NCBI RefSeq assembly: GCF_019649055.1
Contig: NW_026570225.1
Span: 992,001-1,056,000 of the forward strand
DNA length: 64,000 bases
Direction: 5' to 3'
Source of the DNA: Paramacrobiotus metropolitanus
Lineage: Eukaryota > Tardigrada > Eutardigrada > Parachela > Macrobiotidae
Shown here: positions 1-64,000 of the stretch, piece by piece
How the letters are laid out: each line of letters opens with the position of its first letter
Numbering within the stretch: position 1 is the first letter of the stretch
The notes under the pieces: generated by a model
What the model was told of the DNA's origin: nothing
Seen by the model: the letters and a program-made list of their open reading frames with translations, nothing else
Database searches by the model: none
Translations under genes and position numbers: made by a program

Positions 1-826
1 TGGGCGGAGTTGTCCAATCAGCTTTTGCTACTTCATTCTTTTTTAGGCCCCTTTGTGATGTGCAGGTCGGCTTGCCCTTTTTTGCGGCGCCAAAATGTTG
101 CCTTGTTGTCAATTACGTAGCACTTTGTTTGATTGTTTTCTGAAATTGTGAACTACATGTACTGACGATCTTGAATTGTACCAACCACAGGACAATAAAG
201 GCTGAGACACCAGTGACCAGGCTGGGCCCGCGGGCGGACCGGTGATCCAACACTGAGCCTGAATTGTATTGTCTATGTAACCAATGGGGACGTTTCAGAA
301 GGTTTGATTGGTTACAGTTGCATATTATAAGAAACGTGTTTGGATCGCGAGATCCGTCTATTGACATAGCGAATAGTTGTTTCGCTTCGGCACGTCCAAA
401 TCCTGACTATTACGCATGTCTTTTAATGATTCAAGAAAACCCGCAACGGGAAAGCTTGCCAAGTTCGCTAATTTCTGTTGTGGGAAATTTCGAATTTCAG
501 TTTTTCTAAGCAGAAGGAGGAATATTACGTCTTTTGTTTGATCTACGAGGCAGTTCAATCCGTCGAAAATTTTTGACGTTTAGGTTAGTGCTAACATTTT
601 GGCTCATCGGTTGTTGTTGTCCTGCTGTACGTGGTGCACTGGTGTTTGAACAGTTTGATCAAAGTTTTCCTGCGCGTTATTAGAGTTGTTAGCAGAACAC
701 TGATTGACTAATCACTACGCCCGTGAAGTTGAAATACTTCAGTTGGCTGAGTTGCTTTTAGCTTGGTCCATATCCGTTACTGGTGACTGCATTCATAGGA
801 ATTTGAAATCTCCGATCCAGACAACG
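1..826. other. Upstream region of TUFM, no gene recognised
   Basis: I see no ORF with convincing protein character here. Frames on both strands are short and have mixed composition. The stretch should hold the TUFM promoter and 5' UTR; a small in-frame extension upstream of the chosen TUFM start has no mitochondrial-leader character. Confidence 0.5.
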
Positions 827-3025
827 ATGGCTACCGCATTGCTCTCCAGCTTGGAAAGGAGCCTGACGCTCGCGCAGAGACCTTGTTGTTACAAAGTGCT
901 TCAATGCAGATTCGCGACTGATCCCAGCTGCTTTCCGCGGGTTGTCCTCGATCGTTTCCAGCAAGAACTGGGAAGTACGCAAGCTTTCGAAATGCAAACC
1001 ATCCGGTTTTTTTGTTTATAATTTGATGAACTATGCATACGGTTCATTAAAACAGGCGCACCCAAGCGATTTTACGCTGCTCCTGCTAGCGAAAAGAAAG
1101 TTTTTGCGAGGGACAAACCTCATTGCAACGTGGGGACCATTGGACATGTTGACCATGGAAAAACTACACTGACTGCGGCCATTACTAAAAGTACATGCCG
1201 TCGTTTCCTTTAGAAAACTGAGCAGTCGAAATAAAAGGATAGGCCGTAAATTCTTGATTTTGAAGACAACTTGAAACTTAATTTGAGCGTTTTGGCAAGA
1301 AATTTACGATTACAAGCTGACAGATCTTTAAATGTTTTATTTCCTCAGTTCTTGCGGAGGAGAACAAAGCCAAATATGCCAAATACGAAGATATTGACAA
1401 TGCCCCGGAAGAACGAGCTCGCGGCATCACCATCAACGCCGCGCACATCGAGTACGCCACGGATAATCGGCATTACGCCCATGTTGACTGTCCCGGCCAC
1501 GCGGATTATATTAAGGTAGAAGAAGTCCACATTCCGGTCTTGGGATGTCCGTGTGTTTGACAGAAAGTGTTGTATGTAGAACATGATCACGGGTACCGCG
1601 CAAATGGATGGAGCCATTTTGGTATGGAGTGTTTGATTGCGTCAGAACTGGCTGGATCGGAACGACAAACTACATTGTACCGTTGCAGGTGGTGGCGGCC
1701 ACGGACGGCGTGATGCCACAGACCCGTGAGCATCTGATCTTGGCCAAGCAGATCGGCGTGGAGAAAATTGTGGTGTTTATTAACAAAGTCGACCAGGCTG
1801 ACAGCGAGATGGTTGAGCTGGTGGAAATGGAAGTGCGCGAAGTGATGAATACGTTCGGCTACAAAGGCGACGAGTCACCCGTGATCAAGGGTTCAGCTTT
1901 ATACGCTCTGGAAGGAAAAGAGGAGGGAAAGAAGGCTGTAAAGGAACTCCTGGCGGCTGTTGACAGCTATGTTCCCATTCCTGAACGCGATTTGGACAAA
2001 ACGTTCTTTATGCCTATCGAGCACGTGCACTCGATCCCCGGTAAGACGCAACAAATGAAGTCTTTTGCCGGATTTTCGAGCAGTCATATACTCAGACGCA
2101 TGTTTGACTCGCTTTGATGGATTTCGTAATGATCATGTCGTTCCGTAGGCCGTGGAACTGTAGTCACTGGGTTGTTGGAGCGAGGGCTTATTAAGAAGGG
2201 CGATGCTTGTGAGATCATTGGATACGGAAAACAGGTGAAGTCCACGGTGACCGGCGTGGAGATGTTTCGACAGATATTGGATCGATCGGAAGCCGGCGAT
2301 CAGCTGGGAGCCCTCCTTCGCGGTATTAAACGAGATGAAGTACGACGTGGGATGGCCCTCTGCAAACCAGGTAATGAGGCAGTATTTTCGTTGGTTTGGT
2401 ACTTTGGTGTAGGGATAATGAAGATTGCTTGTGTAGGTACATTCACACAGCACGATCAACTGGAAGCGCAGGTATGTTACGAGTGTAATATAATTTAACA
2501 TTGACCAGTTTGTGGATCGACATAAGCACAAACTACAAGGCGTATACTTGATTGAATCGTAATCCACATTTTTCTTGTTGTTAGATATACATGCTAACGA
2601 AAGAGGAGGGAGGCAGTACGAAAGCCATTCCCAGTCTATTCCGACCCCACATGTTCTGCAAAACATGGGACGTTCAGACCGAACTCCACTTGGGCGAAGG
2701 AAAAGATATGATTATGCCGGGAGAAAACGGATTGTACGGAAACTTTTGAACATCTGTTAACCTATTTGTACTAGAGTTAATTTATCTTTGTAGGTTCAAG
2801 TTGAGGCTGCTTAAGCCTATGGTAATGGCGCCTGGTTTTCGGTTTACCCTGCGCACTGGCGTACAGACCCTCTGTACCGGAGTAATCACGAAAATGCTGC
2901 CTAATTTGACGGATAATGAGAAGGAGTTCATGTCGTTGAACAGAGAAAAGAAACTGAAGATTCTGGAAGGGAAAGCTGTGCTTCCCAGCCAGCGACACTT
3001 GAAACAAGCGAAGGCCAAAGCATAG
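827..3025 (+). CDS. TUFM: Mitochondrial elongation factor Tu
   Basis: GTPase that delivers aminoacyl-tRNA to the mitochondrial ribosome. Nine exons read through in frame to 493 aa: 827-974, 1056-1190, 1349-1515, 1580-1621, 1689-2040, 2149-2370, 2437-2471, 2585-2733, 2794-3025. The first ~50 residues are a basic, Ser/Leu-rich matrix-targeting leader (start [13 protein letters not shown]). GTPase motifs follow: P-loop GHVDHGKT at about residues 79-86, then DCPGHAD and NKVD. Domains II and III ([19 protein letters not shown]) are complete. Exons 4 and 7 are microexons of 42 and 35 bp. The protein continues about 28 residues beyond the usual end of mammalian mitochondrial EF-Tu with a Lys/Arg-rich tail. 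It lies tail-to-tail with the GPAT gene. Identity is secure; splice sites are manual but all phases agree. Confidence 0.95.
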
Positions 3026-3510
3026 TCTGAGAGTGTGTGCCGTCAGTCTATTTCCCTCTTTTGTATGTTCTCCAGTGCGGTATGATGTTATCCAAGCATA
3101 TATTATTATCTCTCTATCACTTACAACTTACAGCAATGGATTTGTGAACGTGTTGGGTGTAATAGTGTACATTAAAGCAATCCAAGTGTTCCGGAGGTTG
3201 TGTGTAAGTTAGCATAAATCAACTTGTAGTTTACAAGCTTAAATCAAACATCAATTTGGTCTTGTTAACACAATAAACAAAATCCACAACAAAAAGTCAA
3301 AAAACAACACTGACGACAGTTAAAATTAGGGGCTTTTTGGTTATCTGATCAGTAATGTATTATAACAAGCTGTTGCTGTCAATCTTCCGATATGATGCGA
3401 TAAAATCTCTAAAGTCAAATATATGTAAAATATTGTTAATATTCTGAAAAATTTCTGATCTCGATTGCCAGATTGTTCGTTCTCCGAACAACAGAACTCA
3501 AAACCCACGA
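3026..3510. other. 3' intergenic space between convergent TUFM and GPAT genes
   Basis: AT-rich convergent gap with candidate polyadenylation signals (for example AATAAA near 3272 on +). No coding potential is seen. Confidence 0.5.
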
Positions 3511-5521
3511 TCAATCTGAGGAAGGTTCATTCCTCTGCTTCCCTGAGATCCTATCACCCAGCGCTTTCTGCTGCTCTTTTCTCCACCTACTCTCGGAAGG
3601 TCTTTTGGATTCAGGAAAAAATCGAGGATCCCAGTCGATATCAACCAAACCGCCTTTCTTGGCGATTTCCATGCGCACACGGTTAGCGAATTGCGTGGCA
3701 TCTTCATCCGGCTAAACGACCAAATTATTTGAGAAAACACGGACGCTGTGGGATAACGAATAAATTAATATTAGACGCACCATTTTCCGGGTTGGAGGTA
3801 GATACCACACATCACAGACAATGGCCCAGCTGGTCATCATGTCCCAGATGTGATCCTGCATAGTCGGTTGGTTGCCCCAGAATGCATCGCCAAATATGGG
3901 GTTATAACGGATGGCCACCGGATATACGAGTGCATCGACTTCAAAGCTGCCTTTTTTGAACATCATGACGGAGGTATTGTTCACGCAAGCGCCTGCAAAT
4001 CGTGCGGTTGGCGAATTAAATCACATCAACGCTCTGGCTCAGCCATACGCACCTTCGGGGAAGATGAGGATTGGTGGTTTCGACGGATCCAGTATATGCT
4101 CGTGCATACGCCGGCTAACGAGACTCCGATCTTTGGCTTCCGACCGTTCAAAATAAATATGATCAAAAGCCTTGGCCAAAACGTTCTGAAGGAACCCAAA
4201 TGGCCCGCCATGTTGTTGACCAACCTGAAACAAACCTAATCACAGAAACACTGAAATGAAAATTCACAAGGGCAAAGGAAAAACATACAAATGAGTAAAC
4301 ATTGTCACAGGACATGACAACCGCATCAATCGGTGATGTATGGTTGGCAACGCAAATCCCGTCTTTCTTGGCTTTGTTTTGCCTACAATTATAGTTTTAT
4401 TTGCAGAAATGAATTAATTCCTTCGGATTCGTACGCACACGCCCGACTATGACACGGCTAACTTGTAAAACACACCCAATTACCGATCATGATAGGTGCA
4501 GTGCAGCGTCAGAGCCCTGGCCAGAATGCGGAAACTGACCAGACTGGAGTATGTAACCAGGCGCGATTTTATTTTACCGTCGCGCAGTTTGGAACAGATT
4601 GTCGCAGTGATAATCAAAAAGAGCAACCCAAAAATACAGACAATCAATCGAACGGGAAACAGGAGAAAGTGCCGAAAGAGAAAGCCCAGTCCCCACAACA
4701 CGCTCAACCGGAAGCTGATGTACTGGTAGCCTTTGTTGGTTCGCGTCAAGAGATTCCAGTATGGTAATTCTACAAAACAATACAAAACCAAAGCCGTATA
4801 AACTGGCAAGAGAAAAAGCAATTTTCGGTGCACGAGCAGCTACAGCACCACCAAAAATGCGCAGTGGTTGTGCGGCTGCAAAAATAATATACAAAAAAGC
4901 GTATTACCGATTACAGCGTACGAGTATAAGGATTCACCTAATTCCGTTCTAAATAAAAAATTACTGTCTATAAAACGATAAACGCAATATTATAAACCAG
5001 CGCAAAGAAAACATCTTTAAACTTCCTGCGATCTCGGATACATCAGTGTGCTCTACCTTCGGCATCGAAAGCCTTCGTAACGTCATCTTCCACAATGGCC
5101 CGCAGTCCTGATCTGAGTAATGTGAACGTGCTGGAAAGCTTAAACTGACTGGGCTCCATCTCTTCCACTTCAACCTGCAGTGGCTTAGTCGCAGCATCAT
5201 CTTCCAAGAGATCAGCTCTGGCCTGCAGCTGCGACCACGTTTTTTCCGGCCGCTGAAAGAGCTCTACGGCCGACAGCTTAGAGTCCAATCGCCGTTTTCC
5301 ATACTATCAAGAAACAGAATTTCTTCGCAAAACGTGAGTCTACGGCGGATTCATGCACCACTTGCCTGCAGCAGCCACAAAATCGTTTTAATGTAGCCCG
5401 AACGCAGACCCACTCTGACATTAAAAACTCCCTCAATAATAATAAATAAGGCAATCAAAAACTCGATTATCAGGAGATATTTTAAAACTCCAAATAGTAT
5501 GAACGCCACTCTAGTGATCAT
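3511..5521 (-). CDS. GPAT4: Glycerol-3-phosphate acyltransferase, GPAT3/GPAT4 type
   Basis: ER-membrane enzyme that acylates glycerol-3-phosphate to lysophosphatidate, the first step of glycerolipid synthesis. Seven exons on the minus strand give 455 aa, close to human GPAT4: 5366-5521, 5057-5303, 4484-4769, 4289-4382, 4053-4224, 3781-3992, 3511-3711. A hydrophobic N-terminal segment is followed by a conserved cytosolic stretch, paired membrane segments (exon 3), then the acyltransferase core. Motif I NHTSPID lies at about residues 243-249, with catalytic His and Asp. Motif II is HIYFERSE. Motif III is IFPEG at about 315-319, followed by NNTSVMMFKKGSFE. All phases match. Intron 1 appears to use a GC-AG donor (CAG|GCAAGT near 5365). 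Whether it is orthologous to GPAT3 or GPAT4 cannot be settled by eye. Confidence 0.93.
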
Positions 5522-6110
5522 CTTGGAAGAAGCACAGAACTATCTGCATGAATTTCAACAGATTTAGATGAATGTAAATACTTCCGTTAGTTCGATCAAT
5601 CACTATTACTATTGACTATTCATCTTCTTATATTACCCGGGAGGAAAAGAAGAACTGAATTATTAATGCAGATATGCAAAGTATAAGTAAAACTGTAAAA
5701 GTTTTTAGTTTGGCAGCGAAGTCACATCTTTTTCCTGCTTTAAAAATGCTTACAGTTGTCAGTTGTACGAGTCATGCAACATGAGTCATGCAAACCAAAA
5801 CAGTGGTCCAACAAAATGATATTTTATACAGTGGCCATTGGCCAACAAGTAACAACCGCCCTGAAATTCGGTTCCAGTTTTTCTGTTTTACCGGCATTAA
5901 TACAGCAGTTCGGTCACCGGAGGTACAGCCATTTTTTTGCTGCAGCTGTGCAGCATCTCTTATACCGAAATATCTATATAAATAGTAGTTTCCGTGCTTA
6001 ATTGCCATTTCTACAAATGCACAATACAGGCAACAACTAATAAAGAAAAGTCTGTACTGATTATATGAGTATAGTTTGAGATCTATATTATCACAATAAT
6101 GTATTTAAAC

Positions 6111-6186
<76 letters not shown>

Positions 6187-7262
6187 ATTTATATATATAT
6201 ATATATATATATCTATATATACATATATTTGCAGATAGTCGATAGATATCATGAATCTCTTATAGATATGTATATGGATGTTTGCAGTACTATAAAAGCA
6301 TTTACTTAGTTCCTAATAATTTTATTTTCAAGTCGGAATTACATCGTTTCGTGCAGATTATCGTGAAATTTTGACTTTGTACGCTTAAACAAAGTTAGTT
6401 AAGACCGAACACCAGTTAGTCAAGATCATCGAGATTCGACACTACTGTATTGCAGGAGTAGCCGGTTCGCAGATACAGCGACAACATCGTTGAGTTCCGA
6501 CTTTGAACTGCGCGAACATTGCGTTGTTTACGCTTTGATACCATAAACCCATATCAATCGATTTCTTTTACAGAAATATATTTCTACGCTAAAATTTCAT
6601 TTGATACGGTTTTTATAAGACTGAATAGCAGTTATACAGTCTAAGCTGTCTAACTCTAGACTTAAACGACACTTTACTTCGTGCAGATGCCATACTTCTA
6701 CAGAGGATTATAGGGAATACATTTTTGTAATTATAGTCTATAGATTATAGTTATATTATTTACGTAATTACTATAAGTATAAGCATAAGTAAAATTCAAA
6801 ATTCAGTATATTGTGCATGCTCATCGATTCTTCCTTGATTTTGCTTCAATTCTGATGATTTGTTTAAGTATTAATACGAGTATTGTACGGGCAGTGGCAG
6901 GTGAGGTTACACTTTAACCAGTGCGCCACAGATTATGACGCCCACCAAAGGCATGAGTCAATTTCCATAGGATGGCTCCGATCTGCGGCGTAATCCTTTT
7001 CTAGCGCAAAAATGCTCACAGAACGGATACCGATACGCTACAAATTTACACAGACGATGACAGACCATTCGCCAGCAAGCCAAGCAACAAGTGTGGTGCG
7101 CTTTTGTTGCGGATTTACGGACTGATACAATTTATATCTGTAGGTGATATTTTCAATAAAAATTATACTGTATCTTTTTCTAATTAGCAAACCATTTCAG
7201 TGTTTTCAGTGTCTGGCACTTGAGATTAATAATAGCCAGCGTCTTGGAAGAGGTGCGGTAAA
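5522..7262. other. Divergent intergenic region between GPAT and the PAW-domain gene
   Basis: AT-rich spacer holding a long TA microsatellite and the presumed promoters of two divergent genes. Short ORFs around 5756-6008 on both strands have no recognisable content. Confidence 0.4.
6113..6230. repeat. (TA)n microsatellite
   Basis: Nearly pure alternating TA from about 6113 to 6178. After a short CATG interruption, a second degenerate TA tract runs to about 6230. Confidence 0.95.
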
Positions 7263-8717
7263 ATGTCCTGGCAGAATCCGTACAACGCCACTCCAGCAGG
7301 TGCATTGCCTCCGGGTTACCCCACCAGCAGCACTACTGGCATGCCACCAGCAGGAAGTTACAACCAACCATATCCAGCTGGGGCTGTACCCGGGGCGCCT
7401 GGGTATCCCACTTCGGCTACGCTTCCCCCAGGTAAGGAATCCTTGCAGGGTGAGCTACCAGTACCAGTGTGAATATCGCAGCACCTCACTGTGTAAGAAT
7501 GCTGTTTTAATTACCTCGTAGAATCAGCCGTATGGTGCATTGGGCAACTGCGCGGCTCGATCATATATGTAGATGACGCTGCATTTTTTTCCGTACATCG
7601 TTGATCGCATATATGTTTATCGCTAATTAGAGTGGGTAATGACATTTTATATGAGTTTAACCGAAAAATATGTTTGTGTGCAGGTTATCCAACTAGTTCC
7701 AGCGCACTTCCGGCCGGTTACAACATGAGTGGAAGTGGACCGTACCCGGCTGGCGCGCTGAATATGCCGCCGTACAATCCAGCATTCACGCATCCTGATT
7801 CGCAGGCCCATTCTTATCCGTATCCCGGCGCTTATCCTTCCATGCAATCTCAAACGCCGTATGGTCCACAGGACGTCGTTGGCTATGTTTTCCGTTTGAG
7901 TGATCACGAAAAATCCAAGCACCACTTCGACGTGAAATATTCTCCCAGCATAGACAAGTATGTCCGCATGTCTGACCACAACCAGGAAATTGCCGGTACG
8001 TTTGTCCTTCTCTGTCTGCGTTGTTCCACGACAGTGACGACACAGATTCATATTTTAGCTCAGGGATAGCGCATTTTGAATAAATTACGATATGTGCTTG
8101 ATACCATAATAATTACAGTATTGTGCAATGCTTCCTCGATTTTCAGGATGGCGATCTTTGGTATATGCCGAACAAAACATACAGCAGAAAGTGGAACACG
8201 ATCACCAGATGTCGTATTTGGCGCGCAAGGAAAATGGCGTGTTTGGCCGTATTGAATGGCGCTTCGACTCCACTGAAGCGGGTATGTGAAACATTTGGTA
8301 TACGAGTACCGCAGTAGGAACACCATCCCCACCAGATTTCGGTTATCATGTTGCAGTTCCAAATTCCAATGCCGAAAAATGTCGGTAAGAATTACAGCGT
8401 CACATTTATATCTTGCAGGAAAACGAATTAAGCGCCTGCACGTTAAGTTCCCATGGAAGCTGTACGAAGACGGTCAGGTTCACGCCTATATCGCTACGGA
8501 GCGAGGTGAAAATATTCCCCTTAAAGATTCGGATCGCAGTCAAGAGATTTCCGGCGTGGTCGGACTTCAGCGCTTTTCTATCATCGCGGAACTGTCCCGT
8601 GGTCAAGGTGAACATGCTTGGCAGCACGCTCAACTCTTTCGCCAGAATCTCAAACCGGGATTTTTCTCAACGGATGACGCTCACTATCCCTTCCGATTCT
8701 CCGTCGAGCTGGATTAA
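7263..8717 (+). CDS. PAW-domain protein with Pro/Tyr/Gly-rich N-terminus
   Basis: Four exons (7263-7431, 7684-7995, 8147-8281, 8419-8717), all joining in phase 1, give 304 aa. Residues 1-120 are low complexity, rich in Pro, Tyr, Gly, Ala and Ser with recurring GYP/YPAG units, and begin MSWQNPYN. Residues ~128-300 match the C-terminal PAW domain of peptide:N-glycanase (NGLY1), for example KVEHDHQMSYLARKE and AELSRGQGEHAWQHAQLFRQ. In NGLY1 this domain binds mannose chains of N-glycans. The transglutaminase-fold catalytic core, PUB domain and zinc site of NGLY1 are absent, so this is not a glycanase; a glycan-binding role is inferred. No signal peptide is evident. Stand-alone PAW proteins are known from worm genomes. 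Confidence 0.88.
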
Positions 8718-9477
8718 ACAGCTCAACTTCTGAACCACTGCAAGTTATGAATTTTTACCGATTTCTTCGAATATTATCTGCTCGCTCTCATTCGGTCGAA
8801 CTTTTCTTTCCTTTCTTGCTACGATAATTAATTGGTGATTGTACTCGTATAAATTACCGATATTATTATTAAGACTTGCTATCATATTTTATTTTTTGCG
8901 TTCTAACTGATTTGTCCCAGCATGTCGTCCTTTTACTTTAGATAAACCATGAGAAACTGAAAACTTCGACTTAATATCACTCTTGGCCTGTTCTGTTTAC
9001 AAGTCCTGTAAATCTCTCGCATATCTGATTCTGTATCCATCTTTGTTGTAAAAAAATCAGCATTATCAAATTATTCGCCATTAATTTTAGAGTTCTTTAA
9101 AAAAAGCACGGCCAATTAACTGCTGCATCGGACAGACAAAACCATGTCAGAAAGACTTTTTAGCGCCGATTCCAATCAAAGGCAGATAATTTTCTTTTAT
9201 ATGAGTTAGAAAATTCTTCAGGCTGTATCCACCTTTCCGCCGGCTGGCATATTGCGATGGCAAAAGATTATCCCTGCCTGCAAAATTACCGTGGGTAGAA
9301 AAATTTAATCATTTCATCAAATTTGTCAGCAAATGCAGACTACAATAAATGAATCACATGACTTTCATCACATTTAACTGCTTTTTTCCATAAATTTTAA
9401 ACCACGAGTGCCTATAAGCTACGTAGCAAGATTTTGCTTCCAATATTATTATCCATTTAATTAATTTAGAATGACCC
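8718..9477. other. Convergent intergenic spacer
   Basis: 3' flanks of the PAW gene (+) and TEX261 (-). AT-rich, with no coding potential recognised. Confidence 0.45.
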
Positions 9478-10478
9478 TTAATAACGCCTACTTCTGACTA
9501 GCGGGACAGTTTCATTGTAATTGGGCAACACCATGTCGTTGGCTGAGAGCGATACCAATAGGGCCATGGGAACAATCCACATGAACAAAATGAAAAAAGC
9601 TGCCACTTCATTGAAGGGATAGTAGTTTTCCGTGAAGTGACGGAAAGCCAAAATGTGATTTACAACACAGAACACTGGAAAAAACCATAACGTTAACATC
9701 AATTTCAATTTGCCACTTTAATAATTATCGCAGACGATCACATTTCCGGCACTTTTTATTTTCGCATTATTATGTTGGAAAGCGTAAATTGCCGGCAAGA
9801 TTCGCAAGATCCAAATTATTTGCAGTCAGTTGATAAAAGAGACCTACCAAGAGTTCCGGCAAACCAGATGGATTTCAGCTGTATCGCAGGAAAAGTCTGC
9901 ATCAGCATAAAATGGCATACTTGAGCACACAAACCACCAGCCACCAGCGTTATGGGAAAGTTTTCCAGTGGAACAAGCAGCAAGAACAACAATGTGCAAA
10001 TCTAAAAATAGAACTATCACAGTATCAGAGTAGCTGGTATTGCATAATTTACATTTTACACTAGCTGTCACGCTTTTAGGTTTTATAATAGCGTTAGTGA
10101 AAATGCTCACCACAATCATGGACCTGATGATTTTAGCGGAAGTCTTGGTATTCTCCTCAATTAACTCCGCCAATAAATATAAGGCAACAGCTGAAAAAAA
10201 TACAGTAAAACATGAGCAGTACATTCCATTACCGTACTCACAGTGACATAGTTCATAGTCTTCAACTCTTCATACTGTTCTTACTGCCATACATAAGAGT
10301 AAGTATGTAAAATTGTATATAGAATATAAGATAATAATAAAGCAAGGTATAAATAATACCAGTGGAAATATCTATACAAATTAATTATTTAAAGTAAAAA
10401 TGACTTACATAAAGCAAAAGTGAATCCACATATAAGAAGCAGATATGATACCCAGGTCAGACAGTACAAAAACAACAT
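9478..10478 (-). CDS. TEX261: TEX261/Svp26-family membrane protein
   Basis: Small multi-pass protein of the early secretory pathway; the yeast homologue Svp26 is a COPII cargo adaptor for Golgi glycosyltransferases. Four exons on the minus strand, in phase (10409-10478, 10111-10190, 9848-10001, 9478-9674), encode 166 aa. Family landmarks are ALYLLAELIEENT near the N-terminus, QTFPAIQL in the middle, and VVNHILAFRHFTENYYPFNE followed by MALLVSLSANDMVLP near the C-terminus. About four hydrophobic segments are visible. Human TEX261 is 196 aa, and the missing residues are the C-terminal tail. The gene is head-to-head with RPL30, separated by about 0.7 kb. Confidence 0.92.
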
Positions 10479-11169
10479 TGTGAAGTTCTTTACTGGAGTC
10501 GGACCCAAATAGAATGAAGTAAGGAGATGGATGTGAGTCCTCCACAGTTCAGACGAAGATCAACCAGTGAAAACGCAGGGAATGTCAATTGTCAAGATAT
10601 AAAATGATGCTCGGACTGATGAGAGCTCGATTAGAGATCAGCTTTCAGCTGGGATGGAAATTCACTTTCACAAGGGCAATTTAAGCGTTTTTCCGACTTC
10701 AGGTTGTAGTGGTGATTTCTCAGACTGGCCCACAAAAATACAACTGTTCATTTCAGTGCAAAAAAGAATGAGACACAAAACAAAAATGGTATTTTAATAA
10801 CATTACTGAAAAAACTAATAATTATAAACTAATGGTAAATTATGACTTCTGTTACTTCACTCTGTTGCACAGCCAGAGTTCTGTGTAACAGACACCCGCC
10901 GCGAGATGCGTCTAACCCGGCGTATGGCTGTTGTAACAGATACGGCCGCAGAATCACTGCAGATTTTGCGCGTTGAAGGTTTTGAATCAATTTGATTATT
11001 TGAATCTTAGATTTCCATTTGCTTTCGACACTTTTTTGGGGAGCCCGAGAAGCTACCGTAAGGTGGGTGGAGGCTCATTGACTTTCTGAATATTAACTTT
11101 TGACTGTATTCTTTTATAGTTATCGAAACATTCAAGGGTGTACATCTGACAGCCTGCAACTAAATCACA
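10479..11169. promoter_or_regulatory. Shared upstream region of divergent TEX261 and RPL30
   Basis: The two start codons are 691 bp apart and point away from each other, so both promoters and 5' UTRs lie here. A pyrimidine-rich segment (CTTTCGACAC, near 11022) could be a TOP-like start for RPL30, but no transcription start can be proven from sequence. Confidence 0.45.
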
Positions 11170-12337
11170 ATGTCGGCCCCAGCTCAGTCCGGAGGAGCCC
11201 AGCAAGCCGCTGCGGTATCCAAGAAATCCGTAAGGGGATTCTGTTTTGTTCTGCGCTCGAGTTTTGCAGTTATGAGTATGCAGCATACGCGTACATGATA
11301 TTGAATTTCTGCTTAGCCGATCTAGTCGGAGGCTGATAAACCGTGTTACTCTAGTGAAGTAAAATTAAGCGTGATTGGAAACTGATGAGCCCGATGTTGC
11401 AGAAAAAGTCCGCGGAAAATATTAATGCCCGACTAGCTTTGGTGATGAAATCTGGAAAGTTTGTTCTTGGATACAAGCAGACTCTTAAAACTCTTCGTCA
11501 AGGAAAAGCCAAGCTTATCATTATTGCTAACAATACTCCAGCGCTCAGGTGAGTACATTTTCTTGGCTTAAACTACAACATTTAAGTTATTGAATATTAT
11601 TTTTACTGTTTAGTGTTTACAGTTAATTATTTAATAGCAGTCTGTAATGCTAAGAAGATTGTAAAATCTCACGGTCAGTAGTTACTTAATGTAGAATCTA
11701 TATAGTTAAGAATGTAAATAATAATAACAACTTGGCGTGAGTTCATTCATTATGTATAGTACTTTAAATTGTGAAAGCAAATCTACAAATATGCACCAGA
11801 TATGTCTCCGCGATACGCAATTTGTTGGTAGCTGTTTTGGCCAGTCTAATATTTCCATAAACTTTCCATCTTTGTTTAAGCGTTATATACGTATTTATTC
11901 ACTCATATTTTTTGTTTAAGGATGATTATGTTTTAATAAAATTGAATACTTATGGTACTATTGAGACTAATAATGAGATGCTGGCTGAATTATCTTTTGC
12001 GATCATAGCCTATAGATTCATGGCTTATTTCATGGATTTTTTTAAACAAAGGTGTTTTCTTGAGGTACTAAGTTACAGTTACTAACCAGTAGTCTGATCT
12101 AACTTTCGTTTATGTTCGTTTTAATTAACAGAAATTGTTTTTATTAACAGAAAATCGGAGATCGAGTACTATGCCATGCTAGCAAAAACCGGAGTCCATC
12201 ATTACACGGGAAACAATATCGAGCTGGGCACCGCCTGCGGTAAATACTTCCGAGTGGCTACGATGAGCATTACCGATCCGGGAGATTCTGATATTATCAG
12301 AACGATGCCTGGTGTTATTGACAGCCGAGGAGAATAA
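11170..12337 (+). CDS. RPL30: 60S ribosomal protein L30 (eL30)
   Basis: Cytosolic large-subunit ribosomal protein with the L7Ae-type RNA-binding fold. Three exons (11170-11229, 11403-11548, 12151-12337) give 130 aa. The conserved body begins [19 protein letters not shown] and ends with TMPGVIDSR. Human RPL30 is 115 aa; the extra length is an N-terminal Ala/Gln/Ser-rich segment ([16 protein letters not shown]). The large second intron is typical of ribosomal protein genes and could host a snoRNA, but I could not define C/D or H/ACA boxes with confidence. A polyadenylation signal AATAAA lies at 12367-12372. Confidence 0.96.
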
Positions 12338-12366
12338 ACCTGTTGTGTCATGATGTTCAAAAATGG

Positions 12367-12372
12367 AATAAA
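12367..12372 (+). promoter_or_regulatory. Polyadenylation signal of RPL30
   Basis: AATAAA 30 bases after the RPL30 stop codon. Confidence 0.7.
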
Positions 12373-12794
12373 AGAAAATGAACCGGAAGAGCTCTCTCTT
12401 TCTCATGGTGCACCCTCATAACTTTTGCACGACCCATTAGAATCGTGCCAGGCGTTCGCTCCCGATGTTCTAGTGACCGCAGCAAAATTTTTAACACTGT
12501 TTAATGCTCATTTACGCAGTAAATAAAAAATAATCTGAAAGAAATAGTAGCATATCTCACCAATAAAAACAATTCTTACACAAGTACCAAGCATCGGAGA
12601 GACAGAAGCGTCCCTTAGAACTTTCGGGCTCCACAGAAACAGTTACCAAATAATTAACCTCTGCGTCCATTTTGCCCAGCAAATTGGTTTTTAACAAACA
12701 GGCATTGCGGTATTCCGTAAGGGCAGCCGAGCGAGCTTGCAAGACCAAACGTTAACTCTGACCGGAAGTGGCAATCCGGGATAGACCAAAATTA
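12373..12794. other. Convergent spacer between RPL30 and GOSR1
   Basis: 3' flanks of two convergent genes. No coding potential recognised. Confidence 0.45.
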
Positions 12795-14365
12795 TCAGAA
12801 CAAAATTACCATGATGATGAAGAGGCAGATTCCAATCACAGTGCCCAAAATTATGGCATCACGCCGTTTTCTGAAATTTATCTTCTGCATCAGTCCATTC
12901 ACCGAAGGAAACCGATCTACAAGACAGCGGAGAACGCAGGCGTCAAGACGGGTACGGATAGCTGATTAACACAACAAAGGAGGAAACAAAAATTTATTCT
13001 GCCAAAATCGATTTAGGGGTGTTATAATTTTCATTAACGCTTTTCCTTCAATTAATAGTTATTAACAAATTACGCTAAAAAAAGAATGCACGTACTTGAT
13101 ATGGCACCCAACCGGCCAACAACATTCCGTAAACTATTCCGCTGAGAGGCGAGATTTTCCTTGGTCATCACTGCAATTCTGCAACACAAGAACGCTACTG
13201 TACCAACAACTCGTTCCAGCGTTTGCAAACAGTTATCTTCTGATCGAATGGAAAAAATACTGCAACGAACTACTGTACGGACTAAGAAAAACAAATATAA
13301 ACTCCACTCTATCATCCTTTGTATAACAAAGTGGATTACGAATTTAATTTCGTGGATTACGCTGTTTCACTAATTACAGCTTGCTATACCGCAAACGTCA
13401 CACCATTAGAGTAGGATATAACTTAAATTTCCAAGCCGCTGTTAAAGCGTTCAACTGCACTTTGCTGGCAATACAATTTCACTAAACTTATACCAACATT
13501 GTTTAAAAAAAGTGTCAAAATTTCCAAAGACAGTGCTTACCCGATCTGATCTTCGACCATTTTCTCCGAACTGCAAGAGCATTCAAACTGCGTCATCAGC
13601 CAGGAACTCGTATGAAGCAATAACAAAGTAAACACTAAACAGGGCTTACTTTCGTAAATGTTCGTGCTCTTTAAGGTAAGGATCGGGCCTATTCCTACTG
13701 CTGCCCGACTGCAGCTTCAAGGGGCCAAATAATTCCTCCCTAGCCCGTAGCTGTTCAAAATTCGCCTTAGTCTTGTTGAATTCCTGCAGATAATCCTGAA
13801 GAATATCGCGATGACGCTGCAGCGTGTGCAGCAATGCTGCGCCAGGCGACGAAGAAAAGCGCTCCATACAATCGGCCATCTGATCGTTTATCCCACTCAA
13901 CTATCACAGCGCGGTCATTACGGAGCTTCCAATAATTTCGAATTACTGAAAATTGTCTCACAAGAATACCTTGGCAAGATGCGATTCGATCTCGGAAGCT
14001 AGAGCATCGAAAACGCGATTGTCATCTGTCGCATTGATAAGTGGAATGTTCTCTTCGCTGTGAAGAAACAAAGACTTCGTCAAAAGTGTAAGACTCATAT
14101 TATTTCGATACGCACGTGCATTTACCTGGGGATGCGATTGAAAGAGTCAGGGCGAGGGAAAAGATTAGAAGTGGCTGCATGCTGCGAACTCAGTTTGCTG
14201 AAACTAACCAGTTTCGAGTCGATCTCGTTCTCGAGCGTCCTGGCTTGTTTGCGAAGATCTATTGCAACGGAATTTAAAACCACTCGCCAAAGCAGCGGCT
14301 AAACTTACGAAAACCCGGATCATGGAAACCTTACCTTCCCATTTTGAGCTCGGCCACGAAGACAT
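12795..14365 (-). CDS. GOSR1: Golgi SNAP receptor complex member 1 (GS28)
   Basis: Qb-SNARE of the cis-Golgi acting in ER-Golgi and intra-Golgi fusion. Seven exons on the minus strand (14335-14365, 14126-14258, 13970-14057, 13650-13900, 13541-13570, 13096-13178, 12795-12916) join in consistent phase to 245 aa; human GOSR1 is 250. The N-terminus reads MSSWPSSKWEDLRKQARTLE, matching the family start. The most conserved stretch is LLHTLQRHRDILQDYLQEF. The SNARE helix (SEKMVEDQIG ... MTKENLASQR) is followed by NRFPSVNGLMQKINFRKRRD and a C-terminal tail anchor of about 18 hydrophobic residues. Exon 5 is a 30-bp microexon. Confidence 0.95.
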
Positions 14366-16162
14366 TGGTATCTGCTGCATTTGAAGCAGACTCGTCAAAT
14401 GCCAGATACACACACCACAGATTCAGTCAGCACAGCAGATGTTTCGTTCCTTCTGCATAAGTTCCATAAGGCACAGATACCAGTAAGACAGTAATAACTC
14501 AAAAACACAAACGAAACGAACTCAAACCGAAAATAACAATTCTGCAGACACAGAACACCTGTTAAAAATTAAGCACTTGAAAGAATTAATTTTAAATAAT
14601 ACGAAGAAGCCGTAAACTAACGGTAAGGTCGGTAAAGACTAAAGAGCAACGATGCAAGCGAATTCGCTTTTTTTTATTGTTGAATGTTGATGCGGAATAA
14701 ATTTTATACTTGACGTTCGTGGTTCCAGCGTACTGTACTTGTACAAAAGTGTACTTACAATACGCCGTACGGTACAGTAGCAATTTAACAAGAATAACGA
14801 ATGTTTTGCTACTTTCAAAAGCAATGATTTTTAACACTAGTACAATGCTACTTAGAAAAGAATTACCGTATTAAATGAAATGCTCTTTGGTTTTTTTCCC
14901 GGAAATCTGCGCCCTAAAAATGTGAAAAGATCCTAAGTTGATTGGTGTAGTACCCCCCAAAGCTGCACAGGTGATCCCGAAACGGAATAAAAATTAACGA
15001 TGACAGTGACTGCAAAAAACGATAGTAGTAGGCCAGTACAGTATGTACTATTTGTAGGTAGATAAAAGTCGTAATATTTTTGCTTGTTCCTTTTATTACT
15101 TCCTTTAACAGTAATAACTGATATCAGTTTTGTATTCTGTGTTGAAAGCTAAAGTAGATTTTTGTTTTTGGTCACCAAAATTTCTAAGTTCTGCAATTTG
15201 TCGTACGAAGATCAACTTTCGGTAATCGGTACTGTAGGTGACTTCATTCAAATTCTTTGTAAAGTTGGGAACGGCACTCAGTCGAGAAGATGACGCGATG
15301 AAAGTGGAGCCCAATTCGGCATGGTGAACTGCCGGTATGGATGTCCCGATGCCGGGAATAAGCGAATTCGAAGCAGCCACAGCAGCAGCCCGCTTAAAGC
15401 TGAAACCGGAATTAGTTTGACTGTTACGAAACGAATGCTGCAGCTATTTTGGACACTTTGCTAGAAAATAAATTAACTTAGCTTGTGAGTGGTCAAGATT
15501 TAAGTTGTTTTTTTCCAATTTTGAACGGCATGTTAACAGTACATGCTCAAAGCATTGCTGACCTATACGAGTACACTAGTGAATGCTGGGGAGGGGGTGG
15601 GGGTACAATTGGTAAGAAGGTCATGAGGTGCTAAATTTAAAAAAAAATAAATATTCAAGGTGATTAATATTTTGTTGCTCCTAGTTTAAGATTGCATCAT
15701 AGAATCGTAATGTGATGCTTAGAAGCTACTGCCCCACAGTTTGTTTTTGAATTCCTTAAGTAATATGAATAATTTGAGTCGTAACATTCAAACTTAAACG
15801 AAGCGTTCGTTCCACTTTCTTTTGTGAAGAGTGCTGTCACTATCCGTGTATAGCGTGTTGTGAAAATAAATCCATGAATAAGTTGCTAAAAGCAACTTTG
15901 ATGTCTAAAAATTATATAACTGACTTATGCGTTCATAAAACAGACATTTATTGCTATTATCACTGGATACACAATGGTACGAGTAATATGTACTGTATCT
16001 GTATGCTATATGGTCACGAAGGTACAATCAACAATGTATAGACAGATACTATGAAATGGCCGATCCGTTCAGCAGTAATTGTAGTATGATACGTAGTAAT
16101 TGACAATTTGTCATATAGATCTTAGAAAGTAAAGAAACCAATATAAGATAACCAGAGATCAG
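14366..16162. other. Intergenic region with one possible exon
   Basis: Mostly AT-rich and non-coding. On the minus strand a 91-aa open frame at 15105-15380 follows an acceptor-like TTTCAG and begins with an Ala-rich segment (FKRAAAVAAS). I cannot link it to any neighbour, and its second half looks random. It may be a stray exon or chance. Confidence 0.3.
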
Positions 16163-16459
16163 CTAACAGTGGTGGTGGTGGTGATGGCCGTGATGATGCC
16201 CATGGAGCAAATCGTGTACAATCCCGTGATGACCATGATCGTGGTGATCGTAAACCACGTGGTGTGTCGGGGGCGGACAATAGGGCACGTGTGTTGTGTA
16301 CACTGCTCCCGGTGGTGGGGGCGGGCCGTACACGGGAGGCGGATAGTACCCGGGCGGCGGAGGCACCGTCGAGCCAGCCGGATATCCGGGAGGGACGTAG
16401 GGAGGCGGCGGGGGATAGTTCGGGTTATAATTCGGGTTATAAGGAGGTTGCCAAGACAT
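16163..16459 (-). CDS. Small Pro/Tyr-rich protein with poly-His tail
   Basis: 98 aa from ATG at 16459, beginning MSWQPPYNPNYNPNYPPPPP. Residues 1-60 are repeats of Tyr and Pro with Gly (PPGYPAG, PPPGYYPPPVYG). The last ~40 residues alternate His with Asp and Gly (YDHHDHGHHG, HHHGHHHHHHC), a likely divalent-metal-binding tail. The frame remains open upstream to 16546, but the start beginning MSWQ resembles the PAW protein start and is preferred. The overall plan resembles the GYPP-plus-His proteins (GPRP type) known mostly from plants. No signal peptide or membrane segment is seen. Function unknown; real coding status is likely from its coherent composition. Confidence 0.65.
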   Translation of the reverse strand: MSWQPPYNPNYNPNYPPPPPYVPPGYPAGSTVPPPPGYYPPPVYGPPPPPGAVYTTHVPYCPPPTHHVVYDHHDHGHHGIVHDLLHGHHHGHHHHHHC

Positions 16460-18387
16460 AGTGGTGACAGCTGCTAGCGCGGCCGCGGTATGTGAATGTA
16501 GCGATAAACCGTAACAAAAACTCTTAGGAGTAATGCTGTCCAACAATCTTTATTTTTGTGGCAGTTGTATTATAATTTAGAAAATGTAGCGTAAATGAAA
16601 TTTCCACCGACTAACACAAGTGATGTTATAGTACGAATACTTATAGAAGTATTTGAAAATGCTGCTGCTCTGACCGAAAACGCTGACTTGCTTGTGTCAC
16701 TTACACGCTAATCATGACTAGGAAGTCCCCACTTTCGCGCAATTGGTGGAATGTCGATTAAACCGTAGCTATGATTACGAATCCCGTTATCGTATACCGT
16801 TCTTCGCAAACCGTCTGTTGTTTGCATGACATCATTCGATCAGCATCAGAATTAAATGTTTCGTCTGCATGTCGGTCTGCATGTCGATGCATGCATGATC
16901 ATTTTCTGTCCACAACTAAAGCAATAAACGACATAATAAAATAAATAAGTGTCGTCGTAGCTTTTTACTGGATATTTACATGTATATTACAGTAGATACC
17001 CTCTGCATTTTCCTGCTCGATCGTAGTAGTAACGTCATGATCATCTCACCCAACTAGTATGAAAAAGAATAATACATGCACGATAGGACAACGATCCAAA
17101 ATTTAGTTTCAAAATCGAACGACAAGATATAGAAGTACTCGTATAGTTTATGTATAATCCGCTTCACACATTTCCAAATATTTTCTGTACTGTTTTTTCC
17201 AACAGCTGTTCACTTTTCCGAATTTTTTTCTCTACATGTCAAAACACATATATAGATATTACAATACCCACTCATGATGGAATATGTCAATTATCATGGA
17301 ATTACTAGATATTTTACATATGATTTCTTTTTCATCATTGGGCTAAGTTACCGGCAAACGATTACAATTATTATTTTGTTATTGTACTCTGTATGCCTGC
17401 AGCTTAAAACTAGCGTGCAGAGTTCAAAGGTCATCGCATAAACGAGCCGTACTTGTACTCCTTATTAAAGTTTAATATCAGAGTCCCATGATGCGTGATA
17501 TATACATTGTCACAGGGATGTTATTGCACAAAATTAAGTTGTATACTCTGCTAAATTACGTGATTATTATGAATTAGGGAAAATAATTTAAACGTATTTA
17601 GTTTTATTAGTTTATAAAAGCCAGTGCATTACTCAAGGGAATATACCCTGTATTACGTATTTTTATCCTATATAATACATATTTTTTTGTATGTAATAAT
17701 ACAGTATTGCCCCTTAATTGGATACGGCTTTGAAAAAGCATTCAAATTACAGTTTCAATTATTTCTGCTGTATCAAGAGACAAATACGTACGTACAAGAG
17801 CATGTGATGCAGGTATAACCGTATAAGTAATAAGTACATCACTATCTTAAACAGAAATAATAAAACGCGCGTAAAATCCTGCTTGGGTCATAATAACAGA
17901 AAATAAAAAATAATACCATTACAATTTTGCAGTGTTACGCTTGGTACTTTGTATATCCTTTATAGCGTAGGTGAACTATAGCTGATTCTTCTCGAATCGT
18001 TTGTCTGTGTTTGAATAAGTTTCACAGTTGTGCCATTATGGTAAGTAACTGTGTTCTGTGAACTGTGTTCTGTGTTGAACTGTGTTCTGTGCTTTGGCTT
18101 TCGTGTACAGTATAGGTACAAATAGGCAATACTATGATTGTATATTATAGGCTGTGTGTACAGTATGTACATACAGTACGGGCATCTTGCAGATGGCATG
18201 TAAACGTTGGAATAACGGCTGACCGTTGAGCATCATTTGCCATTTGCCATTTGCCAATAATAAAACTAATAACTAATAACACAGTAATAAATATATCTAC
18301 CCCATTCGCAAATTCTGAAATTCGGGTTTCGTCATAGTCCCACAACAGATTGCTAGCGCTACGATTTCGCCGTTCATCAATAAGTAA
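16460..18387. other. AT-rich intergenic region
   Basis: No gene recognised. Holds short tandem repeats near 18047-18091 and a triple CATTTGC repeat near 18234-18255. ATG followed directly by GTAAGT at about 18039 could be a start exon of the next gene, but this is speculative. Confidence 0.35.
18047..18091. repeat. Short tandem repeat, unit about 15 bp
   Basis: Three imperfect copies of AACTGTGTTCTGTG in a row. Confidence 0.8.
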
Positions 18388-21216
18388 TCGATATTATTGC
18401 GACTAAGTGCGGGACATCGTCCGGACAGCAGCGGTCTAGGATCGTCTTCGTTGCTCCATAACTCCGGAGGAACGAACGAAATCGAATCTATTTGGCCTGT
18501 GAACCTGGATAAACTTCATTTTCCAGAAATATCTGCGGCAGTATTGATAGGATTGTGCAGAAAGTCGAGAAGACGTAGTAAGTTTTTGACTCTTGGTATT
18601 GTCACATTACATGGCGGTTTACCACGATACATACAGTACTTATAGTTCTAATGTTAACGATAATGCTGCGAGTTAGGTTACTAAAAACTTTTTGGCAAGA
18701 TAGCACTAAATCTGTACTTCTATACTATTAATGCTTATATGTGCACGCTACAGCTAACTGTATTATGCTATTAAATATTTCAGTACTTCTGACTGGCCGT
18801 GAACTATCTGATACTCCACAGTGTTTTTGTCAAATACCTATAACAAAATTTTGTGGACTGATAGTTGTATATATTTTCATTTCACAAACCGTTGCTAGCA
18901 GTGCACGAGTTTACATAATTATGGCAACTGCAAAAGTTGTAAGTTTCGAGTACGAGATATGAACCACTCTTTTCACACTCTTTTCATATGAATGCAGATT
19001 CTGAAATGGTGAAAAGTGCCCTGTTGAGGCTGATTGGCCGACATAATGACAGCAACATTCCGTATGGCACCCAAGCGGAGTCACCGAACTGTACTCCAAT
19101 AAAATTTACTCCAATTGAAGTGGATCCCGAAAGAGTTCCACTTGCGCGGAACAAAAACCTTCCACAACGGAGCAATACTTCCGCTGGATTTGTTCAGGTA
19201 ATTATTAATTAGCGATTGCTATTAATGCCTTAATCTTTTAAATTTTGTGAGGGAAGATAATACAACTGCGACAGAAAAGTACAGATAGTTTTAAGTAAAA
19301 GCGCACGTGCTAATACTGCTAAAACGCAAAGCAGGTTACGCAAGCTCAATGTATTTTCATACTTAAGAGCGGCTGATGCTTATACTATAAAAAACTTAGT
19401 AGAACTTCGACAAAACATATCGAAAAATGTTTGTCATCAATTTCACGTTGATTTGCTAACCATACTTCTAGTGCTTTATCAAACGTCCACTGTTTGGCGA
19501 CCTTTTCTGTAGGGACAATAGAATGGTCGAAGCGCGGCAATATGTCATTGTACGAGTACTTTGAAGTATAAAAACAAATTGGATGTTTTATTAATTGATG
19601 CAGCATCAGTTTATAAAGGATCTAATTTTGTATGCAAAGTGTGCGGTTGTGTGTGTACAAAGTAATTATTTAATCTTATTTAATCTAATTATTTACAGTA
19701 ATCTTATTTAATCTAATGCAGGCTGGAGGTGTGAATTATACATAACTTGTAAATGCTAATATATATAATATTACTAAACCTTAATTAAGGTTTAGTAATA
19801 TTATGATGCTAATTACACAGCGAAAATAAGACGCTGATAAACAAAACAACTGCTAAATATTCACCGTATTTTATCAGTTAGGTCCTTCCGCGGCACCCCG
19901 CTATAAAACTCTCCTTGAAATTTTCGCAGTACTGCCCCTTAAAACTTTTTTCCCCCCGGAAAACCCGAAAATCATCAAAAACTCCAAAGCCCTTACCCTT
20001 TTCCATTCATAACCCATACAAAAAAGTAGCAGTGTTAGGACATTAGTTATTGAAAAACGAAACTTACTTAAAATTTATGTAGCTTAGTTTGGAATCGCAA
20101 CGAATGTAGAAGTACTGTTGATGATAGTACTTACACTGTACCCTACGATATTACACTGTTATTTCGTGCAGTTGAACAATTATAATTAGTGCATTGTAAA
20201 AAGTATTGTTTGCAGAGAGTACGGAATTCTTTTCGGTTCAAAAAGAGGTTAGCCCGCGATTACGGACTGATGGAAAACCAACCATCGCCGATTAGGCAGC
20301 AGTTTTCTTTGGCCGATGGAACATGTCAAGAATCGATGCAATCCCAAAATCACGAATCTCCCGTAACTTCCTTGGCATCCGATCCATTAATTCAATTAAT
20401 AAGCTGGTACTACCCTTGAAATTTGTTTTTTTGCAAGCTTTATAAATTACCTTCGTCACTCGTCATATATAGAATAAACCTATCGGGATATAGTCGGGTT
20501 AAGGTATTCTACAGTAAAATCTGCAAGACTTATGCGGTGGAACTGTGTATTGTGCTTAGACGATAACACTAAAGCAATACGATTATCACATATATATACA
20601 GTACGAGTATATAAATATATTAAAGTACTATTCACATGTACATACTATTACTGGATTTCCAAAGCTATTGAATACTTTACTTCACGGAAAGCAAAGCTCA
20701 TATCGTGCATGAATCAGATAAAGATTTTTCATTATTCCATACAGAACTTTTAAAAGTAATGCGTAAACTGCAAACTGGTACATGCGGCCACAGAATGCAT
20801 GCGACTGCAATAAGTGGATTAATTTCAGTGAAGAGTCCGGATTGTCCGACAAGGAAACATCCACCAGTAACCGGGAGAATACTCCTTGCTCCGAGCCGCT
20901 CATCTCCTTTGATCATTCGCCAGACGGAGGTCCCATTCGAGACACTTCCACTGACCTGCTCCTGTGCGTATGAGGAAACTTAAGAAGGAAATACATATCT
21001 AACCGAGAGTAATTGTATTTATGCGTCAATGCGTTATTTACATAATCGTATGTTTAATTTCTGTCTTTCTGTCCGGCCGCGCTATTCCACCGATGTGTCT
21101 GATAAGTAATGACTGATTGATGCAGGGATGCTTACTTTAAAACTCCGGACGGAATGCGCAAATATCATCGCCGATCGAAAGTGCTTCTCAGTTTTCGGGA
21201 TGATTATTTGATATGA
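18388..21216 (+). CDS. Unrecognised Ser-rich multi-exon protein (5' end uncertain)
   Basis: Five exons connect in phase: about 18388-18577, 18998-19197, 20216-20406, 20829-20963 and 21126-21216, ending in TGA. The first listed exon has no ATG and follows an in-frame stop, so at least one upstream exon is missing from this model. Recognisable stretches are ESIWPVNLDKLHFPEISAAV, NSEMVKSALLRLIGRH, RVRNSFRFKKRLARDYGL, a Ser/Glu-rich middle and a basic C-terminus (TPDGMRKYHRRSKVLLSFRD). Much of the chain looks disordered, apart from a hydrophobic segment in exon 1 and basic patches. I do not recognise a family. Exons 4-5 use a GTGCGT donor chosen because only it keeps both frames open. Confidence 0.55.
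19765..19804. repeat. Perfect 40-bp palindrome inside an intron
   Basis: The two 20-base arms are exact reverse complements with no spacer, centred on TTAATTAA at 19781-19788. Confidence 0.9.
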
Positions 21217-22136
21217 AGGGCAACTGAATGCTGAACCGTTGCACAAACCTACATCGTCTCATAATGGATTACCAAAGCTGCACGTTCATGATAGTTTGCT
21301 GGCAATTCTTTTCAAGTGAACCTAAGCCGACGGCTTTTGTTACAATTATAATCGGCTGACATAATGCCACATTTCCTTCCGACGATTTGTGCATTAAATT
21401 TTGTCTGACTCCACTGACTGAATTTTGTACGAGTACTCGTATATATTATCGTACATGATTATCATTTTTCTGTTAGTATATCGTAACCAGGTTAGGCATT
21501 CTGTTTATCTTTTTAATTTACTTTTTTTGTACTTACTGGACAAGGTTCGGACAATATGCTGTGTAATTGCGGCTGAAGTCAGGTTCATGTATAAACAGCT
21601 TTACCAAACAATTCTTTCAAACAGCATTCGGAATGCATTACATTAATTGCAGTCTTTCATCAACATACTTAGCTCTTAATTTGCAAAACGTTTTCAACGT
21701 GCCAAGCATACTTGCTTTAGAAAGCAAGTAAAACAACGTCAAAAGCAAAACACTGGGACAACCGTGACATGCGACAGCCTCGCTCTGAAGATAAAATACA
21801 ACAAATCAGAACGAAAGCAGTGTTATACTGAAGTATATTGCCAGAATAAACCGGAAACAGAAACCGACATTGAGTATAATACTTCACACAAAAAGATTCA
21901 CAAAATCCACAACAACCCAATACAGCAGCGGAAGTTTTTTATGGATCATACGACCATGAACCGCCACTGATTTTTTTGTATTAAGCTATTATCTCATAAA
22001 TGCCACAAAATATTTCGTCCCAAACGGCCCAATAAACGGGCCAGGTTTTGATTATTGTTATTGTGGTTCAATAAAAGTAAAGAGAGCCAGTTCAACTGCT
22101 TGATGACCGGGCCGGAAAGTTGGAAAACGCTGGGCT
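21217..22136. other. Convergent intergenic region
   Basis: No gene recognised. An ORF at 21764-21970 has no family resemblance. Confidence 0.4.
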
Positions 22137-24911
22137 TTAATTGATCCGGTTTTGGATGCCTTTCGTCATTGAGTACTCATAAACAACGTGCTTGCCCAGT
22201 GTGTTGCCAAAATTCGTATCCTTGTCTTTTCTTATTGCGTACACGATTTTGCCACGTTTCTCCAAGGGATCAATCTTGTCGATCAACGAAACATGGCCTA
22301 CGACGGATTGTAAACTTTGCTTTAGCAATGTAAAACATAATGGCGACGCAAAAATATACCAAGACAAGCCAACTGGATACAGTAAATTAAGATTTTTATG
22401 ATACAATGCAGTTAGCTGTTTATTAACTATTTCAAATTTAAAACATTATACGGAAGGCGAATTATGCACTCTGCCACTATTTCCACAAAGCCTACTCTAA
22501 TGCTGGTTCGAAAAACACAGAAAATTTGAAACATATTTCGAAACATTCCCTATACTTAAAGCCCAAAAAACAGTAAAAAATTGTGGGGAGCACATATGCT
22601 CTTAAAATTTATTAAATCACCGGTAGAGATAGTAACAATTGTAGTCCACAATAGGAATTAGTAAAATTGTGAGCTGCATATGAATTAGAAATACAGTTAC
22701 ATTCAAACGTACCGGCAATTACTAACACATATGGAAATAAATGTGTCCTTTGACTTTGCGTATCGATAAATTTATCAACTTCTCTGTAGATATCATCTTC
22801 CACGGAATTCTTGCTGTCGGCATTCTCAACCAGTTGCACTTTGTTGAAGTTCACCTTCAAGAAAAAATTCACAACTTACTCCAGCGGACTGGAAACAAAC
22901 ACTATGCTCCGTCATAACGCTCCAGCAGCACACAGGGCATTTAAACAGCATTAAAAATCAATAAGAGAACTGTAAACTACACCCAATACAACTCCCTCCC
23001 ACTTCCGGTTGGATAGCACTTAAATAGAGAAAAAATAATCACAGTGATGGTCGTCGGGGACTCGGTCTTTTACTAGGCACCATTCACACGAGTATACATA
23101 GAACAGTTTCCAGTTGATTTACGAGTTAGCCGTGTGAAATCCCTGTGGAGCGGGACACTAGAGCAATTTACGGTCAATTTACTGTACATTACATCATAAG
23201 CCACCAGCTCCTGATAGATCTCGTTGGGAATATGCGATGCATGATGATAGGAAGCGAAGATTTCAAAGACTTCCACGCCGGTGTCCTGTTCGACGCGTGT
23301 CTGGATAGTACGCATGATTTCCGCCATGTAATCCCGACCACCGATGGCGCAATTCTCCAGATCCCAAAATACTCGCGCTGGACGGCCCAGAATCACTATA
23401 TAACAGCATAAAAATATGTTACATCAACTTACATGCACATGCTTAGGCGGCGTCACTTATCAGGGGAATTTATTGCTATCCCAATAAATTTTGCTTAAGT
23501 ACAGTTTAGCCTAATCCAGTAGATTTTTATGTGCTTCCACGATCGCTGTTAAAATGGCCATTTATATTTTTACGACTACAGATGCGCTAATGTTGTCAAA
23601 TCGTAACACTTTCCATTCTGATTTCATAATGCAGAATTTGTATTGTACTACAAAATAACTTGTATTTGTACTATGGTACTACCATAATATTATAGGACAC
23701 AGATCACAATTTTTTACTTTATGGTGGATGCAAAATTTCCTGCAGATCATAGCGGAATTAAATTTCGAATATCTTGCAGTCAACCATGTTCAGTGCATTT
23801 TTCAAATTGCTGTACGTATTAGTATTAACACAGTAAACGCATCGTTAAGTTTCTGGTGAAAACGAAATTCAAAAGTAGTATTCAAGACACTCGATATTTA
23901 CTAAATATTTACTAATTACTAGTAATATCGACAGTCTGGTTACTTCAGCGGAGGAAATATGCGATATACACAGATTCGTTCGGTTGCAAACTGAACATGT
24001 GAAACGAAAATGCGAAAGTTTCGCAGCCGTTAGAGAGTGAATTTCGCCTCAACAAGCAAATAGTCTAGAAAATATGTGACAAAAAGCGCCAAAAGCAACT
24101 TTCCAGATGCACACGTATTATGTACTTATCTGTATCTAGTATGTACATTAATGAACCATATCTTGGATATTCGACACGTGCAACAAATTCAAAAGACATC
24201 ACTAATCGCTATTAACACTAACATCCGCCCTTGAACGCCGATACCTTTTGTTAAAAAGCCCCACAAATAAAAACGCACAACAACGAACACTTAAGCGTAA
24301 CAATTAACAATGCCGTGCCTTTTGAATAGCTATTCCTGTTAACCACAACAGAAATGGAAACTGGTTCTAATCTACCGAAATACTGACTTGCGAATTGCAG
24401 CTGCTGTTTACCCCACAATCCACACAAGAAGCATTTATTTGTCTTCCAGATACCAGCCCAAAGAAAGTATGCAAGACATTTAAAAAGCGTGCTAATTGCA
24501 TTCTAAGCGTCATGGGATCCCTTACGTTAGTTACGTAAACCATAGCACTTCCATATCAGTTCAATCAGTGCACGCGTAGCGCCTGTGTTTATTTTCCCTG
24601 CTAATTAATTGCGCTCGACATTTGTGCGCCTTACCTCGACGTTGCGGGGGATAATATTGATACTCGGAGTCATTGGAAACGGAGGGTCTTCGTGTCGACA
24701 TGATAGCGGAGACGGACTTGCGATGACCAGGAATACCAGCGGGAGGACTGGATGCGGAGAAGCCAGACGAATAATGATCGATTGACATGCTGCCGTGCAG
24801 TGCAGCACTGTTGGGACCGCCGCCGCTGCCACCGCGTGAGAAACGTGAAGCCCTGGCACTGGCGGCCGACGATGCGCCAGGCACACTGACTGATGATGTT
24901 AGATCGGCCAT
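22137..24911 (-). CDS. NYN (PIN-like) domain protein
   Basis: Four exons on the minus strand (24635-24911, 23193-23395, 22713-22854, 22137-22297) join in phase to 260 aa. Residues 1-92 are a Ser/Gly/Ala-rich, probably disordered head (start MADLTSSVSVPG). The NYN domain begins at about residue 98: ARVFWDLENCAIGGRDY carries the Asp (about 104) and Asn (about 107) typical of NYN/MARF1-type RNase folds, then VEVFEIFASYHHAS, then an acidic helix (SVEDDIYREVDKFID), then the strand YVLVIAGG. In the family the last strand is usually followed by SxDxDF; here it reads AGGHVSLID, so one acidic active-site residue may be lost. An RNA-binding or RNase role is inferred. Intron 1 is about 1.2 kb. Confidence 0.75.
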
Positions 24912-26195
24912 TCTCTTGGGCGCTGCTGCCTTTTGCGTAGCGACGTGCTGTATTGAGTGGTGTTTGAATTTATAAAAGAGCAAATATTCCCTGATTATTA
25001 TTCGATAGAGATTCAATGTACCATTGCCGGCGCAGAAATGGATACGGTGTTCATCAATTATTCAGCAACACTCAGCAGCCGTTGATGCGAGTGCGCACTG
25101 CACAGGCCTCCTAATGGCCGCAATGTGTCTCAAATAATACGAAGTTGACTCTCTTTCGATCACGCAAAAAGCGACTATATACTGGCGAAGTGGCAACAGC
25201 TGAAATACTCCAAGCGAAAATTGCTGCTAGTCTTCTGTTTTTCTGCTTCAATCGACCGGTTTTTCAGCAGCAGTTTTGCCTCGAGCAGCGGTGCCGGGTG
25301 AAATTTTCAGTGCGGCGGCGCAGAGAATTATAACTTAATGACCTGTTCACAGTGAACACCCGCTGGCAGTGTACGAAGCCGCCGGAAGTATCGGCGAATA
25401 ACAAGATTATACACTTGCAATGTCCGCTCTGCGTACGATGCGCCGGCGATTATTTTGGTGCAAATTGACGGAAGGCCGGGCTTGAAAGCACTCAAATGAA
25501 TTGGAAAAACAGCGATTACTCAGCTGTGCCCACTAGTTTTTGATTAAGATCGGAACTGGGTGGCCCGAGTGAGGGAGTACGATAGCAGAAGCCGTACGGT
25601 ACTTACTGTCTGTGTAAAAGCAGACAACCCGGAAGTGCAGCGGAAACGAAACCTGGAGCGCTTTATTTTGGTATCGACGGCGTATTGCATGAAATACTAT
25701 TCTCACCAGTCAGAAAGATTTTGTCTTTGGTAATGAGATGTACGCAGTTAAGAAACAAGTAACAAGCCAGACGATTTCATTGGGGCATGCCGCCTGCATC
25801 CCAATAAACTGCACCGGCGCTGCTAACAGGGGAATTGTTGAGCAGAAAGTAACCGAAAACTAGTGGACAGAACAGACCCGCTGACCGCCAAAAACCGAAT
25901 CTGCATGCTTTAATTAAGGGTGTACGGTATTTTTAACTATAGATATTTTGTATCCATGTACAGATATACTAGCTGCCGCATGCACACGACCTTTTGTATA
26001 CGTAACTGGGATGTTACCACGGTTTTCTTGTTGGTTACAGTGGTTAGTGGTGCTATATATACTGCATGCACATCCGAGAAAAACCTTTTGCACACTTGCT
26101 ATTAAGTAATCGTACACAACTCGCAATAACTTTTATTAAGAAAGTGATAAATACCGTTTCAAAGAAATCGGAGTCAGCCCGCAAGCTTTATAACT

Positions 26196-26273
26196 ACCCC
26201 CACCAAATATACATTTTATCCATTATTAATATTGGTAATATTCATATTTCATACATAAACCGAATCAATCTGC
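26196..26273. repeat. Direct repeat, copy 1
   Basis: About 78 bp beginning CCCCACCAAATATACATTTT. Nearly identical to 26663-26742; differences are an extra ACC near the start and one base near the end. Confidence 0.85.
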
Positions 26274-26662
26274 ATCAATATATAGTGTGCTTTTCTGCAT
26301 CTACATATTTTACATGCATCACAATTCCTTAACAAAATTATAAACTAATACAATTGTATGGTAAAATTTGCAGCCGTTGTACCGTACTGCATGCATGCTC
26401 TTTACACTGCAAAAGCAAAATTGACTGCAGTAATTAATATATCTGCGGGATCATTAATGCACATAAACAAACATTCTTGTTTTTTAGATAAATCCATAAC
26501 AAACAGCGCATGATGTAGAGGGTGCACATTGCCTTGGGCCGAACTGAGCCATTAAAACTTTACAACGTACAGCTGCTTCTTTATGACTTTACGACACATT
26601 CTAAGTTTTACGGCTTCTTTGTTATTCTTGTGAAAAGTTAAGATTGTTTGTAGAACAATATA

Positions 26663-26742
26663 CCCCCACCACCAAATATACATTTTATCCATTATTAATA
26701 TTGGTAATATTCATATTTCATACATAAACAGAATCAATCTGC
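26663..26742. repeat. Direct repeat, copy 2
   Basis: Second copy of the 26196-26273 repeat, same orientation, offset about 467 bp. The intervening DNA carries no recognisable ORF. Confidence 0.85.
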
Positions 26743-27846
26743 TCTTTCAGACAATTTTGCAAGTTTCACAATAATGGTCCTGTAATTAAGGTGCATTATC
26801 CTGCGGTACGTACCAACAGTAATCCTTCTCTGCTTAGTGAGCAGCAATACATGATAAATAATACGATAAAGAAAACAGAATAAATAAAATGTTTATGCCG
26901 TTCGGTTTTCTGTTAAAAACTTTCATTAGTACCGCGAGGTGGTACAAAAATTATCATCCGCAATAGCGCGTTTAAAAGCGTACAAAGAATAAGAATGCTC
27001 TATTAGAATGTCAAATGTCTGGGAAGTACTCCCGAAAGAAAGCAATAAAAGCTCTCATCGTAACCTTGATTAAACAAAACACTGCTCCATCGTTTATATT
27101 CTTTAGTAGCTATTTTATATTGAATAAAATGCATATCTGTTATTATAAGCATCAAATACTTGTACAGTTGTACAGTATTTGTGTATGCAAGAAATTTTTT
27201 TGATCCTAAAAATGTAAGGAGTTCTAGCAGTTTACATTAGACGTGTACTGGGATACAATTTGTACGGTATGATGTTGTACTGAACTGTACAGCATACGTT
27301 AGAATTGGAATAAAGGTGCTGATTGCTTTAACAACGAAGTGTGCATTTGAAATGTTAAGTTTAGTGGTGCCGTACTACAAAAAGATTGGTATAACAATTA
27401 TCTCGTCCAATATCCATCAAGAAGGTAAATAAATCTAACCGGGAAATATAGTTCAATTATGCTCGACACAATCGAACAGAGATTGCATGTTCCAAAGTTT
27501 ACCCCAAGACACGCTACTCGAACGATATTATGAGCAAACCTTAGAATCTTCCGGTATGCTAGCGATAATGAATAACAGCGCTAACGACTTCGGCGCTCAG
27601 TAAATTATTATGCATATAGATTGCTGGAAAAACTTCTTTTGTAACTGAAAGAGTAAGTATTTTCACCATACTCAAGGAGATATTAGAAAATAATTAAATT
27701 CACTGTACTTGTTTCCGTATTTGATCTTTATATAAACAGCCAACCGCAAGGGCGATTAGTGGATTATAGGAACACAGCAATCCAAAATCCTTGTTACAGT
27801 TACCTGTTGTTTATAAAGCTGCACAGCACTGCTTACGACATTAAAA

Positions 27847-30816
27847 ATGGAATTTGACGACATTTTGCTCGACGTTGGTGATTATGGCCGCTACCAGTTG
27901 TTCATCTTGTGCGGTTTTATCCTGCCAGTTTGTCTTTTTGCCGGGATACATTCTTTCATACAGGTACGAAAACTGTACTACTGCAACCTGAACAGTAAGC
28001 AGTACAGCAAAGAATCGGACGTAAAGATCATAATATTATTTAATTTACCATCTAAAATGTTATACATAGCATTGTGCCGCACGTGTAAAGTTAATTTTGG
28101 TTTGGCCTACGTGCATAATTATTTAAGTTCTTCAAAATGCAGCTCGATACAAATGTTTGGAAGATCGAGTCAGGAAAAGCTTAAGTGCTCGGGGAAATCT
28201 TATGGTTAGAACACTTCTAAAGCAGGCTTCACGTTACGTATTGTATACATATTAGAGTGCATACATAATCCTTTTTGTAGTAGAATAATATTACATGTGA
28301 CGCGGAATTTTAGTAAGCGGTAGTACTAAATTAAATGGCCGACGTACATATTTCTATCCAATAGCCTGTAATGCAACGTGTCTGTGAGAAGCGAAAATTT
28401 TAGGCGATAATATTAATAAATAACAACTGATTGTGAGTTAATCAAGCGCATCGCACTTACTAGCTCTTCCAATCCGTGACCCCCAAGAGTTTCCGGTGTC
28501 ACATTCCCGAACTCGAACATTTCAACGCCACAATGCAGCTAATTGGTATTCCACGGTCCGTCAAACAATTTTTTTATGAAAGCGAAAGCCCAGTCTATCA
28601 GTATGACCAGTGCACTATGTTCACCGCCAACTACACTGCCCTGCACGGCATTCTGCATAACTCCCCAAACAGTTCCGCCACCAATGTTACACAGTCTCCC
28701 ATTGCTCCCTGTCAAAGCGGATGGATCTACCAGAATGTTCAAATTCACAGTGTTGTGACGGAATTCGATTTGGTGTGTTCACGTGACTGGTTGGTCACTT
28801 TGGCTTTGGTCTGCTTTACGCTGGGCAGTGTGTGTGGGTTGCTCGTTTTTGGCTTGGTGTCGGATTATTTTGGCCGGAAGATTACGATTTTCATGATTCT
28901 AGGTAACCTCACTAATTTCCTTTTTAAAGCTAGCGTACTTAAATATTTATATAGTCTACAAGTATACGAGACATCAGCACATAGGCGTAAATTACAAAAG
29001 GATTATTCGTACCAAAATCAAAGATCCTCTCTAATTGTAAACCAGAGATGTTGTGCTGTACAGTATTTGGTTGATACGATATAATTTATGTATCTATATA
29101 ATGGCCTATTGTCCTATATTAATTCTTGCATGCGTATGTTCGTACAACCATACAGATAAGATATTATTTTGTGGAAGCAGTTCTGTTGTAGTGATTAGAT
29201 TTCCTATAATTATGAAGCGCTTTTGACGCAGTAAATGATATTGCGAGGATATTGAGTAACGAGGCGATCACGTCACAACAGTACGTCCGCCGAAGTTGTT
29301 GACCTTAGATGAAGAACTGTTTCGTTTTTCAGCACTGCAGGCCATATTCGGACTATTGTCATCCTTCGCTCCCAACTTCGCTGCATGGTGTACGTGCCGG
29401 TTTTTCATTGGTTTGACGGTTCCCTCATCTTTGCGCATTCCCATGATCTACGCCATCGAACTGGTGCGACCGGAGAAACGTACCCGTGTCGGCATTCTCT
29501 CCACTGCTTCGTACGCCGTCGGAACGATTATGTTGGCCGGTCTGGCCTACATTTTGCCCGAATGGCGTCGCCTCTCGTTGGCTACTTCGTTGCCCGAGCT
29601 GGTGCTTCTATTAGCCTGGTTCTTCATCCCGGAATCACCGCGCTGGCTGCTGGCCAAACATCGCAGTGTGGAAATCAAAGACTTCCTGCGCTTTACGGCC
29701 CAAGTTAATGGGAAGATTTTAGGTTCTAACACTTTAAACAAGCTAGACTTGATTCTGGACCACGAAGCTGCTTCATCGAATGCAGCAAAGACCAGTCCCA
29801 CTTTCTTTGACTTGTTTCGACTGCCGAATCTTCGCAAGAAGACTTTCCTGATTACATTCATTTGGTTCAGTAATATTTCCGTCTACATGGGATTAAGCTA
29901 CTATTCGCCGACGCTGGGTGGCTCATCACTCTTCTTGAGTTATCTTTTGTCCATGGTGATGGAAATCCCAGCGTACGGCATTGTGTGGTTTGTCACCGAG
30001 AAGCTCGGCAGGCGCCTGCCGTTGTGTGTGGCTATGATTTGTGGCGGGGTGCTCTGTGTGATTACCGTGGCCCTGCCCGAGAAGAATCCCGACGCCATTC
30101 TGGTCATGTACCTCCTGGGGAAGTTCTGCATTTCAGCGTCATTTTTTGTGATTTGCGTTTATGCCGGTGAATTGTATCCGACAGTTGTTCGCGGTATCGG
30201 TAAGTACAGATGACAAATGTTTCCGTATTTAAATATCAGGGTTTCATACGTGGGTGATATAAGTTACAGAAGTGTATGAATTACAAATCAAATAATTGTT
30301 CACTCACACACAACTGCAACCGTCACACAGCGTTTTTCAGGTCTTGCCACCAGCGCCACGTTCGCCACCCTGGGCGTTTGTCTGGGCCCGGTTATTATTC
30401 ACATAGGCAAAGATTATATGACCCTTCCTCTGGTGATCTTTGGCATATTTGCCATTTTGGGAGGATTCGCTCCGCTCTTTTTGCCGGAAACCTGGCATCA
30501 AAAGCTGCCGGAAACTCTAGCTGAAGGCGAAGAATTTGGCAGTGAAGCGGTGTGTTTCAATCTGTTCAAATTGAAAACATACGAGAGCACGAAGCATCAG
30601 CCCATCCCAGGCATGATCGGCGCATCCGAAACCAAGGAGAAGAGTAGTTCGCTGGTAACTCATTCGCTGGAGAAAGATGATGCGGACGACGAACTGGCAT
30701 TTGAGCGCAAGGCTCACCTGCGTTCCTTTCCGTCGATACCGCAGAAGAAGGCGGCAGTGCGTCTGAACAGTGCCACTTATCTGATGTCGAAACAGGATCG
30801 TGCAGCTCTGTCTTGA
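27847..30816 (+). CDS. SLC22-family organic ion transporter, paralogue 1
   Basis: Plasma-membrane major-facilitator transporter for organic cations, anions or carnitine; the substrate cannot be told. Four exons (27847-27963, 28464-28902, 29333-30199, 30341-30816) give 632 aa. The start MEFDDILLDVGDYGRYQ is the classic SLC22 N-terminus, followed by TM1. A large extracellular loop contains several Asn-X-Ser/Thr sites and Cys residues, then TEFDLVCSRDW. The MFS motif SDYFGRK lies near residue 172. PESPRWLLAK lies near residue 285. Further TM segments run to GELYPTVVRGIG and a long hydrophilic cytoplasmic tail of about 110 residues. Exon 1 has the same length and phase as that of its tandem paralogue downstream. 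Introns 2 and 3 have no counterpart there. Confidence 0.93.
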
Positions 30817-31320
30817 TTTTCTACAGAACGTTTTGCAAATTCTTCTTATATATGTATTTGTACATTATTGTTATACCTTTATAATTTTTAAATACTTACG
30901 TGCCCATACTAATGCCTTTAATTTGGCCATAATGGTCTTATAATTCTACAGCGTTTTCACCCCAAGTCGTCATAATTTGCACCGAGTGCGAGAAACGTGA
31001 TGCTAGAAGTACAGTTAAGGTGATGTCCATTTCGCAATTCTTAAGTAGTGCGGTACCATATTTATTTTGCTTAAGTTTCCTTGAATAATGGTGCAACAAC
31101 GGACACATGACCTTGAATAAAGGTCATGTGCCCGTTTGCTAACGCGAAACTGGACGCATCAACAGGATTGTCGGATGACAGACATATCACTTATCATTAT
31201 GCAGAACAATGGTTTGGTATTTTCCGACACATTTATTGTTAGGCCTTCGCAAAACATATGCCAAATGGAAAACATGGTCGCGAAAATATCCTTCACAAAT
31301 CAGAAGCTTTTAAGTTAAAG
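30817..31320. other. 3' flank of SLC22 paralogue 1
   Basis: AT-rich, no coding potential seen. Holds an inverted ATGACCTT/AAGGTCAT pair near 31107-31128. Confidence 0.4.
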
Positions 31321-31799
31321 CAGTGTGCGCTAAGCTCCAAAACCGATTAAGAAACCGATCCGATTAATGCTTTTTCATCCTGACTCAAGCGACCGCACCT
31401 CCCGAATGCGTCTACTGGACAATCCGAAACACTTCCGGTTGCAAAAAATCTTAATCGCAACCGGTTGAGCAAAAGCGATCAAGAAATTTTCGGAATTTTC
31501 TTAATCGGTAAAAGTCTTAATCGGTTAGCGGTTATTCTGGGGTTGTTTCGCTAGCAGTTACGATGTCTGACAGCCTAACTAGGGATACTGATCCGGGGTG
31601 CTTTTTGGGGGTCCATATTGCCGAATTTTCTATTTGACTCCTTGAAATTTTCGTATCGCTTGATTTTTTAATCGGTTTTGCGCACCTGTGGTGTTAAATC
31701 GATTAATAAACCGATTAAAAACCCGACCGATTAAGAAATTTTCTGGAGAAAATGTCTTAATCGGATTCGTAATCGCTACCGAAGATGTTTAGCGCACTG
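31321..31799. mobile_element. MITE-like element with short terminal inverted repeats
   Basis: Ends are CAGTGTGCGCTAA (31321) and TTAGCGCACTG (ending 31799), imperfect inverted repeats. Inside, many copies of ACCGATTAA and its complement TTAATCGGT occur in both orientations, mostly near the ends, giving strong self-complementarity. No ORF. The CAGTG terminus recalls hAT-type ends, but I see no clear 8-bp target duplication, so the class is unknown. Confidence 0.6.
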
Positions 31800-31978
31800 G
31801 CCCCTTACACATGTAAAGCTATTGGTGTTGTTAACTAGACCCTTACCGGTTAACTCGATATCTGGTTGATTTTATTGGTCAAATCAAAATGCAATACACA
31901 AATTATTAGAAAAGACACGCAAACTACAACATAAAAATTTCGTTTAGTTTGTCCAGCCCTTCCATCGCGCCTAGCACT

Positions 31979-32162
31979 TATAACGGGCAACGGAACCGGC
32001 TGATACTGCTCGAAATATTGCTAACCCAACGACTGAAGAAACCGCAGGAAATACATCGTATATATACTAAACCGCTCGTACAGGAACAGGAAATACAAGA
32101 GGCGGGACAACCAAGCACATACTCGTACATACTAATACATGAGACAGGAATCCCCCGTTACA
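31979..32162 (-). repeat. 3' LTR of the gag-only element
   Basis: 184 bp, identical by eye to 36612-36795. Preceded on the minus strand by the polypurine tract at 32163-32172. Confidence 0.93.
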
Positions 32163-32172
32163 CTCCCCTCTT

Positions 32173-35046
32173 ACCAAACTGAAAACAGAATGTTTTCAGG
32201 GAAAACCAATCAAAAACATATACAAAAGAAATGCAAAGCGTGCAAAAACATTAGAGAAATCACTATCAGATTTTTTTTTGGGAGTACAAAACGTAGATTT
32301 AGTTCGAAAACATTAGTATTAAAATAATAGGTAAATAGGGCAAATATGATCCGTAGCGTTCCACGTGAGACGATAGTTGCTGTATCCGTCCGGTTCCACG
32401 TACGACATAAGTTGTTGCATCCGTCCGGTAAAGTCAGTCCGTCCAACGCTGAAGATTGACCACGTTATCCACATAGATTTGCGACATCCGGTTTCGTATT
32501 GGTCTTGGGAAAGGAAGTGTAAAATCGATGTCCACGACGTGAGTACACCAGTAGAAAATCATTACAAACTTCTGGTTCTGAAAAACTCGAACACACATTG
32601 ACGCAACCCTACTTATATTTACAAATGTTTTGTAATTTTCAATTAACGCGCTAATTTAATTTAACGATTCAGTTGTTGAAAATTGCCGCAAATACAAATC
32701 AAAATTATTCCAGAAACGCCACCTTCAAAATAAACCTTGCGAAAATCTTTCGGTCAATGAAGTATATAACATTGTATGGCGTAATATTGCGACAATGACG
32801 CATGAAGGGAGAATGAATGGAGCGAGATAAGAAGACAATGCGGATAAGATGGGGAGAGACAAAGGCACTAGAGCAATACTGCGTAAAGCGAGTGCATTAC
32901 AATGGGGTGAATTTGAGTGATGAGTGGCAAGACAGAGTTATGAGGATCAGCAGTGGAGACAGGATGATAGGGGCAAGAGAGAACCTGTGCTCTCTGTTTG
33001 CATGAAATGATGCGACGGGAAGGTATGAATACCTCAGAACTGGTGAGGCGTGAACAAGAGAAAAGATAGAGCGGGGAGAGAATCGGGCCAAAGTTACTTT
33101 CCTAATAAAATCGAGAGGTGCTTCATCGGGCCAAATGGAAAATGAATATCCAGCGAATGCAATGATCTTCCCTGTTCTGGCTATACAGAATTGCTGAGAA
33201 TAGTACGACCGGCTAAAAAAGATAATCGACTGGCAAAACCAAGATTAAAAAAAGGAAAATAGGTGACAAGATGTGACACATGTTTGGCTGCTAATAAAAT
33301 TATAATAAGAAATAACAAAAGAGTGGCAAGAAATAACAAAAGATGCATACTGTTAATATTACGGAAGTGGCAGTACTATCTGTTAAGATTCTGTTCTTGA
33401 ATTATTGAAAAGATGTACTTACGCCTTTACACTATGACATATAAATTAACGAAACAAGTACAAAAGATTAAATCACGTCGAGAAATGTACTGTCGTAATC
33501 TGCTGCTTTACAAAAAAATTATTCGCTAACCAGAGTTAAGTCCAAACCAATATCAGCAAAACAACATCTGACAATGCATAACTTCAGAACAAATACTTTT
33601 TTATGCCCGAACTATGGAAGGGACGCCCATCTTTCCAATACCGCGATATGCGCACGAAATATACAATTTTTTTTTAAAAACAAATTTCGCGTTTTAATAT
33701 AAACAAAATACTTACCGTCAGAAGCACTGTGCAGCAGTGATGATGGTAGACTACCAATAGGCGAGCTCGGTTGCGTAATCAAAATCCCAACAGCTGTTTA
33801 CTGTTCTGAATGATGCGATCGTTTGTTTTTCGAGTCACACGACTTGCTGACATGTTACGCATTTAATTATTAGGATCTCGAGGGCTTTATTACTGTAATC
33901 AGACCAACAGGGACCGTTTATAGGCGCACCTGGATGACAACACAATTACAATAGAAACAGAGGGCACGGACAAGGGCAGGCGTTTATAGCCGTGGCCCGT
34001 CTATATGATCGAAAAAATAGATTACGACGCAACAAAACAAGGATGGGCGTTTATAGCACGCACCCGTATATGAGCGAATATAAATAGATTTGCTCGTGCA
34101 AAAGCCCTTTTCCATAAATTTTCAGTGATCTTCTTAATTTCGTAGATCTACTTTAATTTCATTTTGCGTAATTAGCGTAATTCGGTTTAACACAAATACT
34201 TACTTGAGCTGCCGTGGTACACAGTGGTGATCAAGCTGCGTCTTCTGTTCGGCGGAATTATTATTCAAATTAATGCGCGCATTACTGTTACCATAAACTT
34301 TGCACAACCTTAAAACTGAACCAATCAATTTTTCTCTTTGCAGTCGAAGCAAACATTCATAATTGTCTGTTACCAAAATCAATGCGCATATTGCAGTACT
34401 ACCACATAACCGCACCAGTTAATGGGAATTTCGAATAATAGTTCATGTTTTTGTGCCAAGCATGCCGTCATGTGTTGTGAACGCTGACATTTAGATTTAG
34501 GATCTTATTTTCGTGGAATGCGATAAGTTGGAATTTATTCTTAACTTTAAATGATGGTACATCTGGTTTTAGTGATTTTATTGAAAATTTTATAATTTAA
34601 GTTGACATTAACGATCTCTGGCTGCCCAAAAGGAGACGACAACATCTGGCGTTTTAAGTCATTAGCCGAACCAGCGGCGGAAAATTAATGATAGATAAGA
34701 TTTAAGCGGTGCTGCGCATATGCAATAACAATTTAAATATATCCCAAAATTCATTTCTGCACATTACATTGAGATAAACCATTACCGTTACCATCGCGAG
34801 GCTTTTCACATCTGGCCATCATCAAACAAATATTCAGCGAATCAGCGCTGTCAACCTCAAAAATTTTCTCACTTATCTGCCCTTTTCTCAATAACAATAA
34901 ATACTGCTGCAGCCTTCAAAATCAACGGGCAGGCATCATTAATAACTCAGTACAATAATATAATATTAACAAAATTTTCAAAGAGCACTTTAGTTTACAA
35001 AACCGAAACAAATTTTCACGTACGAACGACAATTAGACCAGAAAAG
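32173..35046 (-). other. Non-coding internal region of the gag-only LTR element
   Basis: About 2.9 kb downstream of gag with no long frame. Includes a purine-rich stretch at about 32800-33090 and degenerate repeats of a GCGTTTATAG-containing unit at about 33900-34090. A filler or packaging role is possible but unproven. Confidence 0.6.
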
Positions 35047-36261
35047 TTAAATCTGCCATCTCGAATACGCCGGTTGTGCACTACCGGTGACCTGAGATTT
35101 TGCAGACCTAAACTGCTGCGCCTGAGATGGTAATTTACCGGGTGTGTTAAAAGTCAGTTGCTGCGTTGTTGGTGGATGCTGTGCTGCACCGAATGACATC
35201 GGATAACGATCTTCAGAATCTTGTTCTGCCTGTGCATACTGTGCCTGCGTAGAGTGGCCAGCTCCAAACGGGCAAGCATACGAAAGATGATCATAGTTAC
35301 CGCAATTAAAGCATCCATTGTCTTGGCTTGGCGCATCTGTGAGTCGAAGGGTTGACTGGTTCGCATTACCCGTTAAGTAATTCTGAGAAAGATCGTAACT
35401 GCCCTGTGATTCGTTATTCTCCTGTAAACACTTTATTTGTTCAGCAAGATGCTTTAGTCTTTCATCCAAACCTTTCATCAGGTTATGAGCGACAATCTCT
35501 ATCTGATTAGAGCTAGGCGCTGTCGGTTGGCTGTATAGCGACGAGAGATTTGACTGATCTGTAACATTATTGGACGCCTGGTATGACGAATTTTGATTCT
35601 GCATCGCGAGCTTGTATTGTTGCTTAACGGACACATCACGTAAACGATTGAAAAAATCGGCTACGGTTCTGGGGCTGTTAGTCACGAATGCCGGTTTAAA
35701 TTCAAGGGCCAAGGCTTCGAAGAGACGAACTGTTTTTTCTGCTTCGGTAGCTGCGGGATTAGTGGCTTCCACGTAATCAAGGACACGATGGACAAAAGTA
35801 CGAGGATCTGTAAATGCTAGTGTACGGCAACCTTCATTCATGAGATCGAGTTCAAAATGGGTTTTTCCAAAAGCTGTTAAAAAATGGGATCGAAGGTCTG
35901 GCCATGTGATACCTGCTGGTTCTGCGGTATACCAGCGAAGAGCGTTGTTCCTCAAACAGACCGCAAAATGTTGAATTCTGTTAGCTGGTGTAAAATTATT
36001 AGCAACTGCCATCGTCTCAAACTGTGTTAAAAAGTCCTGGGCGTCTTCGTAAGAAAAACCACCAAATTTCGGCAAATCACCCAATTCGAGAGATGTTATA
36101 CGGGTAACTGCAGCGGCATTCTGGTTATTCAAAAAATTCAATAAATTCTGATGTGCAGTAGCGTTATTCTGTAGGCTTTGCTGTAAAGCTGCATTCTGCT
36201 GAGCGGAAGCGGCATTAACGGTGTTAAGCATATTCTGCAGTGCTTGCGGGTCTATAGCCAT
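35047..36261 (-). CDS. Retrotransposon gag polyprotein
   Basis: Intact 404-aa ORF from ATG at 36261. A Gln/Asn/Ala-rich N-terminus is followed by a retrotransposon-gag (capsid-like) domain at about residues 60-210, with typical features such as DAQDFLTQFETMA and LRNNALRWY and a Trp-Pro-Asp-Leu-Arg segment. A single CCHC zinc knuckle (CX2CX4HX4C) lies at about residues 318-331, followed by a Gln-rich tail. No protease motif (DTG/DSG) follows. This is a nucleic-acid-packaging structural protein of Ty3/gypsy type; an intact frame and identical LTRs imply recent activity. Confidence 0.9.
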   Translation of the reverse strand: MAIDPQALQNMLNTVNAASAQQNAALQQSLQNNATAHQNLLNFLNNQNAAAVTRITSLELGDLPKFGGFSYEDAQDFLTQFETMAVANNFTPANRIQHFAVCLRNNALRWYTAEPAGITWPDLRSHFLTAFGKTHFELDLMNEGCRTLAFTDPRTFVHRVLDYVEATNPAATEAEKTVRLFEALALEFKPAFVTNSPRTVADFFNRLRDVSVKQQYKLAMQNQNSSYQASNNVTDQSNLSSLYSQPTAPSSNQIEIVAHNLMKGLDERLKHLAEQIKCLQENNESQGSYDLSQNYLTGNANQSTLRLTDAPSQDNGCFNCGNYDHLSYACPFGAGHSTQAQYAQAEQDSEDRYPMSFGAAQHPPTTQQLTFNTPGKLPSQAQQFRSAKSQVTGSAQPAYSRWQI

Positions 36262-36462
36262 GATATTGACTTGCTGGTAATTAGTACTTATTAATTATTG
36301 CAAACAGCCTGCCAACTGCGGAAAGTTGACTATACGATCGTTAATTAAATTTTCTTGAAAAATGGCGCGTTAATACCGAATTCGAAAATAGTATTAGGAT
36401 CGGTAACAGTTAAGATTGTTCTTTTTGGGCAAAAAATTGGACGTGATACATAAGGACTTACC

Positions 36463-36562
36463 TGTTGAAACAGGGAGGCGGAGGGGTAGCGGTGGTAAAG
36501 GCTAAAGGGCACTGTTCAACAGGGAGGCGGAGGGGTAGCGGTGGTAAAAGTTAAAGGGCACT
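36463..36562 (-). repeat. Tandem repeat in the gag-element leader
   Basis: Two copies of a ~50-bp unit containing ACAGGGAGGCGGAGGGGTAG, located between the primer site and gag. Next to the distal copy the minus strand reads CAG|GTAAGTCC (about 36454-36464), a strong splice-donor match, so the leader may be spliced. Confidence 0.75.
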
Positions 36563-36611
36563 GAAACTATCGACTTGAAAAAAATTTTCGTTCTCGGTAT
36601 GCGACTCCAAG

Positions 36612-36795
36612 TATAACGGGCAACGGAACCGGCTGATACTGCTCGAAATATTGCTAACCCAACGACTGAAGAAACCGCAGGAAATACATCGTATATATAC
36701 TAAACCGCTCGTACAGGAACAGGAAATACAAGAGGCGGGACAACCAAGCACATACTCGTACATACTAATACATGAGACAGGAATCCCCCGTTACA
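36612..36795 (-). repeat. 5' LTR of the gag-only element
   Basis: 184 bp, identical by eye to 31979-32162. Target duplication CACT follows at 36796-36799. Confidence 0.93.
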
Positions 36796-36799
36796 CACT

Positions 36800-37973
36800 G
36801 ACGCCACATTTGACATTTCCCCGTTGAATTTCTATAGACAAGCGCTCTCGTAGAAATTCATGCGAACGTAGTTCTCCGGTGTGTTGTTGCAATCTTCTTC
36901 CCAGTTCTTTAACGAGATATTGTCCGACAATGAATCACTGCGTACAGCATACAGTATGTGTACCTGTGTACGAAGTTAGTGAAGTTACTCAACCAATAAC
37001 CATCGTACCAACCATTTATTTTATGCAAACCTGAAAAGCGATAACTTTTCAGATTTATTAAATTAAGTTGTTCGAATAATAGCAGCTTTAGTCGATTCAG
37101 CTAACAGTAAGTGGACACTGGAACTTAAGAAAATAATAATTAATCAATGTATATAGCTGTACATGTATAAGATCTTATATCTGTATATCATTGTTTTGTA
37201 CAATAGTTAATTTGAGCAATGATCAACTGCAATAGTACTCACAATTATTTATCGGACAATTTAAATTATTGGTTTATGAATGATGCTGGCGAATAGCGTG
37301 CACATCTGAAGAAAAACGAACCACCAATATATGCAGCGATCTATTTGTAACGTGGGGTATATAGATAAAGCGTTTGACCCTGGCAGGAATTACTTAATAA
37401 ATATGCTGATTACAAGCGGAGTGATAAAAAGAATAATGGCTTTCGCACTGTTTCGGGCCAGAAATATATGTTTTATACAGAACGATTGTGCGCTATATCT
37501 GTACTAGCACAGACCAGTAATCTGTAATCTGGCGTCAGCTGGATCAGCAATTATCGTTCAGAACGCGCTGTAGAGCATGCCGCCGCACATGTGCTCAACC
37601 ACCAGGTCCAACAACATCATGGCAGTGGACTATCTCACAAACAGATGAGCCAGCAGAAGGTTCTCTTGATAGAGCCAAACCTACTTATAACCTTACAGCT
37701 AAGTATTTCTAGTAGGCGATATTAATTTACGGACTGATTAGCGTTCTGAAACTTGTTTACAATCGACACCAGTCCGTATCTGTTTGTGTGGTAAAAATAC
37801 CGCGATACGTGTTGGTTGGTTGGAACACTAACAATAACAAGTAATACGACCGAAAATATTGATTCAAGTGTTGCGTTAAATATAGCTTATCCGAGCGGTG
37901 TATTTTTTGCCCTGCATGTTTATACTGATTTGTATTGCCCGCGGACTATCGACACATCCCCTTTCGAGAGGGG
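36800..37973. other. Upstream region of SLC22 paralogue 2
   Basis: No coding region recognised; presumed promoter and 5' UTR of the second transporter gene. Confidence 0.4.
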
Positions 37974-40455
37974 ATGGATTTTGATGTAATCCTGAAGGAT
38001 ATTGGAGAATTCGGTCGTTATCAAAAATTGTTGTTTGTTTTTGTAATACTGCCGGCCTGTTTACCAGGAGGATTTCACGGTTTCTCCCAGGTGCAGTGCT
38101 TACTAATTCTTTTCCGCAAGGGCTTATTACTGTGCGCGGAGAGAATAGTGAATAAAATATACCGTATAATAACATCGCAGTATACTGTAATTGTAATGTA
38201 ATAATTATAATTAAAGATTCGTAGCAGTTTTGCTGGAGTAAATCATGTTGAATTCTTCTAATCAAGGATCGCTTGTAAAGTAGAATCTATTGTTTCTTAT
38301 TTAAATTTCAAATTTAGTTTGCCTAGGGAAACTGTAAAGTAACAGGGTTAGTCTTCGATTAACTCGAATTCCACATTAAAAATTGCAAATTACTGCAGAT
38401 GTACTTAATTGTCGGCGAACACCGGGCCGCTAAACTATAGATACCCTAGTATGCATAATGTGTACAACAGTTTTATTAGTTGTTTACACACTGTAATTAA
38501 TTTGTTAGTCTATGATATTTTCCCGTGCTTCCACTTGTAGAGCAACTTGGGACCGGAGATATAAAACTTCAAACATGATCTTTATGAATGCTGAGTGAAT
38601 GTGATCGATAAGTTTTAATCTAGGTCAACTGGGAATAAAATTAGTTTAACCGGTGTCTACTGTAGCCAACCAGCGGAAGTTATATATAGAAGTACGACAC
38701 TTGGCGCTGGAAAGGATTCCAGTTCTGAGCTGATATAAATAATACATATATCATGTGCAGAACTCTTTTTAAGCAGAACATTTGGCAAGAAAAATTTTAT
38801 ATTTATTGACTTATTTTTTGCAATTGACTTATTTTTTATAGCTATTTTCCGTTGGGACTCCAGAAAACTACTCCTGCCACATCCCGATAAATAACACCTT
38901 GTACAACTTTTCAATCTTCTACCAGCAGTCTTTCATCCCTCCACTGGACAATGGCGAACCGAGCAAGTGCGACATGTACGACGTGGACTACAGCAATGCC
39001 ACCCAGCTGTATACTTTTCAGCCAAACCATACGCGCACGATAGCGTGCCAGTATGGGTGGGATTATGATACGTCGGTGTACAAGAAGACCGCGGCGACAG
39101 AATGGAATTTGGTTTGTGCGAGGGACTTCTTCCCCACGCTGTCCATCGAGATCCACACTCTGGGGACACTATTCGGATCATTACTGTTCGGGTATCTGGG
39201 TGACCGACTCGGCCGGAAGAAAGCCTTCTACATTGCCGCTATGCTACAGCTTATCAGCGGTCTGGTGACCATTGCAGCGCCAAATTTTATCGTCTTCTGT
39301 TGTATCCGTTTCGTTAATGGCATAACTATTGTACCGGTGTGGATTCTGCCGTTAATCATGGGATTGGAACTGATCGGGCCGACGAAGCGCGCTCCCGTCG
39401 GCGTGACCATGTCTGTATTCTACACTCTCGGGGTGGTTGGCTTAGCGACAGTGGCGTTTTTTATACGCGACTGGATACCACTGCAACTGACGGTGACATT
39501 ACCGTTTTCGATTTTTGTGTTCTGGTGGTGGCTCTTGCCGGAGTCGCCGCGATGGTTGATGTCGCAGGGGCGTTTCGATGAGATGATGGTCATTGTGCGG
39601 AAGATTGCCAAGGTGAACGGTGTGGTTCTGATGGAGAAACAGATCGATAAATGGCAAGACCGGTGTCGAGTAGCGTACGAAGAAGAGCAAGCACAGAGGC
39701 GGTATAATCTGCTGGATCTTTTCCGAACACCAAACCTGCGGATGAAAACTATTCTAGTGGTCTTTAATTCGTTTAGTAATTACGCTGTGTACAATGGATT
39801 AAATTTCTTTGTCCCGCATCTGGGTGACGAACATGTGAGTTTCTTGCTGAGTGCCTTGGTCGAATTACCTTCCTACCTGATTTTATACCTGACCCTCAAC
39901 CGTTTTGGCCGCCGTGTGATTTTAATGTCCACCATGGTGACCGGTGGCATATTCAGTATTATTGCTGCGACAATGATGACCACGGCCAATCAGATCGTCC
40001 TAGTTATCTTTTTCTTAATGTCCAAATTTTGTATTACATGTTCGTTTTTCGTGACGGACTTGGTGGCCTCCGAATTGTTTCCGACAGTTGTCCGCGGTGC
40101 CGGTGCATCGCTTACGCAGACGGTGTCGGCGGTGGGATTGTGTATCAGTCCGATTATCTCCCATTTAGCGAAACATTACATTTTCGTGCCATTGATTATT
40201 TTTGGCGTGTTAGCCATTGTTGGAGGTGGAACAACTTTGATCCTTCCCGAGACGGCTAACACAATGTTGCCCGAGACATTGGAAGAGGGTGAAGCGTTCG
40301 GCAAGAACATGACGTGGAAAGAACGACTGCGCTTTCTTCCTCAAAAGACACAGTCGACGGTGGTGCACAGGTCACCCAGCCTTTCTGAGGCGAGAGTGCT
40401 GCTCAATGGCAATCATTTGGTTCCTGTGGATGATAAGGCAATGCCTATCCAGTGA
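37974..40455 (+). CDS. SLC22-family organic ion transporter, paralogue 2
   Basis: Two exons (37974-38090 and 38842-40455) give 576 aa. The N-terminus MDFDVILKDIGEFGRYQ parallels paralogue 1 residue by residue, and exon 1 is the same 39 codons in the same phase. A glycosylatable Cys-containing extracellular loop precedes ATEWNLVCARDF. The MFS motif GDRLGRK lies near residue 159, PESPRWLMSQGR near 272, and ASELFPTVVRGAG near the C-terminal third. About 12 TM segments are visible. The cytoplasmic tail is shorter than in paralogue 1. The second exon is uninterrupted where paralogue 1 has two introns. AATAAA near 40634 may be its polyadenylation signal. Substrate not predictable. Confidence 0.93.
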
Positions 40456-40982
40456 TTTTTTGTATCCCGGTTGCATTACACATTTACATCTATGTACGTG
40501 TGGTTTCTAAATTTCTACCTGTCTTTGCACAAAAGTCGATGATTTGCTCACAGATTTGTTAAGAGTATTCGTGTACCTGTGTCGAGGAACTAATGGTAAC
40601 TAGATATGTACGGTAGTTATCTTTTATACTTCAAAATAAACAATAGAAATAATCTTTAAGGCGCTCGAACAAAAGACGTACTTGTACAACAGAATATTTT
40701 TGTACTTACTACCAAATTAAACCAATCTACCATAGAAAAGACCAACCGGTCAGAACCCTTAATTAACAATAATTAGGAAACAGAAAATACCAGGAACATA
40801 TGGAGATATGAGATAAGAGAAATATACTACAAACGTAGTAGGCAGTGCGTAGTATTCTGGAAGAGAATACATGGTACGAAAAAAAGATCAGTAGCGTAAT
40901 ATTCTAGTAAAACTCCAAAACGAGAATGTAAGGCCATCATCACCTATCATCGTACGGTTATGAGCATGTTTGTATGCACAGC
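40456..40982. other. Convergent spacer between SLC22 paralogue 2 and the Eaf6-like gene
   Basis: AT-rich 3' flanks, no coding region recognised. Confidence 0.4.
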
Positions 40983-42609
40983 TTAGTTGGGCCGGCGTGG
41001 AGGACGACCACGGTGGCGCTTAGAAAGACCCGAAGCGAAACCGGGAGCGCTGGGCGTCTCGGGATTGCTATCTAGTGCGGATATGGATGCCGTTGGACTG
41101 CGGGAAGCTGTATCGCCCCTCATCGGCATGTCGAACCGGGTTCTGGAGATTTTCAGTTTAATACCGCTTTGCTCTCGTTGAGTTGGAGGCGGAGGACTGT
41201 CGAACCCGTTCTACAAAAACACAACGCTATCACATTATAGCAACCACTTATAGCAACCTGACTAAAATAAAGCAAAACAACACACATTTAATTAAATGTA
41301 GCATTGTATACCGTATATGAAATTTTGTGTTCCCACCAAAAGGCCTATCGAACAGGAGCACTGCAACCTGAATACCTACAGCATACTTTACCATTAAATG
41401 ACAAGTATTAGATTGATACTAAACTCTGCACGTGCGTTATTTTCATATTCGTGAAACTTTCAGGAAACTCACAAGAAATGCGGCAGCAGCCGGCCTTGGC
41501 GTCTTGTTGGTCAGCAGCGTTCGCAGACGATGACCCGTCTCCACCGGCTTATCAGGTTTGCTCACCGGTGCACTTTGGGTCGCAGGTGCTGGTGGCGCAC
41601 TGATCATCAGCGGATGCTTACCAGTAGCGGGAGCTTCTCGTTCTCCACCGAGATTCTTAGACTTTTTCACACCCGAACCAGCTTTTTTCTTAGAGGATCC
41701 CGCAGCAATTGTCGCCGGCGACAGCAGTTCATCCTTCGGGGTTTCTCTCTTTTTCTCCTTCAACCACGAGTACGCCTTAGCACCCAATGCCACCGCATCA
41801 TCCTCACTTTCCACCACCTTCTTATCGCGCCCCGCGTTCAAGCCCTGCCGCTGAATATGCATCTGCTTCTTGCGCAGTCTGCGGATCTTCTCCACCTCCC
41901 GTTTCTTCTTCCTGGATTCCGTCTGTTTCGCGCGTGACAGCTTCGTCGCACTGATGAATGACATCACCGAGGACGCCGAGAAGATGCGATCGGAATCCTT
42001 AATCTTCCGTCGATTACTGCGCGCCGTGCTCATCTGGCGCTCCGTTGCGTAACCAGGATGCGGCAGATCCCACCCGTTCACCACATTTCCCAGACCGAAA
42101 TCCGTGGTCAAGTACTTGAGCTCCAAATCCCGAATTAGCTTCTCCTTCTTTTTCAACTCGTACTTTAGGACGTGTTTGACTTCGGCTGCGTCCACCAGAC
42201 GGCAGAAGGCTTCCTGTTGTTCTGCGCTGAAAGCCGAGAAATTCGGAGGCAATGTTGTCAGTTTGGTCCGCAGGTTCTCCAGCGTTGTCGGATTACTTCG
42301 CGTCGCCACACCATCAGCGAAGGCCAGCTCGTGCGATAAAACGGCGTGCTCGGTATCGATGCCTTGCAGGAAATGGAAGTTATTGGCGAGTAATTTCGGA
42401 TGGTCCATCAAACACGGCTGTGGTGCCTGCATGCGATTGGGCTTGAGGAAATTGTCTTCCAGGCCGACCAATGTCAAGGCATTGTCGTCAGCGAGGACGG
42501 GTTCGGTGGTAACATCCACGAAAGCGTCGAATCCGATCGTCGCAATGGCTTGGAGTTTGGCGTTGCAGTTCCGCTCGCCCATGTTGCCTATCTGTCGAAG
42601 TGTCGACAT
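40983..42609 (-). CDS. MEAF6: Enlarged Eaf6/MEAF6-family chromatin protein
   Basis: Two exons on the minus strand (41473-42609, 40983-41210) give 454 aa. Residues ~138-222 carry the Eaf6 signature: a Lys-rich coiled coil (LKYELKKKEKLIRDLELKYL), GNVVNGWD at ~174-181, and RRKIKDSDRIFSASSVMSF. Human MEAF6 reads GNIIRGWD and RKFKEAERLFSKSSVTS at these places. Eaf6 proteins are small subunits of NuA4/TIP60, MOZ/MORF and HBO1 acetyltransferase complexes and are usually ~120-200 aa. Here there is an N-terminal extension of about 137 residues of unknown fold, and a long Lys/Pro/Ser-rich tail ending in an AT-hook-like KRHRGRPPRRPN. Nuclear location is inferred. The assignment rests on one domain; the symbol is for the family. 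Confidence 0.72.
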
Positions 42610-43139
42610 GGAAAACCTGGAATGGAATAATCACGAATCGCGATTGTCTGTGCCTTGAGGAACTGCCTGCACCATTATAACCTGCCAAATGCTAATTGGT
42701 CATGCTAATGGGATTGCGGGATATTGCGCTGGTTGTATTGGTACTAATAGGTATCAATATTAAATACCAACAAGCCGTGACATCGAGAAATAACAACGCA
42801 AACAGCTGACTTCTGACAGCCGACAGGAAATCGAGGCCAAAACTGCAGGCATGGTCGAATTTTCTGATTTCGCGTGCAAATTCTGCGCGTTTTGATTTGC
42901 ATTTAATACGAAGTTTGTGTCCACGTATGACTATGTACTGTGCATGTCGTACTAGGGTACTACTTTAATACGGTACATGCGCAGCCGTGCAGATTGCAGT
43001 GTTCAATATAAATTATTAAGGTAAGTAGTAATAAATTGATAATAATATTGTAATATTATTATTGTAATATTGTACATGTAGCTGATATAATTATTACAGT
43101 AAGTATTATAAAATACATACCGAAGTATCACGTACGTAT
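42610..43139. other. Upstream flank of the Eaf6-like gene
   Basis: AT-rich, contains repeated AATATTATTATTGTAATATTGTA-like palindromic stretches near 43040-43075. No coding region. Confidence 0.4.
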
Positions 43140-43419
43140 TGTTTACTACGTGGACAGCAACCTCGAAGTGGTTGCTGTCCACTACGAAGTGGACAGCAAC
43201 CTGAAATGGACTAAACAGTATGTGAAAGTGAAGCGAAACATCAACTACGGCATTAAAAGATCAAGCGGGTACAGTCCGGGCTCAGCATCCCCCAGCGAGT
43301 CACCCCTCACCACGCTTTTGTCCAGCCATACATAGATTACTGTGCATTGGCCTGGTCAGCAGCGTCTTTGGGAGAGCGAAACGACAGCACGCCGCCCTAC
43401 GGACCATCACCGATGATAC
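43140..43419 (+). pseudogene. Decayed non-LTR retrotransposon, reverse-transcriptase part, left fragment
   Basis: Broken frames match the C-terminal thumb region of jockey/CR1-like reverse transcriptases: EVDSNLKWTKQYVKVKRNIN, then in another frame FVQPYIDYCALAWSAASLG, then RAKRQHAALRTITDDT. The family plan at this point is an Asp-x-x-Leu-x-Trp segment, then YxDYCxxxW, then xxxRRALRxI. Stops and frameshifts show it is dead. The sequence resumes at 47481 after the inserted LTR element. Confidence 0.75.
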
Positions 43420-43894
43420 TGTAACAGCAGCCGGTTTGACTGCTGTTCTAGTGGGTTGGTTAATCCACCTTACCACGATCTGTCGGCTGTTAGTGTGGGA
43501 AAGGCTGGCACGGTCGGCAGCGATGCTGACCGGAAGCTGACTACCGTTTACATGGTGGCAATGATGGGAGATGCACGATCATCCCATGGCGATTACGCAA
43601 CACAACACAAGGTCATCGCATGAGTTTATTAGCAAGTACACAAAGCAAGATTCGGCGAGCAACGCAAGCTGAGGAGCAAGACGCATAAGCGTTGAGCAAG
43701 AAGCGCGGAAGGCGCGTTAGCAAGATTCGGAGCAAGCTGCAGCAAGACTAATTTCAAGATGTTTCTGACCGTGAGATGCGGTCGGTGAAAGTAGGAAAAC
43801 TAGGATTCTGATCCTCATAACACAACAACCAATAAACGGTAGAGAAATGCAATTAACACTCCTACTGGCGGTACATCTAATTTCTATCGCTACA
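43420..43894 (-). repeat. 3' LTR of the second LTR element
   Basis: 475 bp; identical by eye to 47002-47476. Internal GCAAGATTCGG and GAGCAAG repeats are visible. Confidence 0.93.
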
Positions 43895-44159
43895 TCCCTC
43901 ACGGTAGCGATGAGATATACTTGTCTCATCAAGATAATATTAGGGAGTGTTAATTAAAAAATAGTAAAAAATTGAAATTAATTTAGAAAAGTTTAAGAAG
44001 TTAGCTGTAGGAGTCCAGTAATGGTCCTGAAGTAAACGTGGCGGATCCGTTGGTGTTGGGTTAATCTTCCACGGAAATCGCTAATGTTAGGCGATCGGGA
44101 TTCTGCGATCGATGTGAGCGGTGGTAGGTTGGTGTGGTACTGGATGGGAAATGTGTCCC

Positions 44160-45200
44160 TCACGGTATCCGAAAATTTTCCGCTTGTATCCGGTGGCATG
44201 GTGTAGCACGGAAATGGCGCAGTAATGATGACATGGGTGCATTTGCAGTTTTAATTTTATGCACATTTGGGATTGTGACGAAATCATAGCCGTTTTGTGG
44301 TGTACCGGCTTTCTCCGTTTTAATGTTTTCCATTGTACAACTGGTTAAATCGCATGCCGGTTGCGGTCTGTAGGGATCATTTACCGGCGATTCAGAATCG
44401 GAAGGTGAGATGCATGAATCAGAGGAAATGCAGCTGGATGGCGTTAGCACTTCAGGTCTTATTGTATTCAGCGGTGATAACGATGCTTTCGAATTAACTT
44501 TTCGCAACGTCGGCTGGTCGCGGCGAGACGGCGAAGCGGTCACGGTGGCATCCATTGTGTCCACTGTAGACTTTATGATGGAAAGTAGCGGCGGGTTGTT
44601 CCTGGTGCCGGCGAGCGGTGTAGGGCTTAATGTTTCCAAAGGTTCTGGTGTTGACGTAGTGGGCTGATACTGTGAGTCATTGTTGTAACTTGGACTCGCA
44701 CTGGAAGAGTGACGGCGATCAGTTTTAATGTACGGTGTCCGAGGAATTAGCGGTTCGGACACATTGAAATGCACAGTCGGCATCCGTACACGCTGGCCTA
44801 ATGTTCGTGTACTTCGTGGTGTAGTGGCATCCCGTTGAGGGTTATATAATTTAACTTCGGCTTCAGTGTAGCAGACAGGTGGAACGTAGTCACGTCCATA
44901 TGGACCTCCTTTTCCGTAACGTCTCATCCGTTTTCCTTGAGCGGTGAACCAAAAGTCGTCTCCATATTTCCAGAGCATGTAGGAGATGTAGTCGTCATAT
45001 GCAGTTTGTACTCTGGCTTTGACATGGTCCGGGCATATGCGTTGAATACTGTATTTATCGTCGTAGTCGGCTTCTGTGCATTCTCGATATGAATGCAGGA
45101 AATCTTTGCATTTCGGGCAAAATAGCTTTCCATTCTTCAGTCTGTAGCTGTCGAAGTCGATATGTCGAGGATGGATTCTTCGGTAATTTTGGGAACACAC
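44160..45200 (-). CDS. Gag-like ORF 3 of the second LTR element
   Basis: 346-aa open frame in the same frame as ORF 1 but separated from it by the shifted ORF 2. Near its start are Cys pairs (FCPKCKDFLHSYREC) that could complete a zinc site with Cys residues coded at the end of ORF 2. The rest is Ser/Thr/Pro-rich. Not a standard CCHC knuckle. Whether it is translated alone, by frameshifting, or after splicing is unknown. Confidence 0.55.
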   Translation of the reverse strand: MCSQNYRRIHPRHIDFDSYRLKNGKLFCPKCKDFLHSYRECTEADYDDKYSIQRICPDHVKARVQTAYDDYISYMLWKYGDDFWFTAQGKRMRRYGKGGPYGRDYVPPVCYTEAEVKLYNPQRDATTPRSTRTLGQRVRMPTVHFNVSEPLIPRTPYIKTDRRHSSSASPSYNNDSQYQPTTSTPEPLETLSPTPLAGTRNNPPLLSIIKSTVDTMDATVTASPSRRDQPTLRKVNSKASLSPLNTIRPEVLTPSSCISSDSCISPSDSESPVNDPYRPQPACDLTSCTMENIKTEKAGTPQNGYDFVTIPNVHKIKTANAPMSSLLRHFRATPCHRIQAENFRIP

Positions 45201-45475
45201 ACAGAACAGTTCCTTTGCTTTGGAGTGTGGTGCTCGTATCGATAGTCGTCGGCGTCGCGGTAACGGTCAAAACCACGTTCCATTGTAATATTTTGCTGGT
45301 CAGGTGCATAGTGGCGTTGTGCACGTACTGACCGATGACTAGTGTAGTCGTAGTCATCATCCCGTTGGTTAGCCGTTATAATCTCAACCGGGTCTGGTGG
45401 TAAACGAGATTGTTCTTTATGCTCAAACTTGTCTAATCTTATGAGCATCAATCGTATTTTGTGAACAGTGTTCAA
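45137..45475 (-). CDS. Gag-like ORF 2 of the second LTR element
   Basis: 112-aa frame overlapping ORF 1 by 53 bp and ORF 3 by 64 bp. Charged, Arg/Asp/Tyr-rich (RDDDYDYTSHRSVRAQRHY), with CSVC near its end next to a TG-repeat run where a slip would change frame into ORF 3. Confidence 0.5.
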   Translation of the reverse strand: MNTVHKIRLMLIRLDKFEHKEQSRLPPDPVEIITANQRDDDYDYTSHRSVRAQRHYAPDQQNITMERGFDRYRDADDYRYEHHTPKQRNCSVCVPKITEESILDISTSTATD

Positions 45476-46463
45476 AGTTCAAACCGATCATAAATTTTCG
45501 GTGTTTTAATTTGTAGTCGAATGCACGGTGTATTTCTTCGACTTTTTGTGCTTCCGGCATATCAGGATTAATTTCATAAAATAATTTCTCCATTTCATTA
45601 AAGAAATCATTAATATCGGTACCGTCTGTGTACTTTTTGCAACGCAGCACTTTTAATTTGGTTGCTTTATAATCTTCCAGTTCATTTAATGTAGGTTCTG
45701 ATGGAACAGCTGATAATATGCGTGCACTGCGCACATTTAATTTACCGGCGTTAATTTTACTCGTACTCGTATTATCAATATGGGCGCGGTGTGTATGCGC
45801 AGATAATTTCGCTTCCGTTGATGCGCATGCAGTGCTATCTGTGCGTGCTTCTGTGGTGGGCTGCTTAAGCCACTGCATAAAGTTGGCTGCGTGCTGGGCA
45901 GCGGATAGCTGTGCAATGACTGAGTTGTCGTCAATCTGCTGAATGCTAGATACAGCAGCACGGCGGATCTGCATAAGCACTGCGTTATCCAGAAAGTAGT
46001 TTTTTTCTTCCGTTAGCGAACGACTTAGATTTTGGTACTTCTCTCTATACAGCTCAGGTTCACAGGGAAGAGACTGTAAGATGCTACGCTGCACTAGCCA
46101 TTCAGTGGTCTGTTCTGTCTCGCTCACTGTGCTGGAAACGGGGGAACTTGCAGGCACGGGTTGTGGCTGTGTACTGTCTGTGCCTGTGACTACGGCTGTC
46201 TGACTGCCCACGGGAAGAGTGTGCAAGGAAATCTCTCGGTGTGCCTGCTTTGGGTCATCTGTTGTTGCTTGTAACAGATGCTGCTGCACACTTGACAATG
46301 GAATATTATTTGCCGATATGTATGCAGATAATTTTTCCACAAAATGCTGTTTCTTCTTCGCTTTGTTAATGTTTAGACTGAATTGTTCGCTAAGCCAGCG
46401 CAGCTCTGACTTTGACGAACAGTTCAGAAGAGACAGGAGAAGAATCTTCTCTGAAGATTCCAT
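45423..46463 (-). CDS. Gag-like ORF 1 of the second LTR element
   Basis: 346-aa frame from ATG at 46463. The N-terminus looks like a SAP-type or helical segment (LLSLLNCSSKSELRWLSEQF), followed by a Gln/Thr/Ser-rich linker and a C-terminal capsid-like stretch (DINDFFNEMEKLFYEI). Placement just after the primer site and leader supports a gag role. Family unclear. Confidence 0.6.
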   Translation of the reverse strand: MESSEKILLLSLLNCSSKSELRWLSEQFSLNINKAKKKQHFVEKLSAYISANNIPLSSVQQHLLQATTDDPKQAHREISLHTLPVGSQTAVVTGTDSTQPQPVPASSPVSSTVSETEQTTEWLVQRSILQSLPCEPELYREKYQNLSRSLTEEKNYFLDNAVLMQIRRAAVSSIQQIDDNSVIAQLSAAQHAANFMQWLKQPTTEARTDSTACASTEAKLSAHTHRAHIDNTSTSKINAGKLNVRSARILSAVPSEPTLNELEDYKATKLKVLRCKKYTDGTDINDFFNEMEKLFYEINPDMPEAQKVEEIHRAFDYKLKHRKFMIGLNFEHCSQNTIDAHKIRQV

Positions 46464-47001
46464 GGATCTGCTGGAGCGGAACGCTTAATGCTTTCCCATG
46501 GAGAAAAGATCTGTCTGTGCTCTTACAGTCTCATCGGATGCGGGAACACAATGGCATTCAATAATTTTGCTACAGTATGTACTGTATATATGTACTGTAG
46601 ACAAAGGACAGGGTGTGGCAAAATTATCGGCAATGCCAAAATAATATGATTTCCAACAATTTTTTAAGAGCCAAACAGTTACAGTAATCAATCTATTCGC
46701 AATTTTAATTTAGTAAATAATTTCGCTAATGTACTTTCGAAATTTTATGTTAATATTTTTGCACAAAAGCCACTCAGAAAGTTATGTACGATTATGCAAA
46801 AAACAGCGGCAAAATGGGAATTATGCAATTCAAATGTCTAATTTGGCCAGAATTATACACTAAAATCGAAAATTCGCAATAGTGCTCACTGCTACCGATG
46901 ATTACAAAAAGTAACAACTCACTGAACGACAACTGGCAAAATGATGGCGTCGGTCGGCTTCCTGGTATCCTGTCGGGTTGGTTCGGAAACCAGGAGCGCC
47001 A

Positions 47002-47476
47002 TGTAACAGCAGCCGGTTTGACTGCTGTTCTAGTGGGTTGGTTAATCCACCTTACCACGATCTGTCGGCTGTTAGTGTGGGAAAGGCTGGCACGGTCGGC
47101 AGCGATGCTGACCGGAAGCTGACTACCGTTTACATGGTGGCAATGATGGGAGATGCACGATCATCCCATGGCGATTACGCAACACAACACAAGGTCATCG
47201 CATGAGTTTATTAGCAAGTACACAAAGCAAGATTCGGCGAGCAACGCAAGCTGAGGAGCAAGACGCATAAGCGTTGAGCAAGAAGCGCGGAAGGCGCGTT
47301 AGCAAGATTCGGAGCAAGCTGCAGCAAGACTAATTTCAAGATGTTTCTGACCGTGAGATGCGGTCGGTGAAAGTAGGAAAACTAGGATTCTGATCCTCAT
47401 AACACAACAACCAATAAACGGTAGAGAAATGCAATTAACACTCCTACTGGCGGTACATCTAATTTCTATCGCTACA
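47002..47476 (-). repeat. 5' LTR of the second LTR element
   Basis: 475 bp; identical by eye to 43420-43894. Flanked by duplicated ATAC at 47477-47480. Confidence 0.93.
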
Positions 47477-47480
47477 ATAC

Positions 47481-47935
47481 GGTTCGGGTAACACCGCAAC
47501 TGTACGAGCAGCTGGGCATAGTACCGGCAGTCTAGCGATGGCGCCAGAATTGGAAGCAGTGTGGCTGTATAAGATCCGAAACCGCGACAGTTTTGACGTG
47601 CCAGCATAGATGTGTGACCTTGTTCCATTTAAGGACATTAGCGCGAGGTATGACTTCCGCCGGATAGAACGTTTGGATGTACCTGCGGCAAAGCTACGAA
47701 TTGGATAGACAACCCTGGCGATGAGGCTGAAAGATTTGTTTAACAAAGTAGTGGGAAGTGGAAATGCGTTGTTTGGTTGTGGATCTGCTAAGACTTTCCT
47801 GTTCTTGTTGAAATCAAAAAAATTTCTTGTAGTTCTTATTTTTCTGTTTTTGTCCAAGTATTGTACTGACCAGACCTGAAAGTGCCTCGAGGGTTTGTCT
47901 GCTCAATGAATAAACCAAACTAAACTACGTACAAT
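47481..47935 (+). pseudogene. Decayed non-LTR retrotransposon, right fragment with 3' end
   Basis: Continues the 43140-43419 fragment: TVRVTPQLYEQLGIVPA, EAVWLYKIRNRDSFDVPA and DISARYDFRRIERLDVPA in mixed frames, matching the region downstream of reverse-transcriptase cores in jockey/CR1-like elements. It ends in a G+T-rich 3' UTR and GAATAAACCAAACTAAACTA, a typical short A-rich terminus. Many stops; a fossil. Confidence 0.7.
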
Positions 47936-48424
47936 GTCATTTCTAATTTTCAAGATTTTGTCAAGGACGTATTTCAACATTTATCACTACCGGATGCAAA
48001 GATCATGGATAATCTCATTACAGTTTGGTAGCCACTACTAGCCAGTAAAAACAAGTGGTCATCCCGGCTACTTCCGTTTTGCTCCTCAAACAATTGGGCT
48101 ATGGGCAGGCTGCAAATCGTTTTAATTCAACTATCGATCATTTCCGGTAGGCAAAGCTCGTTGCGCAAGTGGTGCGTCGATACCGTAAGTAGTGTATGTA
48201 TGACGTCGCAGTGTTGCTACTGCCAATTTGGTTCGGTTGTCATTTGTCAGTGCAGCTGCAGGTAGTCTTTTCCATTTTTCGCGTAGTTCGTGTGTGACTA
48301 ATTTGGCTTGGGGGAGCTCTCATAACAGCAGGAAACTGAAAGATCCGAACCGGCGTGTGTATGATTGCACAATTGGAAATTGATCAGCAGTTCGTGGAGA
48401 GATTAGGTTGTGGATGTTAACGGG
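47936..48424. other. Upstream region of SLC25A1
   Basis: No coding region seen; presumed promoter and 5' UTR. Confidence 0.4.
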
Positions 48425-50593
48425 ATGGTCGTATTGGAGAGCTCACCCATGGTCTCAGACCAGGACCAACCACAACCCCAAGTTCCTGATATTGTGGCGG
48501 AGATTCGTAATCTTGTTAGCCCGCCCGAACCTCCAGCACCCCCGCCGTCATTGCTTTCCTCCTTGACGCCATCCCACAAGGCTTTGAAGGGAATTATCGC
48601 TGGTGGAATTACGGGAGGCATTGAAATTGTGCGTATAAAAAGACGGACAGGCAGTAAATTTTGTTTTCTAAATTAAAATAAGTACCCTGCAGCAGCTACT
48701 GCGTTACCTTGTCATTTTGAATTTTTACTAGTGTAATTTCACCCCCGTCTAGCATACGAAAAAGTTTATTCTATTTATTGCTTTTTTTTTTCAAGTAATG
48801 GACGTATTTCCTGAATTACGGTTTGCGTGTAGTCGGTGTAGAGTAGAAAAGCGGTAAGCTGTGAGTTTTGCTAGCAAAACTCTTGTAGCTGGCAGTTTCC
48901 TGCTGTTAGGACACTGGGTGTATTTCTTTCGTAATTGCAGTTATCCTGTGTAAGCAATATTTCGCGTTGAATTGCAGTGCATTACATTCCCTACGGAATA
49001 CGTTAAGACTCAGCTACAACTGGATGAGCGCTCAGCGAAGCCTAAGTAAGTGATTGTCGTGCTCGTCTTCTCCCAGTTCTTTGTGGTTAGAGGCAGAGCT
49101 GACGACGCTGCCTAGGTGCAATCGATTTGTCGATTTCTTGTCTTGGGATGAGATAACTATGCAAATTGGGGCATAAGTGGACTGCGCCGCTTTCGTTGTT
49201 GCGCTGCCCCTTTTGACATTTTCAAAGTGTTTGGAATAATAACTTATTAATTACTGGTTTAGAGACATTTGAAAAATATGAATTGGTTTCTAATTTTGGC
49301 TCTAGTAAGAGAATTATTTGTGCCACTGAAACCATGATGCGAAGTTTGGTCATGATCGATTCTTGTGTATTCGGCGTTTGATTTCGGTGTATGACGGTGA
49401 AAAGAATGTGCTTGTAGTTTGTACTGAATATGACAACCCTGCAATTTGTTGAATCTTTGTTTCCACTTTTATTATTGCTACAGGTACACTGGAGTCATCG
49501 ACTGTGTAAAGCAGACTGTGCGAGGACATGGTGTGGCGGGTCTGTATCGCGGCTTGAGTGTGTTAGTGTATGGGTCTATTCCCAAGTCGGCTGTGCGCTT
49601 CGGTGCCTTCGAAGAGTTCAAGAAGCGCAATGTGGACGCCAAGGGCAACCTGACGCCGGCTAAGCGGCTTCTGTGCGGGATGGGTGCTGGGATTTGTGAA
49701 GCGATCTTTGCTGTTACCCCCATGGAAACCGTCAAAGTCAAATTCATCCATGACCAAAACCAACCGGTGCCCCGGTACAAAGGCTTCTTCCACGGCGTGA
49801 GAATGATTGTGCGGGAACAAGGTGGGAGCAACATCATGTTTCTGAAATGTAGAGCGGCTTTTATCACGTAATCACCTAGTAGATACTGGATAGCAGTTTA
49901 ATAATTAACGAATTCCTGGTAAAGGGGTAAGATGGTGTCGTTTGCCTTGTGTATAATAATGACAGGGATTGTGGTGATACAGTATTACAGTAGATAATCG
50001 AGGTAAACTTGGATAAGGCATCTGAAACATGATAACGTGATTATTACTTATTAACGTTCATACTCCATAGTATGACTGAAAGGTATGGAAAATTTGGTTT
50101 TCGATTCCTTAGGAATAAAAGGGACATACCAAGGCTTGACGGCGACCATTCTCAAACAGGGAAGCAATCAAGCTATTCGGTTTTATGTTGTGGAAAGCCT
50201 GAAACAATGGTACACTGGCGGCGATTCCAAACAGAAGATCAACAAACCCTTAACCGGATTGTTTGGTGCTATTGCCGGGGCTGCATCTGTATTTGGTAAT
50301 ACACCGCTCGATGTAGTGAAAACCCGCATGCAGGGCTTGGAAGCCAGCAAATACAAAAACACTCTGGATTGTGCCTACCAAATTGCAACGAAAGAAGGGC
50401 TATTTGCGTATGTATTTGCTTCTTGCTGACATGCTGGCCTAACAACTCCAATGTACTAATGTTGTTTTTTACGATTAATAGATTTTACAAAGGAACTGTG
50501 CCGCGATTGGGACGTGTCTGTTTGGATGTTGGAATTACCTTTATGATTTACGATTCCTTTATGGAGATGTTCAATAAGGTGTGGAAGGACTGA
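48425..50593 (+). CDS. SLC25A1: Mitochondrial tricarboxylate (citrate) carrier
   Basis: Inner-membrane exchanger of citrate for malate, feeding cytosolic acetyl-CoA and lipid synthesis. Five exons in phase (48425-48628, 48978-49045, 49484-49821, 50113-50407, 50482-50593) give 338 aa. All three carrier repeats carry the Px[DE]xx[KR] signature: PTEYVK, PMETVK and PLDVVK. Citrate-carrier-specific stretches include [45 protein letters not shown] and [17 protein letters not shown]. The N-terminus (~50 residues, Pro-rich) is longer than in human. The start is the first ATG after an in-frame interruption; the next Met, 8 residues on, is an alternative. Confidence 0.96.
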
Positions 50594-51133
50594 TTATGAG
50601 TGATCGGTGTCTGCAGGCATTTGTGGTATGTTTGTGTCGTCTGAGATGGTTGGGTAAAGTTTTGGGAACGTTTTGTTTTTGAGTTTTATGACGCGTTGTT
50701 TGGGTATATGTTGGAATTTAAAGGGTTTTTCCTGTCTGACGGTGGCTTTGTGGTCGAGAGATTTATTCGAATTTATTTATTTCTGTATCTTAGATTGTGT
50801 ACTGTGATGCTCCTCTTCCAAGCACAAGGGGAATTAAAACTGGTTCGTTATTACACGTACGTTAATTCGTCCGAGTAGCCTTGTTTGAAACTTTATTCGT
50901 CATGGTAAAACTTGTTAGCAGCATTTTATTCATACTTCTATCAAGTTCTATGTAAACAACAGCAGATCAAGCGCAACCTGCCTGTGTAACATTACGTACT
51001 TTCCACAGCAACTTCATCTATATTTCTGAGCAAACACATGCGAGAATATTCAAGATTTTTTCGGAAACTCTAAATATAACTGAAAGGGAACAAACCAAGC
51101 TGTGGTTCTGAAGATACAGAACACGTAAGGCTT
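50594..51133. other. Convergent spacer between SLC25A1 and TMEM11
   Basis: 3' flanks only. The 60-aa frame at 50696-50878 is Leu/Phe-rich by chance of T-rich sequence. Confidence 0.4.
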
Positions 51134-51778
51134 TCACGATAAAACTTTCCAAAAGCGATAGACAACAATTCCCACACTCAATAGGGGCAGAAACGTGGGT
51201 AAAATTCTCAGCGCCTTTCGGAAGCGTGAATTAGCGGCTTTCAAGATCAACGGCGGCTGATCACTGTAGAGAAAATGATCACTGTTCAACTGGAAGCCAC
51301 TCGTCCGCCAACGTCTGCCCAGCACCAGATACTTCAGACTGGGATCACGCATGTAGAATACACCATAAAATCCCGCAGTGGCCAGTGTCATCGACAGAAT
51401 GGGCACCGCAACCGGCAGCGTGGGACGGCTAAAGGCCAAACCAGCCGAGATGACGCTGCCCGTCACCGCCATCATGCGACAGAGATTTCCGCGGTAGATA
51501 TTCTTAGCCACTTCCTCCGCGTAGAGCGAATCCACAATGATGAAGGGCGGATTGGCCTCCATGGCCAGCTCCAGTTCCGAGAGGATCCAAGAGGGACCAT
51601 TGTTGTTGTTGTTCACCTGACCAGCTTCTGACTGCGTATCACCGTTGCCGTTACTGCTGCTGTAGGACGTTGGGGATTCCTGGCCGCGAGGCACCTGATC
51701 GCGCACCACAATAAAAGGGCCTTTCAGCGGTTCCAGCATGTTTTCAACGGGATGCTCGGTCACATTCTCTACACGCAT
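51134..51778 (-). CDS. TMEM11: TMEM11/PMI-family mitochondrial inner-membrane protein
   Basis: Single-exon 214-aa protein. TMEM11 (Drosophila PMI) sits in the mitochondrial inner membrane, associates with MICOS and shapes cristae. The N-terminal ~65 residues are variable and Ser/Asn-rich, with a poly-Asn run. The conserved core begins SELELAMEANPPFIIVDSLY, parallel to human YELEQALEAQYKYIVIE, continues with GNLCRMMAVTG (human GNCLHKTAVLAG), then two hydrophobic segments around residues 103-146 and a C-terminal one near 195-212. Family identity is good although overall identity looks moderate. Confidence 0.85.
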   Translation of the reverse strand: MRVENVTEHPVENMLEPLKGPFIVVRDQVPRGQESPTSYSSSNGNGDTQSEAGQVNNNNNGPSWILSELELAMEANPPFIIVDSLYAEEVAKNIYRGNLCRMMAVTGSVISAGLAFSRPTLPVAVPILSMTLATAGFYGVFYMRDPSLKYLVLGRRWRTSGFQLNSDHFLYSDQPPLILKAANSRFRKALRILPTFLPLLSVGIVVYRFWKVLS

Positions 51779-52797
51779 ATGATCATATCAACCAAGAAAT
51801 AATATCTCGTGATTAAGCCGTAAGCGTAACTTAAATAGCAAATACTCGATCAGAAATGTAGCATGTAAGGTATATCTGCAGAACACAAGGTGACAAGTGA
51901 CAAGACTCGAGCCTTTCAGTTCTCACGGAATACAGCAACCACTCTGTCGCTAATTTGGCGTGCAGTACTGAATATGCTAGCAAAAACAGTTGAAAAACTG
52001 TACAAATCCACAACCTACTCGTAGGCTGTATTTCGCTGCGTTAAAATTGTTTTGCTGTTGTGGTAAATCTTGGCTTATTCAGCTGTAGCAAATTATGTAG
52101 TGCAAGATTTTCATCAGAAACCTCTCAGCTACTGCAAACTGCAAAGTAGAGGTTTCCATCGCTAATGGTAAGTAAAAGAAAAATTTTTTTATTTTCTCAG
52201 TAGACTTTGCTCCTCGTGCCATCATATTAGCCTGTCAATAAAATAAATGACGAACTTACAATTACCAAGCCTTTAAGACTTTTAGGAGTGATCATATAGA
52301 TATTCATAAATATAAAATAATCATCATACTGTCTGTTCTTACAGAGGTTTTCAAATACTTATCTGATATCTAAAATGGCTAAGCCACATTAAAATCCAAA
52401 AGAATGGCAACATCAACATGGAATACCAAACGATACCGAAAATCATACCTGATTTTGAAGTCAAATTCCACACACACTCTCGAATCAAACAACAGTGTCG
52501 ATGGAGGAACCAAGTCTTACTGCACTCAAGAGCAAAACTAACTAAAGGTCCGCAACTGTGCAAGAAAATAATGATGTTATTGTGCTCTCTTTTCGAGAGC
52601 TTCTCCATCCAGGAAATCAGCAGGTGAAACTAAAAGAAGGGAAACCAAAAGAAGCACTTAATATTACCAAAAAAATTTTGATTCTAAAAACAAATATTAT
52701 GGGAGAACTCAATCCAGCGCTTTACGTATGCGCTCCTTGGCCCTACCTTACCTATGCCGTGACTTGCGAGTGCTTTTTACGTAGCATTTTATAAGGA
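51779..52797. other. Intergenic region upstream of TMEM11
   Basis: No convincing gene. A minus-strand frame at 52351-52608 is hydrophobic at its C-terminus, but I recognise no family. Confidence 0.35.
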
Positions 52798-52967
52798 TAA
52801 GGCCTCGTCCCGAATTCAAAGCGAATCTCGTTGCGATACAGCAACTCCACCTCGCGAGGTGGCTTCGCGTACCGTATCTGTAGGCGTGGCCACTGCATAC
52901 AGCCACCTCGTGCGGTTGAGCAACCGTACCATAGCGAGATTCGCTTTGAATTCGGGACAAGGCCTAA
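52798..52967. mobile_element. Foldback (MITE-like) element of about 170 bp
   Basis: Arms are near-perfect inverted repeats: AGGCCTCGTCCCGAATTCAA at 52800 and its counterpart ending AGGCCT at 52965, continuing through AAGCGAATCTCG on both sides and, with mismatches, through the ACCTCGCGAGGTGGC / GCCACCTCGTGCGG segments toward the centre. No ORF; no clear target duplication. Confidence 0.8.
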
Positions 52968-55362
52968 GTGTGCTAAGGTTGATGCCTCCTGTGCTGCGAA
53001 CTGGGCAACCCCTGCAGGTTCGGTATTTCTCGAGAGTCTTCGATTCATTCGATCTGTTCAAACTATACCTTAAAAATGCAGAAAAAAATTTTTTATGGAA
53101 AACGGAAAGTTTGCAAGTAAAACTTTTTCGGAGAAACGAGATATCAACGATTTAAATCAACTGCGCTTAGCATACAAGTGTCTGACAAACGAGGACCGTG
53201 CTAAATGCATGGCAAACTGCCCCATAGAGGAGTACTTGTTCCAATCGTAAGTACTTCGATAGTACCTCGTATGTATAGATGATAGAAGTATAATAAGTAC
53301 AGTATACGAGTATAATGGAGAAGCACCACCGGCGGCAAATTTAGACGAAATTTTTCTGTCATTTGAACTGTTTTGGTTTTGGAGGCGCCCACGTCCGCGA
53401 ACTACATGGTACGATGCCTTGGCAATACAATTCAAGAAATATGCACAATTTTTTTAAAAGCGAGACCAGTGTTTTCAATCGTCCAAAGTAAACAACATCA
53501 GCCCCAACTGAAGAAATTGATGCCGGGAGTCTACCCTCGGCAAAAACCTCCATTTAATTGTAAGTACTGGCACTGCTGCTTCCTGATTAATGTTCTGAAT
53601 CCTTTCCTTCAGCCGTATATTTCAATAAGACTTCCAGCAATCTAAAAAAAGCCATCGCAGAAATATTCGGCGTTTTATATTACTCGTAGTACATCTCTTC
53701 GATGGCTTCAGCTTCTGAGCTGCCTCAGAACGGAAACCCGAGGTCACCGGCTGAGGCTCACCACTCAAGCCGCATATATATATATATTGCTTCTTCCAGT
53801 TCCTTTGCATAATCTTGTCCAGATTATCATTAAGGTGCTAGCACGATGATTTGGCCAAAAAGGACTGCCTCAAAACCAGCTTCAGTAAACACATTCAGAT
53901 TCTAACATTGCAGGAAAGTGTGCAAGCACGTCAACGGAAATGATTAATTATAATTGACTAAGCTTCATCGAATTTTCACGGTTTCCAACTTACCGTTATC
54001 ATTTTAGGTCCTGCACGGCATCATCGCATGGATCCATGCGAACTGATCAAACAACTACTCCAACGACCTGTCTTGCGAGACCATGCCATTCATTGCATCG
54101 GAATTTGCAGTCTAATAATTGTAAGAAGTTAAGAACCATCTGGCCATGGTCGGCCATGGGGGATGGCGAGATGAGGCACATGGAAGACGCTAACGCATTG
54201 CTTCATAATAATACAGAACAGCATGTACAGAACAAAAAATGGATTCACAGGATGGCGGTAATTAAGGGTAACTGCTGGATGAAATTGGCGTCTGTACACT
54301 ACATTCAGCTCCTATAGCCTTTGTAGAAATATATTATTATCTTAGCTATTTAACGATACAGTAATGTCTGCAACTAAAAACAGGAAAGTGCTCCATAAAT
54401 CACCTACATTAAAATTGTGAATCTTGGCTGGTAATAAACTTTCGATTCTAGAACGTGAATGAGGCTAACAGCGTAATGGAGAAACTCCATGTCAGTACTA
54501 ACCGTACGCCGTACGGTAAACTTTGCTTTGTTTATTTGTGAGCTTGCTACGAAATCTTGATTAATTTTAGGCTACAGAGAAAATTACGCAGATTTTAGTG
54601 GGGTAATTTGTGAGTTCCCAACGTTTTTAATGTTAATTTGGTTTTAATTTGTTCGGTTTTTTAACTACAGGGAGAACATCCACCGGTGTAATGTATTTGC
54701 AGCTGCCGCATTCACAACCGCATACGTAATCGGTGTATCACTGGTCAACGACTTGCCACAAGTAACCGGTTTTGATTACCCGGAAGCGTAATTTTCCTGC
54801 TGCTTATCGCATGTGTCCAAATCACAATATTGTTTCTGCTTGCTGGCTTCAAGACTACAGAAAATCATACAATTACGCGGACTGCTACGAGTACATGCAA
54901 TGATACATTAAGGGACTATTATTTGCCATTGCACAATCGCTCCTTCTCCTCGCGTGTTGACAGCGCGACAGGATCAGCGGAAGTGTTGTGATGCCATAAT
55001 TTTTAGAGCTTTGATCTTGAACGTCTGCCTGGCATAAATGCAAACGGTTTGTTTAGAACGAAAATTTGTTTTGAGCAAAGTGGCTCACTCAAATCCGCCT
55101 ACATTGTACATGTGGTTTCACAAGCTTGGTCTATAATGCGGAGTAGCTATTGATTTTCAAGGATTACTTAGTATCATGTACACTTGTGTTAATTGCTGAA
55201 TAAAAAACATGGATGTCTGGTTCCGCATGGACATGCATGACAGTGAGCAGCATTGTGAAATGAAAGTGTTAATATTGTGCTGCACGCAGCATTATGCAGA
55301 CGAGGCGATGCGTTAAAGCGTGAGATGTAAGAAGTCTGGAAGATCTGTATCAATTATCGCAC
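52968..55362. other. Intergenic region with fragmentary coding-like segments
   Basis: Besides the short ORF at 53095-53250, segments at 53373-53563 (ending in a GTAAGT donor), 54029-54121 and 54676-54791 look exon-like, but I could not join them in consistent phase. AT-rich otherwise. Confidence 0.35.
53095..53250 (+). CDS. Possible 51-aa ORF or first exon
   Basis: ATG-started frame of balanced, coding-like composition (start MENGKFASKTFSEKRDIND, end AKCMANCPIEEYLFQS). The stop TAA overlaps a perfect donor GTAAGT, so it may instead be a first coding exon. No family recognised, no partner exon found in phase. Confidence 0.3.
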   Translation: MENGKFASKTFSEKRDINDLNQLRLAYKCLTNEDRAKCMANCPIEEYLFQS

Positions 55363-57363
55363 ATGGCGTATGATCAAACACCCTTTCGCAATGGTATCAT
55401 AATCGCAAATTTTTGCGAGCAAAAAGAGCATGTTGTTGACTATCCGTTTGTTATTATCCGCGGGTATGTAACGCATCCGGCAGGGAGCTTTGCGAAGACG
55501 ACTGCAATCAGCAACGACAGAAATGCCTTCAACGCCGTGTGGTCAGTCTGCCGTCGTCACTTCCGGGGGGTCGTACCGTTAGCTCTCGGAAGCAATGCGG
55601 TAAAGTTCACCGTAACCCTCTCAGGAAGCGACGACCAGCGTATGGCAACTTTGCTCAAAATTTCTTACCGCACCGCTCAAAATGATTGCTTTGTGATGCC
55701 GTTATATGTGATATGCCGAGATGCCAACGGGACCTTCCAAGCTGAAGCGGACGAGGACGATTCGCCGCACAGTGCCGTACGGAGAATCGCCACCGGGGCC
55801 GGGCTACTGCAGAGTTTTACGGCGGAAAAATTGGTTGACGAAGGATATCCCCGGAAGACATTCCGACTCTCCAGTGACATCGAAACCGGATTACCAAAGT
55901 GCACAATTTTTAGGACAAGGCTTAAAATTCAAGAATTGTACGCAATGAAAGATGTGGATATATGGAGACACTTGAAGAAGGAACTGGCTGGGCGCTTTCC
56001 GAGTTTGAAAGGCAGATGCAAGTTCCTAGCGTTTTTGGCGGACACACGCTATCAGCGGATAAAAGACGATCAGCCAGTACCGCAGCTCTATGAGGATGTT
56101 TTGCATAATGTCAAAGGACAAGTTGCTCTGGGAGGATCAAGTAAACAACTTATCGTTATATATACCGTCACACTTTTTACTGTTCACAGATGCATCGAAC
56201 TGCCAGCGTTATGGCATTAAGCAGCAACAACATTATTTTTGTTAGACTTCTGTAACTTATAATTTATTTGCAGTTAAAAGGGTTCTGCAATTTATGCCTC
56301 ATTGCCGGCGGAAAGCCGCTACTAAGCCGTTCTTAATTTTTGCAAAAAACACACACTGTCTGAGTTCGGACGTGTTCGGTATAGAGTGAATCTGGCTTTC
56401 CCTGCAGATTATGAGCTGCCAACTGCAGCCCACAAGTTTGTTTGGTGACTCTTCCAAAACCCGCTTTATTATCTCGTTTTCCGAATAATAATATTTAGAC
56501 CAATATCCTATCGTAAAAAATATACTAAGCCACTGCACCTTCGCAAAACAATTGTGCCTACCTGTAAACAAAACCGTTTAAAGGAGCGTACAGTGTACTT
56601 AAAATTATAACTGTAATATAATATGTACCACGCCGCTTTTTCAGTAGTTGCTTGACTTCACCTTTCGTATAATTATATCGTTGTCTGTTTCATAGTTGAT
56701 ATTATTATACTGGTGGATTTCTAGTAGCCACAGTAATAAATCACTGCCCTTTTGACAGGTCTTGCGCTTCTTGGTACAGGATGCTTGTATACCTGGCCGG
56801 AAAATGTGGCAGATCTGCAACGGTATTTAACGGATGAACGACCCATTAATCAATACCATTTTATGGACGACAGTGCATACAGGTACATTAAATTCATAAA
56901 CCACGCAATCATTATTTATTGTATTTTTTCGATTTTTTTTTTGAGAAGACACCTTGATAGATTTGTTGATTTGATCATGACTGGATTTTACTAGCTGTGC
57001 CGATTATTTGCTGGCATTCGGGGAATACAGATCGTTGTTCTGTTGCAGAGGAACTCGTTGGGCTTGTTACAGTACTACACTAGGGGCTGCCTGCCACGAA
57101 CTAGGACACGCCTTTGATCTGGGCCATACGCCAGTGGGAATTATGGCGCGAGGTTTTGACAATATCTACAAAGAGTTCACCGTCGAAAGACCAACAGTTT
57201 TCCAAAACAGACTCTCCTCCGAGCCTACGGGTGATTCTCGGTTGCTGCATCTTCCCGTAACCGTTGTTCCCGCTCCTCGGGAAATGTTTGTTACGGTAAG
57301 CGTACATGGGCGAGTTAATATGCCTGCTGGACTGCCCGGAAATATGCTTTTTATATTTATATA
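55363..57363 (+). CDS. Metzincin-like zinc metallopeptidase (YIL108W-type family)
   Basis: Three exons join in phase (55363-56140, 56759-56882, 57049 onward). The zinc site HELGHAFDLGH begins near residue 317: His, Glu, His and a third His at the metzincin spacing (HExxHxxxxxH), followed by the possible Met-turn GIMARG. The ~300 residues ahead contain conserved-looking segments (IIIANFCEQKEHVVDYPFV; MATLLKISYR). This matches the putative metallopeptidase family of yeast YIL108W (Pfam Metallopep, as I recall it). Most metzincins have Gly at motif position 8; here it is Asp, with Gly at position 10. If the GTAAGC donor at 57296 is used, more exons should follow, but I found none; otherwise the frame stops at 57363, giving about 405 aa, shorter than family members I recall. 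Confidence 0.72.
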
Positions 57364-59886
57364 GATATTACGTACGCGTCGCGCGAGTTCTGCAATGTAA
57401 TGTATACACTTGATTATGTACATTGTTTGTACAGCTACTGTACGTCCTACGGTGACCTACCGTATATATCTATTCACTAATGTAACGATGACTGGATTAT
57501 TGACTAACCAAAATATAAGTAACCTGAAACCGAGACTCACATTTTTCTGATAGTGGTAGCTACATATTAAATTTTGAATATTGAACGTTAGTATAATTCG
57601 AAAAAGGTTTCATAAGATTACTTCGTTGTTTCTTAAGTTTCTGCCATTTACAACGAAACAACTCTAAAGTACACCAGAAACTGTCATCTTCCAATCTTTG
57701 TTTGGACCTTTTCGGTATATATATAATACACCTACTGGATACTTGTAAGTTGTAACCTTGATTAGTTCATCTTACAGCTGTTCTAATTGAGTTACTGCCG
57801 TTAGAATTACGTAATAATGCACCAGAAATGATGAAAGTTTACATATTTTATACTTTGGTCACACTAAGTAGTACATCAAAATATAAATTCTGTATACGTG
57901 AAACGCCCGAATGCTGCTACTTTCACTATAACAGTAAATCTTATAATTATGCATTATTATTCTTTTTGGTATATTCGCTAATGCATGTGAAACAACCTTC
58001 TTCTGAGGTTTAAGAAATTTATTACTTAATAACAACCCGTTTATCATCGAGCATTACCGAAACAGAATGTTTCGGTGTCGATTGCAATTAAGTAATGAAA
58101 TCTCCTCGCTCGTCCTATGTTTTGTACTACCGAACATCAAAGTACTATCCTAGGTACTTCTCTATGTAGTAAAACGATAAAAGCAGATGCGAGGGCTGTT
58201 GCAGGCTTTGGCTGCATCGTACCGTGTGCGCGCGCAGTAATTTTTTCATTCCACCGAGTTCAAAATTCTTTTGATTTATGTTTCTTTCTAATATTCCGTA
58301 ATTAACGAGTCATTCATGGTGCCAACCATGCGTGAAATGTACGGACGGACAACTATAGATACATAAAACAATACGAAGAGGACAACTATATTGGCTTTCA
58401 AGAGAAGGATTTAAGCGGCATCGTTCGCGCAATTCTATTCGAAAAGCTACGCATTTTGTTACAGTTTTGTCAAGTATCTGTCGGTTTAAAGCACTTAATT
58501 TCTCTCTCGTTCTAAAAGAAAATGATGGGACAGTTGCATTTTGTATGTAATATATGACAAGATTTTCAATTATATGACGGTCTGATTGGCTTGGTGCTGC
58601 TGGCGTTATGTTTAAGCGCGATTATTACCGATGGTCAGTTTTTGGCACTGGGCTCGTGTATGTGTAGTATAGCCATCATAATAATCTAATGAATACCGCC
58701 GATAATACAATGCGGCGACAGACGTTAGTCTTTGCTCCCGCCCGCCAACCTAAATGCCTGGTTTGTAATACTGACAACGTCAGCTTTGCTTGACCAGAAC
58801 TAACGACATTAAGGCAGTGTTATTTGTTTTTTCTCGCACCGGTATCGCATCCATTTGTGCTTGCTTTCATATGACCATTACCGAAAACGGAAAATTGTTC
58901 GAAAGTCTACAGATTTTGTGTTATACCTATTTTTAAAGTACCGATTTTTCGAATTTATTCTGATTCATTTTTAACAGTGCATTGCTAATCGTAATTACCC
59001 TATAGCCATCTTATGCGTCCTTACCAGCATTCCCACTACCTGCGTGTTCCAAGCTTACCTTATACTGACACTACCTTATCTTAATAAATTATACCCTGTT
59101 TGTCTGTTGGATATTTCTGGAACCCTGTGTGCCTTTCTAAAATTTCGGTACGTACAGAGTACGTTGCGCAAATCTTCAAAAGATTCCAAACAAGCTATCG
59201 TTTTGTATTGTGCTGGATGCACCAGTGTGGCGGTAAACTGTTATTGCGTCATGAACCTGCTATCAGTATTTGTTGGCTTACGCTGTAATAATGATAACAT
59301 TATTACTAATATCCGTATCATATGACAATATCATTATAAGTGCTTTTTTTATATCGTGACTTAGATTAGGAGTATTACACTAAATTTGTTTCTAAAAACT
59401 GAAGACTAAAATTTAAAATTAAAAAATTGAATATAGTCGGTGAAACCGGGATAAGCGCTGCATGTTGAGCAAAATGACCTATCAAAATATTATCTTTATT
59501 ATTACATTAACTACAGTATTTTTTGTACCGTAAATAGGTTAAATCAATTATTTGCAAATAAAGCAAATACAGTAATCAGGTTTTAATAAGAACTTTGAGT
59601 GCGCTTTTTCCCTTCGCAAACCCAGTGTCTATAAACCAGTAAAGCCTGCTGTTTTTCGGCAAACTTTTGGGAATGTCTGTGTTTGTGCTTTTTACGGTAT
59701 AAACGTTTTGTTTCCCGATATCTTTTAAAGTTTCTATGAACAAATTGTTTTTATTTTTGTGCCGAATTAACGTTCTACGTTACAGCAACATTTACTGTTC
59801 ATTATTTGCTTTTTATTTATTTATATGCACGAAAATGTTTTTAGGTCAAGGTGATAAATAAATCACCTGAAAAAAGCGAAAGAAAA
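57364..59886. other. Intergenic region or unresolved 3' part of the metallopeptidase gene
   Basis: AT-rich with no frame I can connect to the peptidase. Should contain the promoter of the next gene; TTTTTAG just before 59845 looks like an acceptor for a 5' UTR-containing exon. Confidence 0.35.
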
Positions 59887-62800
59887 ATGGAAGTAGTTTC
59901 TACGAATCCTTCGTTTAGTGCAGAAAACGCAACCCAAGGTGGTCCGCTGAAAAAATCCTCTTCGGAGAAAAATTTATTCGCAAGAGGTAAGTGATTTGTG
60001 GATTTTTTTTACGTACAGGACGGCACTCACACATCGTTGTGGGCCTCCTGCACATTTTCAATTAATGAACGAGGAGCGACTTGTAAATCCTTGTAAATCA
60101 TTGCTCTCTGCAATAAACAGCAAAGGGTGAAAGAAAATTGATTAACCACTAAAATTTAGGCTTCTTTGTTGTACATAACATTCCTCGAAACAAATTTACG
60201 TTAAATTTCCCTTGCTTGTAGCAGACACCGTATAATTCACTATAGGCTGAAGAATATCGAGTGTAACAGTGAATATCGTGACACTATCTTTTTTTTATAC
60301 AGAACCGTTCAGAACCTGAGTTATGACTCATGAGTATGACATTATGAGCTTAATTTTTTTATATTTTTTTATGTCGTCTCTAAATTACTTTTGGTAATTA
60401 AATTGGCTGCTAAATAGTGCATATTAAGATTGCAAATCAACAAACAAATCATTTTATGTAAACTAATATGCCAGTTACTGTAAAAAATGTACTTATTTTT
60501 GTACGAAACCTGCAGTTGGTATCTTCCTCGGCATTTTTAACTGCTTCACTGGTCAGCAGGGCTTGTTATGCGATACTAGAGTCAAAACGCAATGGAGTTA
60601 AATTGAGCTGATTGCTGAAATTTTAAATAACTTTAGCATTAGTAGCCGGAGTGTACGTATTATTATGCAAGTATTTAGGTTTGCGGATCTGTCAGGTAGA
60701 TATTGACTTTTCGAAAAGCAGCAGGAGTCTGCACAGAGCTATGCACAAGAATGGTTTTCAGTGTCAAGTTTAGCCTGATGTTTTCCGGTGTTGCTGTAAA
60801 TGGTTGATTAAAGACTATCATCAAGGATAATCAGCATGCTTACTGTTTGTGCTCAGTACTACCGATGACTGATTATATGTTTGTTTCGTACAATGCAATG
60901 AGATACTTATACTAGTGATTCCTGCATACATTGCATTTGATCCCGATCTGTTAACACTTCTTTGAAAAACGCAATGCGCACACGGCTGACACAAGAGCGT
61001 ACATTTTTTTCTAAAAACGAAACGTAGTAGACGTACGCTAAAAGCAAAAAGAGTGCAGATTTGAAGTTCAAAGTCATGTTCGCTTAAGCTTTTTAGATGT
61101 GAATAGACTGAAGTTAACGCATCTTGCTTGTCATATTTTTGTGTCGCTGCATAAGATGTAAATTAAATATATACAACCGTTTGACAAAAAATATTTTTTT
61201 TGTCTCTTTTAACTGCACCGTAATAAGTGGCAAAAAATGCGCGGTCGATCGTTGGACCGTTAATTTATGCAAGCATTTATAGATCCACCGATGTTTGTGG
61301 TCAAATATGTAGAAACCGCGCTAATTTATTACGGATGTTCCTACACAACTGCGAACCAAACCAAACTGGACCAGAAAACTAGGGTATTATTCTGATACTC
61401 ACATCCTGATAAAGCAGCAAACAAGTGTTCTTGCCCGGAATGCGTGTAGCATCGACATTGTTTGCAGTGTTTAATTGCATTATATTATCAAATACAACAT
61501 CCAGCCCGTGTGCGCATGTACGTTGGCGCGTTAATTTAACTGTTCACTTGTCCAGTGTAATAGTAACTAATACTCTGCAGTATAATAATTGACTAATGGC
61601 ATAATCGATCCATCAGCCGACGATGAGAATGAGGGGTGTTGTCAGAGGGTGAACTTGATCAAAAACACGCTGTACTCAACAGGTACAATTGACCGTGTTG
61701 TGGGCATCTGTTGAGCCGGCACAAAGCCGTAAAGATTAATGCAGATGTTGCACCGGCTCAACCTGAACCGCGCGCGCGCACGCGTGGATGCTGCTGGTAC
61801 AAGCTGTTTATTTGTGTGCTGTCTTGATTGCAAAGTGGGTTACAAGTATTCTTCTAGGTGAGAAAGCGCCTCATAGCTGAATCATTCATAAATCAATTTC
61901 AATGTCAAATCAGAAGACAATAATACGGGTCACATAATGTAACTGGCTCTTGTGTAGGCAATCTGTTTTCTATTTTCTACCTACTCGGCTAGTAAATTGA
62001 CCACCTACTGATTCGTTTTTTTACTAGGCCATGAGAAGTACGGTATAGTTATACGTGTATTCCTCGTACATAACATATATATACACTCTTTGCGAATTAT
62101 TGAAACAGTCCTCGAACAGATGCGACGGCATACTCGGTTGTTTACGGAAGCTGCTGACCCTTGTGCACTGTGTTTTTCTAGAGTTTTAGAGTAGAGTAGT
62201 CGATCGTAAACAAGCAAACTACGTATAGCTCACCCCCCCCCCCCCACAACGCGTAAACTTTTCTAAGAAAATCTGCATGTAAGACGTCTGTTACTTTAGT
62301 AATCGATTCTTGATCAAAAATTGACACATCTCAACGTAAGAAACATGTGCCGCATAAACATTACTTGACTAAATGAGCAGCCCTGACCAATAATCTGGCA
62401 AAAAGACAATGCGAAATATTGTGATTCCAACAAAGATTGTAGCTCCGACGTCCTGTTTTAGCCCTGTGCTCTCACTGTTTTCTGCTCTCAATTTGCATGA
62501 TACGAAAGAATGTGGGTATGAATAACAGTATTCCCCTTTGGTAGGTGAATTGTTGCATAAATTAGTGATTTCTTATTAATATTGATCATTTGGCAATGTG
62601 GCGCATTGAAACTGCGTAGGCCAGTTGAGAGCTGCGAATTGCGCCGTGACTGTAAGCAACTTCCGCTTCTCAAAAAAGAACAAAGAGACGCGCGCGTTGC
62701 AACACCTCAGTGTTAGTTGAATGGGCTTGCATAATTCTTTAATTCCATTGTAATCTGGCTTGCTGTACGTGATTTGAATTGCACATCATAGCCGTTTTGA

Positions 62801-64000
62801 TGTTGACGTTTCCTTTGGACTATTATCCGTATGTTTGGTGTCAGAAAGTAGCGGTATTTTGTTACCAGTTCTTGATCAGCGGAAAATTTTGATCATCTTT
62901 GCCGCGCAATTGGCAAAACAATCTGCGGACATTCAGTAAACGAGTTGCATATCGTTGCTCACGCTGACGCTGCCATGAAAATGCTCAATAACTAAAACTG
63001 TTGTGTGTATTACAGTGTCAGGGAGTTTTCGCTCCAAACTGTTCTCATCCAAACACCAGGACGACAAACCCGAAGAAATGCCATCGCACCGGAAATACTC
63101 CCTGGAATCACCGATGCCGGATGATGCCTTCAGCACTAGTTCGTGTGCAATCAGTCTATGCGAGCCCGAACGCAGTATATCCAATGCGTCCACACGGCCC
63201 TCATCCACATTATCCGCTGCCAAGAAAGCCCGCAACTGGCACAAGCGCTTGTCAGGCTCGTTTGCCGGACTGAAATCGCCCACCGAGAGCTACAGTGAGG
63301 CGGTGGACCGGACTGTCCATCCAGAAGCGACACATACGATCAACTACATTACACCACTGAATTCTGTGGTAACGAAACACTACAGCAAACATGTGTCGTA
63401 TCAGTCGTCCATGGGCGATGTGCAGGTGACTCAGGAAGATATCCATAAATCGGCCACGCTGCCGGCGCGAATGGAGGAAACCGGCGCTCATGATCACCGC
63501 CGTAAGTCCCCCTGGAAGCGCCTGTTTAATCGTAAGAAAAAGGATCCATTAAAGGAAGAAGAACTGGACGCCAAGGAGACAAAAGACATATCGAATAAAT
63601 CACCGGATAAAGTGGATTACATTGTGGAAAGCCGTACCGGAGCGGAAACGGTCATTTTCACCAGCGGTCCGACGCTGGAGCCGACGGACCCGTCACACTC
63701 CGACGGACTGAATTCCGTGGACGGGTTGACCTTTGAATCAGAAGACGAATCATGTCGACCGAAGAGCCCGGATTCTTTTGAGGAATTCTCCTTTAAGTTC
63801 AGCAAGGAAGACTGCCAGCCGGTGCAGGCAACACTACCGCAACATGTTGTCTATAAAATCCATCAGCTGGAGCCGGCGCATCATGCTGTGGCGAATGATG
63901 CAGAGCTCCCAGACCATACGGACACATCGAGTACACCGGAAAAGAAGGAAAACAAGAGCGCTAAACCACAGCCAACCGTCCGCACAAGATCCACGGTCTC
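59887..64000 (+). CDS. Ser-rich, probably disordered protein, 5' part only
   Basis: Exon 1 59887-59986 (start MEVVSTNPSFSAENATQGG) ends in phase 1 at GTAAGT. A ~3.0-kb intron follows, and a large exon begins at 63016 after TTACAG in matching phase, staying open to the window end. Recognisable pieces: GSFRSKLFSSKHQDDKPEE, a Ser/Thr-rich stretch, KKARNWHKRLSGSFAGLKSP, KSPWKRLFNRKKKDPLKEEE and VDYIVESRTGAETVIFTSG. The composition (Ser, Lys, Glu, Pro) suggests a phosphorylated scaffold or cytoskeletal adaptor, but no domain is recognised. At least 360 residues are visible. Confidence 0.7.
62233..62245. repeat. C homopolymer run
   Basis: Thirteen consecutive C inside the long intron of the last gene. 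Confidence 0.9.

What the first reader, a model, noticed from the sequence alone, without database searches (positions are those of the whole stretch)
31979..36795. Complete, apparently fresh LTR element that encodes only gag
Seen: two 184-bp LTRs with no difference by eye, a 4-bp duplication CACT, polypurine tract, primer-site candidate, and one intact 404-aa gag with CAPSID-like region and CCHC knuckle. The other 2.9 kb has no pol frame. Identical LTRs mean recent insertion, so the element was probably mobilised in trans by a relative with pol. This is the architecture called TR-GAG in plants; an animal example with an intact gag would be notable.
Basis: partly seen in the sequence, partly recalled or inferred. 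Interest (0 to 1): 0.8.

Follow-up and report, generated by a model that had tools for sequence, protein, structure and literature searches.

The report
Gag-only mobile element family
A jumping gene in this probably animal genome has lost its copying enzymes but kept a capsid gene that evolution still protects, has spread as a family, and most likely borrows the missing enzymes from a rare envelope-carrying relative.

Summary
Window 31979-36795 is a complete minus-strand LTR element: identical 184-bp LTRs, 4-bp duplication, tRNA-Gln-like primer site, polypurine tract, one intact 404-aa gag, no pol.

It is not a lone deletion. Fourteen elements with both LTRs share the plan (17 places carry this gag); no pol or env was found in them. 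Only two close pol-bearing relatives were listed. One (C2, 9.6 kb) has identical LTRs, open pol and env-like frames, a split gag, and the same primer site, polypurine tract and LTR tips. The gag-only 3' half is collinear with C2's post-env region, so pol and env were deleted long ago. Five of 14 copies later gained a second piece of C2-like sequence, which suggests co-packaging.

Gag stayed selected without pol: changes shared among copies have N/S 0.77 (neutral 2.65), singletons 1.78. The capsid half is 80% identical to the autonomous one although synonymous sites are near saturation; the nucleocapsid half has lost its basic charge in 17 of 17 copies.

Best reading: a TR-GAG-like family mobilised in trans. 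The plan is known from plants, with animal parallels. The env-bearing helper and the decharged Gag tail are new details. Mobilisation itself is inferred.

The parts
31975..31978 (.). target-site duplication CACT, left copy
   Evidence: related empty sites
31979..32162 (-). 3' LTR, 184 bp
32163..32172 (-). polypurine tract, sense AAGAGGGGAG, same in C2
32163..35046 (-). non-coding interior; its 3' part is collinear with the post-env region of the C2 element; about 0.95 kb next to gag has no match there
33062..33138 (-). 77-bp stretch 88% identical to C2, upstream of C2 ORF4
35047..36261 (-). gag, 404 aa: capsid-like half (about residues 1-216) and a C half with one CCHC knuckle and net charge -3
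36469..36563 (-). two 46-nt direct repeats (96%) in the leader, function unknown
36591..36609 (-). primer-binding site, TGGAGTCGCATACCGAGAA, best fit tRNA-Gln(CTG)
36612..36795 (-). 5' LTR, 184 bp
36796..36799 (.). target-site duplication CACT, right copy

Best explanation
This is one recent copy of a multi-copy, non-autonomous Ty3/gypsy-type family. The founder was a deletion of pol and env from an env-bearing element like the one on contig C2. The RNA keeps the helper-type primer site, polypurine tract and LTR tips. It makes its own Gag, and copies with a working Gag spread better, which is why gag stayed selected. Inferred: Gag co-assembles with the helper's Gag and Gag-Pol through the conserved capsid half; protease, reverse transcriptase and integrase come from the helper; both RNAs can share a particle and recombine. 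Shown by sequence: absence of pol in the family, shared cis signals, collinear deletion, purifying selection on gag, later gain of helper-type sequence, recent insertion. Not shown: transcription, particles, mobilisation.
For: 14 of 14 elements with both LTRs lack pol, env and ORF4, while the pol probe finds pol in 5 of 5 control loci. 8 of 14 have 0 LTR differences and 13 of 14 an exact 4-bp duplication. The 17-nt primer-site core occurs exactly at 20 places, among them the gag-only copies, C2 and C78. C2 and C78 are the only listed pol genes above 60% identity. Non-coding blocks are collinear with C2. L018 and L022 carry an old and a newer match to the same C2 stretch. Shared changes in gag: 34 nonsynonymous, 44 synonymous, against a neutral N/S of 2.65; singletons 48 and 27.
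Against: 11 of 17 gag copies have frameshifts or early stops, three of them with identical LTRs, so Gag in cis is not strictly needed, unless these are assembly errors. The shared-versus-singleton contrast is p 0.010 for 14 copies but 0.07 for all 17 and 0.26 for the six best. C2's own gag is split and C78's pol is broken, so no fully open helper was seen. Gag-only and C2 LTRs are only 79% identical. No expression data.
Confidence: 0.82

Rival explanations
1. Simple internal deletion: this one copy of an otherwise autonomous family lost pol.
For: The interior is a deletion derivative of a C2-like element.
Against: All 14 elements with both LTRs lack pol, gag copies are 89-98% alike in DNA, and the LTRs form a group apart from C2's, at most 80% identical over full length.
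Confidence: 0.03
2. Pure parasite: mobilised by the helper's own Gag and Pol; gag is a passenger whose conservation dates from the autonomous past.
For: Many copies with broken gag have multiplied or inserted recently. Cattle D-type ERVK do this without functional genes (PMC10924933, passages).
Against: Changes that arose within the gag-only family and are shared among copies are strongly skewed to synonymous (p 2.5e-7 against a neutral N/S of 2.5), so constraint acted after pol was lost.
Confidence: 0.07
3. Interfering Gag: the gag-only protein enters helper particles through its capsid and lowers helper activity, as a self- or host-protective factor comparable to Ty1 p22 or Drt2.
For: Conserved capsid half with a decharged C half; few helper copies, two pol genes above 60% against 17 gag places. 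Gag-derived restriction exists in yeast (PMC4599808 and PMC10951436, abstracts).
Against: Selection is seen across dispersed, recently inserted copies that keep all replication signals, which fits selection among elements rather than one domesticated locus. p22 is a truncated Gag; this one is full length.
Confidence: 0.08

Closest known systems
TR-GAG elements of plants (for example AT5TE33540 of Arabidopsis; PMC8704663, passages)
   Same: Two LTRs, a single ORF for Gag, no pol, an autonomous relative in the same genome; mobilisation in trans was observed there
   Different: Not a plant host; helper carries an env-like gene; C half of Gag has lost its basic charge; selection on gag measured here; mobilisation not observed here
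Barley and wheat RLG_WHAM / RLG_Sabrina (PMC5738225, PMC9744471, passages)
   Same: Families that keep gag without RT and integrase; primer-site region and Gag are what they share best with the proposed helper
   Different: Very high copy numbers in plants; the wheat elements also keep protease; here about 17 gag copies and no protease found
Cattle ERVK[2-1-LTR] C-type/D-type pair (PMC10924933, passages)
   Same: Animal LTR pair of competent and defective elements that keep flanking parts; trans-complementation
   Different: D-type elements have no functional genes; here gag is open in some copies and selected
HAL1 (half-L1; PMC5753468, passage)
   Same: Animal non-autonomous element that encodes only the Gag-like ORF1p
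   Different: Non-LTR retrotransposon, another replication mechanism
CM-gag of Culex
   Same: By its title a repeated element containing only a gag gene, in an animal
   Different: Seen only as a title in the reference list of PMC3286476; whether it has LTRs was not seen

Membership tests
TR-GAG (definition from passages of PMC8704663 and otherwise recalled; the founding paper was not read) | Two LTRs with primer site and polypurine tract | tested here: met
TR-GAG (definition from passages of PMC8704663 and otherwise recalled; the founding paper was not read) | Single ORF, encoding Gag | tested here: met
   404 codons; Arc-capsid and nucleocapsid profile matches. 3 of 17 copies are open over the full length, 3 more end 25-28 residues early
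TR-GAG (definition from passages of PMC8704663 and otherwise recalled; the founding paper was not read) | No pol in the family | tested here: met
   0 of 14 elements with both LTRs; 0 of 3 further gag copies in the stretches fetched, one of which (L027) does not cover the whole element
TR-GAG (definition from passages of PMC8704663 and otherwise recalled; the founding paper was not read) | Mobilised by an autonomous partner | not testable with these tools
   Shared signals and mosaicism only
TR-GAG (definition from passages of PMC8704663 and otherwise recalled; the founding paper was not read) | Plant host, as in the papers listed under that name | tested here: not met
   10 of 10 papers listed have plant titles; here PAW and Mito_morph_reg domains point to an animal (their animal range is recalled). 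So: works like a TR-GAG, not filed as one by descent
Ty3/gypsy (Metaviridae) | Pol order protease, RT, RNase H, integrase | tested here: met
   In the C2 relative only; the window element has no pol
Ty3/gypsy (Metaviridae) | Short target-site duplication of 4-6 bp | tested here: met
   4 bp exact in 13 of 14, one mismatch in L015
Ty3/gypsy (Metaviridae) | TG...CA LTR ends | tested here: not met
   TG at the start but GTTATA at the end in gag-only copies and C2
TRIM / LARD | No coding capacity (recalled definition) | tested here: not met
   Open and selected gag

The most novel reading that the evidence does not exclude
A two-part mobile system in which the gag-only partner is a capsid donor: its Gag has kept a capsid that fits the helper's lattice but given up a basic nucleocapsid, so RNA packaging and enzymes come from the helper while the more numerous partner supplies shell. 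The youngest helper copy seen, whose own gag is split, would in turn depend on the partner's Gag. Such a division of Gag functions between two co-evolving elements would be new.
Probability: 0.25. Interest if true: 0.75.

Novelty: new variant of a known kind. Interest (0 to 1): 0.52.

Why it matters
Why non-autonomous LTR elements keep gag after losing pol is an open question. Here is a small family in which selection on gag can be measured during spread and seen to relax after insertion, together with a pol- and env-bearing relative that has matching signals. Gag appears divided into a conserved capsid half and a decharged nucleocapsid half, which separates assembly from RNA packaging and can be tested with isolated domains.

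Tried and rejected
Self-priming was considered and rejected by eye: the complement of the primer site does not occur in the LTR. A tRNA 3'-end pattern found nothing because it assumed a perfect match. tRNA-Trp has an 8-nt match in its anticodon arm, weaker than the 12 nt of tRNA-Gln. 36 of the 60 tRNA genes listed were examined (20, 16). Host identification failed: let-7 and Chitin_bind_4 rang nowhere, controls included, so they say nothing; the nematode SL1 sequence was not found with up to one mismatch. The env-like protein has no PDB match at E 0.1 or better. A gag tree of 17 rows had 2 of 14 inner branches well supported, in line with mosaicism. One LTR-only place (C85) looks like a solo LTR with a matching TTCG on both sides. 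In print, by listings only: TR-GAG gave 10 papers, all plant titles; (7, 1, 8 of 14,441, 1, and 15 of 62 papers listed) showed no title or abstract start on an animal LTR family that keeps only gag under selection. The library is open-access only, so this is weak; CM-gag (title only) may be a precedent. PMC12440569 was seen as abstract; PMC5408684, PMC4724089 and PMC5395297 as passages; none bears directly on the claim, except that PMC5408684 describes an animal (rotifer) non-autonomous family, TelKA2n, that lacks most of pol and keeps env.
Full report
What is there. The element occupies 31979-36795 and reads on the minus strand. The LTRs are 184 bp and identical, TGTAAC...GTTATA. CACT is duplicated. 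The joined flanks match repeats of about 225 bp elsewhere in the genome (40 matches listed, 202 candidates); three that I fetched read through AGCACTGACG at the junction without an insertion, with a 7-bp difference 8 nt away. The gag ORF has 404 codons. A profile of this gag with five relatives matches Arc capsid structures (E 3.4e-4 and 6.6e-4, positions 65-141) and, over the C half and knuckle, Splicing factor 1 (E 0.0018) and retroviral nucleocapsids (E 0.012 and worse).

Family. The LTR search lists 41 matches, the gag search 106, including distant families. Fourteen elements have two LTRs 4.1-4.9 kb apart. Their length is 4.3-5.0 kb; 13 of 14 have an exact 4-bp duplication; 8 have 0 LTR differences, the others 1, 2, 2, 3, 3 and 13. 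Three more gag copies (L025, L027, L031) are interrupted or lack a recognised second LTR in the fetched stretch. Pol, env and ORF4 of C2 are absent at E<1 from the 14 and at E<1e-3 from the fetched stretches of the other three (the L027 stretch does not reach the element's end). The same pol probe finds pol in 5 of 5 control loci, the weakest at E 5e-4.

Helper. On contig C2 a 9611-bp element has identical 183-bp LTRs and an AGTG duplication. It carries gag in two overlapping frames, a 1285-aa pol with protease, RT, RNase H and integrase domains, a 587-aa protein matching Monjiviricetes_fusion (E 5.3e-11), and a 263-aa ORF without a Pfam match. C78 holds a second one, pol 96% identical but with a stop and a frame change, gag open, and an insert between LTR and primer site. 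Among the 41 pol matches listed (36 of 2132 candidates scored), no other exceeds 60% identity. No other full-length LTR match exceeds 80% identity to C2's; a 57-nt fragment on C188 is 84%. Gag-only and C2 LTRs are 79% identical with identical tips; the leaders start with the same 21 nt and the polypurine region ends the same. The primer-site sequence is the same in 13 of 14 gag-only elements and C2, with one change in L023. It best fits tRNA-Gln(CTG): 12 nt exact and TCCA, with a short internal loop between.

Origin. Blocks in the gag-only non-coding half align in order with C2 7229-7315, 7462-7573, 8177-8290 and 9374-9611, not every block in every copy. So pol and env, about 5.4 kb of C2, were lost and ORF4 decayed. 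About 0.95 kb next to gag is unmatched. L018 and L022 hold both an old (62-67%) and a newer (82-83%) match to the same C2 stretch; L017, L020 and L021 hold 44-68 bp of the newer one. I read this as later template switching with a C2-type RNA. L013 and L015 share leader and gag (3 substitutions in 1574 columns) but not the interior (122 in 1570), a mosaic between gag-only copies; gene conversion is not excluded.

Selection. For the six copies with gag open (WIN, L012, L017) or ended 25-28 residues early (L013, L020, L021), dN/dS is 0.17-0.32 in 14 of 15 pairs and 0.59 in the closest pair, L017-L021. At two-state codons of 14 copies, shared changes are 34 nonsynonymous and 44 synonymous (N/S 0.77), singletons 48 and 27 (1.78). 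The neutral N/S from the non-coding substitution spectrum is 2.65; the other two frames give 4.46 and 2.77. Against a neutral 2.5 the shared class has p 2.5e-7, singletons p 0.10. Codons with more than two states or several changes (61 for 14 copies) were left out. Shared versus singleton differs at p 0.010 for 14 copies, 0.07 for 17, 0.26 for six; the contrast lies in the first 200 codons (p 0.005) and not in the rest (p 0.45). So gag was constrained while copies spread and is close to neutral after insertion. Against C78's gag, residues 1-216 are 80% identical (dN 0.12, dS about 1.8, near saturation), residues 217-404 31%. The C part has net charge 0 to -7 in 17 of 17 gag-only copies against +11 and +12 in C78 and C2.

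Mechanism. Conserved capsid and matching cis signals point to mixed particles in which helper enzymes copy and integrate gag-only RNA. The decharged C half suggests that RNA is packaged largely by the helper's Gag. These last steps are inference.

Results against. Eleven of 17 gag copies have frameshifts or early stops, three of them (L010, L015, L018) with identical LTRs. L013 and L015 show more indels (7) than substitutions (3) in leader and gag, so some indels may be assembly errors. No helper copy seen is open throughout. There are no expression data. Identical 184-bp LTRs allow up to 1.6% divergence at 95%.

Known relatives. TR-GAGs (PMC8704663, passages) and WHAM/Sabrina (PMC9744471, PMC5738225, passages) are nearest in plan; HAL1 (PMC5753468, passages), cattle D-type ERVK (PMC10924933, passages) and CM-gag (title in a reference list) are animal parallels. 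Ty1 p22 and Drt2 (PMC4599808, PMC10951436, abstracts) ground the interference rival. Env-like genes from mononega- or chuvirus-type viruses in LTR elements are known: PMC5408684 (passages) describes one of paramyxovirus origin in rotifers, and the listing shows chuvirus ones in insects. The host is probably an animal: PAW and Mito_morph_reg domains, whose animal range is recalled.

Noticed in passing
window 43420-47476, minus strand: A second LTR element without pol: 475-bp LTRs with no difference, ATAC on both sides, primer site TGGCGCTCCTGG fitting tRNA-Asn over 12 nt, two ORFs (353 and 368 aa; the second holds CPKCKDFLHSYREC, a CX2CX4HX4C motif), no Pfam match. Pol probes give nothing better than E 0.14. 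Possibly another gag-only family, its gag split over frames; copies in the genome were not counted.
   Followed up: partly
L009:2698-4458 (contig C2): A Ty3/gypsy-type element with an open env-like gene matching Monjiviricetes fusion glycoproteins (E 5.3e-11, above the Pfam cut-off); no PDB match.
   Followed up: partly
L009:675-1463 (contig C2): A 263-aa ORF downstream of env in the C2 element, with no Pfam match; 91% identical over 175 aa in C78.
   Followed up: no
window 33062-33138; C2:3086025-3086101; C78:259417-259499; C55:858708-858789: A non-coding stretch 80-88% identical between gag-only copies and three other places, better conserved than its surroundings; possibly a cis-acting RNA element or a trace of recombination.
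   Followed up: partly
window 31871-31978 and 36800-36915: The insertion lies in a repeat of about 225 bp with dozens of copies in the genome (40 matches listed, 202 candidates).
   Followed up: partly
L029:2183-3408 (contig C78): A 1.2-kb insert with 41-bp inverted ends (95%) between the 5' LTR and the primer site of the second pol-bearing element.
   Followed up: no
window 27817-30816 and 38842-40455: The element lies between two genes of the sugar/organic-cation transporter type; only the right-hand one was scanned (Sugar_tr, E 2e-29), the left-hand one was judged by eye.
   Followed up: no
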